Assembly: GCA_014236755.1 (NCBI GenBank)
Contig: JACCKY010000001.1
Location: forward strand, 1-64,000
DNA length: 64,000 nucleotides
Direction: 5' to 3'
Origin: Candidatus Petromonas tenebris
GTDB lineage: Bacteria; Bacillota; Clostridia; Peptostreptococcales; Caminicellaceae
Shown here one piece after another: positions 1 to 64,000 of the stretch. A program made the position numbers and the translations under genes. How positions within the stretch are numbered: the stretch's first letter is position 1; each line of letters opens with the position of its first letter. The notes under the pieces were generated by a model. That model did not search any database. It worked only from the letters and a program-made list of their open reading frames with translations, and had not been told where the DNA came from.

Positions 1-1
1 G

Positions 2-409
2 GAAATCACTGAAAGTACAGCTATGATGGATATGAATCTTACTGTGGAAATACTGCATAAGTTAAAGACTATGAGGCTAAGAATTTCTCTAGGTGATTTT
101 GGAGTAGGATATTCGGCACTTAACTATTTAAAGGAATTACCTATAGATATTATAAAAATGGATAAGAGCTTTGTAAAAAATATCATTATTAAGCCCGATG
201 AGACTGCAATTGTAAAGGCAGTAACTGATCTAGCCCAGAACATGAAGCTGAAAGTTACTACTGAAGGAGTAGAAACGGAGAAACAACTAAAATTTTGGCA
301 AAAACAAAAATGTGACTAGGGGCAAGGATATTTTTTCAGTAGGCCATTACCATCTAAGGAAATAGAAAAGTTATTTAAGATTGAGCAAATAATAAAAAAG
401 AGCACGTAA
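2..409 (+). pseudogene. EAL-domain (c-di-GMP phosphodiesterase-like) C-terminal part, interrupted by a stop
   Basis: The reading frame is already open at base 2 and begins with EITESTAM, the EITES motif of EAL domains, so the gene starts left of the window. It continues through GDFGVGYSALNYLKELPID and IIKMDKSFV, both EAL landmarks. At 317-319 a TAG falls inside the last conserved block: CD, stop, then GQGYFFSRPLP in the same frame, running on to a TAA at 407-409. An intact EAL domain reads through here, so this is a nonsense mutation. In addition the usual DDFGTG metal-binding motif is GDFGVG, with one acidic ligand lost. The product is therefore probably catalytically dead, and truncated unless the stop is read through. 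A sequencing error could explain the stop but not the degenerate motif. Confidence 0.8.
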
Positions 410-815
410 TGATCTACCTTGCACCATTATAGATAGCTTATTACCTAGCTATGATCTTTCGACCACAACCAAGCAGGTCACCACCTATAATGATGGGTTG
501 TTCGACCCTGCATGATATCTTAACAACCCTATGCAATCTCTCGACTGCATAGAATCATTAGCAGCATACTGCATTTGCAGTATACTACGTCGACACCACA
601 CAGGATCTTAGCTCGACCTTATATGATAGGTTGGGACCTTATTGCAATCATACTTACATACGACTACAATAAAACCTTTCCCAACCATATAAGATCTTCC
701 CTCCGACTGCATACTAGCCTCAATGACCAGTATGCAATCTTCGGCCGACCCATATATACCCCGAATCGGAGCATATATGAGTCTTGGCTCAACCATTACG
801 TACCCTTCGTTATTA
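410..815 (-). ncRNA. Candidate large structured RNA (family not recognised)
   Basis: This stretch has no convincing gene but is packed with inverted repeats. Read on the minus strand they form, in order: a hairpin at 751-779 (about 13 bp), one at 705-739 (13 bp), a long bulged stem closing 615-696 with a hairpin at 641-670 inside it, a hairpin at 561-588 (about 12 bp), one at 529-552 (10 bp closed by a GAGA loop of the GNRA type), a stem at 495-529 (8 bp), and a stem closing 423-494 with a hairpin at 433-452 inside it. Where an arm is not perfectly complementary, the pair is G-U on the minus strand and would be A-C on the plus strand; I count about twelve such pairs and none the other way round. 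A possible promoter (TTGTCT at 833-838, TATAAT at 812-817, short 15-bp spacer) precedes it, and a six-T run lies at 394-399. It could also be the 3' part of the SASP transcript. Ends are approximate. Confidence 0.5.
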
Positions 816-878
816 TAGTAACCATTTTCATAAGACAATATTCTGGTAAATTTATGAAATTATAATACTACACTGATT

Positions 879-1061
879 TTAGCGTTTGCTGCCCAATTGC
901 TTTTCGGCGGCTTCAATTAATTTTTTTGAGCTTATAGAACCCTTTTTTTGACCAAAATTAGTATCATCTTCAAAAGTGTCTAATCCTAATTCATTAGCCA
1001 TTTCATATTTGAATTCATTTAGAGCAGCTTTTGCATTTGCGTCTAATTGTTTGCGAGCCAT
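879..1061 (-). CDS. Small acid-soluble spore protein, alpha/beta type, divergent
   Basis: The 60-residue protein starts MARKQLDANAKAALNEFKYE and continues MANELGLD, the helix and germination-protease cleavage region typical of alpha/beta SASPs, which coat and protect spore DNA. The second conserved block is unusual: where the family has an NGxVGGxMVKRLVE-type DNA-binding segment, this one has KKGSISSKKLIEAAEKQLG, keeping a GS and the final helix but losing the GG. Compare the canonical copy at 47532-47741. A good AAGGAGG ribosome binding site lies just upstream. The family assignment is firm; whether the changed block alters DNA binding is open. No intrinsic terminator is obvious downstream before the structured region. 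Confidence 0.85.
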   Translation of the reverse strand: MARKQLDANAKAALNEFKYEMANELGLDTFEDDTNFGQKKGSISSKKLIEAAEKQLGSKR

Positions 1062-1435
1062 GACAAACCTCCTTAAATTCTAATTTTATGGGTCCAGTAT
1101 TATTTTTTGCATAATTAAATATAAAATACATCCAAACAAGTTTTTTATTGATAAATTTAATTTTAAAAGTTTACCAAACTGATAATATATGAAATAATAA
1201 ATAGGAATTGGCAAAAATAATAAAAAGCTTTAAAAAGTATTAACAGTAAAGTAAGATATATATAACAAATACTATTATCAAATAATAATTAGTATCTCTG
1301 AATATGACACAAAAAATAGTTGCAAAGCCAGCATAATTTCAATATAATAAATAAAGTGCACATTTAATTTTGTTATCAATTGAAAAAAATAAATACTTTT
1401 TACATAAAGGTTATGTTTATTAATGAGGTGAAGAT
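1062..1435. other. Intergenic region between divergent genes
   Basis: This very A+T-rich stretch separates the minus-strand SASP gene from the plus-strand cation transporter, so it must hold both promoters. I see no coding signature, RNA element or long repeat in it. Confidence 0.6.
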
Positions 1436-2314
1436 ATGGATAAAAAAGACAGAGTAAGAATTGCAAACAGGATATCAATAGTAACAATTACAGGTAATAT
1501 AGTTTTGTCAGTAGTAAAAGTTATAGTAGGTTTTGTTGGCAGAAGTAGTGCAATTATTGCCGATGGTGTTCATTCCTTATCAGATGTATTTAGTACTGTG
1601 GTAGCTATGATTGGAGTCAAGCTTGCAACTAAGGAAGATGATGAAAATCATCCTTATGGTCACGAAAAACTTGAGCCGGTAATGGGTAAAGTACTTGCAA
1701 ATATATTGATAATAACAGCACTCTTTATAGGATATGAAGGTATAAAGACTATACTTCAAGGAGAATATTCTATACCTAGTAAAATTGCTATATATGCTGC
1801 AGTTTTATCTATAATAGCGAAGGAGTGGATGTATCGATATACAGTAATAGGAGCAAGAAAAATAGAAAGTCCGGCTTTGATGGCGGACGCGTGGCATCAC
1901 CGTTCTGACGCATTATCTTCAGTAGGTAGTTTGATAGGTGTTGCTGGGGCAGTGATGGGTTATCCCATATTAGATCCAATAGCATCTATTATCATAAGTA
2001 TTTTAGTAGCAAAGGTTGGTGTAGATATCTATCTCCAATCAGTCAAAGATCTTATAGATTCTGCTGCTGATGAAGAAACGGTATTGGATATTAAAAAAAT
2101 AATATTGGAAACACGAGGAGTTATACGGATTGATGAACTCAAGACCAGAAGACATGCAAATAAACTATATGTAGATATAGAAATTTCAGTGGATCAAAAT
2201 TTGTCTGTTTCTCAGGCACATAAAATAGCAGAAGACGTACATGATAATATAGAAAAAAAGTTTAAGAAAGTAAAACACTGTATGGTTCATGTAAATCCTT
2301 TTGGAGGAATATAA
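1436..2314 (+). CDS. Cation diffusion facilitator (CDF) family metal efflux protein
   Basis: The 292-residue protein has the length and layout of the CDF family: an N-terminal membrane domain of about six helices (residues roughly 10-200) and a cytosolic C-terminal domain. The metal-site motifs are visible: ADGVHSLSDV in helix 2 and DAWHHRSDAL in helix 5 each contain the Asp/His pattern that binds the transported divalent cation. The loop ENHPYGHEKLEP is also characteristic. CDF proteins exchange Zn, Fe, Mn or Co for protons across the inner membrane; the metal cannot be told from sequence here. GAGGTG precedes the ATG at good spacing. It stands alone, with no adjacent metal regulator. Confidence 0.9.
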   Translation: MDKKDRVRIANRISIVTITGNIVLSVVKVIVGFVGRSSAIIADGVHSLSDVFSTVVAMIGVKLATKEDDENHPYGHEKLEPVMGKVLANILIITALFIGYEGIKTILQGEYSIPSKIAIYAAVLSIIAKEWMYRYTVIGARKIESPALMADAWHHRSDALSSVGSLIGVAGAVMGYPILDPIASIIISILVAKVGVDIYLQSVKDLIDSAADEETVLDIKKIILETRGVIRIDELKTRRHANKLYVDIEISVDQNLSVSQAHKIAEDVHDNIEKKFKKVKHCMVHVNPFGGI

Positions 2315-2488
2315 ATCTTCCCGCTAAGATATATGTAGAGACAAGAAATTTGATTTTTAGGATTTCCTGCCTTTAAATTGCAGTCAATATGAAAAAAATA
2401 ACAAGTAGTAATTTATATAATTGTACTTATTTTGATTAATAATATAGATAAGTAACCTTATGTAAAATCAAATATATCTTACAAGAAG

Positions 2489-2758
2489 GTGATTAAAATA
2501 AATCTGGAAAACCTTATAGATGAGGCAGAAAATTTAATAAAAAGTGAAGATAGCATAGGCTATAACGAACAGGCATTAGAACAAAAAAGAGAAAAATGGA
2601 TAAGTAAAAGTATTTCCTTCTTAAAAGATAATTATTCTGATAGTGTATTGACTACAGATTTCATAAAGGAAAGTGAAAAGCTAGATAAAAGCTATAGTAC
2701 TTTACTAGGGATATTAAAAGGGTTAAAGGATGTAGAAGATGAAATAGATATAGAGTAA
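2489..2758 (+). CDS. Small acidic helical protein of unknown function
   Basis: I do not recognise this 89-residue product. It is rich in Glu, Lys, Leu and Ile, has no Cys, no signal peptide and no membrane segment, and looks wholly helical. The start is odd: the ribosome-binding-like AAGAAGGTGAT overlaps the GTG at 2489, which leaves no spacing. The in-frame ATT (2492), ATA (2498) or CTG (2504) would be better spaced but are rare starts. A stem-loop with a T-rich tail follows, so it is probably transcribed on its own. Confidence 0.6.
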   Translation: MIKINLENLIDEAENLIKSEDSIGYNEQALEQKREKWISKSISFLKDNYSDSVLTTDFIKESEKLDKSYSTLLGILKGLKDVEDEIDIE

Positions 2759-2797
2759 AGATAGAAAAAAATGTTATAGGAAACATGTTAAAGACCA

Positions 2798-2830
2798 GTG
2801 TGTTACCATAGGGTAGCACTTTTATTTTAA
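2798..2830 (+). terminator. Intrinsic terminator
   Basis: An 8-bp stem (GTGTTACC with GGGTAGCAC) closes a four-base loop and is followed by a T-rich tract. It lies between the small protein gene and the aminotransferase. Confidence 0.65.
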
Positions 2831-2900
2831 TTGTAAAAACTTAAGAATCATGTTGTATTTCCGCTATAATAAGAGATATAATAACAGCGGAGGTGAATTT

Positions 2901-3737
2901 ATGGAAAATGAGTCCATTTTAGATTATGTAATACACAACGATAAAATCTGCTCTGTAAATGAAGTAAATCTGATAGAAGAATTAAAAAAGCCTTCTATAT
3001 ACGAAGTTATAAGAATTATTGATGGAATACCCTTATACTTAGAAGAACACCTTGAAAGATTTAGAAAATCTGCAAGGTTAACTGGAATAAAAATAACTAA
3101 AACCGATGAAGAAATAGTCAATAAAATATATGAACTCATAAAAATAAATAAAGAGTATAATCTAAATATAAAAATATTATTTAATAATTCTTTGCATGGT
3201 AAGGGAAATATTTATTTTTATTTTGTTAAAAGCTTTTATCCATTAAAGACTATGTACAAAAAAGGTATACATACTATATTTTACAGGACGGAAAGAGAGA
3301 ATCCGAATGCTAAAACTGCAAATAAAGAATTAAGAGAGTTAATAGCACGAGCTAGGGAAAAGGAAAAGGCCTTTGAGGCTCTCCTCGTTAACAGTAAAGA
3401 TCAGATTACCGAAGGGAGCCGTTCAAATATATTTTTTGTAAAGAATGGAAAACTTCATACTCCCCCTTCAGAAAAAGTGTTATTAGGTGTTACGAGAACC
3501 AAAGTTGTGGAGCTTAGTAAGTTAAATAATATAGACTTGATAGAAAAGGATATCCTTGTTGATGACATAACTAAATACGATGGAGCATTTATAACTGGCA
3601 CATCTATAAATGTATTGCCGATAAAAAGCATAGATAAAACAATTTTAAATTCACAGAATAACGATTTAGTTAAACATATCATGGGAATATATGAACAAGA
3701 TATGAAAAATTATATTAATACAAGAAAAGAATTGTAA
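2901..3737 (+). CDS. PLP-dependent aminotransferase, class IV (BCAT/PabC/D-amino acid type)
   Basis: The reading frame is open from 2850, but the ATG at 2901 follows GGAGGTGAATTT and fits the family start, giving 278 residues. The class IV fold is shown by NAKTANKELREL with the presumed PLP lysine near residue 138, EGSRSNIFFVKNGKL, and LLGVTRTKVVEL. Members include branched-chain aminotransferase, aminodeoxychorismate lyase and D-alanine aminotransferase; sequence alone does not separate them here. The gene sits 13 bp ahead of pepT and is probably co-transcribed with it, which suggests amino-acid metabolism rather than folate synthesis, although folC lies elsewhere in the window. Confidence 0.85.
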   Translation: MENESILDYVIHNDKICSVNEVNLIEELKKPSIYEVIRIIDGIPLYLEEHLERFRKSARLTGIKITKTDEEIVNKIYELIKINKEYNLNIKILFNNSLHGKGNIYFYFVKSFYPLKTMYKKGIHTIFYRTERENPNAKTANKELRELIARAREKEKAFEALLVNSKDQITEGSRSNIFFVKNGKLHTPPSEKVLLGVTRTKVVELSKLNNIDLIEKDILVDDITKYDGAFITGTSINVLPIKSIDKTILNSQNNDLVKHIMGIYEQDMKNYINTRKEL

Positions 3738-3750
3738 GGAGATGTGAAGT

Positions 3751-4974
3751 ATGGAAAAAGTGGTTCAAAGATTTTTAAAGTATGTAAAAATTGATACCAA
3801 ATCTGATCCGGAGTCAGATACCTGTCCTAGTACAGAAAAACAATTTAATCTTGCAAAGGTGTTGGCAGAGGAGCTTAAAGAGCTCAAATTAAAAGATGTA
3901 AGCATGGATGAGAATGGTTATGTTATGGCTACTCTGCCAGCAAATACCGATGAGGAAATCCCAGTTATAGGCTTTGTAGCTCATATGGATACAAGCCCTG
4001 ATATATCAGGTGCTGATGTAAACCCACAAATAGTTAAAAATTACGATGGAGGAGATATAGTCCTAAATAAGGAAAAGAATATCGTTTTATCTCCAAGGGA
4101 TTTTCCGGAGCTAAAAAAATATGTGGGACAGGACTTAATAACTACCGATGGTACAACTCTTTTGGGAGCAGATGATAAGGCTGGTATAGCAGAAATAATG
4201 GATGCATTAGAGTACTTAGTAGAGAATCCTGATATAAAACATGGTACAATAAAGGTTGCCTTTACTCCGGACGAGGAAATTGGAAGAGGAGCTGATAATT
4301 TTAATATAGAAAAGTTTGGTGCAGACTTTGCGTATACCGTTGACGGTGGAGAAATTGGAGAGCTTGAGTATGAAAACTTTAACGCAGCCTATGCAAAGGT
4401 AAAAATAAACGGAAGAAATGTGCATCCAGGTTCTGCAAAAAATAAGATGGTCAACTCTATACTTGTAGCAATGGAGTTTAACTCGATGCTTCCAGTAAAT
4501 GAAAGACCTGCCCATACTGAAGGATATGAAGGCTTTTATCATTTAAACAATATAGAGGGAGATGTAGAACAGACTACCCTGCATTATATTATCAGAGATC
4601 ATGATAAGAAAAAATTTGAAGAAAAGAAACAGAGAGTAGAAAGAATCGTAAAATACTTAAATGACAATATTGGCAAAGGAACTGTTGAACTTCAAATGGA
4701 AGATCAGTATTATAACATGAAGGAAAAAATTGAACCAGTTATACATATAGTTGAAACTGCCGAAAGGGCTATGGAGGAGGTAGGAGTTAAACCTATAAGA
4801 AAACCCGTTAGAGGCGGCACTGACGGGGCAAGACTTTCATATATGGGACTTCCCTGTCCAAATATTTTCACTGGAGGGCACAACTTTCATGGCAAATTTG
4901 AATACATACCTATAGATTCTATGAAAAAGGCTTCAGAGGTCATTGTAAAAATAATAGAACTTAGCAGCAGATAA
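3751..4974 (+). CDS. pepT: Peptidase T (tripeptide aminopeptidase)
   Basis: This is a 407-residue M20B zinc aminopeptidase that releases the N-terminal residue from tripeptides in the cytosol. Di-zinc site motifs are in place: VAHMDTSPD (His and catalytic Asp), [15 protein letters not shown] (bridging Asp), [11 protein letters not shown] (catalytic Glu pair) and [12 protein letters not shown] (C-terminal His). [17 protein letters not shown] is the family-specific block before the last ligand. Length matches known PepT (about 408). The start has AAGGAGATG upstream. Confidence 0.95.
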
Positions 4975-4979
4975 TCAAA

Positions 4980-5005
4980 GTCTCCCAATTTTTTAATTGG
5001 GAGAC
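4980..5005. terminator. Hairpin between convergent genes
   Basis: An 11-bp perfect stem (GTCTCCCAATT with AATTGGGAGAC) and T4 loop sits between pepT and the convergent stress protein gene. There is no clear T-tract on either side, so it may act as a weak two-way terminator or as a transcript-stabilising end. Confidence 0.5.
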
Positions 5006-5018
5006 AAAGGAAGGGTTA

Positions 5019-5447
5019 TTATCTTATTACCAATACTGGAATAGTTGCATGATGAACCACTTTATTGGTTACGCTTCCTAATAAAAATCTTTTAGTTCTC
5101 GACATGCCATGGGTACACATTATAATCATGTCGCAATTTTCTTTTTCAGCAACATCAAGTATGGCACCAGCAGGATCACCTACAGTAATTTTGGTGCTGA
5201 CTTTTATATTTGTGTTAGCAAAGAATTTTTTCGCTTCTTCTACGATCTTTGTGGCGGTTTCTCTTGGAGAGTTTTCGGACTCATTTAATGAAATTGCTTC
5301 ATAAGACCATCCAAAGGCAGGCATAATATTTTGAGCATTAAAAATAAGAATTTCCGCACCGAATTTTTCAGCTAAGTCTTTTGCATATTCATAGGACTTA
5401 AAGCAGGCTTCTGAACCATCAATTGGGAGCAAAATCTTTTTCATCAT
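5019..5447 (-). CDS. Universal stress protein (UspA family)
   Basis: The 142-residue protein has the UspA fold signature: KKILLPIDGSE at the N-terminus, GDPAGAILDVAEKENCDMI in the middle and LLGSVTNKVVHHA near the end, finishing PVLVIR. ATP-binding members have G-x2-G-x9-G-S/T; here the block is HGMSRTKRFLLGS, so the second glycine is an arginine and nucleotide binding is uncertain. The family is cytosolic and acts in stress resistance. AAAGGAG lies upstream of the start. It is monocistronic. Confidence 0.92.
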   Translation of the reverse strand: MMKKILLPIDGSEACFKSYEYAKDLAEKFGAEILIFNAQNIMPAFGWSYEAISLNESENSPRETATKIVEEAKKFFANTNIKVSTKITVGDPAGAILDVAEKENCDMIIMCTHGMSRTKRFLLGSVTNKVVHHATIPVLVIR

Positions 5448-5696
5448 AAATATACATCTCCTTTCAAAAAATATTTATTATAAATATATATATACCATAC
5501 TGTTATGTTCTTTAAACTATTAAAAAAACATCGTTAAATTTTACGGCATAAAAATTAAAACATTTTTTGAATTTTTTTGAAAATTCAGAAGGATTTTAGC
5601 TTTTTATATAAAATAGTATACAGTATGTATAAAATAGTTTATAATTGTATTTAGGGGCAATAAAGTAATTAGATATATATGGGGGGAGCATGTATC

Positions 5697-5906
5697 ATGA
5701 TGAAAACGAAGGAAGAATTACAAGAATTAACTGTATTAGTTAATAAATTTGTAGACTTTGCTAGAGAACTGAAAAGAGAAGGGAAAATTGATGAGGAACA
5801 ATATCAGTATTTAACTAAAACTAAAATCGAATTTCTAAAAGAAACAAAGGAGAATAACTATATAAGTAAAAATTTAGAAGTTGTAGAAAATGACCTTTTT
5901 TATTAA
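5697..5906 (+). CDS. Small helical protein of an in-window paralogous family
   Basis: The 69-residue protein starts at the ATG after GGGGGGAG (an upstream ATG at 5679 overlaps that site). I do not recognise it, but the segment KFVDFARELKREGKIDEEQY followed by LTKTKIEFLKE matches the tiny protein at 39682-39816 over about 33 residues (KFLDFCEEMRRQGKIDDELY, then LTKNKIKFLSN). It is charged, helical and cytosolic. Its last codons and stop lie inside the left arm of an intrinsic terminator. Confidence 0.75.
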   Translation: MMKTKEELQELTVLVNKFVDFARELKREGKIDEEQYQYLTKTKIEFLKETKENNYISKNLEVVENDLFY

Positions 5907-5924
5907 ATAGAGGTCATTTTTTTT
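5889..5924 (+). terminator. Intrinsic terminator overlapping the stop codon
   Basis: The stem AATGACCT (5889-5896) pairs with AGGTCATT (5911-5918) and is followed by a run of about nine T. The left arm encodes the last residues of the preceding small gene. Confidence 0.85.
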
Positions 5925-6067
5925 AGACTTTTGTTCTGTTTTAAATAAGATATAATTATATAGAGTAAGACATAAATACAAATGTTTTAGTTTGTTTATA
6001 TTCTACCACAAACCTTTGAACTTAAGGATAGATTAGTTTCTATATTAATTAATAAAGGAGTTTTATT

Positions 6068-8047
6068 ATGAAGGAGAAAAGAATAAAATTTACCTGTCCC
6101 TTAGATTGCTTTGATATATGTACAATGGTGGCACTAGTTAAGGATGATAGGATAACAAAAATTGAAGGTGATAAGGATCATCCTTTTACACAGGGATTTA
6201 TATGTAAAAAAGGTAAAAAGCATTTGGAAAGACTCTATCATCCTAAAAGAATATTAAATCCTAAGAAAAAAGTTAATGGAAAATGGATTGATATAAGCTT
6301 TGAGGAAGCTTTAGATGAGATAGCAGAAAAGCTAGTAAAAATTAAAGAAAAATATGGACCTAGCGCAGTGCTTCACTTTTATGACTCTGGATATGGAGGT
6401 ATAAGTAAAACTGTAGATAAGATGTTTTTCAACTATTATGGCGGGGCCACGGTTCATACCGGAAGTCTATGCTGGGGAGCCGGTATAGAGGCTCAAAAAA
6501 TCGATTTTGGTGGAAATAAGGGACATGCCCCTGAGGACTTGTTGAACTCAAAGACTATTATTATTTGGGGAAGAAATCCTGCAGATACAAATATACATCT
6601 CATGAAATATTTAACTGAAGCTAAGAAAAGGGGAGTGTATATCTACTTAATCGACCCTATTAGGACTAATACTGCTAGGATTGTATCAAAGCACGTAAGT
6701 ATAAAGCCATCTACAGATGGAGCGTTAGCCCTGGGAATGGCAAACTATATAATAAATGAAGGACTTCTAGATGAAGATTTTATAAAAAATTATGTAAAGG
6801 GATATGATGAATATAAAGAATACGTTCAAAGGTTTACATTAGACTATGTTGAAGAAGTTACGGGAATCCATAGAAATGAAATCAAAGAATTAGCTGAAAG
6901 CTATGCTAAAAATAAGCCATCGAGTATAATTATAGGCTATGGAATTCAGAGATATAAAAATGGAGGAAATAATATAAGAGCTATAGATGCATTGGGAGCC
7001 ATAACAGGCAATATCGGTGTGAATGGCGGTGGAGTCAATTACTCTAATAAATTGATAGGAGACTATATACAGGGTGAGGTAGCAAAAAGTGATAAATACG
7101 CTGTAAATAGAAGAACTTACTCAAAGGCAAAACTAGCACAGTTTATCATGAATGCAGACAATCCTCCTATAAAGTGCTTATTTATTACAAAGTCAAACCC
7201 TTTAGTTCAGGTTCCAAATATAAATGCAACCATAAAGGCCTTTGAAAAGGTTGACTTTAAAGTAGTTATTGACATGTTCATGACCGATACTGCTAAGGCT
7301 GCTGACTTGGTACTCCCCGCTACCAGTATATTAGAAGAGGACGATTTTATATATTCATCCATGTTTTCCCCATATCTAAATTATTCAAAACAGGTTATTC
7401 AGCCCATAAATGATATAATAGGAGAATATGAAATTTTCAGAACTTTGGCCAAAAAGGTGGGATTAAAGGAGTATCCTGACATAGATAGAGAGGAATTTTT
7501 CAGAAGGGAACTTAGACCCATTATGGAGGAGTTTGACATAAGTTATGAATATTTAAAAGAAAATCCATTTACCATAAAGAACAGAGATATACCATGGAAG
7601 GATAAAGAATTTGATACACCATCGGGGAAATATGAATTGTATTCAGAAATTGCAAAGGAAAAGGGACTAAGTCCTATTCCCGTATTTATACACGAAAAGA
7701 AAACTGAGGATGAATATAACATTAGAGTAATAACCCCCCATCATAGGGATTCCCTGCACTCACAGCACTTTGCTTTTAAAGAAGGTAAGCCAATAGCTTA
7801 TATTAATGAAAGAACCCTAAAGAAAAATAATCTTGATGTTACCAGGGCCGCTACAATAAAAACAAAGTATGGAAAGTTAACAGTTAATCTTGAAACTAGT
7901 GAAAATATCGGAGATGATATTATAATGATTTATGAAGGATGGTGGCATAAAAATGGATCTGTTAATCTATTGACTCCTGATGAAATAAGTGATATAGGTG
8001 AACAGGCAGTATATTATGAATGCTTTTGTAGCATAAAAAATATCTAA
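6068..8047 (+). CDS. Molybdopterin-dependent oxidoreductase (DMSO reductase superfamily)
   Basis: The 659-residue protein starts with an Fe-S motif, CPLDCFDIC followed by FICKKGK (C-x3-C-x3-C...C), and then has the Mo/W-bis-pyranopterin binding domains: GSLCWGAG, IIIWGRNPADTN, PSTDGALALGMANYII and NADNPPIKCLFITKSNP. The cysteine of GSLCWG could be the metal ligand. There is no twin-arginine signal, so the enzyme is cytosolic. The substrate is not evident. No Fe-S or membrane-anchor subunit is adjacent; the next gene, 16 bp on, is a tRNA-modifying enzyme. It is shorter than most formate dehydrogenase or nitrate reductase catalytic subunits. Confidence 0.88.
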   Translation: MKEKRIKFTCPLDCFDICTMVALVKDDRITKIEGDKDHPFTQGFICKKGKKHLERLYHPKRILNPKKKVNGKWIDISFEEALDEIAEKLVKIKEKYGPSAVLHFYDSGYGGISKTVDKMFFNYYGGATVHTGSLCWGAGIEAQKIDFGGNKGHAPEDLLNSKTIIIWGRNPADTNIHLMKYLTEAKKRGVYIYLIDPIRTNTARIVSKHVSIKPSTDGALALGMANYIINEGLLDEDFIKNYVKGYDEYKEYVQRFTLDYVEEVTGIHRNEIKELAESYAKNKPSSIIIGYGIQRYKNGGNNIRAIDALGAITGNIGVNGGGVNYSNKLIGDYIQGEVAKSDKYAVNRRTYSKAKLAQFIMNADNPPIKCLFITKSNPLVQVPNINATIKAFEKVDFKVVIDMFMTDTAKAADLVLPATSILEEDDFIYSSMFSPYLNYSKQVIQPINDIIGEYEIFRTLAKKVGLKEYPDIDREEFFRRELRPIMEEFDISYEYLKENPFTIKNRDIPWKDKEFDTPSGKYELYSEIAKEKGLSPIPVFIHEKKTEDEYNIRVITPHHRDSLHSQHFAFKEGKPIAYINERTLKKNNLDVTRAATIKTKYGKLTVNLETSENIGDDIIMIYEGWWHKNGSVNLLTPDEISDIGEQAVYYECFCSIKNI

Positions 8048-8063
8048 CATAGGAGGCATATTG

Positions 8064-8816
8064 ATGGCACTACATTCATTCTCGCGTACAGAATTATTAA
8101 TTGGAAAAGAAGGGCTTGAAAAACTGGCTCAAAAAAAGGTTGCAGTATTCGGAATAGGCGGTGTTGGGACCTTTGTGGTTGAAGGACTTGCAAGAACAGG
8201 CGTTAGAAGCTTTGTGCTGGTTGATGACGATGATATATGCTTAACCAATATAAACAGGCAAATACACGCACTTAGAAGCACAGTTGGGAGATCAAAGGTT
8301 GAGGTGATGAGAGAAAGAATATTAGATATTAATCCAAAAGCTGAGGTAATTACCTATAAAATGCTTTACAATTCAGAGACAGCTGAAAAGCTCTTAGCTG
8401 ATGACTATGATTATGTGGTTGATGCAATAGATATGGTTAGTTCAAAATTGGACTTGGCTGAAAGATGTTATAAAAAGGGCATACCGATTATAAGCAGCAT
8501 GGGGGCGGGAAACAAGCTTGATCCTACAAGATTTGAAGTTGAAGATATCTATAAAACCTCCATATGTCCTTTGGCAAAGGTGATGAGGAAGGAACTTAGG
8601 AAAAGGGGAGTTGAAAAATTAAAGGTAGTATATTCAAAAGAAAAGCCTATAAAGCCTATTAACACAACTTCTAACTGTAAAACCGACTGTATATGTACAA
8701 ACAAAGAAAGAACATGTACAGTGAGAAGACAGATTCCTGGAAGTGTTGCATTTGTTCCTTCAGCGGCTGGACTTATAATAGCATCTGAGGTTATGAAAGA
8801 CTTATTAAATTCTTAA
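8064..8816 (+). CDS. tcdA: tRNA threonylcarbamoyladenosine dehydratase
   Basis: The 250-residue protein belongs to the E1-like ThiF/MoeB superfamily: nucleotide site VFGIGGVGTFVVEGLARTG, then DDDDICLTNINRQ with the conserved Arg-Gln. The arrangement SMGAGNKLDPTRFEVEDI, CPLAKVMRKELRKRG and the C-terminal PGSVAFVPSAAGL is characteristic of TcdA (CsdL/YgdL), which cyclises t6A37 of tRNA to ct6A using ATP. A Cys-rich insert (CKTDCICTN) is present. The ATG at 8064 is preferred over TTG at 8061 for its 7-bp spacing from AGGAGG. Similar proteins can be mislabelled as MoeB; the molybdoenzyme upstream makes that worth checking. Confidence 0.88.
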   Translation: MALHSFSRTELLIGKEGLEKLAQKKVAVFGIGGVGTFVVEGLARTGVRSFVLVDDDDICLTNINRQIHALRSTVGRSKVEVMRERILDINPKAEVITYKMLYNSETAEKLLADDYDYVVDAIDMVSSKLDLAERCYKKGIPIISSMGAGNKLDPTRFEVEDIYKTSICPLAKVMRKELRKRGVEKLKVVYSKEKPIKPINTTSNCKTDCICTNKERTCTVRRQIPGSVAFVPSAAGLIIASEVMKDLLNS

Positions 8817-9156
8817 AACTTTTTCTCCTAACCTAAAATCTAACAAATTTGAAATTCCACAAAATGTAAAAAGGATTTTTGGAAATCCTATAGAAATTAT
8901 TTAATGAGCGATATTGTTTAAATATCATCTATAGATATAACAAATACTTCAAAATCGCTCAGAAGGAAACCTCAAAATCCCTAGAATAACATAAATTAAG
9001 TTTTAAAGTTGTTTATCTATAGATAAATTTATAGGAAAAAAGAATTATATTTAGTGTGAAACATGGACTAAGTTAACATAAATGATTGATTTATGTTAAT
9101 GAAGAATGATATATTAAGGAGAAGGCTTGTTTTAAATTGGTTGGGAGGGAATTTTT
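8817..9156. other. Intergenic region with dyad symmetries
   Basis: No gene is visible. There is a perfect 16-base palindrome at 9012-9027 (TTTATCTATAGATAAA), a related shorter palindrome near 8930, a 7-bp inverted repeat GAGCGAT/ATCGCTC spanning about 8905-8960, and an 11-bp hairpin at 9073-9099 (TTAACATAAAT, loop GATTG, complement) without a T-tract. The last lies about 60 bp ahead of the next start and could be an operator. Confidence 0.5.
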
Positions 9157-10470
9157 GTGAAAAAAACGGCAGTATCTATTTTAACTTCTATTTGTTTACT
9201 TTCTGCACCGATTCCGGCTTTGGCTATTAATCATAATCTTAATTTACCTATTTATGAAAAAGGAATGGAGCATGAAGATATAAAGACAATACAAAAGGCA
9301 TTGAAAAGAGCTGGATTGTACAACTATAGCGAGCTCACTTCGTATTACGGGCCTATTACGGAAAACGCTGTTAGAAGATTTCAGAAAAAATACGGTCTTA
9401 CTGCTGATGGAATAGTGGGCGATTCTACAATAAGCAAGATGGAGGAGTTAGGACTTTTCACATTTGGAAATCTTTCCATGTCCCTTTACGAGGAAGGGAT
9501 GGAGCATGATGATATAAAGGTGATTCAACAGGCACTTAAGGAAGCAGGAGTATATGAAAATGACTTTTTCACTACATATTATGGGCCTGATACTAAGGAA
9601 GCTGTAAGAGTTTTTCAAAGGAAATATGGCTTAGTAGTGGATGGTATAGTTGGTGAATCTACGATAAAGAAGATGCAGGATTTAGGACTTGTTACCTATA
9701 CTCCTGGAAGACAAGCTGTTATGACTAAAGCTGTGGGCAATCTGTCCTTGGATTTTTATGAAAAAGGAATGAACCACCCCGATGTAAAGATTATACAAAA
9801 AGCATTAAAGAGGGTTGGAACATTTAAGGAAGACGCCTATACTACACACTATGGACCCGCTACTAAAAAAGCCGTTGAAGGCTTTCAAAAAAAATATGGC
9901 TTAACGGTAGATGGTGTTGTGGGAAGTTCTACCATAGCTAAGATGAAGTCTCTAGGGCTTATTACATATACTGTAAGCAGAAGAACAGGCAATAGAAGAT
10001 TTGGCGAATATTTGGATTGGTGGCAAAATGTAAAGAAGATGCTAAAGCGAAATGAAACAATATTGACTATACAGGATTTTGAAACTGGATTGCGCTTTAA
10101 AGTAAAGGTAACAGCTGGAAGTAATCATGCCGACGTAGAGCCTTTAACCAGTACTGACACAAATATAATAAAGAAAATCTGGGGAGGGTTCAGCTGGGCT
10201 AGAAGACCGGTGCTTGTATTCTTAAATGGAAGGGTAATAGCTGCTTCAATGTCTGCCATGCCCCATGCAGGTAGAGAGGACAAACCTGCAGGAAAATATG
10301 TAAGCGATAGAAGTGACGGATATGGTTACGGATATAACTTTGACTTTGTGAAAAACAACGGAATGTCAGGACATATAGATTTGCACTTTAGAAATAGTAC
10401 AAGACATAAAGATGATAGGGAAGATCCTAAGCATCAATCTGCAGTTAAAAAAGCTGCTGGTTTAAAATAA
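9157..10470 (+). CDS. Secreted protein with three peptidoglycan-binding repeats and a C-terminal cell-wall domain
   Basis: A signal peptide (KK followed by a hydrophobic run ending PALA, residues 1-23) precedes three PG_binding_1 repeats at about 30-95, 108-175 and 195-265. Each carries YYGP or HYGP, a VRRFQKKYGL-like strand and DGIVG. The C-terminal 155 residues (GEYLDWW, GSNHADVEPLT, YGYGYNFDFVKNNGMSGH, DLHFRNSTRHKDD, DPKHQ) match a domain often found behind such repeats in Clostridia and Bacilli, sometimes listed near L,D-transpeptidases, but I see no HxxxSxGC catalytic motif. A wall-binding protein, perhaps of the spore coat or cortex, is likely. Start is GTG after GGGAGGGA. Confidence 0.85.
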   Translation: MKKTAVSILTSICLLSAPIPALAINHNLNLPIYEKGMEHEDIKTIQKALKRAGLYNYSELTSYYGPITENAVRRFQKKYGLTADGIVGDSTISKMEELGLFTFGNLSMSLYEEGMEHDDIKVIQQALKEAGVYENDFFTTYYGPDTKEAVRVFQRKYGLVVDGIVGESTIKKMQDLGLVTYTPGRQAVMTKAVGNLSLDFYEKGMNHPDVKIIQKALKRVGTFKEDAYTTHYGPATKKAVEGFQKKYGLTVDGVVGSSTIAKMKSLGLITYTVSRRTGNRRFGEYLDWWQNVKKMLKRNETILTIQDFETGLRFKVKVTAGSNHADVEPLTSTDTNIIKKIWGGFSWARRPVLVFLNGRVIAASMSAMPHAGREDKPAGKYVSDRSDGYGYGYNFDFVKNNGMSGHIDLHFRNSTRHKDDREDPKHQSAVKKAAGLK

Positions 10471-10600
10471 TTATGCTTTTTTATAGCATAGGAACTCAAA
10501 TTTATGATTGACTAAACCCAATTTTGGGTATACCCTAATATAGGGGACACTATCTAAAGGTTTTATTTACTAATAGATGTTATAGGGGGTAAAGGTAGAG

Positions 10601-10708
10601 ATGAAGAATATTAAAACTCTAGTAGTGGGACTTACTTATCTGTCAATTGTTTCAGGAATCACTATTTTTGTAATGAATGTAAGTAATCTCATGGTAAATA
10701 TAAGATAG
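10601..10708 (+). CDS. 35-residue single-span membrane protein
   Basis: ATG follows GGGGGTAAAGGTAGAG and encodes 35 residues, MKNIKTLVVG and onward, with one hydrophobic segment (about residues 6-28). The stop codon lies inside the terminator palindrome that follows directly, which supports a real, separately terminated transcript. I do not recognise the family and the length gives little to compare. Confidence 0.5.
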   Translation: MKNIKTLVVGLTYLSIVSGITIFVMNVSNLMVNIR

Positions 10709-10737
10709 CTTTAAAGCTATCTTATATTTATTTTTGT
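10697..10737 (+). terminator. Intrinsic terminator with a 32-base perfect palindrome
   Basis: Bases 10697-10728 form a perfect palindrome (AATATAAGATAGCTTT and its complement) followed by a T-rich tail. It overlaps the last codons of the small membrane protein. Confidence 0.75.
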
Positions 10738-10839
10738 TGTTTCCAGTATAATATAATAAAAGGAGAATAAAAATATGTTTTATTATTTCATAATTGGGTA
10801 TTATTTGTATTGATGTAAAACAAGAGAGGAGAGGATACT

Positions 10840-12024
10840 TTGTCAGCAAGAGAAATAAAAAAGGGGATTTATTGGGTAGGAGCAGTTGATTGGAACAAAA
10901 GAGAATTTCATGGACCTACTTATCATACCCATAGAGGAACGTCCTACAATTCTTATTTAATAATAGATGAAAAGGTTACTTTAGTAGACGCTGTAGATGA
11001 AGATTTTGTAGATATTATGTTGGAGAATATAAATAGTGTAATTGATGTATCTAAGATTGACTACGTGGTAGTAAATCACGTTGAGCCCGATCATTCGGGA
11101 GCATTTCCAAAGGTTATGGAGCATATTCCCAATGCAAAGGTATTTTGTAGTGCAAAGGGGAAGGATGGAATGAAGGCCCATTACTTTGGAGATTATGATT
11201 ATAATATAGTCAAAACGGGAGATGTTGTAAATATTGGTAAAAGAAGTTTAAAGTTCATTGAAGCACCTATGCTTCACTGGCCTGACAGTATGTTTACATA
11301 TATCGAGGAAGAAAAACTGCTAATGCCTAACGATGCCTTCGGTCAGCATATGGCTTTTTCTCACATATTTGACGATGAAAACGATATGGATGTAGTTATG
11401 AACGAAGCAAAGAATTATTATGCCAATATTTTAATGCCCTTTAGTCCGCTGATTACAAAGAAAATAGATGAAATAGTAAATATGGGTCTTGAGATAGATA
11501 TGATAGCTCCAAGTCATGGAATTATTTGGAGGACCCATCCGGAAAAAATAATTGACACCTATCTCAAATGGGCAAAGGGAGAGACCGAAAGAAAGGCAGT
11601 AATAGTCTATGATACTATGTGGGGAAGTACAACCAAAATGGCCCATGCAATATTGGATGGATTGGTAAGCGAAGGAGTAGAAGTAAAGCTATATAAAGCA
11701 TCTGTGTCAGACATTACCCATGTCATAGGTGATATACTTGACGCCAAAGCGCTGCTTGTTGGTTCATCCACCATCAATAATACAATGATAGCAACCATAG
11801 GATACTTCTTAGAAGAAATAATTGGATTAAAGCCAAGGGGTAAAATAGGTGCATCCTTCGGATCATATGGATGGGGTAAAGGTGCAGTAGCAAATATAGA
11901 AAAGAAAATGAAAGAAATGGGAATTAAATTAACCCATGAAGGATTGCAGATAAAATATGTACCTACAGAAGAAGACCTTAAAAAGTGTTATGAGCTTGGT
12001 AAAGAAATAGGAAAAATGATATAA
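10840..12024 (+). CDS. Flavodiiron protein (A-type flavoprotein, O2/NO reductase)
   Basis: The 394-residue protein has the two-domain flavodiiron layout: a metallo-beta-lactamase-like diiron domain (residues about 1-250) with ligand motif HVEPDH plus LHWPD, LMPNDAFGQH and APSHG, then a flavodoxin domain (about 255-394) with the FMN loop YDTMWGSTTKMA and SSTINNTM. These enzymes reduce oxygen to water (or NO to N2O) using rubredoxin or a flavoreductase partner and protect strict anaerobes. There is no rubredoxin fusion. The start is TTG after GAGAGGAGAGG. Confidence 0.95.
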   Translation: MSAREIKKGIYWVGAVDWNKREFHGPTYHTHRGTSYNSYLIIDEKVTLVDAVDEDFVDIMLENINSVIDVSKIDYVVVNHVEPDHSGAFPKVMEHIPNAKVFCSAKGKDGMKAHYFGDYDYNIVKTGDVVNIGKRSLKFIEAPMLHWPDSMFTYIEEEKLLMPNDAFGQHMAFSHIFDDENDMDVVMNEAKNYYANILMPFSPLITKKIDEIVNMGLEIDMIAPSHGIIWRTHPEKIIDTYLKWAKGETERKAVIVYDTMWGSTTKMAHAILDGLVSEGVEVKLYKASVSDITHVIGDILDAKALLVGSSTINNTMIATIGYFLEEIIGLKPRGKIGASFGSYGWGKGAVANIEKKMKEMGIKLTHEGLQIKYVPTEEDLKKCYELGKEIGKMI

Positions 12025-12045
12025 AATAATATAGATTGGTATTGG

Positions 12046-12083
12046 AAAATAAGTCCTTGTTTTTACGAGGGCTTATTTTTTTT
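12046..12083 (+). terminator. Intrinsic terminator
   Basis: A stem of about 13 bp (AAAATAAGTCCTT with GAGGGCTTATTTT, including G-U pairs) ends in eight T after the flavodiiron protein gene. Confidence 0.85.
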
Positions 12084-12234
12084 GCTGTGATGGAATAAAA
12101 AGGAGGAGTATGGTTGAAAATATTAATTATAAAGATAAATTAGCTTATTGTACTAGATCCTGATAGTAGCAACCTATAAGAATTTATGACCGTCCACCGA
12201 TGAAGAAGTTAAATTGATATAAAGGAGGAACACA

Positions 12235-13125
12235 ATGAAGAGGCAGTTTACTATTGCATTCACAATATTTTTAGTACTGACAATAATTGGCGGATTTTAC
12301 ATAGATGTAAGCTATGCCAGGACCCTTTATTGGGGAACTAGAGGGGAAGATGTAAAGGTGGTTCAAAATAAGCTTAAAAACTGGGGATACTATGATGGAA
12401 TCGTTGATGGTATATACGGCCCCAAAACCTATAGAGCAGTAGTTAAGTTCCAAAGAAAAAATGGTCTGAGAGTAGATGGGGTTGTAGGAAAGCAGACTAA
12501 AAGTGCTCTTGGGATTAGTACGACTACTGCTGGGCGGTACAGTAAAGAAATTGAAGTTGCCCAAAGAAAATTAAAGCAGTGGGGATATTATGATGGTCCA
12601 ATAGACGGTATATATGGCCCAAAAACCTATAGCGCGGTTGTAAAATTTCAAAGAAAAAACGGATTAAGGGTGGATGGATATATTGGTCCTCAAACTAGAA
12701 AAGCTTTAGGGATAACTACTAAAGCGGTAAGTAGAGGAGGATATAGCGCAAGTAGTAGAGGAGTTTCAAGAAGTGACGATATAAGACTTTTGGCCATGGC
12801 TATAAATGGTGAGGCCAGAGGAGAGCCATATGTGGGGCAGGTCGCCGTAGGAGCAGTAATACTCAATAGAGTAAAGCATCCATCTTTTCCTAACTCTATT
12901 GCAGGAGTTATATATCAGCCCCTTGCATTTGAATCAGTAGATACAGGGGAAATATATAAACCAATAAAAGAAAGTTCCTATAAAGCGGCTAGAGACGCTT
13001 TGAACGGATGGGATCCAACCGGAGGAGCGTTATACTTCTGGAATCCTGCCCATGCACAAAGTAGCTGGATATGGAAGTTGAAACCAACACTTAAAATAGG
13101 AAAGCATGTTTTTGCAAGAAAATAA
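12235..13125 (+). CDS. sleB: Spore cortex-lytic enzyme SleB
   Basis: A signal peptide (residues about 1-27) is followed by two near-identical PG_binding_1 repeats (about 33-90 and 105-160, each with YYDG, IYGPKTY and VVKFQRKNGLRVDG) and a C-terminal Hydrolase_2 domain (about 180-296). That domain contains LLAMAINGEARGEPYVGQ with the catalytic glutamate, VAVGAVILNRVKHPSFP and GGALYFWNPAHA. SleB is a lytic transglycosylase acting on muramic-delta-lactam cortex during germination. Most SleB proteins have one binding repeat; two is less usual. It is followed 19 bp on by ypeB, its usual partner. Confidence 0.95.
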   Translation: MKRQFTIAFTIFLVLTIIGGFYIDVSYARTLYWGTRGEDVKVVQNKLKNWGYYDGIVDGIYGPKTYRAVVKFQRKNGLRVDGVVGKQTKSALGISTTTAGRYSKEIEVAQRKLKQWGYYDGPIDGIYGPKTYSAVVKFQRKNGLRVDGYIGPQTRKALGITTKAVSRGGYSASSRGVSRSDDIRLLAMAINGEARGEPYVGQVAVGAVILNRVKHPSFPNSIAGVIYQPLAFESVDTGEIYKPIKESSYKAARDALNGWDPTGGALYFWNPAHAQSSWIWKLKPTLKIGKHVFARK

Positions 13126-13144
13126 GAGGGGGTATGGATAAATA

Positions 13145-14497
13145 ATGAGAAATATTTTTATAGGAATGTTTGTTTCAGTTTTGATAATATTAGCACTTAC
13201 CTTTAACTGGGGGTATAATCAAACCCAGGAGCTTAATCGTTATAACGTTTACGTTGAAAACCAGTTTCAAAGAATGTTTTATAATCTGGTGGGAAATGTG
13301 GAAGATATTCAGTCAAACCTTGCAAAAGTCATGGTAACTGGAACGCCTAAACAGAATGTATTGATTTTTACAAATTTGATGTACAAGGCCTATGATGCGC
13401 AGGAAAAGCTGACTCAACTGCCCATAAACCATAAAGATGCAGGTAAAACCCAGAAGTTTTTGAGCCAGGTAGGAGATTTAAGTATGGCCATGGCTAGAAA
13501 AAATCTTAGAGGAATACCACTTACTCAAGAGGATATGGGAAAGCTTGAGGAACTACATAACTATGCTAATTATTTAGCGCGAAGTCTTATTGAGCTTCAG
13601 GGTGATATTGCTAACAATGGAACCAAACTAAGGAGATTGATGGGTAAAGCAGGTAAGAACTTGAAAGAAACGAATAAAAATATGATAAATACAAGTTTTC
13701 TCAATGTGGAAGAAAGGATGCAGGAGTATCCCGAGCTTATATATGATGGTCCCTTTTCTGAACATATAGCTAACATTAAGCCAAAGCTAGAAGGAGAGAA
13801 TATAAGTAAGGATAAGGCAATGAAAGTAGCAAAAGAGTTTTTAAAAGATAAAAGAGAATATGAAGCTACCTTTGTAACAGAGACGGATAATACAAGACTT
13901 CCTGCATACATATTTGAACTAAGAGACCAGGATAATGAAGAAAGCTATATAAGTATTGCTATAACAAAAAAAGTAGGTAAACCTCTTTGGATGTTTGATA
14001 CAAAACCCGTTGGAAATGAAAACATAAGCAAGGAAAAAGCTATACAGATTGCTCAGGACTTTCTTAAAAAGAATGGGTTTGAAAATATGGTTTCAACATA
14101 TACCGAGGAGTACGACGGACAGATAATAATAAACTTTGCATATAAGGATGGAGAGGTAATAGTATATACTGATCTTATAAAAGTTAAGGTAAGCCTGGAA
14201 GATGGAACCATAAAGGGATTTGAAGCTGAAGGGTATCTCACGAATCATCATAACAGAACTATTCCAAAAACTTTAATATCAGAGAAAGAAGCTAAAAATA
14301 TGATAAGCATAGGTGCAGAAGTAAAAGAAGTTAGACTGGCCATCATTCCGACAGAGGGTTCAAAGGAAATTTTATGTTATGAGTTCCTGACTAAATATAA
14401 AGAAGACGATTTTCTGGTTTATGTAAATGCATTGAATGGTGAGGAGGAAAAAATATTGCAGATGATTATAAAAGAGAAGGGCGTATTGATGATGTAA
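13145..14497 (+). CDS. ypeB: Germination protein YpeB
   Basis: The 450-residue protein has an N-terminal membrane anchor (IFIGMFVSVLIILALTF, residues about 3-20), a long helical region and three PepSY-like repeats in the C-terminal half; ISKDKAMKVAKEFLKD and ISKEKAIQIAQDFLKK mark two of them. This is the standard YpeB layout. YpeB is needed for SleB to be stored stably in the dormant spore and restrains it until germination. Pairing with sleB makes the assignment secure. Expression in the forespore is expected from the family; I did not find a clear sigma-G promoter. Confidence 0.95.
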   Translation: MRNIFIGMFVSVLIILALTFNWGYNQTQELNRYNVYVENQFQRMFYNLVGNVEDIQSNLAKVMVTGTPKQNVLIFTNLMYKAYDAQEKLTQLPINHKDAGKTQKFLSQVGDLSMAMARKNLRGIPLTQEDMGKLEELHNYANYLARSLIELQGDIANNGTKLRRLMGKAGKNLKETNKNMINTSFLNVEERMQEYPELIYDGPFSEHIANIKPKLEGENISKDKAMKVAKEFLKDKREYEATFVTETDNTRLPAYIFELRDQDNEESYISIAITKKVGKPLWMFDTKPVGNENISKEKAIQIAQDFLKKNGFENMVSTYTEEYDGQIIINFAYKDGEVIVYTDLIKVKVSLEDGTIKGFEAEGYLTNHHNRTIPKTLISEKEAKNMISIGAEVKEVRLAIIPTEGSKEILCYEFLTKYKEDDFLVYVNALNGEEEKILQMIIKEKGVLMM

Positions 14498-14524
14498 AAG
14501 AAGGTAACTTTTTACCTTCTTTTT
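14496..14524 (+). terminator. Intrinsic terminator of sleB-ypeB
   Basis: The stem AAAAGAAGGTAA / TTACCTTCTTTT begins at the ypeB stop codon and its right arm supplies the T-tract. Confidence 0.8.
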
Positions 14525-14625
14525 CTGTTGAAACTTAAGCTAAATATGGTATATTAAATTAATATATGGATAAGAAACTTCAAATTTTTATGAGGTTTTT
14601 AAATATATAATTGAGGTGGTCAGCG

Positions 14626-15297
14626 ATGAAAGATTTTAGTGTCTTTGAAATAATAGGACCAAAAATGATAGGTCCCTCAAGCTCTCATACTGCAGGTGCA
14701 GCTAGGCTGGGAAGAATTGCAGGTAAGGTTGCTAATTATGATATAAAAAGCGTAAAATTTGTGCTGCATGGTTCCTTCGCAAAAACGTATAGGGGACATG
14801 GTACTGATAGAGCCCTTATGGCAGGGATCTTAGGAATAAAAGAGAGTGATGAAAGACTTAGGGATTCTTTAAGTATTGCCGATGAAAGGGGAATAGAATA
14901 TGAATTCATAGAAGATGACTTAGGGGAAGTTCATCCCAATACAGTCAAGTTTTTAATTGAAAAAACAAATGGTGAAAAAATAGAGCTTATAGGGTCTTCT
15001 ATAGGAGGAGGCAATATAAAAGTGGTTGAAATCAATAGTCTTAAGCTTGAGTTTACAGGGCAGTATCCTACACTTATAACAAGGCATTTAGACCATCCTG
15101 GAATTATAGCTAAAATTACAAAGATATTAGCAGATTATAACATAAACATAGCATTTATGAGTGTATATAGACAGAGCAAAGGGCAGGATGCCTTTATGGT
15201 TATAGAATCCGATAATGAACTTAATCCTAAAATAATAGACGATATAAAGAATTCGGTTAAGGATGTAAAAAGGGTATATGTGATAAATTCTATCTAA
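14626..15297 (+). CDS. sdaAB: L-serine dehydratase, beta subunit
   Basis: The ATG at 14626 follows GAGGTGG and is chosen over the open frame from 14611, giving 223 residues. The N-terminal part has GPSSSHTAGAARLG, the conserved serine-histidine motif of the beta subunit, plus the STYRGHGT-like KTYRGHGTDRAL. The C-terminal part (about residues 148-223) is an ACT domain (LDHPGIIAKITKILADYNIN). With SdaAA it forms the Fe-S enzyme that deaminates serine to pyruvate and ammonia. It is 15 bp from sdaAA, in the usual clostridial order. Confidence 0.95.
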   Translation: MKDFSVFEIIGPKMIGPSSSHTAGAARLGRIAGKVANYDIKSVKFVLHGSFAKTYRGHGTDRALMAGILGIKESDERLRDSLSIADERGIEYEFIEDDLGEVHPNTVKFLIEKTNGEKIELIGSSIGGGNIKVVEINSLKLEFTGQYPTLITRHLDHPGIIAKITKILADYNINIAFMSVYRQSKGQDAFMVIESDNELNPKIIDDIKNSVKDVKRVYVINSI

Positions 15298-15312
15298 AAG
15301 TGAGGTATGAAT

Positions 15313-16200
15313 ATGGTTTATAACTTTAGTAGTGGGAAAGAATTAATTGAGATTTGTAAAGAGTACGATAAAAAAATATGGGAAGTAATGATATTGAGAG
15401 AATCAGAAAAATCTGAAAAAACTACAGAAGAAATATTTAGTATGATGAAAGAAAATCTGGAAGTTATGAAGAAATCGGTTGAAAGAGGCCTAAATGAAGA
15501 TATTAAATCTGTGAGCGGTTTAGTTGGTGGCGATGCAAAGCTGCTTAAGAATAGATATGAAAACTGTAACACAATATCTGGAAGCAGAATGCTAAAGGCC
15601 GTTGCAAGTGCTATGGCGGTTTTAGAAGTAAATGCTTCAATGGGCCAGGTAGTTGCAGCACCTACAGCAGGTTCATGTGGTATACTTCCAGGAGTACTGA
15701 TAACTGTTGGAGAAGAGTTTGGAATCAATGATGAAGATTTGGTTAAAGCTTTATTTACCTCTTCTGCCGTAGGATTAATAATAGCTGAAAATGCAACTGT
15801 ATCAGGAGCAGAGGGAGGATGCCAGGCCGAAACGGGATCGGCTGCAGCTATGGCTGCAGCAGCATTAGTTGAGCTGATGGGGGGAGATCCCGAACAGGCT
15901 CTCCATGGTGCTGCTATGACTATAAAAAATATTTTAGGATTGGTATGTGACCCAATAGCAGGTTTAGTTGAGTGTCCATGTGTTAAAAGAAATGCTATAG
16001 GAACTGCAAATGCCTTCATTTCTGCCGATATGGCACTGGCAGGAATCAAGAGTTTGATTCCCTTTGATGAAGTAATAGATTCTATGTATAGAGTAGGTAA
16101 ATCTATGCCAGATGCTCTCAGGGAAACAGCTCTTGGAGGATTAGCTGCAACTCCAACAGGCAAAAAGATAGCTCGGGAAATATTAGGAAAAGATAAGTAG
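15313..16200 (+). CDS. sdaAA: L-serine dehydratase, iron-sulfur alpha subunit
   Basis: The alpha subunit carries the oxygen-sensitive 4Fe-4S cluster and active site: TAGSCGILPG, GCQAETGSAAAMAAAAL and CDPIAGLVECPCVKRNA supply the cysteines. The open frame starts at ATG 15307, but the GTGAGG site ends one base before it; ATG 15313 gives proper spacing and 295 residues. A full-length, intact enzyme is expected. A 9-bp hairpin with a weak T-tract (16211-16240) follows. Confidence 0.95.
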   Translation: MVYNFSSGKELIEICKEYDKKIWEVMILRESEKSEKTTEEIFSMMKENLEVMKKSVERGLNEDIKSVSGLVGGDAKLLKNRYENCNTISGSRMLKAVASAMAVLEVNASMGQVVAAPTAGSCGILPGVLITVGEEFGINDEDLVKALFTSSAVGLIIAENATVSGAEGGCQAETGSAAAMAAAALVELMGGDPEQALHGAAMTIKNILGLVCDPIAGLVECPCVKRNAIGTANAFISADMALAGIKSLIPFDEVIDSMYRVGKSMPDALRETALGGLAATPTGKKIAREILGKDK

Positions 16201-16210
16201 ATTACGCTCA

Positions 16211-16240
16211 AAGCGACTTAAAAGTCGCTTCTGTTATTTT
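16211..16240 (+). terminator. Weak intrinsic terminator after sdaAA
   Basis: A perfect 9-bp stem (AAGCGACTT / AAGTCGCTT) has a two-base nominal loop and a broken T-tract (CTGTTATTTT). Confidence 0.5.
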
Positions 16241-16298
16241 AATATGATAAAATATTTAGTAGACATAGTAAATAGATTAAGTATTGGGGGATTATCGA

Positions 16299-16820
16299 AT
16301 GAAAAAAACAAGAAAACTAGCACTTATGGGACTTTACATTTCAATGGCATTGGCACTATACATATTTGAAAAGACTCTACCGGTACCCTTTATTGCTCCA
16401 GGAGCTAAACTTGGACTTGCAAATATAATAACTCTAACTGCCCTTATAACATTGGGATTTAAAGATGCATTCGTAATTCTGATGGTAAGGATACTGATGG
16501 GTTCTATATTTGGAGGAGGAGTTTCAGCTTTTTTATATAGCATAACAGGAGGAGTTTTAAGTATACTGTTTATGCAACTTACTAGGATTGTAGGAAGAAA
16601 AAATGTGAGCTTAATTGGAATAAGTGTGGTTGGAGCCGTATTCCATAATATAGGTCAGCTTTTAGCGGCGGCTTTAATTATAAATAACGTCAATATCTTT
16701 GTGTATCTTCCAATTTTATTTTTGACAGCTATTGGGACAGGTATATTTGTGGGCTTGGTTTCCAGATATCTCGTATCATTTATAAATAAGCATGTTCCTT
16801 ATTTTAGCATAAATAATTAG
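16299..16820 (+). CDS. Gx transporter family membrane protein (heptaprenyl diphosphate synthase component I-like)
   Basis: The 173-residue protein starts at ATG 16299 behind GGGGG (the open frame extends up to a TTG at 16284). It has about five hydrophobic helices and the motifs APGAKLGLANIITL and LMVRILMGSIFGGG, which are typical of the Hpre_diP_synt_I / Gx transporter family. These resemble ECF S-components and often sit beside an FMN-binding or polyprenyl synthase gene, though neither is adjacent here. The substrate is unknown. It precedes the preQ1 riboswitch but is separated from it. Confidence 0.75.
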   Translation: MKKTRKLALMGLYISMALALYIFEKTLPVPFIAPGAKLGLANIITLTALITLGFKDAFVILMVRILMGSIFGGGVSAFLYSITGGVLSILFMQLTRIVGRKNVSLIGISVVGAVFHNIGQLLAAALIINNVNIFVYLPILFLTAIGTGIFVGLVSRYLVSFINKHVPYFSINN

Positions 16821-16866
16821 ATTTAATATTATTGATTTTTAGAAAAGATTATGATATTTTATTTAA

Positions 16867-16906
16867 AGACAGTTCGAAAGCCTCCTGTCTATAAACAAAA
16901 CTAAGG
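16867..16906 (+). promoter_or_regulatory. PreQ1-I riboswitch aptamer
   Basis: A 6-bp stem P1 (AGACAG 16867-16872 with CTGTCT 16885-16890) encloses the loop TTCGAAAGCCTC and is followed by the A-rich tail ATAAACAAAACTAAGG. This is the compact preQ1-I layout. GCCT in the loop can pair with AGGC at 16904-16907 to form the pseudoknot helix P2. Its place ahead of queD-queE-queC supports the call. Confidence 0.85.
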
Positions 16907-16987
16907 CACCTACAACACAATATTAATTTACTTTTTGTAAATAAATTAATATATTAGGGATTGCCTTGTTTTTTTGAGGCGATCCCT
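16903..16987 (+). promoter_or_regulatory. Expression platform with two mutually exclusive hairpins
   Basis: AAGGCA (16903-16908) can pair with TGCCTT (16962-16967), with an inner stem of AATATTAATTTA and its complement, just before a T7 run. Alternatively AGGGATTGCCT (16957-16967) can pair with AGGCGATCCCT (about 16977-16987), which is followed by a T-rich tract. The two share TGCCT. AAGGC is also the 3' strand of the aptamer pseudoknot, so ligand binding would decide which hairpin forms. Conventional logic (preQ1 bound, gene off) favours the second as terminator. Confidence 0.6.
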
Positions 16988-17015
16988 TTTAACTTTTTGC
17001 AAAGGATTGATAAGA

Positions 17016-18008
17016 ATGGAAAGAGTTGGATTAACTACTACAATACCCGTTGAGATACTATTTGCTGCTGGAGCCACTCCTGTAGATTTAAATAATATAT
17101 TTGTAACTTCAAATAAGGGGAAAAAATATATAGAAAGTGCTGAACTGGAAGGCTTTCCGAGGAATCTCTGCTCATGGATCAAGGGCTTATTTTCTGTTGC
17201 AATTGATAATAACATAAAACAAATAATTGGAGTTACTGAGGGAGATTGTTCAAATACAAAGGCCCTTTTGGAAGTCTGGGAAATGAAGGGGTTGAAAATA
17301 CATCCCTTTGCCTTTCCACAGGATAGAGATATAAAAAACATTAAAAGAGAAATAGACAATTTGGCTAAAAACTTTAAGGTGTCTATTGCAGAAGTAGAGA
17401 AAGTGAAAAAAGACCTTCATGCTATACGCAAAAGAGTTCAGTATTTAGATGAATTAACATGGAAGCACAATAAAGCTACAGGTTTTGAGAATCACTTGTA
17501 TCAGGTGAGCTGTAGCGACTTCAATGGCAATTATAATAGTTTTTTAGCGGAACTGGAAGAAAAAATTAATGAGATAGAAAAAAGACCTACCAAAAAAGGT
17601 GAGATAAGAATTGGATATATAGGAGTTCCCCCTATCTTTTCGGATATATACCATGTGATAGAGGAATATGGGGGAAGAGTAGTCTATAATGAAGTGCAAA
17701 GAGCCTTCACGCTGACGGGATTTCATAGGGATACGTCTATATACGAGATGTACCTTGATTTTACCTATCCCTATGGAATTGATTTTAGATTAAAGGATAT
17801 AGAAAAGCAAATAGAGATTAGAAAGATTGACGGAATTATTCACTATACACAGGCCTTTTGTTATAGGGGAATAGAGGACATTATTGTTAAAAACAGTTTG
17901 AATCTTCCAGTTTTGACTATAGAAGGAGACTTGCCAGGAAATGTAGATGCGAGGACAAGACTTAGAATAGAATCTTTTATAGATATGCTTAAGGATTTTA
18001 AGATTTAG
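17016..18008 (+). CDS. 2-hydroxyacyl-CoA dehydratase/BCR-type Fe-S reductase (HgdB-like) in the queuosine operon
   Basis: The 330-residue protein has the single-subunit HgdB/benzoyl-CoA-reductase fold pattern: TTTIPVEILFAAGATPVDL at the N-terminus, cluster-ligand cysteines in NLCSWIKG, EGDCSNTKA and QAFCYRGIED, and the C-terminal signature EGDLPGNVDARTRLRIESF. Family members take low-potential electrons from an ATP-driven activase and do reductive dehydration or ring reduction; one branch carries a double-cubane cluster and acts on small molecules. Here the gene is directly behind a preQ1 riboswitch, with its activase and then queD, queE and queC. No CoA-enzyme second subunit is present. Its substrate is unknown; a queuosine-pathway role is inferred from context. 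The start is ATG 17016; the frame is open further upstream only through the leader. Confidence 0.85.
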   Translation: MERVGLTTTIPVEILFAAGATPVDLNNIFVTSNKGKKYIESAELEGFPRNLCSWIKGLFSVAIDNNIKQIIGVTEGDCSNTKALLEVWEMKGLKIHPFAFPQDRDIKNIKREIDNLAKNFKVSIAEVEKVKKDLHAIRKRVQYLDELTWKHNKATGFENHLYQVSCSDFNGNYNSFLAELEEKINEIEKRPTKKGEIRIGYIGVPPIFSDIYHVIEEYGGRVVYNEVQRAFTLTGFHRDTSIYEMYLDFTYPYGIDFRLKDIEKQIEIRKIDGIIHYTQAFCYRGIEDIIVKNSLNLPVLTIEGDLPGNVDARTRLRIESFIDMLKDFKI

Positions 18009-18018
18009 GAGGAGAAAA

Positions 18019-18804
18019 ATGACTTTTGTAGGTATAGATCTGGGAAGCAGGGCGGTAAAAATTGTAGTAATAGATGAAAATAAAAAGCTACAAGAGAAAG
18101 TTATAGGAACAATGAGTTTCTATAGAGATTTTACAACTAATATAGACGGTAAGATACACATAGATTTTGATAAGATAGGCATAAAAAGAGATGATATAGA
18201 GTTGGTCAGTACCGGATACGGAAGAAATAACCTAAAGATATACGGAGCAAAAATAATCAATGAGATAAAGGCTCATGTATATGGAGCCTTATACCAGACT
18301 AAACTTAAAGATTTTACCTTGCTGGATATCGGGGGACAGGATACAAAGATAGTAAAGGTTGAGAAAGGTATTATTACTGACTTAATGCTAAACGATAAAT
18401 GTGCTGCTTCAAGTGGAAGATACCTGGAGAATATGGCTGAGATTTTAGAGATATCCCTTGAAGAATTAATAAACTGCCATGAATCACCTGTAGATTTAAA
18501 TACCACCTGTGCAGTATTCGGCGAATCAGAATTAATAGGGAAGATTGCTGAGGGACATGGTATAAAAGAACTGGCAGCAGGTGTAAACTATTCGCTTTAT
18601 AAAAGAATTAAGCCCTTGTTAAGAGATTTTAGAAATAAGAGATTAGTTTTAACAGGAGGAGTGGCACAAAATAAAGCTATACAAAAATATTTATCAAGGG
18701 ACTTTGAAAAGATTATTATCCCTGAAAGGCCCCAGCTAAATGGAGCAATAGGCTCAGCGTACTTTGCAATGAAAAAGAAGGGAGGAAATAAAGATGCACA
18801 ATAA
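18019..18804 (+). CDS. ATP-dependent activase of the 2-hydroxyacyl-CoA dehydratase type (HgdC/BcrAD-like)
   Basis: The 261-residue protein is an ASKHA-fold ATPase: GIDLGSRAVKIVVID (phosphate 1), LLDIGGQDTKIVKV (phosphate 2) and LTGGVAQNKAI (adenosine). The two cysteines that hold the 4Fe-4S cluster between subunits are in NDKCAASSGRYLE and TCAVFGESELIGK. It would drive an electron into the dehydratase-like protein encoded 10 bp upstream with ATP hydrolysis. It overlaps queD by 11 bp, so it is translationally coupled to the queuosine genes. Confidence 0.93.
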   Translation: MTFVGIDLGSRAVKIVVIDENKKLQEKVIGTMSFYRDFTTNIDGKIHIDFDKIGIKRDDIELVSTGYGRNNLKIYGAKIINEIKAHVYGALYQTKLKDFTLLDIGGQDTKIVKVEKGIITDLMLNDKCAASSGRYLENMAEILEISLEELINCHESPVDLNTTCAVFGESELIGKIAEGHGIKELAAGVNYSLYKRIKPLLRDFRNKRLVLTGGVAQNKAIQKYLSRDFEKIIIPERPQLNGAIGSAYFAMKKKGGNKDAQ

Positions 18805-19186
18805 ACTAATAAATATAACTAAGATATTTACCTTTGATAGTGCCCACAAGCTTGAAAACTATGAAGGTGACTGCAAATATCTTCACGGACATACCTACAA
18901 GCTAGAGGTTACTGTAAGTGGCAGAACAGATTATAGAGGTATGGTCATAGATTTTAATGATTTAAAAAAAATAATCAAAGAGAAAATAATTAATAAACTG
19001 GACCATAAATATCTAAATGACATATTTGATTTCAACACGACCTGCGAAAATTTGATTGTATGGATTTTCAAGGAGTTAGATGAAGACTTAAAAACAGAAA
19101 ATTACTATCTGAAAAAAATCAGACTTTGGGAGACCCCAACAAGCTATGCTGAACTAGGAAGGGACGAATTTTATCATGAAGGTTAA
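18794..19186 (+). CDS. queD: 6-carboxy-5,6,7,8-tetrahydropterin synthase
   Basis: The 130-residue QueD converts 7,8-dihydroneopterin triphosphate to 6-carboxytetrahydropterin, the first committed step of preQ1 synthesis. Zinc-binding histidines are in FDSAHKL and HGHTYKLEV, and the catalytic cysteine is in GDCKYLHGH. DHKYLND and ETPTSYAE complete the family pattern. GGAGGAAATAAAG precedes the start. The gene overlaps both neighbours, activase and queE, by 11 bp. Confidence 0.96.
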   Translation: MHNKLINITKIFTFDSAHKLENYEGDCKYLHGHTYKLEVTVSGRTDYRGMVIDFNDLKKIIKEKIINKLDHKYLNDIFDFNTTCENLIVWIFKELDEDLKTENYYLKKIRLWETPTSYAELGRDEFYHEG

Positions 19187-19805
19187 TGAGATTTTTCTTA
19201 GCATACAGGGGGAAGGCATAAGCACAGGTTATCCAACAATTTTTGTTAGATTTACGGGCTGCAATTTAAGATGCAACTATTGTGATACTACGTACTCATA
19301 TGAGGGTGGGCAGGAAATGACTCCTGAAGATATTTATAAAAAAATTGAAAATTTTGGATATAAAAGAGTCTGCATAACTGGTGGAGAACCTCTACTGCAG
19401 CATGATATAATGACTTTACTGGATATGCTTAAAAAATATGAAGTAAATATAGAAACTAATGGTTCAGTGGATATAAGTGGGTTTAATCTCAGTGACAGCC
19501 ATAGATTTACAATGGATATAAAAGTGCCTTCATCTTTGGAAAGTGAAAAGATGAAGCTAAGCAACTTTAATTTTCTCAGGGACATCGATGAAATAAAGTT
19601 TGTAATTGGCTCAAAAGAGGATTATGAATGGTCAAAGAAAGTTATAGATAAATACTATCAAAAAGGCATCATTACATTTTCACCAGTTTTCAGTCAGATT
19701 GAACATCAAACTATAATAGAGTGGATCTTGGAAGATAAGTTAGATGTAAGATTTCAGCTGCAAATTCATAAAGTGATATGGAATCCTAATAAAAGAGGTG
19801 TGTGA
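19176..19805 (+). CDS. queE: 7-carboxy-7-deazaguanine synthase
   Basis: The 209-residue radical SAM enzyme makes 7-carboxy-7-deazaguanine from the QueD product. The cluster motif is CNLRCNYC (C-x3-C-x2-C), preceded by SIQGEG and followed by CITGGEPLLQ, the SAM-binding GGE. Length fits the short clostridial QueE forms. It overlaps queD and is followed 35 bp on by queC. Confidence 0.96.
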   Translation: MKVNEIFLSIQGEGISTGYPTIFVRFTGCNLRCNYCDTTYSYEGGQEMTPEDIYKKIENFGYKRVCITGGEPLLQHDIMTLLDMLKKYEVNIETNGSVDISGFNLSDSHRFTMDIKVPSSLESEKMKLSNFNFLRDIDEIKFVIGSKEDYEWSKKVIDKYYQKGIITFSPVFSQIEHQTIIEWILEDKLDVRFQLQIHKVIWNPNKRGV

Positions 19806-19840
19806 GATTTTAATTTAACTTTACTATTTGGAGGGATATT

Positions 19841-20512
19841 ATGAAGAGAGCTGTAGTTTTACTTTCTGGAGGATTAGATAGTACAACCTGTATGGCAGTT
19901 GCAAAAAGCGAGGGATACGACTTATACCCAATTTCTTTTGACTATGGACAAAGACATAACCGTGAGCTTGAATGTGCTAAAAAAGTTGCAAAACATTTTG
20001 GTGTAAAGGAGCACAAAATAATAAAAATGGATAATGTTGGGGGAAGTGCCCTTACCGATCAGAGTATTGATGTGCCTGACTACAAGGGAGATGCAGATAT
20101 TCCCGTAACCTACGTTCCGGCACGAAACATACTTTTTCTAAGCTATGCACTAGGCTATGCCGAGGTTTTAGAGGCTGAAGCAATATTTATTGGTGTAAGT
20201 GCCATAGATTATAGCGGATACCCTGACTGCAGACCTGAGTTTATTAAAGCCTTTCAAAAAGTCATAGATGTAGGAACTGCAGCAGGGGTAAAAGGTAAAT
20301 CTATAGAAGTAAAGACACCGTTAATAAATTTATCTAAGGCAGAAACAATAAAACTGGGGACTAAGCTTGGAGCACCTTATGAACTAACTACCAGCTGCTA
20401 TAGAGGGGAAGAAAAAGCTTGTGGAGTTTGTGATAGCTGTGTACTGAGACTAAAGGGATTTGAAGAGGCTGGAGTGAAGGATAAAATAGAGTATAAAATA
20501 CATGTTTTATAA
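19841..20512 (+). CDS. queC: 7-cyano-7-deazaguanine (preQ0) synthase
   Basis: The 223-residue QueC turns 7-carboxy-7-deazaguanine into preQ0 using ATP and ammonia. The PP-loop is [25 protein letters not shown] is the family block, and the zinc site is the cysteine set in [16 protein letters not shown]. The start has GGAGGGATATT upstream. No queF, tgt, queA or folE is in this window, so the later steps are encoded elsewhere. Confidence 0.97.
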
Positions 20513-20652
20513 AACTTCATCGCTATCTTCCTTAAAACAAAGAGAAAAAAGATTTAACTACGATGAGATAGTTAAAGAGTATTAAAATTGCATTCATATG
20601 GATAAATTGGTGCAAATCTACTAATTTAACCAAAAATATTGCATTGAATTTG

Positions 20653-20690
20653 ACCCCCTAGGTCTGTTATGGTAAAGTAAAGGGGGTTTT
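20653..20690 (+). terminator. Hairpin that is both terminator-like and sequesters a ribosome binding site
   Basis: ACCCCCT (20653-20659) pairs with AGGGGGT (20681-20687), and a run of T follows at once. This looks like an intrinsic terminator for the que operon. The right arm is also the only ribosome binding site for the ATG at 20694. Confidence 0.55.
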
Positions 20691-20693
20691 TTT

Positions 20694-21062
20694 ATGCAAA
20701 AAATTATAGAGTCAATAACCAAAAACATAGTTATTTCCATATCTTTGGGATTATTGCTATTTATAGCTGGAGTTCTGTCAAGAGGACAATTCATCCAAAG
20801 CAATATGATTATTAGTCTTATGGTTCCACTAATTTTTATTTCATTAGGCTTTGGATTTGTATTTGCTCCACTTTTCAAAAAAAATGGTAAGACTTCAGTT
20901 GGCTTATTTATTAAATCGGTTCTTGCACCTTGGGCAATAGTAATAGCGATCACAATATTAAATAAAACTGGCGTAGATTCTCCTATAATAAAGGCAGGAA
21001 CATTATTTTTAATAAACATAGTGTTCTTTAAAAAAGAGATTGATAAAGCAGTTAACTTATAA
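20694..21062 (+). CDS. Small integral membrane protein, function unknown
   Basis: The 122-residue protein is mostly hydrophobic, with about four membrane segments (roughly residues 12-30, 38-62, 70-90 and 97-112) and a basic KKNGK loop. I do not recognise the family. Its start lies seven bases behind the hairpin described at 20653, so its translation may depend on that hairpin being open. Confidence 0.65.
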   Translation: MQKIIESITKNIVISISLGLLLFIAGVLSRGQFIQSNMIISLMVPLIFISLGFGFVFAPLFKKNGKTSVGLFIKSVLAPWAIVIAITILNKTGVDSPIIKAGTLFLINIVFFKKEIDKAVNL

Positions 21063-21246
21063 AAGGTAGCAGAGGGAAGTTTGCCTTTGCTATTTTTATT
21101 TTCGTTTGAATTAGAAAATGAAAAACTAAAGTTATAGGCAAGATGTATATAAAATAAGATGAAGTTTTTTCTTTGTTATATCAAAGGGAATTGGTATAAT
21201 AATGAAAAATACAATAATAATTTTATGGAATAAGGAGGTCTTTTGC

Positions 21247-21705
21247 ATGAAGGAAGTGGTTGTAGAAAGCTTTACAATGGATCATACAAAGGTGGAGGCT
21301 CCCTTTGTAAGAAAATGTGGAAAGATTGAAATGCCCAAGGGAGATGTCATTACAAAATTTGATTTGAGATTTACACAACCTAACAAGGAAGTGATGTCAA
21401 CTGGAGCTGTGCATGCTTTAGAACACCTTTTAGCAGGATTTATAAGAGAAGAATTAGAGGATGTAGTGGATATATCTCCTATGGGATGTAGAACAGGATT
21501 TTATCTAATATTAGTAGGAAATCGTAAGGAAAATGAAATTGCCATAGCATTGATAAATGCACTGGAAAAGGTCTTATTGGCAGAAGAAATTCCAGCTGCA
21601 AATCCTATACAATGTGGGAACTATAGAGATATGTCGTTATTCGGAGCAAAGGAGTTTGCTAGGGAAGTATTAGAAAAATTAAAAAGTAAGTATAATAATA
21701 AATAA
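21247..21705 (+). CDS. luxS: S-ribosylhomocysteine lyase LuxS
   Basis: The 152-residue protein begins at ATG 21247 behind AAGGAGG; the frame is open from 21202 but that part lacks family similarity. The metal site is HALEHLLAGF (His-x3-His with the catalytic Glu) plus the cysteine of IQCGNYRDM. PMGCRTGFYLIL holds the catalytic cysteine. LuxS splits S-ribosylhomocysteine to homocysteine and the autoinducer-2 precursor. It is monocistronic here; no pfs or metabolic partner is adjacent. Confidence 0.96.
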   Translation: MKEVVVESFTMDHTKVEAPFVRKCGKIEMPKGDVITKFDLRFTQPNKEVMSTGAVHALEHLLAGFIREELEDVVDISPMGCRTGFYLILVGNRKENEIAIALINALEKVLLAEEIPAANPIQCGNYRDMSLFGAKEFAREVLEKLKSKYNNK

Positions 21706-21933
21706 AAACTGTAAATACGCAAATTGAATAGTAAGCATAAAATCCTTTTACCTAAAAAGATAATAGGGGCATTAGTCGATAAATTTGCCCCAAGACAAGT
21801 TTTAATGAGCTATCGCTCTATGTTCAATTTTTTCAATATCTAAAAATTAATTATGCAATTTCCTCGTATATATATTTAGCCTTTAGTATGATAAAATATA
21901 TATAAGAATTACTATTCAGGAGGTGTGGTAGTA

Positions 21934-22185
21934 ATGAAATGGAATGAAGTGAGAAACTTATACCCAGACCAATGAGTTAAAGTGCGTACTCTTAAGTTCC
22001 ACAAAGAAGGTAACTACTTATATATTGATGAAATGGAAATTATCAAACCTATCTCGAATGATAAGGAAGCCACTAGAGAATTAACTAACAGCAAAGGAAA
22101 TAGTCTTGTCTATCATACAAGCCATGATACTATTAGGACGAAGTTAATTAAAGATTTAGGTTTGTTTAGGAGGTTTAAAAATTGA
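21934..22185 (+). pseudogene. Broken small gene of a conserved two-gene module (first member)
   Basis: With AGGAGGTG upstream, the frame reads MKWNEVRNLYPDQ, then TGA at 21973-21975, then VKVRTLKFHKEGNYLYIDEM and on to FRRFKN. The interrupted position is normally Trp in what I recall of this family, so TGG to TGA would explain it. The IKPISNDKEATRELTN and LVYHTSHDTI blocks resemble a small protein often encoded just ahead of a retropepsin-like protein in Firmicutes. A shortened product from GTG 21982 is possible but has no ribosome binding site. The module's function is not known to me. Confidence 0.6.
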
Positions 22186-22325
22186 AACTCCAATATAGAG
22201 ACAACCTAAGTTTCTACCTTGGCGCAGTTGAGAAAAATATCAATGGTTTATTAGGACTAGATGGCTTAATGAAATCAAATGCAATTATTAATCTGGATAG
22301 TATGGATATAATCTTTAGAAAATAA
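22182..22325 (+). pseudogene. Collapsed retropepsin-like partner gene (second member)
   Basis: Starting at a TTG that overlaps the previous stop, behind AGGAGG, the 47-residue frame reads KLQYRDNLSFYLGAVEKN and then LLGLDGLMKSNAIINLDSMD. The first part looks like the start and the second like the end of a protein of about 120 residues; the aspartyl-protease-like centre (DTGS) is absent. This suggests an internal deletion. The match is from memory of the family, so the identity is tentative. Confidence 0.45.
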
Positions 22326-22341
22326 TGTATCAAAAAGCAAG

Positions 22342-22367
22342 AGAGACCATTTTAGTGGTCTCATTTT
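22342..22367 (+). terminator. Intrinsic terminator
   Basis: The stem AGAGACCA / TGGTCTCA is followed by a short T-rich tract (TTTTAT). Confidence 0.6.
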
Positions 22368-22379
22368 ATATTCTATAGG

Positions 22380-22900
22380 TTGTTGAATAACTAAAATTAC
22401 CAATTAAAAAAGTCGTCACTTTCTAGTATCATGTTAAGTACCACCAAAACAATTACCTAGAAAGGACGACTAAGATGATTATAACACTTGACATGATAAA
22501 AGATAAACCTTTTTATTAGGTCTGTAAAAAATTACAAAAATTTTTTGAAAAATTTGTATTTAAGACTAATTTTAAAAAGGTCGGTAGACCTAAGAAATAT
22601 TCAGACTTACAAATAATGCAATGCTTAATTTATAAAGCTATGAAAAAAATCTATTGCCTAAGAGAATTAGAGTGGGAATTATCTAATGAGGCTTTGTTTG
22701 CTAAGATTATTGGATTAACAGATATTCCAGACCATTCTACTTTCTGTATTAGAATTAAACAGATTGAAAAAAGTCTATTTTATCAAATATATAGATTATT
22801 TGTATTACTGTTAGATCCTGACCTTAGAGTCTGTTCAATTGATTCAACTCCATTAAGGAGCTCAAGGTTTGATTCTGAAGCTAAAAAAGGTAGTCCCTTG
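22380..22900 (+). mobile_element. Insertion sequence fragment
   Basis: This interval carries the front of an IS4/IS5-superfamily element. An imperfect inverted repeat (AGTCGTC...CTTTCTAG at 22411-22424 and CTAGAAAG...GACGACT at 22457-22471) lies just ahead of the transposase start. The 3' half of the transposase and the right end are missing: similarity stops near 22890-22900, only 20-30 bp before the stop codon of the opposing lipoprotein gene. Exact ends and target duplication cannot be set. Confidence 0.6.
22474..22895 (+). pseudogene. Transposase, N-terminal half with an early stop
   Basis: From ATG 22474 (behind AAAGGACGAC) the frame has a TAG at codon 15 (22516-22518), then continues KFFEKFVFKTNFKKVGRPKK, YSDLQIMQCLIYKAMKKI and REL-EWELSNE. 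CSIDSTPLRSSRFDSEAKKG contains the first catalytic Asp and the typical block of IS4/IS5-type DDE transposases. The rest of the catalytic domain is lost. It cannot be functional. Confidence 0.75.
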
Positions 22901-22919
22901 ACTCGTATATACATTCAAT

Positions 22920-23918
22920 CTATTTTTCCATAGCTTTTTTGGCAAAATTAGTAGTAACTATCTTATCATAAGGAGCTCTCTTATCAAGTCCAATTGCTGC
23001 ATCTATAATATCCATCATATGATTTAACCCTTCTTCGGTGAGAGTTAAGTCAGGTTTCCAAGTATCTTGTTCTCTGTATCTTTCGACGATTTTAGTGAGA
23101 ACTTCTAAATCTGCGTCTGGGAAGTGGGGTTGTAGTGATTTGGCAACTTCTTCAGCACTGTGGCTCTCAACCCATTTCATGCCCTTGTAGACTGCATTTG
23201 TGAAAGATTGAATTATTTCAGGATTCTTTTCTATATAGCTTTTCTTAGCAGAATAGCAGGTATAAGGGATATATCCACCTTCCTTCCCTATAGATGCAAC
23301 TATATAACCTGCACCTTCCATCTCCATTGTGGTCGCTGTGGGTTCGAACAATGTGACATAGTCCCCTTCCCCACCTCTAAAAGCACCAGCCATTACGGCA
23401 AATTGTATATCTGTTCTTACGTTTACATCTTTACCTGGTTCTAATCCGTGTTTTCTAAGCACATACTCTAAAGTCATTTCAGGCATTCCACCTTTTCTAC
23501 CACCTATGATAGTTTTTCCTTTAAGTATGCTGAAATCGAAGTTATCAATTTTTTTTCTGCCCATAAGGAATGAGCCATCTCTTTGAGTAAGTTGTGCAAA
23601 GTTTACAGCGTAGTCTTCCTTACCTTCATTGAAAACGTATACGGAGGCTTCAGGGCCCATAAAACCTATGTCTACCTGATCAGATAGCAAAGCAGTCATA
23701 GTTTTATCTGCTCCCTTAGTATTAATGAACTCTACTTCAAGTCCTTCTTCTTCAAAGAAACCTTCAGTTAATGCTACATATTGAGGAGCATAAAAAACTG
23801 AATGTGTTACCTCTGCAACCCTTACTTTTGTTAAAGCTTTTTCTCCACAGCCTGTTAAAGCCACGGAGATGATTAAGATAAGTGACATCAACAAGGTAAT
23901 AGTTCTAAATTTTCTCAC
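22920..23918 (-). CDS. ABC transporter substrate-binding lipoprotein (NMT1/ThiY/SsuA-like)
   Basis: The best start is GTG at 23918, six bases behind GGAGGG, giving 332 residues; the open frame up to 24020 has no signal sequence. The signal peptide ends in the lipobox ALTGC. The mature part has the type II binding-protein pattern of the NMT1/SsuA/ThiY group (VFYAPQYVALTEGFFEEEGL, VDIGFMGPEASVYV, KGKTIIGGRKGGMPEM). Ligands in that group include sulfonates, nitrate, thiamine precursors and riboflavin; none can be chosen here. No permease or ATPase gene is in the window: the downstream side is occupied by the IS fragment. Confidence 0.85.
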   Translation of the reverse strand: MRKFRTITLLMSLILIISVALTGCGEKALTKVRVAEVTHSVFYAPQYVALTEGFFEEEGLEVEFINTKGADKTMTALLSDQVDIGFMGPEASVYVFNEGKEDYAVNFAQLTQRDGSFLMGRKKIDNFDFSILKGKTIIGGRKGGMPEMTLEYVLRKHGLEPGKDVNVRTDIQFAVMAGAFRGGEGDYVTLFEPTATTMEMEGAGYIVASIGKEGGYIPYTCYSAKKSYIEKNPEIIQSFTNAVYKGMKWVESHSAEEVAKSLQPHFPDADLEVLTKIVERYREQDTWKPDLTLTEEGLNHMMDIIDAAIGLDKRAPYDKIVTTNFAKKAMEK

Positions 23919-24605
23919 ATAAATCCCTCCATAAAATTTTTTATAACATAAGTGTATAATTTCATTATATTCACCATAAAAAGAATGGTTACAATTTGAA
24001 ATATGCCTTGTTGAGTTCAAAGTTAATACTTATGCATAAAAATTGAAATAATGCTTGTGAAATTTTAGTCTTATGAATATTATTTTCACTATAATAGTTT
24101 TGAAAAGTTACTTATAGCTTAAAATTTAATGTGGAATAGAAGGAAATGTAAAAAATATAAAGAATTAATAAAATAATAAACTTCATGTATATACTTTGAA
24201 AATTGAATTTTGATGGAAAAAGTCTGATTTAGAGGGAAATCTGTTAGATAATAAATATTATGGCTGTCATACATGGTGAAGAAAGAAATTAGAATCAAAA
24301 ATTAAGTAGGTGTCATTATACTTAAACCATAAAAAATAAAGTGAAATTTAATCATGATAATACTAGAGTTAAAATAGACTTTGAACAAGTATCGGACTTT
24401 ATTAAATTTGATGTATATGTTAAATAGAGAATTGCTTTTACTCACTATTTATTTTTGCTTTATAAGGGATATATGTATATCGGCTTTAACTTTTCAAAAT
24501 ACTATAGTAAAATAATATGAGGTATTTAGCCTTTAACAATTGACTATATCGAAATATCTGTTAAAATTATTAATTGGATTTTTAAAATAAAAATAAGGTG
24601 GTGAG
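23919..24605. other. Long A+T-rich intergenic region with possible gene remnants
   Basis: No intact gene is visible over almost 700 bp. Short fragments have coding-like composition, for example a ten-codon frame from ATG near 24260 and a frame near 24360-24425 reading NHDNTRVKIDFEQVSDF before a stop. Neither is recognisable. Together with the IS fragment and broken pair to the left this suggests a decayed stretch. The promoters for the lipoprotein gene (minus) and speE (plus) must lie at its two ends. Confidence 0.4.
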
Positions 24606-25517
24606 ATGGACCTGACAGAGAATAAGTCAGGCAAAAGAGCTATGGCAAAAAATAATCTTCCAAAGTTTTTTAAAGAAATTGATAAAGAAACTTGGCTTGT
24701 TGAAGATGAAAGGGATAATATGAAGCTACACTACAGAGTTAAAGAAGTTATATCCTCTGAAAAATCTCCTTTCCAGCATGTTAATATTATAGATTCCTAT
24801 GATTTCGGACGCTGCCTTGTATTAGACGGTGTCATGCAGACAACAGAGCTTGACGGATATATATATAATGAAATGATTTCCCATGTACCTGCAGTTACCC
24901 ATGAGAATCCTAAAAAAGCCTTGATTATAGGCGGAGGGGACTGTGGAGTAGCAAGTGAGCTGTCAAAGTATAAAGAGTTGAAAGAAATAGATATGGTAGA
25001 AATAGATGAAATAGTAGTTAAAGAGTGTATAAAGAATATCCCAGCTATAGCAGCAAATGCTGCTAATGACGAGAGAGTAAACTTTCTATTTGAAGATGGA
25101 GTTAAGTTTGTGAAGGGCAAAAAGGATACTTACGATATAGCAATAGTTGATTCATCAGATCCTGTGGGTCCAGCAGAAGTTTTATTTTCTGAAGAATTCT
25201 ATGTGGATTTAAAAAATTCTCTTAAGAAAGATGGTGTAATGGTTTGCCAAAGTCAGTCTCCTATATTCCACAAGGATGTTCTAAAGAGAACACGTAGTAT
25301 ACTAAAGAAATATTTTCCTATAGTTAGAACATATAAAGCAGTTGTACCAAGTTATCCAGGAGGAATGTGGAGCTTTACTCTTGCATCCTTTAAATATGAC
25401 CCTTTAAAAGCAAATCTTAGTAGACTTGTCAGCAATACAAAGTATATAAATAAAGAAATTTTCAAGTCAAGTTTTAGCCTTCCAAACTTTATGATTGAAG
25501 ACTTTGAGGAAAAATAA
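24606..25517 (+). CDS. speE: Polyamine aminopropyltransferase (spermidine synthase)
   Basis: The 303-residue protein has the spermidine synthase pattern: GRCLVLDGVMQTTELDGYIYNE, HENPKKALIIGGGDCGVASEL (usual GGGDGG is GGGDCG), MVEIDEIVV and IVDSSDPVGPAEVLFSEEFY with the catalytic Asp. It transfers aminopropyl from decarboxylated SAM to putrescine. An N-terminal extension of about 18 residues precedes the family start; the ATG at 24642 is an alternative but has no ribosome binding site. No speA, speB or speD is adjacent. Confidence 0.93.
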   Translation: MDLTENKSGKRAMAKNNLPKFFKEIDKETWLVEDERDNMKLHYRVKEVISSEKSPFQHVNIIDSYDFGRCLVLDGVMQTTELDGYIYNEMISHVPAVTHENPKKALIIGGGDCGVASELSKYKELKEIDMVEIDEIVVKECIKNIPAIAANAANDERVNFLFEDGVKFVKGKKDTYDIAIVDSSDPVGPAEVLFSEEFYVDLKNSLKKDGVMVCQSQSPIFHKDVLKRTRSILKKYFPIVRTYKAVVPSYPGGMWSFTLASFKYDPLKANLSRLVSNTKYINKEIFKSSFSLPNFMIEDFEEK

Positions 25518-25592
25518 AAGTGGGGGTGCAGGGGGATTCCCCCTGCCGTTTTCAGGAGGATGCTCAGGCTGCTTGCGGTCGCTAATAGTAAC
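25518..25592. repeat. Short G+C-rich structured spacer
   Basis: Between two convergent genes lies about 75 bp far richer in G+C than its surroundings. It includes the perfect hairpin GCAGGGGG-ATT-CCCCCTGC (25527-25545), a run of five G before it, and CTAGGG/CCCTAG overlapping the stop codon of the adenosyltransferase gene. It may be a terminator for both genes or a copy of a dispersed repeat; only one copy is seen here. Confidence 0.45.
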
Positions 25593-26159
25593 CTAGGGTT
25601 CCCTAGTGAAAGTAGCTTGACTACTTTTTTTAAAATCTACATAATCAAGCTTTGTTTCTAAATACCTTGCAAGGGTATAAATTAAATCAGAAAGTCTATT
25701 GACATACTTCATTAGGATCGGATTTATTTCCTCGTCTCTAGATAAAGTTATGATTCTTCTTTCAGCTCTTCTGCATATAGTTCTTGATATATGCAGTGCT
25801 GCACTTGCTTTATTACTTCCAGGTATTATAAACTTTGACTGTTCTTTTTCATTCATTTTAGATAAATATTGATCAATTATTTTTTCTAAATCTGATACAT
25901 GGTTCATAGTAATCTTTTCGGGAAACTTATTTCTATCTTTGGAGGCAAGTTCTCCTGCTACATCAAATAGTTCCCTTTGAATCTTAAATATAATCTCCTT
26001 AATATTATCATCTTGAATAAAATTTTTCGCAAATCCTAGAGAGGAATTCAACTCGTCTATTGTTCCATAGCTTTCAACTTTGATAGAGTCCTTAGCTATT
26101 CTAGTATTGTCATAGAGACTAGTTTGCCCTTTATCTCCTGTCCTAGTGTATATTTTCAT
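25593..26159 (-). CDS. Cob(I)alamin adenosyltransferase, PduO type
   Basis: The 188-residue protein opens KIYTRTGDKGQTSLYDNTRI, the ATP-binding segment of the PduO family, and has ESYGTIDELNSSLG and the C-terminal cobalamin/ATP block SRTICRRAERRIITLS followed by MKYVNRLSDLIYTLARYLE. It adenosylates cob(I)alamin to coenzyme B12. No B12-dependent enzyme is adjacent; the QueG-like protein at 47972 belongs to a family that uses cobalamin but not the adenosyl form. The start is ATG with AAGGAGG upstream. Confidence 0.95.
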   Translation of the reverse strand: MKIYTRTGDKGQTSLYDNTRIAKDSIKVESYGTIDELNSSLGFAKNFIQDDNIKEIIFKIQRELFDVAGELASKDRNKFPEKITMNHVSDLEKIIDQYLSKMNEKEQSKFIIPGSNKASAALHISRTICRRAERRIITLSRDEEINPILMKYVNRLSDLIYTLARYLETKLDYVDFKKSSQATFTREP

Positions 26160-26246
26160 AGTATATTACCTCCTTCAAAGGAATATATTAAATGATTACC
26201 CAAATATAAAGCTGTTTATTCTAATATCGATTCAAATATCCATAAT

Positions 26247-26304
26247 CAAAAAATAATTAAACCCTCCACTCTATATATTAATAAGTTAATAAGCGGAGGG
26301 GTTT
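26247..26304 (-). terminator. Intrinsic terminator of preT-preA
   Basis: Read on the minus strand, AAACCCCTCC pairs with GGAGGGTTT across about 27 bases, followed by a T-rich run. Confidence 0.7.
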
Positions 26305-26328
26305 GATTTATATAGCCAACTATTACCT

Positions 26329-27570
26329 CTACCCAACTATTACTTCATGTGGATCTCTGCCTTCTTTAAATTTAACTTCTCCCGGAGTTATACAGCCTTC
26401 TATTGGACATACGTTCATACACAGGTGACAGCCAACGCAATCGTCTGTTATTGATGGGCGACGGTTATCCTCATCCCATTCAATAGCTTGATGAGCACCA
26501 TCGTAGCAAGAAATATAACAGCGTCCACAACCAACACATACATCTTCATCGATTTTAGGTATAATTTTAAAATCACGATCTATTTCTTCGGCAGGTATAA
26601 TATTATCTAGAGCAATTCCCACCATTTCATCAAGTGAGTTAAATCCTTTTGCCTGCATAAAGTATGATAGCCCACTAATCATATCTTCAACAATTCTATA
26701 GCCATACTGCATAATTGCAGTAGTTACCTGTAGATTTCTAGCACCAACCATCAAGAATTCTGCTGCGTCTTCCCAATTTTCAATGCCACCGATACCGCTT
26801 AGAGGAATATTTGCTAAATCAGGGTGTTGAGCCATTTGTGCTATAAAACGTAGAGATATGGGCTTCACAGCTTTTCCTGAATAACCTGAAATAGATGATT
26901 TGCCATTTACAACTGGCATAGCAGTATAGTGATTAAAATCTATTCGAGTTATTGCTTTAATAGTATTAATTGCGGATATACTAGCAGCCCCACCTTTAAC
27001 TGCAGCAATTGCAGGTATTTCCATATTGCCTATATTAGGAGTCATTTTAGCCATAACTGGAAGATGAGTTGCGCTGCATACAGACTGAGTATACTTCTTT
27101 ACTAATTCGGGATTTTGACCAACATCAGAACCCATTGTACTTGAAGTCATTTGCGGACATGAGAAGTTACACTCTATAATATCCGCTCCAACTTCTGTAA
27201 CTAATTTAGAAAGCTTTTTCCATTCTTCTTCATTTTCTCCCATAATTGAAGCTATAAGTATCTTATCTGGGTAGTCCTTTTTTAACTTTGCCATCATCTC
27301 AAGATTTTTTTCAAGGGGTTTATCTGAGATCTGTTCCATATTTTTAAAGCCTAAAAATGGTGTAGCTTCTTTACGTGTGTTATCAAATCTCGGTGAGCAT
27401 TCATCGGGAATATAAACACCTATAGTCTTATATACAATTCCTCCCCAACCAGTTTCTAAAGCTTTAGAGCACATATCATAATTGCTACCTACTGGTGAAG
27501 AAGATAGGAAAAATGGATTTTCACATTTCACTCCGCAAAATTCTATAGATAAATCTTTATGCTTTACCAT
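26329..27570 (-). CDS. preA: NAD-dependent dihydropyrimidine dehydrogenase, subunit PreA
   Basis: The 413-residue protein has a dihydroorotate-dehydrogenase-like FMN barrel (about residues 1-320: [20 protein letters not shown] with the conserved Cys, [31 protein letters not shown]) and a C-terminal 2x[4Fe-4S] ferredoxin domain ([11 protein letters not shown] and [12 protein letters not shown]). With PreT it reduces uracil and thymine to the 5,6-dihydro forms using NADH, or runs in reverse. It follows preT with one base between the stop and the next start. Confidence 0.95.
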
Positions 27571-27571
27571 A

Positions 27572-28900
27572 TTACTTCACCCCTTTCTTCTCAGCAACGA
27601 CTTCAGTGTCATCAGACTGGACTTCTCTTAATGAAGTAAGGTATTTGTTTAAACTGTCAGCAGCGGCTTTACCAGCAGCAACTGCTTCTACAACGGTTTT
27701 GCCTTCATTAACAACATCACCGGCAGCAAAAATGTTTTCTATGTTGGTTTCACAAGTTTCTTCATTGGCTAAAACTAAGTTTTTGCCATCTATGGAAATA
27801 TTAAGGTCAGCTATTTCTTTTGAATTTTCTGCTATCTGACCTATGGCAAAGATAATCTTATCCGCCTTCAATTCAAGTAAGGAATCATCTTTAAAGCCCA
27901 CAGCTTTCAATTTTACAACTTTGCCGTTATCACCAATTATTTCTTTAGGTGTGAAACCATAAATGATGTTTACACCAAGTTCACTTACATATCTAACTTC
28001 ATCTTTATTTGCAGGCATTTCTTCGTATGTACGTCTATATACTATGGATACTTTATTTGCTCCTAATAGCTTGGCTGTAGTTGCACAGTCCATTGCAACA
28101 TCTCCTCCGCCAATCACTATAACATTTTGGCTAACATCGATGTTTCCATTATTGGGTTTTGCAGCTGCTAAAAAATCAATTGCGGTAGTAACGCCCTCTA
28201 AGTTTATGCCAGGTATATTAATTAATTTTGGTTGTTGTAATCCTATAGATAATACAAAAGCTACGTAGCCTTCTGATTTTAACTCATCCAAGGTAATGTC
28301 TTTACCAACTTTACAATCAAGCTTGAATTCTACTCCAAGATCCTTAACATATCGTATTTCCTGGTCGACAATGTTCTGAGGCAAACGAGAAGGTACTATT
28401 CCGTAAGTTAAAACACCGCCAGGAGTAGATTTTTCTTCAAATATGGTTACCTTATATCCCATCAGAGCTAAATTAGCCGCCGCAGCTAATCCTGCTGGGC
28501 CGGAACCTATAACAGCTACTTTTTCTTTAGTTGCTTCAGGAGCCTCCAAAATCTTCATTCCAATTGCCTGTTCAAAATCTGTTGCAAATCTTTGAAGTCT
28601 TCCTATTTCTATAGGTTTGTCTATACCTGTTCTACTGCAAGCTTCTTCGCAAAGTTTATCGTATGGGCATATTCTTGCACAAACACCCCCAAGAATATTA
28701 GCTTTTCTTATGGTTTCAGCAGCACCTTTTATATTTTTAAAGCGTATAGAACGGATAAACTTTGCAGGGTTTGTACCTGCGGGACAACCTTTGCTACATG
28801 GGGCATCATGACACAAAAGGCATCTTGAAGCTTCTTCCATTGCAAGTAATGGAGTATAAGGTTTGATAGCTTCAGTCAAGTATTTTTTCTTATCATTCAA
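27572..28900 (-). CDS. preT: NAD-dependent dihydropyrimidine dehydrogenase, subunit PreT
   Basis: The 442-residue protein resembles the glutamate synthase small chain: an N-terminal Fe-S domain ([37 protein letters not shown]), an FAD site ([26 protein letters not shown]-like region), and an NAD site ([20 protein letters not shown]). It passes electrons from NADH through FAD and Fe-S clusters to PreA. A near-consensus sigma-54 promoter lies about 60-75 bp upstream, so the operon is probably switched on by an enhancer-binding protein. Confidence 0.94.
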
Positions 28901-28960
28901 TGCTCATTCCTCCTTTAATTTAGTTTCAAATTCTTTTCCCACTTCACTACAAATGTTAAA

Positions 28961-28977
28961 AGCAAAGTTTGTGCCAA
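28961..28977 (-). promoter_or_regulatory. Sigma-54 promoter of preT-preA
   Basis: On the minus strand the sequence is TTGGCACAAACTTTGCT, matching TGGCAC-N5-TTGC of the -24/-12 class with correct spacing. Transcription would start about 50 bp upstream of the preT start codon. Confidence 0.8.
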
Positions 28978-29554
28978 AAAAAAATCAAAAACCATGATTA
29001 TAGTGTGAAGAGATTTAGCAAAAATACGGATAATTATTCAAAATGAATTTATTAATGTAAACATCGGACAAAGAACTTTAGTTAAAAAATTTGTTTAACT
29101 ATTAATTAATTTATGAAATTATAAATAAAATTAATTTTGAATTAATTAATAGAACGTAGTAACAAGTTGAGTCATTTATGAATCATCAAAAAACATAAAA
29201 GCGTTTGTTCAAAAAAGACAAGTTTACTGCTTATGATTAATATAAAAAATTTTTAATTAATAAAAAAATTTTTAAGAAAAGATATTTGTTTATGAATCAA
29301 ATTATTAATTGGTATAGGCCTGACAAATTCTAAAGTTTAAAAGATATTTGAAGAAATTAAAGAAAAAACGATTCAAAATGGCATCATTTTATTAGTTTTA
29401 TCAGTTAGATATTATTAATTTTAATTTTGGATAAGTAGTTTTACAAAATAAAATAGAAGATTGTGAAGAAAGATACTCTACATGATGGGAAAGAACAACT
29501 AAAATACTAGTTACTCTAGATATAGGTTGGCAGAATCATCGGGATTAACTGATA

Positions 29555-29571
29555 TTGGTATAGGAATTGCT
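29555..29571 (+). promoter_or_regulatory. Possible sigma-54 promoter of the permease gene
   Basis: TTGGTATAGGAATTGCT keeps the essential GG and GC with the right spacing but differs from TGGCAC at two positions. It lies about 190 bp ahead of the permease start. Confidence 0.45.
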
Positions 29572-29759
29572 ATACATCTAATAACAGTTTGCATTTTCAG
29601 AATCAACAGAAAATTATATCTTGAAAAATAAATTTTTAGTAGAGGGAATGAAATAGTTTGAATTATTACTAAAGGAGGTGGTGGAGGTTTAAGCAGTATA
29701 TAAACATACAGATTGTTGATGTTATCTAAGGCTATTATCAAATGGAGGTGTAAACTGAA

Positions 29760-31280
29760 ATGTCAGGTAAGGTTAAAACTCAGAGAGTAGTAGGCGGACT
29801 TTACGAATTGACAGAAAGCGCCCGTGAAAACCTTAAGGAAAATCAGTATTATAATGACGACTTAGCTCCTACAATGTTGAAAGAAAGAGCTTGGACTACT
29901 TATAATATTGCTGCTTTGTGGGTTGGAATGTCAGTTTGTATTCCAACGTATATGATGGCATCAGGACTTATGGCTGCTGGACTTTCTTGGTGGCAAGCTA
30001 TATTAAATATTTGTTTAGGTAATTTAATAGTGTTAATTCCAATGCAGCTAAATTCTCATGCCGGTACAAAGTATGGTATCCCTTATCCTGTGTTTGCAAG
30101 ATTAGCTTTTGGGATTAAAGGATCTCACATAGCAGCAATTGCACGTGCTTTAATAGCTGCTGGTTGGTTTGGAATACAAACTTGGATAGGTGGAGGCGCA
30201 CTGAACGGTGTCATATCAGTTATAAGCCCAACCTGGGGATCCTGGGTAGGCGGAATATGGGTTTCATTTTTTGTATTTTGGGCTTTAAATGTATGGATTG
30301 CATATAAAGGTGAAGAAGCAATTAAATTTATGGAGTCCTGGGGAGCTCCTATATTAGGGATTCTTTCCATCGGTTTAATGGTTTGGGCATATATTAGTGT
30401 TAAAGCAGCTGGTAAAGGAATAATGGATATATTAAATATGCCTGCGACCTATGAACCAGGAAAATTTTGGCCTATATTCTTAGGCGGATTAACAGCTAAT
30501 ATAGCATTTTGGTCAACATTGGCATTAAATATTCCTGATTTTAGTAGATATGCTAAAAGTCAAAAAGATCAATTTAGGGGACAGTTGCTCGGGCTACCTA
30601 CCACAATGGCTGCATTTTCTTTTGTTGGTGTTTTTGTTACAGGCGCTACAGGAGTTATATTTGGTAAATTTTTATGGGATCCCGTTGCAGTGATTGCTAA
30701 AATTGGCAGTCCTTTTGCGGCATTGCTTGGAGCGCTGGGTATAGCAGTTGCAACATTGACTACAAATATTGCAGCCAATGTTGTTGCTCCAGCAAATGGC
30801 ATTTCTAATTTAAATCCTAGAAAGATATCTTACAAGATGGGAACTATAGTAACCGGTATACTAGGCGTTGCCATTATGCCTTGGAAACTATTATCAAGTG
30901 CCGGTGCATATATTTTCGGGTGGTTAGGGACATATGGTATTTTATTGGGACCTCTCGCTGGCATGTATATAGCAGATTATTATATATACCGCAAAAAAGC
31001 GATTGATTTAGATGATCTTTTTAGGGGAGAAAATAGTCGATATTGGTATGGTAACGGATTTAATGAAAAAGCGATATATACCTGGATTCTAGCCGCTATT
31101 CTCCCACTACTAGGTAAAGTAATTCCGTCAATGTCATTCTTCGCTGAGAGTGGTTGGATTATAGGCTTTTTATTGGGACTATTTATATATCCTGTCTTGA
31201 TGAAGAATGAAGTATCTTCTCTTATAACGGAGGAACAAGAAAAAGAAATTACAGAAATAGGAGAAATTGTAGAGAAATAA
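29760..31280 (+). CDS. NCS1 family nucleobase/hydantoin/allantoin permease
   Basis: The 506-residue protein has about twelve membrane helices and the NCS1 pattern: WTTYNIAALWVGMSVCIPTY, GIPYPVFARLAFGIKGSH, WFGIQTWIGGGAL and the NIPDFSRYAK motif. These Na+- or H+-coupled symporters import uracil, allantoin, hydantoins or purine bases. The position between preTA and dihydropyrimidinase suggests uracil, thymine or a dihydropyrimidine. GGAGGTG precedes the ATG. Confidence 0.92.
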   Translation: MSGKVKTQRVVGGLYELTESARENLKENQYYNDDLAPTMLKERAWTTYNIAALWVGMSVCIPTYMMASGLMAAGLSWWQAILNICLGNLIVLIPMQLNSHAGTKYGIPYPVFARLAFGIKGSHIAAIARALIAAGWFGIQTWIGGGALNGVISVISPTWGSWVGGIWVSFFVFWALNVWIAYKGEEAIKFMESWGAPILGILSIGLMVWAYISVKAAGKGIMDILNMPATYEPGKFWPIFLGGLTANIAFWSTLALNIPDFSRYAKSQKDQFRGQLLGLPTTMAAFSFVGVFVTGATGVIFGKFLWDPVAVIAKIGSPFAALLGALGIAVATLTTNIAANVVAPANGISNLNPRKISYKMGTIVTGILGVAIMPWKLLSSAGAYIFGWLGTYGILLGPLAGMYIADYYIYRKKAIDLDDLFRGENSRYWYGNGFNEKAIYTWILAAILPLLGKVIPSMSFFAESGWIIGFLLGLFIYPVLMKNEVSSLITEEQEKEITEIGEIVEK

Positions 31281-31292
31281 AGATTATATATT

Positions 31293-31327
31293 AAAAAAGA
31301 GGATAGTGGTATAGGTATCCTCTTTTT
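31293..31327 (+). terminator. Intrinsic terminator after the permease
   Basis: A 12-bp stem (AAAAAGAGGATA / TATCCTCTTTTT) has a T-tract built into its right arm. It separates the permease gene from hydA, which has its own promoter. Confidence 0.8.
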
Positions 31328-31343
31328 ACAATATTTATATCTT

Positions 31344-31360
31344 TTGGTATGTTTGTTGCT
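31344..31360 (+). promoter_or_regulatory. Sigma-54 promoter of hydA
   Basis: TTGGTATGTTTGTTGCT has GG and GC at -24/-12 with correct spacing and lies between the terminator and the hydA ribosome binding site, about 60 bp before the start. Confidence 0.65.
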
Positions 31361-31419
31361 TGTACCTATTACATGTAGAAAGAAATAAATTTTTATAAAT
31401 TAAAGGGGGTATTAAATTT

Positions 31420-32787
31420 ATGGATTTGATTATTAAAAACGGTACAATTATTACTGCCACTGATACATATAAGGCAGATATAGGAGTTAAAGATGGAAAG
31501 ATTATGACAATAGGAATGGATATTCAGGATGATTCAGCTAAGGTAGTAGATGCATCTGATAAATATGTGTTACCAGGTGCTATTGACGCTCATACTCATT
31601 TGGAAATGCCCTTTGGAGGAACAACATCAGCTGATAGTTATGAGTCAGGAACACGTGCTGCAGCTTGTGGTGGAGTAACAACTGTATTTGACTTTGTTAT
31701 TCAGAGAAAAGGGCAAGGGTTGATTGAAGCAGTAGAGGGAAGGAAAGAGCTTTGCGAACCACAGGCCTGTGTTGATTATGCATTTCATACAGCTATAACT
31801 GATTTAACACCTAAAGTATTAGATGAATTTCAAAAATCAGTAGATTATGGAGTCCCAAGCTTTAAGCTTTTTATGGTTTATAAAAAAGAGGGATTGATGG
31901 TAAATGATGGGGTACTCTTAACAGCACTTAAAAAATCAAAGGAAGTAGGAGCATTAATAGCAGTTCATGCTGAGAATCCGGATTTAATAGATATAAGAAT
32001 AGAAGAATATTTAGCAGTAGGAAAGACATCAGCATGGTATCATTATTTGAGCCGAGAAGAGTTTATAGAAGCTGAAGCGATAAAGAGAGCAATACATTGG
32101 GCTAAGTCAGTAAACGCACCTTTATATATAGTGCATCTAGCCTGTAAGGAGGGCCTAGATGAAGTGACAAAGGCAAGAGATGAAGGATATAAAATATATG
32201 CTGAAACCTGTCCGCAATACCTATATTTTACGAAAGAAGTATACAAACGTGAAGATGGAAGAAATTGGGTTTGTTCTCCTCCGATAAAAGGAAAAGAAAG
32301 CCAAGAAGCTCTTTGGTCTGGAATAAAAAGAGGCGATATTTCGGTTGTAGCTACAGACCACTGCCCTTTCCAAAGTTATGAAAAGGATTGGGGCAAAGAT
32401 GATTTTACTAAGATACCAAATGGTTGTATGGGTATAGAAAATCTTTATCCATATCTATTAAGTGAAGCAAATAAAGGAAGAATCAGTTTAAATAAAGTTG
32501 TAGAAGTTTGTTCAACAAACGTAGCTAAGATATTTGGATGTTCACCTCAAAAAGGAGCAATATCAGTTGGAAGTGATGCAGATATAGTTGTATATGATCC
32601 AAATAAGGAGTTTGTGATTACAAAAGACAATATGCATTCAGATGTAGATTATACAATTTGGGAAGGTGTGAGATTAAGAGGATATCCAGTGATGACATTC
32701 TTAAGAGGCAATTTAGTATATGATAATGGTAAATTTGTAGGGAAACCAGGTCAAGGCCAATTTATTAAATGTTATGGACAAAAGTAA
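31420..32787 (+). CDS. hydA: Dihydropyrimidinase / D-hydantoinase
   Basis: The 455-residue amidohydrolase opens dihydrouracil or dihydrothymine to the N-carbamoyl-beta-amino acid. The binuclear zinc site is visible: DAHTHLEMPFGG, the carbamylated lysine in SFKLFMVYKKEG, AVHAEN, YIVHLACKEG and VATDHCPF with the catalytic Asp. Family length is about 460. It follows NCS1 and preTA on the pathway and has its own sigma-54-type promoter. Confidence 0.94.
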   Translation: MDLIIKNGTIITATDTYKADIGVKDGKIMTIGMDIQDDSAKVVDASDKYVLPGAIDAHTHLEMPFGGTTSADSYESGTRAAACGGVTTVFDFVIQRKGQGLIEAVEGRKELCEPQACVDYAFHTAITDLTPKVLDEFQKSVDYGVPSFKLFMVYKKEGLMVNDGVLLTALKKSKEVGALIAVHAENPDLIDIRIEEYLAVGKTSAWYHYLSREEFIEAEAIKRAIHWAKSVNAPLYIVHLACKEGLDEVTKARDEGYKIYAETCPQYLYFTKEVYKREDGRNWVCSPPIKGKESQEALWSGIKRGDISVVATDHCPFQSYEKDWGKDDFTKIPNGCMGIENLYPYLLSEANKGRISLNKVVEVCSTNVAKIFGCSPQKGAISVGSDADIVVYDPNKEFVITKDNMHSDVDYTIWEGVRLRGYPVMTFLRGNLVYDNGKFVGKPGQGQFIKCYGQK

Positions 32788-32796
32788 TTTACAAAA

Positions 32797-32839
32797 AAGA
32801 CCTTATCAAGTTCCAGCTTGATAAGGTCTTTAAATTTTT
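32797..32839 (+). terminator. Intrinsic terminator of hydA
   Basis: A perfect 14-bp stem (AAGACCTTATCAAG and complement) with loop TTCCAG is followed by a T-rich tract. Confidence 0.85.
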
Positions 32840-33053
32840 GTCTATTTATAAAAATTAAATATAAAGAACATGTATATATGAGAATAGAGTTTAATAATAT
32901 ATTATAGAACATGTTTCCAAACAGAGAGGAGGTGAAAAACTGAAATGAAGTAACAAGTTCTCAATTGATTGTGTGTATTATTGAGAATATAGATAAATAG
33001 GGGGGATTAGTATTTTTTTAGAGCAAGTATTCGACCTTATTTCATTTGCTTTT

Positions 33054-34688
33054 ATGGTTATAGACAAAAAGGGACAAATACACTTTAAAAACAGACAAGC
33101 TGAAAGATTTTTAGATATGTATAAGGAAAAATTAAATATAAAGGACCCTGTTTTGAATATATTAAATAAGATTATGCAAAAAAAATTTAAAATAAAGATA
33201 AATGATTATGAATATATTTTAAAAGTTTCTAAATTTGAAAAAGAAGAAAGGATTAAATATGCAGTTGAAATATATGACTCCAAATACATTTATGATCTTA
33301 CAGCACAAATTAAGTTTGAAGAAGTAAAAACCATTTTAGACTCTACTCAGGATGCAATTTGTATTGATGATGAATATGGTAATACACTATGGATTAACAA
33401 GGCTTGTGAAGAGCTTTATCAAGTAAATAGATTAGATATAATTGGTACAAGCATAGATTTGCTAGAAAAGGAAGGAATATTTAATCCATCAGTAGCAAAA
33501 CTTGTTTTTGAACAAAAAAGAAAAATGACTATACTACATTCAAATAAAAACGGAAAGAAAATTCTTACTACAGGTACTCCTTTGTTTACCGATGATGGTA
33601 AAATTGATAAAGTTATCAGTACCTCTAGGGATGTAACAGAACTTATGATTTTGAAAAATAAGCTGGAAGATATAGAAAATGAACTGGAGGAAGTGAAGGA
33701 ACAGCAAGAAAGCCATGATAACTTAATAGTTAAAAGTCAAAAAATGAAGGAAGTTATGAAACTAGCCAGAAGATTATCTCAAATAGACACTACTGTCCTG
33801 ATTACTGGAGAATCGGGAGTAGGCAAGGGAGAAATTGCAAAATATATACACAAGCTTGGGAAAGGAGAGGACAAACCATTTGTAAAGGTTAATTGCGGTG
33901 CTATTCCTGACTCTCTTATTGAATCTGAGTTGTTCGGATATGAAGGAGGCGCCTTTACAGGTTCTAGAAAAAAAGGCAAGAAGGGATTGTTTGAGATGGC
34001 TCAAAACGGAACAATTTTTTTAGATGAAATTGGCGAGCTTCCTTTACATCTTCAGGTAAAAATACTACAAGCTATTCAAGATAAGGAGATACAAAGAGTA
34101 GGAGGAACTAGCACGGTTAAGGTAAATGTTAGAATTATTGCTGCAACAAATAGGGAATTAAAAGAAATGGTAGAGAAAGGTCAATTTAGAGAGGACTTAT
34201 ACTATAGATTAAATGTTGTACCAATATATATACCACCACTAAGGGATAGAAAAGAGGATATTTATCCTATTATTAGATATTTTTTAACGTTATATAATGA
34301 TAAATTTGATTTGCAAAAGAGAATAGATCCTAATGCAATAGATTATTTGATACGATACTCTTGGCCGGGAAACGTACGAGAATTGGAAAATATTATAGAA
34401 AGACTTGTAGTTACCACTAGAGAGCAAAGTATTGTTAAGGATAATTTACCTAATTATATATTGAAAGAAATAGAGAAAGAAGAAAATTATTCCATAATTA
34501 GTGTACCTAATATGGGAAGCTTGAAGGATACAGTGGAAGAAGTTGAAAAACAAATTATTCATAAGGCTTTGAAAAAATATAAAACTACAAGGGAAGTTGC
34601 TAAAGCATTAGGAGTAAGCCAGCCTACTGTAGTGAGGAAAATTAATAAATATTATATTAGTTATGATGAGGTAAATCGTGTAAATTAA
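33054..34688 (+). CDS. Sigma-54-dependent transcriptional activator with PAS domain
   Basis: The 544-residue product has PAS-like sensory regions (about residues 1-80 and 100-200), a short coiled coil, the AAA+ sigma-54 activation domain (about 220-450: ITGESGVGKGEIAKYIH, ESELFGYEGGAFTGS with the GAFTGA loop as GAFTGS, GTIFLDEIGELPL, SWPGNVRELENIIERL) and a C-terminal Fis-type helix-turn-helix (TTREVAKALGVSQPTVVRKI). It probably drives the surrounding -24/-12 promoters. The ATG at 33054 has no ribosome binding site and would cut into the first PAS fold; the frame is open from 32997, and ATT at 33012 behind AGGGGGG is a possible rare start. It has no response-regulator domain, so it likely binds a small molecule. 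Confidence 0.92.
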   Translation: MVIDKKGQIHFKNRQAERFLDMYKEKLNIKDPVLNILNKIMQKKFKIKINDYEYILKVSKFEKEERIKYAVEIYDSKYIYDLTAQIKFEEVKTILDSTQDAICIDDEYGNTLWINKACEELYQVNRLDIIGTSIDLLEKEGIFNPSVAKLVFEQKRKMTILHSNKNGKKILTTGTPLFTDDGKIDKVISTSRDVTELMILKNKLEDIENELEEVKEQQESHDNLIVKSQKMKEVMKLARRLSQIDTTVLITGESGVGKGEIAKYIHKLGKGEDKPFVKVNCGAIPDSLIESELFGYEGGAFTGSRKKGKKGLFEMAQNGTIFLDEIGELPLHLQVKILQAIQDKEIQRVGGTSTVKVNVRIIAATNRELKEMVEKGQFREDLYYRLNVVPIYIPPLRDRKEDIYPIIRYFLTLYNDKFDLQKRIDPNAIDYLIRYSWPGNVRELENIIERLVVTTREQSIVKDNLPNYILKEIEKEENYSIISVPNMGSLKDTVEEVEKQIIHKALKKYKTTREVAKALGVSQPTVVRKINKYYISYDEVNRVN

Positions 34689-34701
34689 AAATTAAGTTAC
34701 C

Positions 34702-34742
34702 TAGATTCACTACTGAATTAGTTTAATTCACAATTGAATCTA
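34702..34742. promoter_or_regulatory. Nested dyads, possible activator binding site
   Basis: TAGATTCA (34702-34709) is the inverted complement of TGAATCTA (34735-34742), and between them TGAATTA-GTT-TAATTCA (34714-34730) forms a second perfect dyad. The four half-sites share a TGAAT core. The cluster lies about 230 bp ahead of the sigma-54 promoter at 34968, the usual distance for an enhancer. Confidence 0.4.
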
Positions 34743-34775
34743 AGAGAAATTAAGTAAAATACAAATAAAAGAATA

Positions 34776-34824
34776 AAAAGTTAAGGTTGCTGATATAAAA
34801 AAATATCAGCAACCTTAACTTTTT
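34776..34824 (+). terminator. Intrinsic terminator of the activator gene
   Basis: A stem of about 21 bp (AAAAAGTTAAGGTTGCTGATAT and its complement) around an A-rich loop ends in a T-run. Confidence 0.85.
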
Positions 34825-34967
34825 ATTCAAGAAAAGAAATGTATTTAAGATTAAATACAAAAGATTTTCTACAGTAAATAGTAAATATAGTATTTAAAAC
34901 AAAAAAATCCTGAAGATTGAAATTTTTCACATATTTAATTCAATAAGGTTAAAACAGTTTCTATATA

Positions 34968-34984
34968 TTGGCATAGAAATTGCG
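34968..34984 (+). promoter_or_regulatory. Sigma-54 promoter of the aldehyde dehydrogenase operon
   Basis: TTGGCATAGAAATTGCG matches TGGCAC-N5-TTGC with one change (T for C at the last base of the -24 box) and correct spacing. It lies about 70 bp ahead of the start codon at 35056. The rest of 34689-35055 holds the terminator, the dyads described separately and no gene. Confidence 0.8.
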
Positions 34985-35055
34985 ATTATTTATTTTTAAA
35001 CAATTATATAATCTAAGGTTATTTATAATTTAAAAATATTTAAAGGAGGAGTATT

Positions 35056-36462
35056 ATGTCCACTGTAAACCTTGAAATGAGTAAAGACGCCAGAGAGTAT
35101 GTCAAATCACTAGTTGAAAGGGCTAAAAAGGCCCAGGAAATAGCTGAAGAATTCACACAAGAAAAAGTAGACAAATTGACTACTGCTATAGTGTGGAATA
35201 TCGTAAAGGATGGACCTGCTCAAGAAATTGCAAAGTTAGCTGTTGAAGAATCAGGGCTAGGTAATTATCAAGGCAAATACGGAAAATTGTTGGTAAAATG
35301 CAAAGGTGTTTTGAGGGATATGAAAGGTAAAAAATCAGTCGGTGTCATTGAAGTAGATGAAGAAAAAGGTCTAATGAAAATTGCTAAACCAGTAGGGGTT
35401 ATTGGAGGTTTGGTACCATGTACAAATCCGGAGGCAACCCCAGTTGTAAAAGCAGTGTCAGCGATAAAAGGTAGGAATGCCATAATTTTATCACCACATC
35501 CTCGTACAAAAAAAACAAACACCTATGTAGTAAACATAATAAGAGAAACACTGAAAAAGTATGGAGCACCGGAGGATTTAGTTATAGGTATTGAAGAGCC
35601 TACCATGGAAATCAGTGGAGAATTAATGAAGCAAGTAGATATTGTATTAGCAACTGGAGGAGCAGGAATGGTAAAGGCTGCTTACTCATCTGGGACACCT
35701 GCCTATGGTGTTGGTGTAGGAAATGCTGTTACAGTTATAGATGAGACTGCCGACTTGAAGGATGCAGCAAATAAGATAATGCGAAGTAAAACATTTGATT
35801 ATGCTACAAGTTGTTCTACTGAGAATTCATGTGTAATTCAGGAAGATATCTACGATGAAATGGTAGAATATCTTAAGGCAGAAGGAGGATATTTAGTAAC
35901 TTCTGAGCAAAAGGAACTTCTTCAAAAGGCAATATGGGTAGATGGACATTTAAATAGAGATATAATTGCCCAGCCAGCTGAAAAAATTGCAAAAATTGCA
36001 GGATTTGAAATACCGAAAGATAAGACCTTCATAATGGTAGAAGAAACTGGAGTTGGGTATGATTACCCATTCTCAGGTGAAAAGCTTTCAGTTGTAACTA
36101 CATTATATAAGTATTCCAAATTTAAAGAAGCGATTGAGATGGTAAACAGGATTACATCTTATCAGGGAAAGGGACATTCTTGTGGTATTCACTCTTTCAA
36201 TGAAGACCATATAATGGCTCTTGGCCTTAATACAAAGGTTAGCCGTATGATGGTAAGGCAGCCACAGTGCTTAGCAAATAGCGGTGCCTGGACAAATGGA
36301 ATGCCCATGTCTATGACTTTAGGCTGTGGTTCATGGGGTGGAAACATTAGTTCCGAAAATATAACATGGAAAAATTTAATTAATACAACTTGGATAGCAT
36401 ATCCCATAGAGTCTACAGAACCGACAGATGAAGAATTATTTGGAGATGTTATAAACGAGTAA
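35056..36462 (+). CDS. CoA-acylating aldehyde dehydrogenase (sulfoacetaldehyde/malonate-semialdehyde type)
   Basis: The 468-residue protein is of the aldehyde dehydrogenase superfamily, CoA-acylating branch: KPVGVIGGLVPCTNPEATP, LSPHPRTKKT, VLATGGAGMVKAAYSSG and the catalytic cysteine in TSCSTENSC. It resembles SauS-like sulfoacetaldehyde dehydrogenases and the AdhE aldehyde domain. In this cluster the likely substrate is malonate semialdehyde (or methylmalonate semialdehyde from thymine), giving a CoA thioester and NAD(P)H; that is inference. It is the first gene behind a sigma-54 promoter. Confidence 0.85.
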   Translation: MSTVNLEMSKDAREYVKSLVERAKKAQEIAEEFTQEKVDKLTTAIVWNIVKDGPAQEIAKLAVEESGLGNYQGKYGKLLVKCKGVLRDMKGKKSVGVIEVDEEKGLMKIAKPVGVIGGLVPCTNPEATPVVKAVSAIKGRNAIILSPHPRTKKTNTYVVNIIRETLKKYGAPEDLVIGIEEPTMEISGELMKQVDIVLATGGAGMVKAAYSSGTPAYGVGVGNAVTVIDETADLKDAANKIMRSKTFDYATSCSTENSCVIQEDIYDEMVEYLKAEGGYLVTSEQKELLQKAIWVDGHLNRDIIAQPAEKIAKIAGFEIPKDKTFIMVEETGVGYDYPFSGEKLSVVTTLYKYSKFKEAIEMVNRITSYQGKGHSCGIHSFNEDHIMALGLNTKVSRMMVRQPQCLANSGAWTNGMPMSMTLGCGSWGGNISSENITWKNLINTTWIAYPIESTEPTDEELFGDVINE

Positions 36463-36480
36463 AGAATAGTGGCTAGAAAG

Positions 36481-36518
36481 TTAGTTGTTGGTAGAAAGGT
36501 GTATCTACTAACAACTAA
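36481..36518 (+). repeat. Intercistronic hairpin
   Basis: A 15-bp stem (TTAGTTGTTGGTAGA with TCTACTAACAACTAA, one G-U) lies between the dehydrogenase and aminotransferase genes. There is no T-tract, so it may modulate mRNA stability or partial read-through rather than terminate. Confidence 0.6.
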
Positions 36519-36575
36519 TTACAATCAATACATATAAAGCTAAATAATATATATAATATTAAAGGAGGAGTTTCA

Positions 36576-37925
<1,350 letters not shown>

Positions 37926-38084
37926 ATAAGCTAAAGAACTTTTTTTAAAATAGACTTCAAAGGGTTTCTCCTTTCTGATGATATAGCTAGGAGCAATCCC
38001 TTGAAATAAAGTAATTGACTTACTGTGCTTTTAACAGCTGGAAAGTTATGATGGTAAATAAAAATTTTTAAAGGGGGAAATGAA

Positions 38085-39404
38085 ATGTCCAACAACATAT
38101 TTGAAAAACTTAATGAAATTGCAAAGGAATTAAAACCTGAGGTTGTAAAGTTTACACAAAAACTGATTCAGACTCCAAGTATAAGTGGAGAGGAAGGGGC
38201 AATAGCGGATTTATTACTTGAAGAGATGAAGAAATTAGGCTATGACGAAGTTTACAGAGATGACCAGGGAAATACTTTTGGTATTGTAAAAGGTACTGAA
38301 GACGGTCCAACGATTATGTATAATTCACATATGGATCACGTGAGTCCTGGGGATTCAGCCAATTGGGAAGGATATGATCCATATGGTGGAGAAATAGATG
38401 TATGCGAAGTAGACGACCAAGATAAAAATCCAGATAAAGCAGAGTGTATTCACGGACGTGCTGCTTCTGACGTGAAAGCAGGAGAAGCTGCTCAAATTTA
38501 TGCTGGAGCTGCACTCTTAAAACTTCGTGAAATGGGATATAAGTTTAAGGGTAATTTTATGTTCCAAGGCTGTGTACAGGAAGAACCGGCAGAAATGGTT
38601 GGAATGAAGCATGTTATAGATAAAACTCTTCCAGCTAAGGGATGGACCTATGATGCTATGGTTTCTTCAGAAGCAACATCACTAAAGTTGTACTTAGGAC
38701 ATAGAGGTCGTGTTGAAATGCTAGTTACAGTTTATGGGCGTACTTCCCACGGTAGTGCACCATGGCTTGGTATAAATGCAATATATAAAGCAATACCCCT
38801 AATTGAAAAAATTAAAGATGAATTATATCTAAATCTTCCAGAGGATCCAGACCTAGGTAAGGCATCTATATCATTAAATATCATTGAGTGTTCACCAGGA
38901 GCATTATCAATTGTACCTGATAGATGTATGCTTTCACTTGATCGTCGATTAATTCCAGGTGAAACAGTAGAATTAGTAGTAAAAGAGATACAAGATATTA
39001 TTGATGAGTTAGCTGCAAATGATCCTGAATTCAAAGCAGATGTTAAAGTAAAGACTGCTTTAGAAACATCCTATACTGGTGTTCAGTATGAAGCGGAAAA
39101 AGTTATGGCACCTTGGAAAACACCTAAAGATCACGATTTTGTAAAGGCGGCTGTTGAGGCTTTAGAAGCAGTAGGGCAAGAAGTTAAATTTGGTTATTGG
39201 GACTTTGGAACTGATGGAAGTAAAACAGCAGGTATTGATAAAAAACCTACTATTGGCTATTCACCAATGCAAGAACAATACGCACATACACCATATGATA
39301 AAGTGCGTACAGATTATATAGAAAAAGCGATAGCTGGAAATGCTGCTATTTTCCTAAAAGTTTCCGAAGCGGGACCAGAAGCATTCGAATCCTTAGAATG
39401 GTAA
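38085..39404 (+). CDS. M20 family metallohydrolase (YgeY-like), probable N-carbamoyl-beta-alanine amidohydrolase
   Basis: The 439-residue protein has M20 zinc ligands: YNSHMDHVSPGD, GRAASDVKAGEA, QEEPAEMVG and the C-terminal YAHTPYDKV. The middle dimerisation domain is seen at GRTSHGSAPWLG. It looks closest to the YgeY group, whose natural substrates are poorly known. In this cluster the missing step between dihydropyrimidinase and the aminotransferase is release of CO2 and ammonia from N-carbamoyl-beta-alanine, which M20 relatives do; I infer that role. A plain dipeptidase cannot be excluded. Confidence 0.8.
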   Translation: MSNNIFEKLNEIAKELKPEVVKFTQKLIQTPSISGEEGAIADLLLEEMKKLGYDEVYRDDQGNTFGIVKGTEDGPTIMYNSHMDHVSPGDSANWEGYDPYGGEIDVCEVDDQDKNPDKAECIHGRAASDVKAGEAAQIYAGAALLKLREMGYKFKGNFMFQGCVQEEPAEMVGMKHVIDKTLPAKGWTYDAMVSSEATSLKLYLGHRGRVEMLVTVYGRTSHGSAPWLGINAIYKAIPLIEKIKDELYLNLPEDPDLGKASISLNIIECSPGALSIVPDRCMLSLDRRLIPGETVELVVKEIQDIIDELAANDPEFKADVKVKTALETSYTGVQYEAEKVMAPWKTPKDHDFVKAAVEALEAVGQEVKFGYWDFGTDGSKTAGIDKKPTIGYSPMQEQYAHTPYDKVRTDYIEKAIAGNAAIFLKVSEAGPEAFESLEW

Positions 39405-39681
39405 TTATTCACATATAAGGATCCCGAATTATATACCTATTTTCAAATTATTAATGGAGCTAGTTGGATAAAATTTAATTGCTCTGAGAAATTTAATTCC
39501 ATTTCCTATGAAATGATAGAGCTTTTATACGAGCAACTACTTCTATCATTAACGCTCCCGTATATTCGTCATAATCACTAAATGAGGATTTATAAAAAAT
39601 CAACCTATATAGCAATTTATGGTATAAATTGTAGAAATTTTGCATATAATTCTAAAAAAAAGAGTTACGGGAGGATTTTTT

Positions 39682-39816
39682 ATGCAGGAAAAGCTCATAG
39701 ATATTGTTGAAAAATTTTTAGATTTTTGTGAAGAAATGCGGAGACAGGGAAAGATTGATGATGAACTGTATATGGAACTGACAAAAAATAAAATTAAGTT
39801 TCTAAGCAACATATGA
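39682..39816 (+). CDS. 44-residue protein paralogous to the one at 5697
   Basis: ATG behind CGGGAGG encodes 44 residues. About 33 of them align with the protein at 5697-5906 through KFLDFCEEMRRQGKIDDELY and LTKNKIKFLSN. It is charged and helical. A terminator starts at the stop codon, just as in the paralog. Two intact copies with the same core show that this is a real small-protein family, though I cannot name it. Confidence 0.7.
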   Translation: MQEKLIDIVEKFLDFCEEMRRQGKIDDELYMELTKNKIKFLSNI

Positions 39817-39846
39817 AAAGCAGGATAAAACCTGCTTTATTTTTTT
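39817..39846 (+). terminator. Intrinsic terminator
   Basis: The stem AAAGCAGG / CCTGCTTT is followed by seven T, directly behind the small gene. Confidence 0.85.
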
Positions 39847-39978
39847 GTTCTAAAATTAAGTAACAAAAAGTGGGCAAACTAAAATTTTTGGAATGAATAT
39901 AACCTGAATTTAAGAGAAGAATATTATATGTAGAAGAGTCATAGACATTTTAGTAAAGACATTATGGAGGGATTATTA

Positions 39979-40332
39979 ATGTCTGAATATAATTATAATA
40001 TAAAAATTGATAAGGCAGTAAATAAATATGGGTATATAAAGGGACAGATAGATAATTATGCATGGTATGCTCTAGTACATAAAGAGGAAATGGAATTTGG
40101 TATAAATCCAAAGGACTTAAGCAAAGGAAGTGGAAGGATAACAAGATTATGTTTATACAAAGAACATACAGACTTTTTAGGAAATCCTCACTTGCCTTCC
40201 CTTCATACCAAAAGATATATATTTGCTAACTATCAAAGGGATTGGAGTGTATTTAATAGAAATTACTATGATATGGTAAAAGAACTTATAACTTATTTGG
40301 AAAGGAGATATTCTTTACATGTGGTAAAATAA
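39979..40332 (+). CDS. Conserved hypothetical protein
   Basis: The 117-residue protein starts at ATG 39979 behind GGAGGG. It is soluble, rich in Tyr and Lys, without Cys clusters or signal (one Cys). The segments YGYIKGQIDNYAWYALVHKE and GSGRITRLCLYKE followed by FANYQRDW suggest a compact beta-rich fold. I do not recognise a function. It is followed 27 bp on by the flavin reductase-like gene. Confidence 0.65.
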   Translation: MSEYNYNIKIDKAVNKYGYIKGQIDNYAWYALVHKEEMEFGINPKDLSKGSGRITRLCLYKEHTDFLGNPHLPSLHTKRYIFANYQRDWSVFNRNYYDMVKELITYLERRYSLHVVK

Positions 40333-40359
40333 AATTAAAAACAAGGAGGGACATGCGTA

Positions 40360-40851
40360 ATGAGTGCCAATGAAAAGCAAATTAAAGAAGGATTGAAGAT
40401 GATTGGAAATACGGTAGCTTTAGTGACTAGTCAGCAGGGAAATCTCAGGGATGCTACTACTGTAGCATGGATATCCAGGGTATCCAATATACCACCATTG
40501 ATTATGATTAGTATTGCTCCAGAGAGATTTATTCATAAACTTATTTTGGAATCAGGAGAATTCAACGTTGCCATATTAGGAGAAGACAATGAGGAACTTG
40601 CCATTTATTGTGGTACTAATACAGCATATGAAGTTGATAAATTTAAAGAAGGAAATATTGCTACCTTTAAAGCAGGTGTAGTTTCAGCTCCTCTCATTAA
40701 TGATGCTTTAGTTAATTTGGAATGCAAGATGGTTGAGACAAAGAGAGCTGGAGATCATACTATATTTATTGGGGAAGCAATTGCAGCACATACTATGAGA
40801 CAAGGAAGGCCACTAATGGTAACGGATAGATTGTGTACCCTTGAATATTAA
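40360..40851 (+). CDS. Flavin reductase-like / pyridoxamine-oxidase-fold FMN-binding protein
   Basis: The 163-residue protein has the split-barrel FMN-binding pattern of the flavin reductase/flavoredoxin group: VALVTSQQGNLRDATTVAWIS, PPLIMISIAPERFIHKLI and GEFNVAILGEDNEELA. Members reduce or carry FMN and often serve as electron carriers in anaerobes. The partner is unknown. AAGGAGGGACATGCGTA precedes the start. Confidence 0.85.
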   Translation: MSANEKQIKEGLKMIGNTVALVTSQQGNLRDATTVAWISRVSNIPPLIMISIAPERFIHKLILESGEFNVAILGEDNEELAIYCGTNTAYEVDKFKEGNIATFKAGVVSAPLINDALVNLECKMVETKRAGDHTIFIGEAIAAHTMRQGRPLMVTDRLCTLEY

Positions 40852-40889
40852 TAAATCATATATTATTTACTGCATATTGCTATAACATA

Positions 40890-40918
40890 TTGCAAAAAAG
40901 TGCGTAAACCTTTACAAT
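40890..40918 (+). promoter_or_regulatory. Sigma-A promoter of pgsA
   Basis: TTGCAA (40890-40895), a 17-base spacer and TACAAT (40913-40918) precede pgsA by about 40 bp. Confidence 0.6.
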
Positions 40919-40955
40919 AAAGACGAGACGTAAAATTTTTGCAAGGAGAAACAGT

Positions 40956-41483
40956 ATGAGTCTTCCAAATGTCTTAACTACAATCAGATTCATCCTAATT
41001 CCTGTATTCATATATGTGTTTTTTCAAAGGGCTGAAGGTAATATTATATATGCTACATATATTTTTATATTAGCTGGACTTACTGATATACTGGATGGAT
41101 ATATTGCAAGAAAATATAATCTCATAACTAAATGGGGGCAAGCAATGGATCCTCTAGCAGATAAACTGATGCAAATTACTGTATTGGTGTGCTTTACAGT
41201 TAAAAATTATCTGCCGTTATGGGTTATAATCATAATAGGAATAAAGGAACTTTTAATGGTTACAGGAGGATTGTTTCTTTATTATAAAAAGGATAAAGTT
41301 GTTATCCCCGCTAATAAATATGGAAAGGCGGCTACATTAGCCTTTTATGCAGCAATTTTATATGTAGCATTTGATTTACCCTATAACATTATTCCTATAG
41401 TTCTAGCAGTAATACTAACGCTATTTGCCTTTATAAACTACTTGCTGTACTTTAAAGTAATCAATAAAAAAACAATCAGTTAA
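40956..41483 (+). CDS. pgsA: CDP-diacylglycerol--glycerol-3-phosphate 3-phosphatidyltransferase
   Basis: The 175-residue membrane enzyme makes phosphatidylglycerophosphate, the committed step to phosphatidylglycerol. The CDP-alcohol phosphotransferase motif DG-x2-AR-x8-G-x3-D-x3-D is complete, from DGYIARKYN to GQAMDPLADK. The N-terminus SLPNVLTTIRFILIPVF is typical. About five or six membrane segments are visible. AAGGAG precedes the start. Confidence 0.95.
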   Translation: MSLPNVLTTIRFILIPVFIYVFFQRAEGNIIYATYIFILAGLTDILDGYIARKYNLITKWGQAMDPLADKLMQITVLVCFTVKNYLPLWVIIIIGIKELLMVTGGLFLYYKKDKVVIPANKYGKAATLAFYAAILYVAFDLPYNIIPIVLAVILTLFAFINYLLYFKVINKKTIS

Positions 41484-41485
41484 TC

Positions 41486-41514
41486 TTGACTTTTGATGGA
41501 TATATATGTATAAT
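41486..41514 (+). promoter_or_regulatory. Sigma-A promoter of the T-box/valS transcript
   Basis: TTGACT (41486-41491), a 17-base spacer and TATAAT (41509-41514) give a strong promoter some 27 bp ahead of the T-box stem I. Confidence 0.85.
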
Positions 41515-41540
41515 AGTTAAAAAAATTATGAAAAATCTAT

Positions 41541-41777
41541 GAGGAAGAGGAGTAAGTAATAAACCATTTAGAGAGGGAAACTCGATGGGCTGAAAGGTTT
41601 CCCATGGCAATTATTACTGAAGGTAGCTTCTGAGATGCTGGACTGAAAACTGTTTGTGAGTAGGTTTGGCCGGGATATTCCGTTAAAGATAGGAGAGTGT
41701 TAGCTCTTTAGCTAGAAGTAGGGTGGTACCGCGAAATATGCCTTTTCGTCCTTATATGAGGATGAAAGGGTTTTTTA
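41541..41777 (+). promoter_or_regulatory. T-box leader with valine specifier GUA
   Basis: The invariant T-box AGGGTGGTACCGCG is at 41720-41733. Stem I can be traced from GGAAG (about 41543) through AGTAATAA pairing with TTATTACT, an upper stem GGGAAAC/GTTTCCC, and GTA at 41623-41625 on the 3' side of the specifier loop just before CTTC. GUA is a valine codon, matching valS downstream. The terminator (CCTTTTCGTCCT with AGGATGAAAGGG, then six T) is at 41741-41777. Uncharged tRNA-Val would favour the antiterminator. Confidence 0.93.
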
Positions 41778-41814
41778 ATTTTTAAAATATTTTAACTGGA
41801 TAGGAGTTGGTATA

Positions 41815-44469
41815 ATGGCTAAGGAAAATTTAGCTACTAAATATAATCCTAAAGAATTTGAAAAAAAGATTTATAGGGATTGGCTTGATAAAGGATACTT
41901 TAAAGCAGAAATAGACTATGATAAGGAGCCATTTACTATAGTACTTCCACCACCAAATATTACAGGACAGCTTCATATGGGTCATGCCTTGGATCAAACC
42001 CTTCAGGATATACTTGTTAGATGGAAGAGAATGCAAGGATATGCTGCTCTTTGGCTTCCAGGTACAGATCACGCTAGCATAGCAACTGAAGTTAAAGTGG
42101 TAGAAAAAATATATAAAGAAGAAGGTAAAACGAAGGAAGAAATAGGAAGAGAAGAATTCTTGAAAAAGGCGTGGGAATGGAAGGAAGAGTATGGCAATAG
42201 AATAGTAGAACAGATGAAAAAGCTTGGCAATTCCTGTGACTGGTCACGTGAAAGATTTACAATGGATAAAGGCTGTAATAAGGCAGTAACTGAAGTTTTC
42301 GTTAGACTTTATGAAAAGGGATACATCTATAGAGGAAACAGACTTATTAACTGGTGCCCTGACTGTAGAACTTCACTATCCGATGCAGAGGTTGAACATG
42401 AGGAAAAGAAGGGTTACTTTTGGCACATAAAGTATCCTGTAAAGGATAGTGAGGAGTATATAGAGATAGCTACTACAAGACCTGAAACTATGCTTGGAGA
42501 TACTGCTGTGGCAGTACATCCAGAGGATAAGAGATATAAACATCTAGTTGGAAAGACACTTATACTGCCTATTGTAAACAGAGAGATACCGGTTATAGCT
42601 GATGAATACGTAGATAGTGATTTTGGAACCGGTGCAGTTAAGATAACTCCAGCTCACGATCCAAATGACTTTGAAGTTGGACTTAGACATAATCTTCCAC
42701 AAATCAATGTAATGAACGAAGATGCAAGGATGAATGAAAATGCAGGAAAATATGAAGGAATGGATAGATATGAATGCAGAAAGACACTAGTAAAGGATTT
42801 AGAAGAAGAAGGTTACCTAGTTAAGAAAAAAGAACATGATCATAATGTTGGAACATGTTATAGATGTAATACTGTAGTAGAGCCCCTGCTTTCTGACCAG
42901 TGGTTCGTTAAAATGGATGAAATGGCTAAACCTGCAATTGAGGCAATCCAAAAAGGAGATTTGGAATTTGTGCCAGAGAGATTTGCAAAGATATATCTTC
43001 ACTGGTTGGAGAATATCAGGGACTGGTGTATTTCAAGGCAACTCTGGTGGGGGCACAGAATTCCTGCCTATTATTGTGATGAATGTGGAGAAATTATCGT
43101 TAGCAGAGATACTCCAGAAAAATGTAACAAGTGTAATTCAACTGATTTAAGACAGGATGAAGATGTTTTAGATACATGGTTCAGTTCTGCACTGTGGCCA
43201 TTTTCTACATTGGGTTGGCCCGATGAAACAGAGGATCTTAAATATTTCTATCCTACAGATGTGTTAGTTACAGGATATGACATTATCTTTTTCTGGGTTG
43301 TAAGAATGGTATTTTCAGGATTAGAGCAAATGGGAGAAGTGCCTTTTAAATATGTTTTTGTACATGGACTGGTAAGAGATTCTCAAGGTAGAAAAATGAG
43401 TAAGTCTTTAGGAAATGGTGTGGATCCACTTGAAGTAATAGATGAATATGGCGCAGATGCTCTGAGGTTTATGCTGGCTACCGGAAATACTCCAGGAAAT
43501 GATATGAGATTCTATATGGAAAAGGTTGAAGCATGCAGAAACTTTGCCAATAAATTATGGAATGCTTCAAGATTTGTATTGATGAACTTAAATGGAGAAG
43601 ACAAGTCTAAGGACTTTAATAAAAACTTAGTTCTTGCAGACAAATGGATTCTTTCTAGGCTAAATACTATCATAGATGAAGTAACTACTAATCTTGAGAA
43701 ATTTGAGCTTGGAATAGCAGCTCAAAAGCTTTATGATTTTATATGGAGTGAATACTGTGACTGGTATATAGAATTGGCTAAACCTAGATTATATGGTGAA
43801 GATCTTGACTCTAAGATGACAGCACAATCTGTATTGTTAGAAGTGCTTGAGAACATATTAAAGTTGCTACATCCTTTTATGCCTTTTATAACTGAAGAAA
43901 TATGGAAGCATCTGCCGAATGCAGATGAGAGTGTAATGATATCTAAGTGGCCTGAGCATAAAGAGGAGATGTCAATGACTGAAGCAGAAGGTCAAATGGC
44001 ACTTATAATGAATGCCATTAAAAATATAAGAAATATAAGGGCTGAAATGAACGTTGCTCCGTCAAAAAAGGCTAAGGTTATTGTAGTAGCAGAAAAAGAT
44101 GCCTATGAAATTATAGAAAAAAATAAAGGATATCTGATTACACTTGCTGGTGCATCGGAAGTTATTCTAAAGAAAGATAAGTCAAATATACCTGAGGATG
44201 CAGCATCGGCGGTAATAAATGGTGCAGAATTATTTATGCCTTTAGATGATCTTGTAGATTTTGAAAAGGAACTGGAAAGGTTAGAGAAGGAAAAGGATAA
44301 ACTGGAAAAAGAGCTTGATAGGGTTAATAAAAAGCTTTCAAATCAAGGATTTATAAACAAGGCCCCTGAGAAGCTTGTTGAAGAAGAAAAACAGAAGAGG
44401 GTTAAGTATCAGGAAATGTACGATAAGGTTTTAGAAAGATTGGAATATACAAAATCAAAAATCAAGTAA
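41815..44469 (+). CDS. valS: Valyl-tRNA synthetase
   Basis: The 884-residue class I synthetase has the HIGH motif as HMGHA in [18 protein letters not shown], the KMSKS motif in [10 protein letters not shown], editing-domain block [17 protein letters not shown] and a C-terminal coiled coil (about 815-884: repeated EKEL/LEKEKDK). A zinc-type cysteine set ([13 protein letters not shown]) is present. Length matches ValS. It is controlled by the T-box upstream. Confidence 0.98.
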
Positions 44470-44515
44470 TCCTATAGCTGAGGCAAAAGACTCAGCTATG
44501 AGTGGAGGTAATTAC

Positions 44516-45820
44516 ATGAATTATAATGAGGCACTTAATTATATACATGGTACTTACAAATTTGGAAGCAAACTGGGATTAGATAATATTAGATATTTAT
44601 TATATCTACTGGATAATCCCCATAAGGACCTAAAAATGATTCACATTGCGGGAACAAATGGAAAAGGATCAACCTCTTCTTTTATAAATTCAATACTGAT
44701 TGAAGAGGGTTATAACGTAGGACTTTTTACATCTCCATATCTGGAAGAATTTACTGAGAGAATCAAAATAAATGGCGAAAATATACCGAAAGAAGATTTA
44801 GGAAAGGTTACTGGAAGGGTAAAGGAAAAAGTTGAAATTATGCTTGAAGAAGGTAAAAATCATCCTACGGAATTCGAGATTGTTACTGCCATAGCATTTG
44901 AATATTTTAAACTCAGGAATGTAGATTTTGTGGTACTGGAGGTTGGTCTGGGGGGTAGACTTGATTCAACAAATGTAATAGAAAACCCCCTTGTGTCAGT
45001 TATAACACCTATAGAATTAGACCATACGGAGTATCTTGGGGATACGATAGATAAGATTGCATTTGAAAAGGCAGGAATAATCAAGAAAAACAGCTACGTA
45101 GTATCCCACCCTCAGTATAAAGAAGCTGAAAATGTAATAGCAAAGATTTGCAATGAGAAAGGTTCCAGATTGTTTATTGCACCTATCAATTCTGTTAATA
45201 TTAATAGGTATGATGAATTTGGAATAAGTTTTGATGCCAATATTCTAGAAAATAAATATAAAGATCTAAGCATAAAGCTCTTAGGTACTCATCAAGTTAA
45301 CAACGCTACTGTGGCCTTAACTGTAATTGAAGTCTTACGTAACTATCAAAGTATAGAAATTTCTGATGATGCGATTATAACAGGACTGCAAAAAACCAAT
45401 TGGCCAGGAAGATTAGAAATACTTACAAGAAATCCTACATTGCTTATAGATGGAGCTCACAATCTACATGGAGCCAAGGCTTTAAGCAAAACTATAAAAG
45501 AAATATTCGATTATGATAGGCTAATAGGGGTAGTGGGAATATTGGGAGATAAGGACGTTGATGGAATACTTAGTGAAGTAATTCCATTATGTGATAAAGT
45601 TATAGCTACTAGGCCAAATAGTCCAAGAGCATTATCCTTAGATGAACTTGTAAATAAAATAGAAAGTTTTAATAAAGAAGTAATAGGATTTGAAAAAATA
45701 GAGGATGCGGTTAACTATTCTTTGGATAAGGCTAATGAAAATGACCTAGTATTATATTGCGGCTCTCTTTATATGATAGGAGAAGTAAGAACATTGCTTA
45801 AAAAAATGGTGGCTAATTAG
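44516..45820 (+). CDS. folC: Folylpolyglutamate synthase / dihydrofolate synthase
   Basis: The start at ATG 44516 behind GGAGG is preferred over an in-frame ATG at 44498 with no site, giving 434 residues. The Mur-ligase-like ATP loop is IHIAGTNGKGSTSSFI; LFTSPYLEEFTERI, EVGLGGRLDSTNVI and ITPIELDHTEYLG are family blocks; the C-terminal domain has LIDGAHNLHGAKAL. It adds glutamate to folates and may also make dihydrofolate. A hairpin (ATAGCTGAG/CTCAGCTAT, 44473-44497) lies between valS and folC, so read-through is possible. Confidence 0.95.
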   Translation: MNYNEALNYIHGTYKFGSKLGLDNIRYLLYLLDNPHKDLKMIHIAGTNGKGSTSSFINSILIEEGYNVGLFTSPYLEEFTERIKINGENIPKEDLGKVTGRVKEKVEIMLEEGKNHPTEFEIVTAIAFEYFKLRNVDFVVLEVGLGGRLDSTNVIENPLVSVITPIELDHTEYLGDTIDKIAFEKAGIIKKNSYVVSHPQYKEAENVIAKICNEKGSRLFIAPINSVNINRYDEFGISFDANILENKYKDLSIKLLGTHQVNNATVALTVIEVLRNYQSIEISDDAIITGLQKTNWPGRLEILTRNPTLLIDGAHNLHGAKALSKTIKEIFDYDRLIGVVGILGDKDVDGILSEVIPLCDKVIATRPNSPRALSLDELVNKIESFNKEVIGFEKIEDAVNYSLDKANENDLVLYCGSLYMIGEVRTLLKKMVAN

Positions 45821-45836
45821 CCATCAATTTTTTTTG
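45807..45836 (+). terminator. Intrinsic terminator of folC
   Basis: TGGTGGCTA pairs with TAGCCATCA over the stop codon region and is followed by eight T. Confidence 0.75.
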
Positions 45837-45942
45837 TGTGAAATTAAAACCTGATAGGAGTAATCACAGGATGCAAAGAGACTACATACTATAAATATTA
45901 TAGACAAAAAAAGGTATAGAAATACTTTTTTGGAGGTATATG

Positions 45943-46860
45943 ATGAGGGGTTTACATGGTAAAGGGGCTATCATATCAAATGTAGGAGATAATACTCTTT
46001 CTATAGTCGATTTATTAAAGCTTGATGAAGTAGAAAAAATACACATGAGGTCATGGTTTGGGCCTCATCACATAGTATACGATCTAAACAGTATCCATCT
46101 ATATATATCTAATTCTTACAGTTCAAGTATAAGTAAATATGATATGATACTTGATAAAATGATAGATACCATTTTTGTTGGAAGTTCACCATGTCATTTG
46201 GCACTAAATACAAAAAATAATACACTATACGTTGCCAATGAAGACTCAAACTCCATTTCAGTAGTAGATGCACATAATATGTCCCTGCAAGCTCAGATTC
46301 CGGTAGGAGAAATGCCCCATGATATAAAACTGAGTATAGATGGGAAAAGATTATTTGTGTCTAACCTTAAAGAAAATACTTTATCCATTATTGATACTTT
46401 ATCAAATTCAAAGGAAAAATGCATTTATGTTAATCAAAACCCAAATCATATGGTTTTAAGTAAGACTGGGGATTTACTGTATATTGCAAATACTAATTTT
46501 TCAAGTTTGAGACAAGGTAGCTTGACAGTTGTAAATACAGAAAGCTTGAAAGTTGAAGATAAAATCGAAGTAGGCAAGACACCTATGGATATCGCCCTTC
46601 ATGAAGTAGATGGACAGAAACTTTTTATAACGGATATGGAACTAAACTTAGTTCATATTTTAGATATCAAGGAGAAAAAAATTATAGATCAAATAGCGGT
46701 TGGGATAATGCCACTAGGTATTAAAGCCGATAGTTTTAACAAATATTTGCTTGTTACAAACATTGGTGATAACACTTTATCTGTTATAGATATAAAAACA
46801 ATGCACTTAATAAAAAATGTAAAAGTAGGCAAGGAGCCTACAAGCATTGTTTTTATTTGA
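45943..46860 (+). CDS. YVTN-type beta-propeller protein
   Basis: The 305-residue protein is made of about seven repeats of some 40 residues, with motifs such as LYVANEDSNSISVVDA, LFVSNLKENTLSIIDT and LLVTNIGDNTLSVIDI, so it should fold as a seven-bladed propeller. There is no signal peptide, which is unusual because many YncE-like propellers are exported. ATG 45943 has better spacing from GGAGG than the ATG one codon earlier. The role is unknown. Its stop codon directly abuts that of the convergent gene. Confidence 0.8.
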   Translation: MRGLHGKGAIISNVGDNTLSIVDLLKLDEVEKIHMRSWFGPHHIVYDLNSIHLYISNSYSSSISKYDMILDKMIDTIFVGSSPCHLALNTKNNTLYVANEDSNSISVVDAHNMSLQAQIPVGEMPHDIKLSIDGKRLFVSNLKENTLSIIDTLSNSKEKCIYVNQNPNHMVLSKTGDLLYIANTNFSSLRQGSLTVVNTESLKVEDKIEVGKTPMDIALHEVDGQKLFITDMELNLVHILDIKEKKIIDQIAVGIMPLGIKADSFNKYLLVTNIGDNTLSVIDIKTMHLIKNVKVGKEPTSIVFI

Positions 46861-47388
46861 TCATTCTATTAAAAGTTTTATAATGTCACCATAAATATCC
46901 TGAGCCTTTTTCTTCCATTTATCACAAATGAGCTTTGCCTGTTTATTTGAAACCACATCAAGTTTCAAATCAAATAGGGTTATATCATTTTCTACAACTT
47001 TAAGTTCAACTATGTAGTCGTTTTGAGATTTCTTTATATAATTGGCGGAAATCTGAGTTTCTTTCAGTAAAACTTTTTTTCTTTTTTCTACAGCTACATC
47101 AATTTTTTCAAGTAAGTCTTTGGACAGCCTGTCTTTAAAATAGTTTAAGGTATTTTTTCCTTTCTCGGTAATTAGATAATAATAATAATCTTCATTTTTA
47201 ATATATTCGAGCAAAGCAGAATCAACTAACTCTGAAAGAAATTGCTGCAACATAAAGTAATTAAGAAGTTCATTTTCCATAATGAATTCAGTTATTTGAT
47301 TATTAGTAAGAGTAATTTCAAATTTATCAATGATATATAAAAGTAATAATTTACTTTCGGCTTCATGTTTAGTATCGTTTAAAAACAT
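46861..47388 (-). CDS. DUF4364 family protein
   Basis: The 175-residue protein matches the clostridial DUF4364 pattern: KLLLLYIIDKFEITLTNNQITEFI, LNYFMLQQFLSELVDSALLEY and YYYLITEKGKNTLNYF, which look like a winged-helix domain (about residues 8-85) followed by a mixed C-terminal half. A DNA-binding regulator is plausible but not shown. It ends tail to tail with the propeller gene without a spacer. ATG 47388 has a weak ribosome binding site. Confidence 0.8.
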   Translation of the reverse strand: MFLNDTKHEAESKLLLLYIIDKFEITLTNNQITEFIMENELLNYFMLQQFLSELVDSALLEYIKNEDYYYYLITEKGKNTLNYFKDRLSKDLLEKIDVAVEKRKKVLLKETQISANYIKKSQNDYIVELKVVENDITLFDLKLDVVSNKQAKLICDKWKKKAQDIYGDIIKLLIE

Positions 47389-47476
47389 ATTCTATCACCA
47401 CTCTTTTGAAAGTTACTGTAATATACATTTAAAATTATATCATAACTCTGAATATATTTGCACAAAATTCCCATTT

Positions 47477-47519
47477 AAAATAAAAGAAGGAGAAGCCTAG
47501 CTTCTCCTTCTTTTATTTT
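47477..47519 (-). terminator. Intrinsic terminator of the SASP gene
   Basis: A 19-bp perfect stem (from AAAATAAAAGAAGGAGAAG) with loop CCTAG and T-rich flanks follows the minus-strand SASP gene. It may also act in the opposite direction. Confidence 0.8.
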
Positions 47520-47531
47520 ATCTATTTAAAA

Positions 47532-47741
47532 CTATTTAGTTCCTCCAGACATTTGTCTTTCTGCCATTTCAACAAGACGTTTAACCATGTATCCACCGAC
47601 ATAACCATTTTGCCTAGAGGTTAAGTTTCCCTTATCTATACTATCGTAATTAGTTAAACCTAATTCATTTGCGACTTCAAGCTTAAAGCTTTCAAGAGCT
47701 GCTTTAGCTTCAGGAACTAAAACTCTATTATTACGAGCCAT
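47532..47741 (-). CDS. Small acid-soluble spore protein, alpha/beta type
   Basis: The 69-residue protein is a canonical alpha/beta SASP: MARNNRVLVPEAKAALESFK, LEVANELGL around the germination-protease site, and SRQNGYVGGYMVKRLVEMAE as the DNA-binding segment. It binds and protects spore DNA and is degraded at germination. AAAAGGAGGG precedes the start. It contrasts with the divergent copy at 879-1061. Confidence 0.97.
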   Translation of the reverse strand: MARNNRVLVPEAKAALESFKLEVANELGLTNYDSIDKGNLTSRQNGYVGGYMVKRLVEMAERQMSGGTK

Positions 47742-47971
47742 AGATTTTCCCTCCTTTTATTTAATGCAACTTTTTTAGTTGCATTATTAATATAACCAGT
47801 TTAAAATAAAATTATGTTAACAAATTATAGATTATATGTATATAAATTAGCACTTATACATATAAATAATGATTTGGTAAAAATTTGAAATTTAAAATTG
47901 TACTTAAAATATAGTAAAATATATATGTGTTAAAAAAATTCTTTCTTATATCTAAAAACTGGAGGAATTAT

Positions 47972-48676
47972 ATGAAATATGGGAAAAAATTAAAATCAAT
48001 GCTAAAGGACCTAGGAATTGCTAAAGTAGGGTATGGATATCTAGGGGATATTTTGCCTGAGTCATTAAAACATTTAAAAACTGGCATTTCTATCGCCTTT
48101 AGACTTTCAGATCAGGTAATAGATGATATTCATGATGGGCCTACCTATAGCTATTTTCATCATTATCGAACAGTAAACTTTAGATTGGATCAAGTTATGT
48201 TGAGTACAGTTTCCAAATTGCAGGAATGGGGATATTTGGCTATGCCAATTGCTGCATCACAATCTATAAACACCGATGGAAACAGATACAGAGGTATATT
48301 TCCCCATAAAACTGCAGCCACAAGAGCTGGTATAGGATGGGTGGGAAAAAGCGGATGCCTTGTAACCGATGAATATGGCCCAAGAGTTAGACTAGGAACA
48401 ATACTAACAAACATGGAGGTAGATTACGATAAACCGATAAAAGAATCAAAGTGTGGTAAATGTACAAGTTGTGTTAAAGCATGTCCAGCATTAGCAATAA
48501 GGGGCGGTCTTTGGTATCCGGGAATAGCCAGGAAAGAGCTGGTGGATGCAAGAGCCTGTAGTGAGCATATGTCAACCTATTATAAACATGTTGGTAGAGG
48601 TTCAGTCTGTGGCATTTGTATAAAGAGCTGTCCACAAGGGAACAAAGTAATAAAAAAAGCAGCAAAGGAAGTTTAA
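47972..48676 (+). CDS. QueG-like double-cluster Fe-S protein (epoxyqueuosine reductase-related)
   Basis: ATG 47972 behind GGAGG gives 234 residues (the frame is open from 47927). TAATRAGIGWVGKSGCLVT is the hallmark of the QueG family, and the two 4Fe-4S motifs are CGKCTSCVKACP and CGICIKSCPQG. True QueG is about 310-390 residues with a cobalamin-binding N-terminal domain and often C-terminal HEAT repeats; this protein is shorter and its N-terminal part is reduced. It may be a paralog with another substrate. It is monocistronic and far from the que operon. Confidence 0.75.
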   Translation: MKYGKKLKSMLKDLGIAKVGYGYLGDILPESLKHLKTGISIAFRLSDQVIDDIHDGPTYSYFHHYRTVNFRLDQVMLSTVSKLQEWGYLAMPIAASQSINTDGNRYRGIFPHKTAATRAGIGWVGKSGCLVTDEYGPRVRLGTILTNMEVDYDKPIKESKCGKCTSCVKACPALAIRGGLWYPGIARKELVDARACSEHMSTYYKHVGRGSVCGICIKSCPQGNKVIKKAAKEV

Positions 48677-48687
48677 GTTCCTTTGCT
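48649..48687 (-). terminator. Intrinsic terminator pointing left
   Basis: The stem AGCAAAGGAA (48661-48670) / TTCCTTTGCT (48678-48687) is followed, on the minus strand, by seven T. On the plus strand there is no T-tract. It lies inside the end of the QueG-like gene and fits the small minus-strand gene at 48714. Confidence 0.6.
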
Positions 48688-48713
48688 ATAAAAAATAGGG
48701 TAGAAGGACTACA

Positions 48714-48902
48714 CTAAGTTAACTTTCTGTTTATTTTGACCTTGACATCTTTCCTAATTCCATGGTCGTGGGAGCTTTGGAGCTGGGATTTTTGCGATTT
48801 AGCTTCTCGGTGAAAATGTCTGTCTTCTACCTTAAAAGTTTTTCTGCTAACTTCTGTGCGATTGCCTTTGATGCTTTCAAATTGGCCTCTTATTATAGAC
48901 AA
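48714..48902 (-). CDS. Small basic protein, function unknown
   Basis: From TTG 48902, spaced well behind AAAAGGAG, the frame encodes 62 residues rich in Arg, Lys, His, Ser and Gln (SIIRGQFESIKGNRTEVSRK and so on). It has no hydrophobic segment. The A+T content is lower than in the flanks, and a minus-strand terminator follows. I do not recognise it. It could be a small nucleic-acid-binding or spore protein, or not a gene at all. The remaining flank to 49041 holds nothing else I can identify. Confidence 0.42.
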   Translation of the reverse strand: MSIIRGQFESIKGNRTEVSRKTFKVEDRHFHREAKSQKSQLQSSHDHGIRKDVKVKINRKLT

Positions 48903-49041
48903 GCTTAACACTCCTTTTTAAGGTATATAAGAGATTTAAATTTAAAAGCTATTTATAGAAGTTTTATATGTGTTTCTGTATTAGTTTTTGAAGAACCTAC
49001 AAATATATTCATTATAAAAGAAAAATCTAGGAGGAATAAAT

Positions 49042-50193
49042 TTGAAAATATATATTAAAGCGTCTGTAGCTACGTTTTTATCAATAGTTTTATTAACAGG
49101 TTGCAGTAGTACAGTAACAGTAAGTAATGATGTAGCAAATAACGAAAAAGATACTGTAAAAACTGTTAAAAATTCTGTATATAATGATAAAAATCCGCCA
49201 TTAGAAGATAATGGTGAGAATAATGCAGTTAAAAACGAAAATGATAAAGATGAGAATAAGGATGAACATAGTGAAACGGATATTAAAAAGATAAAGCCAA
49301 ATGAAGCTGGACAAGTTATGGTCTTGATGTATCATTCATTGGGAGACAAGGAAAAGGATTATGTCAGGACTGTGGAAAACTTTAAAGAAGATTTAAGACT
49401 CCTTTACCAAAAAGGATATAGACTTATCAGTTTAAGAGACTATATCAATAATGAAATAGATGTAGAAGCAGGTAAAACTCCTGTGGTACTAACCGTTGAT
49501 GACGGTAATCAATCGGATTTCAATATAATTCAAGATAATGGTAAGAAAAAAGTAGATCCCAATTCTATTGTAGGTATTCTTGAAGATTTTAACAAAAAGT
49601 ATCCTGATTTTGGATTGGAAGCTACGTTTTTTATAAACGGTGGAAGCAATGTCTTTGGACAAAAGGATTTAATTGAATATAAACTGAATTATATTATAGA
49701 TAATGGAATGGACATAGGAAATCATAGCTATGGGCATGAAAACCTAGGCCAGAAATCAGAAATAGAAATACAAAGAACACTGGCCAAAAACGTAGAGTTT
49801 ATAAAGAAGTATCTTCCTGACTATGAAGTAAACATACTTTCACTGCCCTTTGGTGCCAGACCTAAAAATAGTGAAAAAAGAAAATATCTTTATAAAGGTT
49901 CCTATGAAGGAATCAGGTATAATAATATTGGAGCCCTTGCAGTAGGCTGGAGACCTGAATATTCTGCTGTCCACAAAGAATTTGACCCACTATATATTCA
50001 TCGTGTACACGGTAGCTCAGCTAAATTTGGAATTAGATACTGGCTTGAATATTTTGATAGGCATACTGACAAGAGGTATATAAGTGATGGAGATAAAGAT
50101 ATAGTTACAATACCTGAAAAAATGATGGATAAAATAGATAAAAATAAATTAGGAAGTAAAAAATTAAGAACTTATAAGCTGGATGAAGAATAG
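49042..50193 (+). CDS. Polysaccharide deacetylase family lipoprotein
   Basis: The 383-residue protein has a lipoprotein signal (lipobox LLTGC, residues 17-21), a long acidic/Asn-rich linker (about 30-90) and a NodB-like domain (about 95-340). In that domain TVDDGNQSDF holds the catalytic and metal Asp pair, HSYGHENLG the metal His pair, and LPFGARP the third motif. It should remove acetyl groups from a wall polymer outside the membrane. Start is TTG behind AGGAGG. Confidence 0.85.
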   Translation: MKIYIKASVATFLSIVLLTGCSSTVTVSNDVANNEKDTVKTVKNSVYNDKNPPLEDNGENNAVKNENDKDENKDEHSETDIKKIKPNEAGQVMVLMYHSLGDKEKDYVRTVENFKEDLRLLYQKGYRLISLRDYINNEIDVEAGKTPVVLTVDDGNQSDFNIIQDNGKKKVDPNSIVGILEDFNKKYPDFGLEATFFINGGSNVFGQKDLIEYKLNYIIDNGMDIGNHSYGHENLGQKSEIEIQRTLAKNVEFIKKYLPDYEVNILSLPFGARPKNSEKRKYLYKGSYEGIRYNNIGALAVGWRPEYSAVHKEFDPLYIHRVHGSSAKFGIRYWLEYFDRHTDKRYISDGDKDIVTIPEKMMDKIDKNKLGSKKLRTYKLDEE

Positions 50194-50312
50194 CCCAAAA
50201 AATAGTGGGTTTTATTTTTTGTATATTAATAATGTATTTAAAAATTAGTAGAATAATAAAAAATCTAAAGAATAGATTTAATATATAACTGTTTAGATTA
50301 AGGGGGCGGAAT

Positions 50313-51098
50313 ATGAAGATATATGTAATTTCTAAAAAAAGTATAATTTTCACCTTAGCCATAATTATAGCAATAGGAGCAAGTTTTTTATATTTTCATG
50401 ATATTGGTTATCAAGTACTTGCTGTTCTAGCATCAGATAAACTTCTGCCTATCTACTCAGTAGAGACGGAGGAAAAAAAGATAGCTATAAGCTTTGATGC
50501 GGCATGGGGTGACCAGTATACTGAAGGAATTTTAGATATCTTGGACAAATACGGTGTAAAAACTACTTTTTTTCTAGTAGGTTTTTGGGTAGATAGATAT
50601 CCAGATATGGTTAAAAAAATCCATGAAAGAGGTCATGAAATAGGAAATCATTCTTCTACCCATCCACATATGTCAAAATTATCCAAGGAAAAAATTATTA
50701 AGGAGCTTAACAATACTGGTGATAAAATTTATAAACTGATGGGAGAAAAACCCTTTCTCTTTAGACCTCCCTTTGGAGATTACAACAATACCTTGATCAA
50801 AACTGCTGAAGAATGTGGATATTATACAATACAGTGGGATGTAGATTCATTGGATTGGAAGGAACTTGGAGTAGCTCCGGTAGTTGATAGGGTTACCAGA
50901 AATATTAAGAACGGTTCTATAGTTCTTTTCCATAATAATGCTAAATATGTTTTAGATTATCTTCCACTTATTATAGAAAAGCTGCAGAAAGAAGGATATA
51001 AAATCGTTCCAATATCGGAGCTAATTATGAAAGAAAATTATTATATTGACCACACTGGCCGTCAAATAAGACTAAAAACAGAAGAGAAGAATAAATGA
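50313..51098 (+). CDS. pdaB: Polysaccharide deacetylase, PdaB-like sporulation protein
   Basis: The 261-residue protein has an N-terminal membrane anchor (about residues 9-32) and a NodB domain: ISFDAAWGDQYTEGIL (the second Asp replaced by Ala-Trp-Gly-Asp spacing as in PdaB), TTFFLVGFWVDRYPDMV, GHEIGNHSSTHPHMSKLS, RPPFGDYNN and VLFHNNAKY. PdaB is needed late in sporulation to keep the cortex intact. GGGGGCGG precedes ATG. A short hairpin with a T-rich tail (50191-50221) separates it from the previous deacetylase. Confidence 0.82.
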   Translation: MKIYVISKKSIIFTLAIIIAIGASFLYFHDIGYQVLAVLASDKLLPIYSVETEEKKIAISFDAAWGDQYTEGILDILDKYGVKTTFFLVGFWVDRYPDMVKKIHERGHEIGNHSSTHPHMSKLSKEKIIKELNNTGDKIYKLMGEKPFLFRPPFGDYNNTLIKTAEECGYYTIQWDVDSLDWKELGVAPVVDRVTRNIKNGSIVLFHNNAKYVLDYLPLIIEKLQKEGYKIVPISELIMKENYYIDHTGRQIRLKTEEKNK

Positions 51099-51205
51099 CA
51101 CTAAATTTATGGAAAACTTTGGTAAATAATTTCCGTAGGTTTAAATAGTCTTTAGATCATAATAATAAAATTTTATGTAAAAATAATATGTTAATATTGA
51201 CATAA

Positions 51206-51487
51206 TATTATAAAAGTAATGCAACATTTTTTCATATAGGCAGATGGTGGACAGTATGTATAAGATTGTTTCCTGTATACTTTATAATAGTAACCGGATG
51301 GTGGTTCTGGCAGGCTATAACATGTTACCCTGACAGCTGGTGGAATCCTATAGAAATATTTAGTGCAGGAACCATATTAGGTCAGTGGACCATAATAATT
51401 GTGCTGGCACTGATTACACAAAGTTACTTTGCAAAAAAGATAGGGAAAGGTGAATATTCCATAAATATTGCTGAAAAAGACAAATAA
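51206..51487 (+). pseudogene. C-terminal remnant of a neurotransmitter:sodium symporter (NSS) family transporter
   Basis: The frame is open only from 51206 and includes GRWWTVCIRLFPVYFIIVTG, WWFWQAI, DSWWNPIEIFSAGTILGQW and a final hydrophobic segment before a charged tail. This looks like the last two helices of a bacterial NSS transporter; the other ten or so are missing and the flank upstream is A+T-rich non-coding DNA. The identification is supported mainly by the MetS-like small subunit gene that follows. A TTG at 51266 could give a 73-residue peptide but lacks a ribosome binding site. Confidence 0.5.
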
Positions 51488-51509
51488 ACTCTTTTAGAGG
51501 GGTAAGTGA

Positions 51510-51611
51510 ATGTCCTTAAAAACAATAATAATGATGACTGTTATCTTAGGATCTTACATTATAAGTTTTGGCATTTTATTGAATAAAGCCTTTAATGCTA
51601 AGCATAAATAG
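51510..51611 (+). CDS. metS: MetS-like small subunit of an NSS family transporter
   Basis: The 33-residue peptide MSLKTIIMMTVILGSYIISF and onward is one membrane helix with the MSxxxIIMM start typical of the small subunits encoded behind NSS transporters such as MetP/MetS. It follows the transporter remnant by 22 bp with GAGGGG in front. The gene is intact although its large partner is not. The short length limits certainty. Confidence 0.6.
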   Translation: MSLKTIIMMTVILGSYIISFGILLNKAFNAKHK

Positions 51612-51615
51612 ATTC

Positions 51616-51648
51616 AAAAAATACGGGAAGACAATTCCTGTATTTTTT
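51616..51648 (+). terminator. Intrinsic terminator
   Basis: AAAAATACGGGAA pairs with TTCCTGTATTTTT and continues into a T-run behind the small subunit gene. Confidence 0.8.
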
Positions 51649-51804
51649 CTTTTTTGTATATTTAAAGTTTGGTTTATGGGCTGTTAAATTTTCTTTTAAC
51701 TTTTTCAGAATCAAAAATTTGGAATTATAACAGGTTTGATACATAAACTTAAAGGTTTAAACAAAACATAACTATATCATTATTTAGAGGAGTTGAGTAG
51801 TAAT

Positions 51805-52509
51805 ATGAATACTCAGTTCATAGGTATTGTAGGTAATGACAAACAAAACACTATTAGCGATTTGATACATTATGTTTTAAATGGGAGCGGATATACTACC
51901 CTTTTAGTAAGTAGCAATTTATTAATGTTAAATCAAAATATCATAGAAAAGAGCTGTATAAGCTTAGAAGATATTGAAAAATTTTCAAAAGATAATGATA
52001 AAAGAGTAGATTTTTTCATTATCAATAATTTGAAGATGACAGTTTTGAAAAAATTATTAAAGAAAAATAAGATCAATGCTTTGCTTGATTTGAAATCACC
52101 TGATAAAAATGGTAAGATCGCTGAAGAGAAACTTATGAGAAGTATTATCTATAGAAATCTTAAACATGATGGAATTGCTATAATTAATTCTGATAATAAG
52201 GATAATCTATGTGAATTTACATATTTGAGGGATAGGATAGTTATAACTTATGGTCTTGATTTAAGAGCAACTATTACTACTTCCAGTGTTCCAATGCGTG
52301 ATGAGGTGACTTTAATCTGCTGTCTTCAAAGAGGTATAACTACCTTAGAAGGAGAGGATATAGAGCCAATGGAGTTTCCAATTAAATTTTATTATCATGA
52401 CCAATTTACAGTAAATAATGTTTTACCCGTGATAGCTCTGGCACTTAGATATGGGACTTCAGTAGAAAATCTTCAGGAGATATTATCAAAATATAAAGGT
52501 CGAATATAA
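51805..52509 (+). CDS. Degenerate Mur-ligase-like protein
   Basis: The 234-residue protein has echoes of a Mur ligase (MurE-like) in reduced form. The N-terminal GIVGNDKQNTISDLIHYVLN stands where GTNGKTTT is expected, AIINSDNKDN where the central domain has its Asp motif, VITYGLDLRATITTSS as the domain 3 start, and FTVNNVLPVIALALRYG as the G-x-FNxxNxLAA helix. The ATP-loop lysine and threonines are changed and the C-terminal ligase domain is absent, so catalysis is unlikely. The start could also be TTG 51793. Function unknown. Confidence 0.6.
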   Translation: MNTQFIGIVGNDKQNTISDLIHYVLNGSGYTTLLVSSNLLMLNQNIIEKSCISLEDIEKFSKDNDKRVDFFIINNLKMTVLKKLLKKNKINALLDLKSPDKNGKIAEEKLMRSIIYRNLKHDGIAIINSDNKDNLCEFTYLRDRIVITYGLDLRATITTSSVPMRDEVTLICCLQRGITTLEGEDIEPMEFPIKFYYHDQFTVNNVLPVIALALRYGTSVENLQEILSKYKGRI

Positions 52510-52705
52510 GTAGCCACCTTTAATTTTAAGGATAAAAAATACACCAAGAAAGCCCTCTAAAAGAAACAGATTACCTAGAAATATCAATCTGAATATTAAA
52601 TCTTTTGTTCTATTTATTGAAAATTAGAATAAATATATTTGTAGGTTAACTCAAAAAAACATAGGATTTAAAGAATATAAAAGAGCGTAAGGGGGCTAGA
52701 TATTT

Positions 52706-53350
52706 GTGAGAACGTTTGATAATAATGTTGTTTCAATTGTTGGTATGCCATGTTCAGACTTGGAATTCAGTCATGAAGTTTTTGGTGAGGGGTTTTATAA
52801 CCTAAAATTAAGGATACCCAGACTAAGTGAACATGTAGATATTTTACCTATTACCATTTCCGAGAGGTTATTAGTAGATTTTGAAGTTAAAGAAGAAAAG
52901 CTAATCAGAATCGAGGGACAATTAAGATCTTATAATAAAATTATTAATGGGAATAATAGACTAATATTAACAATTTTTGCAAGAGAAATAAGTGAAGAAC
53001 AAGAAGAAAATGTAAGTAATCCTAATCAAATATTTTTAGACGGATTCGTTTGCAAAGAACCGGTATATAGGACTACTCCTTTCGGAAGAGAAATAACCGA
53101 TATGTTGGTTGCAGTAAATAGACCCTATAGGAAATCTGATTACATACCATGCATAGCATGGGGAAGAAATGCTAGATATTCTGAAAAAATGAAGATAGGT
53201 GACCGTATTAAAATATGGGGAAGGATTCAAAGTAGAGAATATCAAAAGAAAATAGATGAAGAAACTGTTGTTAAAAAAACTGCCTATGAAGTCTCCATAT
53301 CAAAGATGGATGTTATGCCTGAAGAAAATAATAGGACTGATGTGGATTAA
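52706..53350 (+). CDS. Single-stranded-DNA-binding-protein-like, two OB folds
   Basis: The 214-residue protein appears to carry two SSB-type OB folds, about residues 5-98 and 105-205. The second is clearer: NQIFLDGFVCKEPVYRTTPFGREITDMLVAVNRPY, split by a short gap in the family, then IPCIAWGRNARYSEKM and GDRIKIWGRIQSREYQ. The acidic C-terminal tip that recruits repair proteins in housekeeping SSB is missing; the end is NNRTDVD. Such two-domain forms are found in Clostridia besides the normal SSB. GTG start behind AAGGGGG. Confidence 0.75.
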   Translation: MRTFDNNVVSIVGMPCSDLEFSHEVFGEGFYNLKLRIPRLSEHVDILPITISERLLVDFEVKEEKLIRIEGQLRSYNKIINGNNRLILTIFAREISEEQEENVSNPNQIFLDGFVCKEPVYRTTPFGREITDMLVAVNRPYRKSDYIPCIAWGRNARYSEKMKIGDRIKIWGRIQSREYQKKIDEETVVKKTAYEVSISKMDVMPEENNRTDVD

Positions 53351-53373
53351 CCATATATATTTACAAGAAGAAT

Positions 53374-53428
53374 AAAAAATCATGCTTTTCCTGATATTTT
53401 CAATTAAAAGGGGAGAGTATGATTTTTT
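53374..53428 (+). terminator. Probable intrinsic terminator
   Basis: An imperfect stem (AAAAATCATGCTTTTCC with GGGGAGAGTATGATTTTT) ends in a T-run. Confidence 0.6.
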
Positions 53429-53556
53429 ATTATAGATTTTTAAATTTAGAATAGAATTAAAATAAAAGTTAATTGATTATATTAAAAATAAAAACTTGAA
53501 ATATTAATAAAAAATAGTAAAATAGTATTTAAGGCCCTTAAGAACGGAGGAATTTT

Positions 53557-53709
53557 ATGAACTATATTTTTGTAGGCGCTATAGTTCTTTTAATTATTTT
53601 GTCGTCTATTCAGTATATTTTAAACAAAATACTAGTAACCTTAAAAGAAACCAAAGAGATTCTGTATAGACTTCATAAAGATAATAACTATAAAGATAAC
53701 AATTCATAA
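53557..53709 (+). CDS. 50-residue membrane protein with coiled-coil tail
   Basis: ATG behind CGGAGG encodes 50 residues: a hydrophobic helix (about residues 3-24) and a charged, heptad-like tail (LVTLKETKEILYRLHKDNN). The clear ribosome binding site and the layout suggest a real gene. I do not recognise it. Confidence 0.55.
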   Translation: MNYIFVGAIVLLIILSSIQYILNKILVTLKETKEILYRLHKDNNYKDNNS

Positions 53710-53868
53710 AAAGATTAAAGATTTCCAGGACAATAATAAGAAGAATTATGCAAATAGGTATAAAGACTTATTTACATTTCCCATAAATGTTATAAAATGC
53801 TTTAAAAGAGTGTTTTTTACGTATAATACTATTTGACTTTGATTTTGGAAATTTGAAAAGGAGTTAAT

Positions 53869-54801
53869 ATGATTACTACTGTAACTTTGAACCCAGCAAT
53901 TGATAGATCTTATATAATAAATAACTTTAAACCGAATAATAACTACCGAATAGACGATGTAACCGTTACGGTAGGTGGAAAGGGTATAAATGTAGCCAGG
54001 ACTGTGTCAGCCTTAGGAGAAAAGTTAAACGCTACGGGATTTTTAGGTGGGATTACAGGTGATTACATTAAAAAACAACTAAATGATTTAGGGATTGCTA
54101 CATCCTTTGTAAAAATAAATGATGAATCTCGTAATTTCACAGCTATTATTGACCCAATAAATAGAACGGAAACCACTGTTAATGAAGTAGGTCCATTTGT
54201 GTCGAAGACAGAATTAACTAAATTTATTAAAGAATACATAAAAATATTAAAGTACAGCAAAATCATTATTGCTTCCGGCAGTGTGCCAAAGGGTGTTCCT
54301 AAGACTATCTATAGAGATATGGTAAAAATAGCAAAGGATAATAATGTGCTACCTATTATTGATGCATCGGGGAAATTTTTGGAAGAGGCCATAAAGGCAA
54401 AGCCCTATATGATAAAGCCAAATCTGAAAGAGCTTAGGGAGCTTGTCGGCTATGAATTAAATAATGAATATGAAATAATACATGAATCTAAATATATATG
54501 TAAACAGGGCGTAGGCTTAGTCGTAATATCATTGGGAAGTAAAGGTGCTATTTTTACAACTAGAGAGAAAGTAATTAAAGTTGAAGCACCTAACATAAAG
54601 GCAGTAAACACAGTAGGCTCTGGAGACGCACTAGTAGCTGGTTTTGCTGTGGCCCTGGTGAACAAATTTGATCTAGATAATGCCTTTAGATATGGAATAG
54701 CTTGTGGAGCTGCAAATGCCCTTGAAAAAGGAACTGGCAATATCAAAAAAGAAACAGTAGAGCGATTATTTAGTCAGGTCAAACTTACAAGACTTGAGTA
54801 A
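53869..54801 (+). CDS. PfkB-family sugar kinase (1-phosphofructokinase-like)
   Basis: The 310-residue protein opens ITTVTLNPAIDRSY and has VGGKGINVARTVSALG and the C-terminal anion hole NTVGSGDALVAGFAVAL with the catalytic Asp, the pattern of 1-phosphofructokinase/tagatose-6-phosphate kinase enzymes. It would phosphorylate fructose 1-phosphate or a related sugar phosphate with ATP. No fruR or PTS gene is adjacent, which weakens the fruK assignment. AAAGGAG precedes the start. Confidence 0.9.
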   Translation: MITTVTLNPAIDRSYIINNFKPNNNYRIDDVTVTVGGKGINVARTVSALGEKLNATGFLGGITGDYIKKQLNDLGIATSFVKINDESRNFTAIIDPINRTETTVNEVGPFVSKTELTKFIKEYIKILKYSKIIIASGSVPKGVPKTIYRDMVKIAKDNNVLPIIDASGKFLEEAIKAKPYMIKPNLKELRELVGYELNNEYEIIHESKYICKQGVGLVVISLGSKGAIFTTREKVIKVEAPNIKAVNTVGSGDALVAGFAVALVNKFDLDNAFRYGIACGAANALEKGTGNIKKETVERLFSQVKLTRLE

Positions 54802-54813
54802 GAAAGTATTTAT

Positions 54814-54849
54814 AAAGAACCTAAATCTTGTCTGGATTTAGGTTCTTTT
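54814..54849 (+). terminator. Intrinsic terminator of the kinase gene
   Basis: A perfect 14-bp stem (AAAGAACCTAAATC and complement) with a seven-base loop ends in T4. Confidence 0.8.
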
Positions 54850-55175
54850 GAGAAATTATGAAGGTTTAGAGAATTAACAAAGAGAGTAAAATCTTTTGTT
54901 CAAAATGCTAGATCGTAAAGAAGGTATAAATAGTGTGCTAATACCCATCCTAGAATGCTTCCTATAAAGTTTGATTTTGCAGTTTTGTTGTTTATTAAAT
55001 TGTACTATGGACTACTTAAACTTTTAATTAATACTTATTGAACAAAAAATTAAAAAAATGTAACAATCATACAAATTTACTTAAAAATACTGCATATAAT
55101 TGACAACTAAGTTATTATTAAGTTAGAATATTTAATAATAAGCGCTAATAAAATATTTTGGAGGTACTTTAAACT
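54850..55175. other. Intergenic region with the hpt promoter
   Basis: About 325 bp without a visible gene. The only feature I can support is the sigma-A-type promoter at 55100-55129. Confidence 0.6.
55100..55129 (+). promoter_or_regulatory. Sigma-A promoter of hpt
   Basis: TTGACA (55100-55105), an 18-base spacer and TAGAAT (55124-55129) lie about 47 bp before the start codon. Confidence 0.7.
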
Positions 55176-55706
55176 ATGGATATAGAAAAAAAGAGAAAAG
55201 AGATTTTATTTACAAGAGAGCAAATTCAGAAAAGAGTAGAAGAGTTAGGTAGAAAAATTGCAAGGGATTATAAAGATAAGAATTTGATGGTTGTGTCTTT
55301 GCTTAAGGGAAGCTTTATATTTACAGCAGATTTAGTTAGAGAAATAGATATCCCTGTAAAAATTGAGTTTATGACTACTTCAAGCTATGGACATTCGACA
55401 GAATCTTCCGGAAAGGTTAAGATACTATATGATATCGAAAAGGATCTTAATGGATATGATGTCCTTATTGCTGATGATATTGCAGATACGGGCATTACTA
55501 TGAAGTTTGTGATGGAATACTTAAAGTCGAAAAATCCAAAAAGCATAAAGAGTTGTGTCCTACTTGACAAGCCTTCAAGGAGAGAGGTCGAGCTTGAGCC
55601 TGATTATATAGGTTTTACAATTCCTGATAAATTTATTGTAGGATATGGACTAAATTACGGAGACTACTATAGAAATGTTCCATACGTTTTTGCATTTGTA
55701 GATTAA
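55176..55706 (+). CDS. hpt: Hypoxanthine phosphoribosyltransferase
   Basis: The 176-residue enzyme salvages hypoxanthine and guanine with PRPP. The PRPP loop is VLIADDIADTGITMKFV, the N-terminal LLKGSFIFTADLVREI and the base-site block PDYIGFTIPDKFIVGYGLNY are typical. GGAGG precedes ATG. A bidirectional terminator with a (TTA)8 run follows, shared with the convergent dap operon. Confidence 0.96.
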   Translation: MDIEKKRKEILFTREQIQKRVEELGRKIARDYKDKNLMVVSLLKGSFIFTADLVREIDIPVKIEFMTTSSYGHSTESSGKVKILYDIEKDLNGYDVLIADDIADTGITMKFVMEYLKSKNPKSIKSCVLLDKPSRREVELEPDYIGFTIPDKFIVGYGLNYGDYYRNVPYVFAFVD

Positions 55707-55710
55707 TAAT

Positions 55711-55736
55711 AAAAAGGCGACTTTAGTCGCCTTTTT
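55711..55736. terminator. Bidirectional intrinsic terminator
   Basis: AAAAAGGCGAC pairs with GTCGCCTTTTT with A- and T-tracts on both sides, between the convergent hpt and dapH genes. Confidence 0.85.
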
Positions 55737-55758
55737 ATTATTATTATTATTATTATTA
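55735..55758. repeat. (TTA)8 microsatellite at the dapH stop codon
   Basis: Eight TTA triplets in a row. On the minus strand the first one met by the ribosome is the dapH stop codon, so translation ends in eight consecutive in-frame TAA codons. Confidence 0.9.
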
Positions 55759-56490
55759 TCCTCTTAAGTCTTCCATGAGCTTAGTTTTATCAGCTGTTTT
55801 GTCGTCCTTGTTTTTTATGATTTTAGCTGGTGTACCTGCTACAACAACATTTGGAGGAACGTCTTTGGTTACTATTGACCCCGCTGCAACCACAGAATTT
55901 TCTCCAACTGTAACTCCTTCAAGTACGACTGCATTTGCACCTATAACTACATTGTCTTCAATTGTAACTGGTTTTGCACTAGGAGGTTCTAATACACCTG
56001 CAAGAACAGCACCTGCTCCAATATGAGCGTTTTTACCTACTGTAGCCCTTGCTCCCAAAACTGTATTCATGTCTATCATTGTGCCTTCACCTATTTCGCA
56101 GCCTATATTTATTACTGCTCCCATCATTATTACTGCATTTTTGCCTATTTTTACTCTATCCCTTATGATTGCCCCAGGTTCAATTCTAGCATCGATATTT
56201 TTAAGATCCAACAAAGGTATTGCAGAGTTTCTCCTGTCGTTTTCAATAACATAGTCTTCAATTAATGATTTGTTTTTCTCTATATATTTTGATACGTCTT
56301 CATACTCTCCGAAAATTATCCAGAAAATGCCAGATCCGAATTTTCTGATGTTTTCATCTGTGGCTGAAGCTAAGTCACCCTTAACATATACCTTTACGGG
56401 AGTGGATTTTTTGGCATTTTTTATATACTGTGCTATTTTATATGGATCAGTTAAATCTATATCTTTTGTATTGTTGTTTTTCTTTATCAT
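55756..56490 (-). CDS. dapH: 2,3,4,5-tetrahydropyridine-2,6-dicarboxylate N-acetyltransferase
   Basis: The protein (about 244 residues from ATG 56490; a TTG at 56502 is nearer the ribosome binding site) has an N-terminal alpha/beta part with [14 protein letters not shown] and a left-handed beta-helix of hexapeptide repeats ([55 protein letters not shown]). It acetylates tetrahydrodipicolinate in the acetyl branch of diaminopimelate synthesis. It is last in the minus-strand dapA-dapB-dapH operon. Confidence 0.95.
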
Positions 56491-56523
56491 TTGTTTTATC
56501 AATCCTTTCTAAATTTTTTGATG

Positions 56524-57273
56524 TTATTTTAAAATGTGGTCCATATTGTATAGACCATTTTGTTTACTTACTAAGAACTTTGCAGCCCTTACAGCACCGG
56601 ATGCAAAGACAGTTCTAGACATAGCGGTATGTTTTATCTCAATGATTTCATCGGGACCCGCATAAATAACTGCATGTTCACCGACAATAGTCCCACCTCT
56701 AACGGCGTGAATACCAATTTCAGATTTCTCTCTCTTGGCAGTTCTTCCATATCTTCCAAAGTTATATTCCTTAGCATTGTCTAGTTCTTCATTGATTGAA
56801 TCAGCTATCATATAAGCAGTACCGCTTGGTGCATCAAGCTTTCTGTTATGATGCTTTTCAATAATTTCTATATCAAAAGACTCTGCTAAAACCTTTGCAG
56901 ATTTTTTAGCCAAATCCATAATTAGATTAATTCCCAGAGACATGTTTCCGGATCTAAACATGGCAACCTGTTTAGATGCTTCTTTTATTTTATCTATAAG
57001 AGATTCATCTAATCCTGTAGTACATATAACGGCTGGAGTCTTAGTTTTTACGCTATAATCGATTAGCTTAGAGGTCATGGAATAGTGTGAAAAATCAATA
57101 ATTACATCGGCTTCTGTTTTACAATCTTGAAAACTTTTATAAACAGGATATTTCTTATCCCCCTTGAATAGATCTACACCTGCTACTATTTCCATGTCCT
57201 CCATGTCGTTTGCAAGATCTTCTACTACTTTACCCATTTTACCATTACATCCAGATAAAAGAACTTTTATCAA
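56524..57273 (-). CDS. dapB: 4-hydroxy-tetrahydrodipicolinate reductase
   Basis: The 249-residue enzyme has the NAD(P) loop LLSGCNGKMGKVV, DFSHYSMTSKL, CTTGLDE and the catalytic/substrate block IIEKHHNRKLDAPSGTA. It reduces the DapA product. It lies between dapA and dapH with short gaps and has AGGAGG in front. Confidence 0.97.
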   Translation of the reverse strand: MIKVLLSGCNGKMGKVVEDLANDMEDMEIVAGVDLFKGDKKYPVYKSFQDCKTEADVIIDFSHYSMTSKLIDYSVKTKTPAVICTTGLDESLIDKIKEASKQVAMFRSGNMSLGINLIMDLAKKSAKVLAESFDIEIIEKHHNRKLDAPSGTAYMIADSINEELDNAKEYNFGRYGRTAKREKSEIGIHAVRGGTIVGEHAVIYAGPDEIIEIKHTAMSRTVFASGAVRAAKFLVSKQNGLYNMDHILK

Positions 57274-57288
57274 ATTAATACCTCCTAT

Positions 57289-58170
57289 TTAATTAAGCAG
57301 TCCGTATTCTTTCATTCTTGTCTTTAAAATCTCAAGGTTTCCTTCAGTCATTTCCACCAATGGAAGGCGTAGGTTACCTACTTCAAATCCCATTAGATTC
57401 ATGGCAGTTTTAACCGGGATAGGATTAACCTCTATAAATAATGCATCAATTAGAGGCTTCATTTTTAACTGTAGATCACAAGCACCTTTTACATCACCTT
57501 CAATAAATTTCATAACCATATTATGAGTATCTTTAGGAGCTATATTAGCAGCTACAGAAATTACCCCATCACCCTTAAGTGACATTAGAGGAACGACCAT
57601 ATCATCGTTTCCAGAATAAATGTAGAAATCATCAGGCACCAGTCTTGCGATTTCAGCAACTTGAGAAATGTTGCCGCTGGCCTCTTTAACGGCTGCTATA
57701 TTTGGATGCTTAGCAAGCTCTGCTAATGTGGAAGGCAGCATATTCACTCCTGTTCTTCCGGGGACATTGTAAACTACGATGGGGATGTTTACTTCGTCAG
57801 CTATAGCAGTAAAATGGGCAATTAGCCCCTTTTGAGTAGATTTGTTATAATAAGGAGTTATAACCAAAAGACCGTCTGCTTCCACTTTTTCGGCATATTT
57901 GCTAAGTTCTATTGTATGTTTTGTACAGTTACTTCCTGTACCTGCTATTACAGGAATTCTTTTATTTACTTTTTCAACTGTAAATTTAATCACTTCTTTC
58001 TGCTCTTCGTCGCTCATTGTAGAAGATTCTCCAGTAGTACCACAAACTACAATTGCGTCGGTTCCCTGTTCAATATGCCATTCCAACATTTCTTCCAGCT
58101 TGTCAAAGTTAACCTTGTCATCCTTAAAAGGAGTAACTATGGCAACACCGGAGCCTCTAAAAAGTTTCAT
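57289..58170 (-). CDS. dapA: 4-hydroxy-tetrahydrodipicolinate synthase
   Basis: The 293-residue aldolase-class enzyme condenses pyruvate with aspartate semialdehyde. [42 protein letters not shown] and the Schiff-base lysine in [11 protein letters not shown] are present. ATG 58170 is chosen over ATG 58179, which overlaps the AAAGG site. Expression is controlled by the lysine riboswitch in front. Confidence 0.97.
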
Positions 58171-58352
58171 ATAAATCATCCTTTCTTATTTAATTAACTA
58201 CATCTTAAATCTGTGCTTGTAAATTGATTCATATTTTCTTTACGAATTTATTAGACTTATTGCTAGATATGTTTGGAAATTTACTTTCTCTAATATATTA
58301 TATTTAATATTTATAATATTTACTATATAGTACAATTAATATCAAAAAAATT

Positions 58353-58391
58353 AAAAAAACAGTCAAGAGCAAAAAGAGCTGTTGACTGTTT
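58353..58391 (-). terminator. Lysine riboswitch terminator
   Basis: On the minus strand AACAGTCAACAGCTC pairs with GAGC...TTGACTGTT around a T-rich loop and is followed by seven T. It lies about 180 bp ahead of dapA. Confidence 0.85.
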
Positions 58392-58605
58392 TCAAACAGA
58401 TGAGATTCTTTTTGCCCCGTGTGAATTAGCACACCATCAATAGACTGGGCTATCTAATGATGACAGTACTATACTTATTTAGTATAGGCCCAACATACAG
58501 TTTTTAGGGAAAACTGTACATTTCGGCAACTGCACCTTTCCTAGCAAACTACGACTCCCTATGTCTAACTTGCAGTACTAATTACAGTTGCAGCCTCTAA
58601 ATCAC
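58392..58605 (-). promoter_or_regulatory. Lysine riboswitch (L box) aptamer
   Basis: The minus strand carries the L-box landmarks: GATTTAGAGGCTGCAAC at the 5' end, GGGAGTCG, GGAAAGGTGCAGTTGCCGAA in the core, then the long P4/P5 arms (ACAGTTTTCCCTAAAAACTGT and GCCTATACTAAATAAGTATAG). It lies between asd and dapA, with only about 20 bp after the asd stop codon, so it is in the middle of a transcript or served by a promoter inside asd. Lysine binding should favour the terminator and lower dapA-dapB-dapH expression. Confidence 0.9.
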
Positions 58606-58622
58606 AACATCAATATTTTATT

Positions 58623-59618
58623 TTAAAGGGTTTGGATTAATTTTTCTGCAATTTGTACGGCGTTTGTAGCAGCACCCTTTCTTATGTTATCAGCTACTAC
58701 CCAAAGATTAAGACCGTTTTCAATGCTAAAATCTCTTCTAATTCTACCTACATATACTAGATCGGTACCCTTGGCATTAGTTGCTAGGGGATATACATTG
58801 TTATGGGGATCATCTTGCAGTACTATGCCTGGACTATCAGATAGTAATTTTTTCACATCTTCAATTTCAAAGGGTTTTTCAAACTCTACATTTATGGATT
58901 CGCTATGACAATCAAATACAGGAACCCTCACTGTGGTAGCAGTTATTTTTAAATCGTAGTCTCCCAATATTTTTTTTGTTTCATCAATCATTTTCATTTC
59001 TTCTTTAGTATAGCCGTTTTCAAAGAAAACATCTATGTGAGGGAGGCAGTTGTTAGCTATAGGATGGGGGTAAGCCTTTAATAAATTATTACCCTTTAAT
59101 CCTTCTTCCAAATCTTTTACACCCTTTACGCCGGAGCCTGAGACTGCTTGGTAAGTAGAATAAACAATTCGCTTGATCTTATACTTGTCATGTAGGGGGT
59201 TCACTGCAACCACTGCTTGGATAGTTGAACAATTAGGATTGGCTATAATGCCATTGTGCCATTTAATATCCTCGGGATTAACCTCTGGTACAACAAGAGG
59301 GACATCTTTATCCATTCTCCAGGCGCTACTGTTATCTACAACTATTACCCCTTTAGAAGCGGCTATGGGAGCAAATTTTTTGCTGATATCAGCTCCTGCT
59401 GAAAATAGGGCAATATCTATATCTCTGTCGAAAGAATCTTCCTTAAGCTCTTCTACAGTATACTCTATGCCTTTACACTTAACCTTTGTACCAGCGGATT
59501 TTGCCGAAGCAAAGGCATAGAGCTTATAAAAAGGAAAATCCCTTTCTTCTAAAACTTTCAAAAAAGTTCTACCAACCATTCCAGTTGCACCTACAATAGC
59601 AATATTTATTTTTTTCAA
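58623..59618 (-). CDS. asd: Aspartate-semialdehyde dehydrogenase
   Basis: The 331-residue enzyme reduces aspartyl phosphate to the semialdehyde for lysine, threonine and methionine. NIAIVGATGMVGRTFLKVLEE is the NADP loop, NPNCSTIQ holds the catalytic cysteine, and the catalytic histidine is in RVPVFDCHSESI. Start is TTG behind AGGAGG. It is upstream of the lysine riboswitch and so escapes its control if they share a promoter. No lysC is in the window. Confidence 0.97.
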   Translation of the reverse strand: MKKINIAIVGATGMVGRTFLKVLEERDFPFYKLYAFASAKSAGTKVKCKGIEYTVEELKEDSFDRDIDIALFSAGADISKKFAPIAASKGVIVVDNSSAWRMDKDVPLVVPEVNPEDIKWHNGIIANPNCSTIQAVVAVNPLHDKYKIKRIVYSTYQAVSGSGVKGVKDLEEGLKGNNLLKAYPHPIANNCLPHIDVFFENGYTKEEMKMIDETKKILGDYDLKITATTVRVPVFDCHSESINVEFEKPFEIEDVKKLLSDSPGIVLQDDPHNNVYPLATNAKGTDLVYVGRIRRDFSIENGLNLWVVADNIRKGAATNAVQIAEKLIQTL

Positions 59619-59999
59619 ATAAAAAACCTCCTATTCTTTTAGGTGTTAAGGAAAATCATACTGATAATGAACAGCAATTATTACAAAATCCATAAAGAAA
59701 AGCAAACCCAAACATATTAATTAATTTTAATATATTAATATATATTAATAGTCATAAAAAAAAATACAGATAAGATGTCTTAAAAAAGATAATGGAGAAA
59801 AACCTTTCAACACTTTAAAATACTAAAATTATTATATATAGTAACATTTGTCAGTGATTATGTCAATATATAAGGCATGGAATAGTTATAAATCTGTTGT
59901 AGAAATTATTAAAAAAGTATACAATTAAGTTATTCGTAGATAATTAAGGGTGTTTATAACATTTTTATCTTTAATATAATTATATGAAGAGGTGAGAAT
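59619..59999. other. Divergent promoter region
   Basis: This A+T-rich 381 bp separates asd (minus) from the M20D hydrolase gene (plus). I see no coding frame, riboswitch or clear palindrome. A TTATTAATATATTAATA-type run near 59720-59750 is simple sequence. Confidence 0.5.
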
Positions 60000-61169
60000 A
60001 TGATACTCATTAATGAAGACATAAAAATGCTTAGAGATGAAGTTATACAAATAAGACATGATTTACATCAGATACCAGAGCTTGGATTTGAAGAATATAA
60101 GACTAGTAAATATATTGTTGACTATTTAAAGAAACTGGATTTTAAAGTATATGATAAAGTGGCAAAAACGGGGGTTATTGGTTATCTCAGGGGAAGTGAA
60201 GGAAAGAATACCATCGCATTTAGAGCTGATATGGATGCTTTGCCCGTATCTGAGAAGACGGGCCTACCCTTTTGTTCAAAGCATGACGGAAAAATGCATG
60301 CCTGTGGGCATGACGGTCATATGGCCATACTTTTAGGCTTTGCAAAGTATATTTTCATAAATAAAGAAAAGATTAAAGATAATATTCTATTGATTTTTCA
60401 ACCGGCAGAGGAAGGCCCTGGTGGTGCAGAAGTTATGGTGAAAGAAGGCGTTCTGGAAAGATTTAATGTAGATCGTATATATGGTTTACATCTGTACCCT
60501 GATGTGGAAGAGGGCATTGTGGCGGTGAGACCTGGAGCCATGATGGCTCAAACAGGGGAATTTGATATATATATTACTGGAAAAAGCGGACATGGTGCGA
60601 TTCCTCAAAATTCAATAGATTCTATAGTTATAGGAGCTGATCTAATAAGTTCTTTTCAGAGTATAGTTAGCAGAAACATAAGTCCCATTGAACCAGTAGT
60701 CTTGACGATAGGAAAAATCAAAGGAGGAGAAAGGCGAAATGTTATAGCAGGCAAACTATATATGGAGGGTACGCTTAGAGCCTTCAATGAATCTGTTTAC
60801 AAAAAAGTGAAAAATAAGATGATATCCTTTGCCAAGGGACTTGAAATATCCTATGGTTCAAAAATAGAAATAGTTTTTAGAGATATGTATCCACCTGTAA
60901 ATAATAATGAAAAGCTAGTAGAAAACTTTATTGAGATAGTTGGATATGAAAATCTAAAGATTATTGAACCCCAAATGACGGCTGAAGATTTTTCCTACTA
61001 TCAGAAAAAAATACCCGGTTTATTTTTCTTTTTAGGGGTAAAAAATCAAGAAAAGGGACACACTTTTCCACTTCATAATTCCAAATTCAACTTTAATGAT
61101 GAGATCTTGATTACAGGAATACAGATCTACGCTGATTTATTAAACGAAAATGATGGACTAGATATCTAA
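60000..61169 (+). CDS. M20D amidohydrolase, probable N-acetyldiaminopimelate deacetylase
   Basis: The 389-residue protein has the M20D pattern: RHDLHQIPELGFEEYKTS, FRADMDALPVSEKTGLP, MHACGHDGHMA, FQPAEEGPGGAEVM and GLHLYPD, with the lid domain at KSGHGAIPQNSID and the last ligand at GHTFPLHNSKF. Relatives act as N-acetyl-diaminopimelate deacetylase (DapL type), IAA-amino-acid hydrolase or carboxypeptidase. Its place beside asd/dapABH and the presence of an acetyltransferase (DapH) support the diaminopimelate role, by context. GAGGTGAGAAT precedes ATG. Confidence 0.85.
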   Translation: MILINEDIKMLRDEVIQIRHDLHQIPELGFEEYKTSKYIVDYLKKLDFKVYDKVAKTGVIGYLRGSEGKNTIAFRADMDALPVSEKTGLPFCSKHDGKMHACGHDGHMAILLGFAKYIFINKEKIKDNILLIFQPAEEGPGGAEVMVKEGVLERFNVDRIYGLHLYPDVEEGIVAVRPGAMMAQTGEFDIYITGKSGHGAIPQNSIDSIVIGADLISSFQSIVSRNISPIEPVVLTIGKIKGGERRNVIAGKLYMEGTLRAFNESVYKKVKNKMISFAKGLEISYGSKIEIVFRDMYPPVNNNEKLVENFIEIVGYENLKIIEPQMTAEDFSYYQKKIPGLFFFLGVKNQEKGHTFPLHNSKFNFNDEILITGIQIYADLLNENDGLDI

Positions 61170-61191
61170 ATATCTAAAGGAGGCGAAATGC

Positions 61192-62151
61192 TTGAAGAAG
61201 GGTAGAATAACCATATTTGAGGTTAATATAATTTATCTTCTGGTTGCAATGTTACTTGTAACCCTTGGGGCCTATTTTCAGAGTCTTAATATAAAAACAG
61301 GTCTACTTATAACAGAGTATATATTGGTTCTTTTACCAGTAATAGTCTTTATAAAATGGAAGAAGATGAGCTTAAAAAAGGTTTTAAAATTAAATAAACT
61401 CAACTTAAAGCATGGCCTTTTGGTAATGGCCATAACTGTACTAATCTATCCTGTAGCTCTGTTTTTTAACTTAATAATGATGACGATCATAAGCTTGTTT
61501 ACAACTATAAAATCCTTACCGGTACCTACTGCAAGTAACTTTAAAGAGTATGTTGGATTGTTTTTTATAATAGCAATATCAGCTGGTATATGTGAAGAAA
61601 TATTTTTCAGGGGAATGCTTCTAAGTGTATATAAAAAGAAATATAAAAAGCTTGCTATTGTAATAACCGCCGTTATGTTCGGTATATTTCATTTTAATCT
61701 TCAAAATCTCTTAGCTCCAACGATTTTAGGACTAATATTTGGTTATTTGGTTTATTTAACGGATTCAATTTTTGCCGGAATCATAGGACATATTACAAAT
61801 AATGGATTGGCAGTCACATTGGCATATGCTGTAAATGTAGTAAGTAAAAAGCTTAATATCTATGGAAATCTTGAACCTCGTCAGGGTATGGCCAATACCA
61901 TGCAATTGTTTGCAGGCACAATTATGATAGGCTTTGTAGCGATTATAACGGGAATATTTGCATATCTGCTTATAAAAATCATTAAAAAAGATATAGGTAA
62001 TAGATTTAATGATTCTAAGTTTGGAGAGATAAATGAAATTAATATAGATACTCAAGATATTACTATGAAAAAGAATGAAAAAATGACTCATTACCTTCCG
62101 ATTTTAGGAGTAGTTATTATTTACTTTTTTATTTCGTTCATTCAATTTTGA
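61192..62151 (+). CDS. CPBP family intramembrane glutamic endopeptidase
   Basis: The 319-residue membrane protein has about eight hydrophobic segments. The CPBP (Abi) catalytic motifs are CEEIFFRGML (EExxxR), FGIFHFNLQN (FxxxH) and a later GIIGHITNN. A charged C-terminal tail precedes a last membrane segment. Such proteases process prenylated or membrane proteins; no substrate gene or bacteriocin is adjacent. Start is TTG 61192 behind AAAGGAGG. Confidence 0.9.
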   Translation: MKKGRITIFEVNIIYLLVAMLLVTLGAYFQSLNIKTGLLITEYILVLLPVIVFIKWKKMSLKKVLKLNKLNLKHGLLVMAITVLIYPVALFFNLIMMTIISLFTTIKSLPVPTASNFKEYVGLFFIIAISAGICEEIFFRGMLLSVYKKKYKKLAIVITAVMFGIFHFNLQNLLAPTILGLIFGYLVYLTDSIFAGIIGHITNNGLAVTLAYAVNVVSKKLNIYGNLEPRQGMANTMQLFAGTIMIGFVAIITGIFAYLLIKIIKKDIGNRFNDSKFGEINEINIDTQDITMKKNEKMTHYLPILGVVIIYFFISFIQF

Positions 62152-62178
62152 AACTCTTTTTAAAATAAAAATTTTTGC

Positions 62179-62223
62179 AAAAAAACCAGCCTTGGAACTC
62201 CAGAGTTCCAAGGCTGGTTTTTT
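62179..62223 (+). terminator. Intrinsic terminator
   Basis: A perfect 21-bp stem (AAAAAACCAGCCTTGGAACTC and complement) with a CAG loop supplies its own T-tract. Confidence 0.9.
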
Positions 62224-62398
62224 AAAAATTATTAAAGGGGGAGTGGGAAACAACATTTACAACAATAAAAAGAATACCATTAATGTCGAAAATTATCAAT
62301 AAGAAAAATCAAATATTACAAATTTTTAAATTTATTATTAATTTATTTGAATAAAAAGTTACCCCTTACTCAATAATATTTGAAAAGGAGGGATTAGA

Positions 62399-62626
62399 TT
62401 GTCAAAAAAGAATAGAGACAAAAATAAGAAATTTAAGATTGAGACTGTGGAAGATAAGTGGAAATATGAAATAGCTTCGGACCTAGGTCTTTTAGACAAG
62501 GTGTTAGAAGGTGGATGGGGAGCATTAACGGCAAAGGAAACCGGTAGAATAGGCGGAATGATTACTGTAAGAAAGAAAAAAAGTCAAAAACAAAAAGAAG
62601 AGGAATTAAATGAAGAGATAGACTAA
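62399..62626 (+). CDS. Small acid-soluble spore protein, alpha/beta type (SspF-like)
   Basis: The 75-residue protein has WKYEIASDLGLLDKVLEGGW, then GALTAKETGRIGGMITVRKK, which matches the SspF-like branch of the alpha/beta SASP family (A-x-x-LG-x-x-D-x-V, GWG, GRIGG). The N- and C-termini are unusually rich in lysine and glutamate. TTG start behind AAGGAGGG. Confidence 0.82.
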   Translation: MSKKNRDKNKKFKIETVEDKWKYEIASDLGLLDKVLEGGWGALTAKETGRIGGMITVRKKKSQKQKEEELNEEID

Positions 62627-62642
62627 ACTATCTCTTTTTTCT
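62613..62642 (+). terminator. Intrinsic terminator overlapping the stop codon
   Basis: AAGAGATAG pairs with CTATCTCTT and is followed by T6; the left arm encodes the end of the SASP-like gene. Confidence 0.8.
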
Positions 62643-62742
62643 ATTAAAACTTATATACAAATTTGAACTTTAGATTTAGAATTAATTTGTGTATAATTGA
62701 ATTTGAAGCAAATAGGATAATTAAAGATAAAGGGGAACTGTT

Positions 62743-63483
62743 ATGGAAGCTTACAGTGGATTTGCTGAGGTATATGATTTTTTGATGAAGGATATAGATT
62801 ATGATGTATGGGTGGATTATATAGAAGAAATCTTTAAGAGAAGAAATTATGTCCCTAGGAATATTTTAGAGCTTGCCTGTGGTACGGGAAATATAACTAA
62901 CAGACTTGCAAAAAAAGGTTATAATATTACAGGTCTTGATATATCATCTGAAATGCTCACATTTGCTAAAGATAAAGCTTATAATTTGGGAGTGGATGTT
63001 ACTTATATTAATCAGGATATGAAAGAATTAGAATTTTCCGGGAAGGTAGATTGCGTACTCTGTCTGTGTGATGGATTTAACTATATATTAGATAAAGATG
63101 AATTATTTAATATCTTTAAGCGAATTTATCTTATTTTACAAAAAAATGGTTTGTTTATATTCGATATAAGCTCCTATTATAAAATTTCAGAAGTTTTAGG
63201 TACAAATACATATGCAGAAAATTTTGAAGACGTTTCCTATATTTGGGAAAATTATTTCGATTCTAGAACCGATATATGTGAATTTGATTTGACGATTTTT
63301 ATAAGGCAAGATAGTTTGTTTAAAAGGATTCAGGAATCTCACTGCCAAAGGGCCTATAAAATAGAAAGTATTTGTCAATTGCTGGAGGAAATTGGGTTTA
63401 AAAGTATAGAGGTATTTAATAGTTTTACTTTTGATAAACCTTTACTAACTGATGAAAGGATAAATTTTGTCTGTAAAAAATAG
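62743..63483 (+). CDS. Class I SAM-dependent methyltransferase
   Basis: The 246-residue protein has the Rossmann methyltransferase motifs: ILELACGTGNITNRLAKKG (motif I), ITGLDISSEMLTFA (post I), VTYINQDMKELEF and DCVLCLCDGFNYI. The substrate is not evident. The opening YSGFAEVYDFLMKDIDYDVW is typical of a group of small-molecule methyltransferases in Firmicutes. AAAGGGGAACTGTT precedes ATG. Confidence 0.88.
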   Translation: MEAYSGFAEVYDFLMKDIDYDVWVDYIEEIFKRRNYVPRNILELACGTGNITNRLAKKGYNITGLDISSEMLTFAKDKAYNLGVDVTYINQDMKELEFSGKVDCVLCLCDGFNYILDKDELFNIFKRIYLILQKNGLFIFDISSYYKISEVLGTNTYAENFEDVSYIWENYFDSRTDICEFDLTIFIRQDSLFKRIQESHCQRAYKIESICQLLEEIGFKSIEVFNSFTFDKPLLTDERINFVCKK

Positions 63484-63559
63484 AAGAATTTTTATCATTT
63501 GTGAATAGTTTGATAAAAAATGGATAGATTAATATAAACAAGTTTTTTAATATACCTAT

Positions 63560-63588
63560 TTGACACGTTAAAAAGGTTATGTTAAAAT
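63560..63588 (+). promoter_or_regulatory. Sigma-A promoter of the cold-shock gene
   Basis: TTGACA (63560-63565), a 17-base spacer and TAAAAT (63583-63588) form a near-ideal promoter. A 20-base perfect palindrome (TAATTAAGCT/AGCTTAATTA, 63594-63613) covers the expected start of transcription and could be an operator or a 5' mRNA hairpin. Confidence 0.8.
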
Positions 63589-63645
63589 TAATTTAATTAA
63601 GCTAGCTTAATTATAATTTTCAAATGTTTTAGGAGGATTGTTTAG

Positions 63646-63843
63646 ATGAAAGGTAAAGTAAAATGGTTTAACAATGAGAAAGGTTATGGATTCATAACAG
63701 GAGAAGACGGAAATGATGTGTTTGTACATTACACAGCAATTGAACAGGAAGGTTTTAAATCTTTAGAGGAAGACCAGGAAGTTGAATTTGAAGTTGTGGA
63801 AGGTGAAAAAGGACCTCAAGCCACTCAAGTTGTAAAATTATAA
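63646..63843 (+). CDS. Cold-shock domain protein (CspA family)
   Basis: The 65-residue protein is a full cold-shock domain. [17 protein letters not shown] contains RNP1 (KGYGFI) and [12 protein letters not shown]2. It binds single-stranded nucleic acids and acts as an RNA chaperone. AGGAGG precedes the ATG, with a 5' leader of some 50 nt that starts in a palindrome. A terminator follows. Confidence 0.97.
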
Positions 63844-63868
63844 TAAAAATAAAATCAATCTGTTAATT

Positions 63869-63893
63869 AGCCCTGATGTAGTCAGGGCTTTGT
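63869..63893 (+). terminator. Terminator of the cold-shock gene
   Basis: AGCCCTGA pairs with TCAGGGCT around a five-base loop; the T-tract is short (TTTGTT). Nothing identifiable follows to the end of the window. Confidence 0.65.
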
Positions 63894-64000
63894 TAATGGC
63901 ACAAATAGATTTGTTTCACTTTATTATAATACTCATACTTTTAGAAGTGAGATATAGAATAAGGAAGTAAGATAAAGTTTCACAATGATTTAGTAGGAGA

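Follow-up and report, generated by a model that had tools for sequence, protein, structure and literature searches.

A large noncoding RNA of approximately 415 nt is encoded on the minus strand of Candidatus Petromonas tenebris, from about position 808 to about position 394 of the window, by which we mean the whole 64,000-nucleotide stretch of DNA that was analysed. It is built from nine helices of nearly equal length in which G-U wobble pairs recur one helical turn apart, it has homologs in many genera of spore formers, and we hold it to be almost certainly a new RNA class, which the curated RNA library has missed. The best explanation that we can offer, and to which we give an even chance, is a trans-acting RNA made in the forespore that carries repeated double-stranded docking sites and acts as a scaffold or sponge for a protein reading double-stranded RNA. 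The promoter found upstream of the RNA links it to the forespore, a compartment where next to nothing is known of what RNA does.

Structure of the RNA

When the minus strand of region 380-840 was folded, the predicted energy was -228.2 kcal/mol compared to -121.1 ± 5.6 kcal/mol in dinucleotide shuffles (z -19.1). On the plus strand, the energy of the same region is only -116 (z -6.8), so that the imperfect pairs are G-U pairs of a minus-strand RNA, as had been proposed in a preliminary description made from the sequence alone. That description placed the RNA at 410-815, which is the right locus with slightly shifted limits: we place the RNA between about 808 and about 394, with a promoter that extends to 843. 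It counted at least seven stems; we found nine main helices of 15-18 bp (P1, P2, P3, P4, P4b, P5, P5b, P6 and P6b) and an optional arm, P5a, and about three quarters of the nucleotides are paired.

All of the following features lie on the minus strand. Helix P1 joins a 5' strand (791-808), which bears two GNU/GNU wobble triplets at a distance of 11 bp, to a 3' strand (397-414) that is followed by UUUUUU (394-399), and it thereby unites both ends of the RNA into a single closed unit to which the remaining eight helices are attached. The limits of the RNA (394-808) were deduced from the promoter, P1 and the U run, which place the predicted 5' end near 808, some 7 nt past the -10 element, and the predicted 3' end within 394-399; P1 together with the U run could serve as an intrinsic terminator. 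From the 5' side, P1 is followed by the hairpins P2 (747-783, pairing 768-783 with 747-762) and P3 (705-739, pairing 725-739 with 705-719), and then by P4 (681-696 with 615-630), which is separated by an internal loop from P4b stacked under it (635-676, pairing 662-676 with 635-649), this arm occupying 615-696. Helix P5 (504-607, pairing 592-607 with 504-519) encloses both P5a, the optional arm, and P5b, a hairpin with a GNRA loop (523-558, pairing 543-558 with 523-538), and P6 (480-495 with 422-437, the arm spanning 422-495) is connected through an internal loop to P6b, the second hairpin of the GNRA type (442-475, pairing 461-475 with 442-456). The nested arms and the GAGA loop noticed earlier are thus present: in the window GAGA closes P5b and GAAA closes P6b. 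The short words GATTGCATA and ATGCAGTCG, which had been seen to recur, are the helix-end GAU...GUC motif within similar stems. Moreover, covariance models of the two halves of the RNA, R1 (P5b-P6) and R2 (P2-P4), each match the opposite half (E down to 4e-12), which suggests an internal duplication, although the common wobble motifs could contribute to this resemblance.

Conservation of the fold

In an alignment of 11 homologs, 96.1% of the cells were paired, both sides had changed at 52 pairs (28.4 in shuffles) and the covariation score was 0.330 (0.175 in shuffles); none of 500 shuffles attained even one of these three values, and sliding the partners by 1-3 columns lowered pairing to 37-43%. 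Covariation was also assessed with a tree-based test, a home-made analogue of R-scape and not R-scape itself, in which each column keeps its number of substitutions but has them placed randomly on a FastTree phylogeny and an APC-corrected G statistic is compared. With 39 sequences, 20 of the 145 pairs were significant in this test, and with 87 sequences, ranging in GC content from 30 to 60%, 63 of 151 pairs were significant, every one of the nine helices contributing 4-10 of them. Off the secondary structure, no significant covariation was detected among the 87 sequences by this test. A lack of compensatory changes, which the preliminary description had named as grounds for giving up the RNA, is contradicted by these 63 covarying pairs. 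In about 80 or more of the 87 sequences, P5b and P6b are closed by GNRA loops; the loops of P2, P3 and P4b vary across homologs, so that conserved kissing loops are absent there, and the conserved linkers are short.

Spacing of the G-U wobble pairs

According to a pair-by-pair tally, every helix contains G-U pairs that nearly never turn into Watson-Crick pairs, and the 39-sequence alignment contains 26 pairs that are of the wobble type in over 85% of its rows. These pairs stand at positions k, k+9 and k+11 in P3 and P5 and in the mirror arrangement k, k+2 and k+11 in P4b, P5b and P6b, while P1 carries both spacings and P2, P4 and P6 carry part of the set. Both strands read G-N-U, eight bases, G-N-U (or G-U-C), forming GNU/GNU or GAU/GUC triplets that lie 11 bp apart, that is one turn of A-form RNA. 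Distance 9 was observed 8 times compared to 1.6 expected and distance 11 was observed 7 times compared to 1.1, counts matched at neither distance by any of 20,000 within-helix permutations; since the wobble positions were chosen and tested on the same alignment, the p-value describes a regularity and not an independent prediction. An independent test was provided by 17 GC-rich homologs, in which the wobble was kept at 90% of motif positions versus 12% of other pairs. At one position of P1, 3 of the 11 sequences have exchanged U-G for G-U, so that both sides changed and the wobble was retained. The string GNY-N8-GNY occurs 22 times per RNA compared to 6.5 times in shuffles and 2.7 times on the antisense strand. 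We regard it as likely that this spacing is a specific docking signal.

Occurrence in spore-forming Bacillota

A search with a pattern of the 3' end yielded 44 loci in named species, among them Clostridium carboxidivorans, C. drakei, C. ljungdahlii, C. ragsdalei, C. magnum, C. thailandense and C. polyendosporum, many Desulfosporosinus, and members of Anaerovirgula, Natronincola, Maledivibacter, Anaeromonas, Marinisporobacter, Caloramator and other genera. Model R1 matched 53 of 398 genomes sampled across the phylum (42 of 267 genera) and 15 of 297 genomes of the order, and, in the class to which Desulfosporosinus belongs, 47 of 83 genomes gave a match to R2. When 40 loci of the phylum were fetched via R1 alone, nearly all of them also showed an R2 match, lying in register on the upstream side of the R1 match, which is an independent confirmation because R2 had not been used for fetching. 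The window's own genome holds no further copies, only chance matches of 15-22 nt, and copies in related genomes are 69-84% identical.

Many genomes contain multiple copies, some of them truncated. Clostridium magnum (G079) has six to seven copies, four of which lie within 33 kb (contig 16, 61-94 kb), and C. carboxidivorans (G081) has four, the copies of these two species being well diverged from each other; one copy was found in C. ljungdahlii. Three Desulfosporosinus copies (L063, L080 and L089) miss everything upstream of the P5b hairpin; their break points lie a few bases apart beside the GNRA loop and their upstream DNA differs, a pattern that could mark integration of a mobile element at this hairpin. 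Two of them, L063 and L089, formed false full-length rows and were left out of the full-length alignment. On a viral contig (L096, IMGVR_UViG_3300029823_000092) two ThsB-TIR genes are followed by a 5'-truncated copy, with the RNA ending at 1533, and then by phage head-tail genes, so that this copy seems to occupy a cargo site of a prophage. The phage and plasmid collections gave a single 45-nt remnant, located on Priestia megaterium plasmid NZ_CP092390.1 (L051, 2501-2545), which is intergenic and corresponds with 89% identity to the last 45 nt of the RNA; full copies therefore probably exist, or existed formerly, in Bacilli. A transposase suspected by eye at this remnant had no Pfam match.

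A forespore-type promoter

Upstream of the RNA in the window, also on the minus strand, a consensus scan that covered 80 non-redundant homologs located a -35 element GAATA (839-843), of the sigma-G/F type GHATR, and a -10 element TACTATA (814-820), a partial match with 5 of 6 specified bases. With a score of 0.78 this window promoter is weaker than those of the homologs, which have -10 elements such as CATAATA, CATATTA and CATTCTA and in which a GNATA element and a CATNNTA-like element occupy fixed places. Over the 80 upstreams, the consensus z was 19 for sigma-G, 14 for sigma-F, 3.5 for sigma-A, 3.4 for sigma-E, 3.1 for sigma-K and 0 for sigma-H, the strings (GHATR-N17/18-CATNHTA for sigma-G) being those of the B. 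subtilis literature. Clostridial sigma-F and sigma-G consensuses resemble the B. subtilis ones and one another (PMC3789822). A score of at least 0.88 was reached by 59% of the RNA upstreams compared to 1% of 492 upstreams of ordinary genes from the same loci. Saujet et al. described for C. difficile an upstream G with sigma-F and a downstream A with sigma-G; both are frequent here, and the promoter is therefore called forespore-type and not strictly sigma-G. A sigma-F/sigma-G type promoter, as is characteristic of CsfG-like forespore RNAs, is thus present across the homologs, with a partial site in the window.

All RNA-positive genomes carry SASP or sigG. In the class around Desulfosporosinus, sigG scored above the cut-off in 47 of 47 RNA-positive and 25 of 36 negative genomes (Fisher p 4e-5), and in the phylum sample SASP was present in 53 of 53 positive and 291 of 345 negative genomes (p 2e-4); both tests ignore kinship, and shared ancestry as well as the generally high frequency of spore genes confound them. 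Taken together with the promoter, the sequence evidence makes transcription of the RNA in the forespore very probable.

An alpha/beta-type SASP gene does adjoin the RNA directly upstream, as noted before (879-1061 on the minus strand; PF00269, E 1e-8), but it is context outside the conserved unit. A SASP gene directly upstream recurred in one other homolog only, from Desulfosporosinus BRH_c37 (L135), where the gene (4199-4375) and the RNA copy (about 4495-4924) have the same orientation as in the window; SASP linkage as a general context was therefore rejected. The earlier suggestion of co-expression with spore genes is thus upheld by inference from the promoter upstream of the homologs and from the restriction of the RNA to genomes with SASP or sigG, whereas the adjacency on which it was originally based is a weak reason.

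Across about 100 loci, no protein family was repeatedly encoded at a constant position beside the RNA. A cis-regulatory leader or riboswitch was rejected, since the downstream gene is not conserved, and so was a protein-coding gene, since the longest frame per homolog averages 46 codons versus 40 in shuffles and has no common place. Lacking a conserved neighbour or a shared frame, the RNA is probably an independent, trans-acting gene. A Shine-Dalgarno or anti-ribosomal role of the GGAGGG in the P3/P4 linker was discarded as well, because GC-rich homologs alter this string.

Relation to known RNAs

The Infernal search against Rfam that had been recommended at the outset was run on the window with Rfam 15 at gathering thresholds, and no family matched the RNA; with E values up to 10 allowed over positions 1-1400, the best matches were irrelevant (E 0.8-6, far under threshold). 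The first proposal, a structured RNA of some 400 nt on the minus strand without assignment to a known class, is thus borne out by the fold, the Rfam result, the homologs and the covariation. An earlier description of this RNA was not found in the open-licence literature. It is new relative to the curated library, and uncurated lists, for instance from human microbiome surveys (PMC8040213), might contain fragments of it.

Bacteria are known to have large structured RNAs as well as small RNAs of the forespore, but neither the family described here nor its architecture of repeated wobbles fits any of the known ones. Nearest in setting are CsfG, a forespore small RNA of endospore-forming Bacilli (PMC12456014), and Bvs196 of Bacillus velezensis, a 294-nt forespore RNA under sigma-F and sigma-G that is reported to pair with mRNAs (PMC9147052). 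The present RNA is set apart from CsfG by its length of some 415 nt, nine helices and wobble spacing, judging from the Rfam result and the description of CsfG, and from Bvs196, compared by description only, by a predicted energy of -228 versus -82 kcal/mol. Nearest in kind are OLE, ROOL and GOLLD, which are large, highly structured, conserved in Bacillota and relatives and likewise biochemically uncharacterised, and which are about 600-800 nt long with a long irregular fold (PMC12286853, PMC12054373, PMC11332333), in contrast to the shorter RNA with repeated equal helices and a forespore promoter found here. No match to these three emerged from the Rfam scans, which were run against the library as a whole. 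GNRA and A-minor type contacts are plausible in our RNA as they are in those three. A further likeness, proposed by analogy, is to substrates of dsRBD proteins (roX RNA with MLE, Staufen sites, VA-I RNA), stem-loops that are read from the minor groove at marks spaced by roughly one turn; nine equivalent sites within one small RNA would be unusual among them.

Possible function and alternative explanations

The family can be pictured as a self-contained gene of endospore-forming Bacillota, consisting of a forespore-type promoter, the RNA and a terminator, which would be transcribed in the forespore by RNA polymerase with sigma-G, and perhaps also sigma-F, and whose product would act in trans. 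Its nine helices would offer about nine equivalent double-stranded docking sites, each marked in the minor groove by two G-U pairs that lie one helical turn from each other. By analogy with the dsRBD substrates, we favour binding of these sites by several copies of a protein that reads double-stranded RNA, so that, in the forespore or the dormant spore, the RNA with its bound copies would act as a multivalent scaffold or sponge; slightly more than half of the probability that we place on a docking signal goes to a protein rather than an RNA as main partner. More tentatively, the RNA may serve in dormant spores as a structural part that occurs repeatedly, its nine one-turn sites ordering a spore protein or the RNA itself. 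On that reading, both an architectural RNA of bacterial endospores and an RNA with a periodic wobble code of this kind would be known here for the first time.

The protein could also be dispensable. Wobble triplets and GNRA loops might by themselves pack helices within or between copies into a compact bundle or homo-oligomer, a reading that we consider possible but doubtful. Tertiary contacts would explain the GNRA loops of P5b and P6b, conserved in almost all of the 87 homologs, equally well; the placing of wobbles on one face of every helix, at an interval of one turn, is well suited to side-by-side packing of minor grooves, and GOLLD, ROOL and OLE assemble protein-free (PMC12286853). On the other hand, only two of the nine helices have a conserved loop, and the bridges of ROOL and GOLLD showed covariation, whereas here none was seen off the structure. 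Regulation by base pairing, with a forespore small RNA acting on mRNAs like Bvs196, is improbable given the scarcity of conserved unpaired sequence: some three quarters of the RNA are paired, the terminal loops vary, and the short conserved linkers, the Shine-Dalgarno-like GGAGGG included, are altered in the GC-rich subfamily.

Several copies per genome (six to seven in C. magnum, four in C. carboxidivorans), differing neighbours, truncated copies and one copy beside phage genes are what a mobile or parasitic repeat would leave, the fold then being a chance product of the inverted repeats of a transposable element. We judge this very unlikely, since compensatory changes occur throughout, the wobbles are kept on one strand only, the promoter is conserved, a shared open reading frame is missing and orthologous copies hold their position among related Desulfosporosinus. 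Unlike MITE or REP elements, the RNA is single-copy in its own genome and its copies are 65-90% identical; an exact match to a known mobile repeat, raised earlier as a counter-explanation, is not what was found, the copies of other genomes having diverged with compensatory changes. Housekeeping transcription by sigma-A, with no special link to sporulation and a resemblance arising merely from an A+T-rich -10 region, would agree with the TATAAT that can be read in the -10 region of the window. Sigma-A scores are, however, barely above those of shuffles (z 3.5, compared to 19 for sigma-G), no upstream reaches 0.88 with the sigma-A string, most homologs read CATAATA, CATATTA or CATTCTA, and all RNA-positive genomes carry SASP or sigG, for which reasons we think it hardly probable.

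The wobble spacing amounts to a simple code: changing G-U to G-C at the fixed positions keeps the fold and should abolish function. This opens a way to the partner and to the question of whether the RNA helps to build or protect spores.

Other features of the window

On the plus strand, an EAL-domain gene (PF00563) at 2-319 ends in an in-frame TAG (317-319; KCD*GQGYFFSRPL), beyond which the frame runs on with a typical EAL C-terminus; the TAG is a nonsense mutation or, less likely, a site of readthrough. Clear Rfam matches were obtained elsewhere for a T-box leader (41530-41756, plus strand), a lysine riboswitch (58419-58607, minus strand) and a Clostridiales-2 RNA (25514-25592, plus strand).
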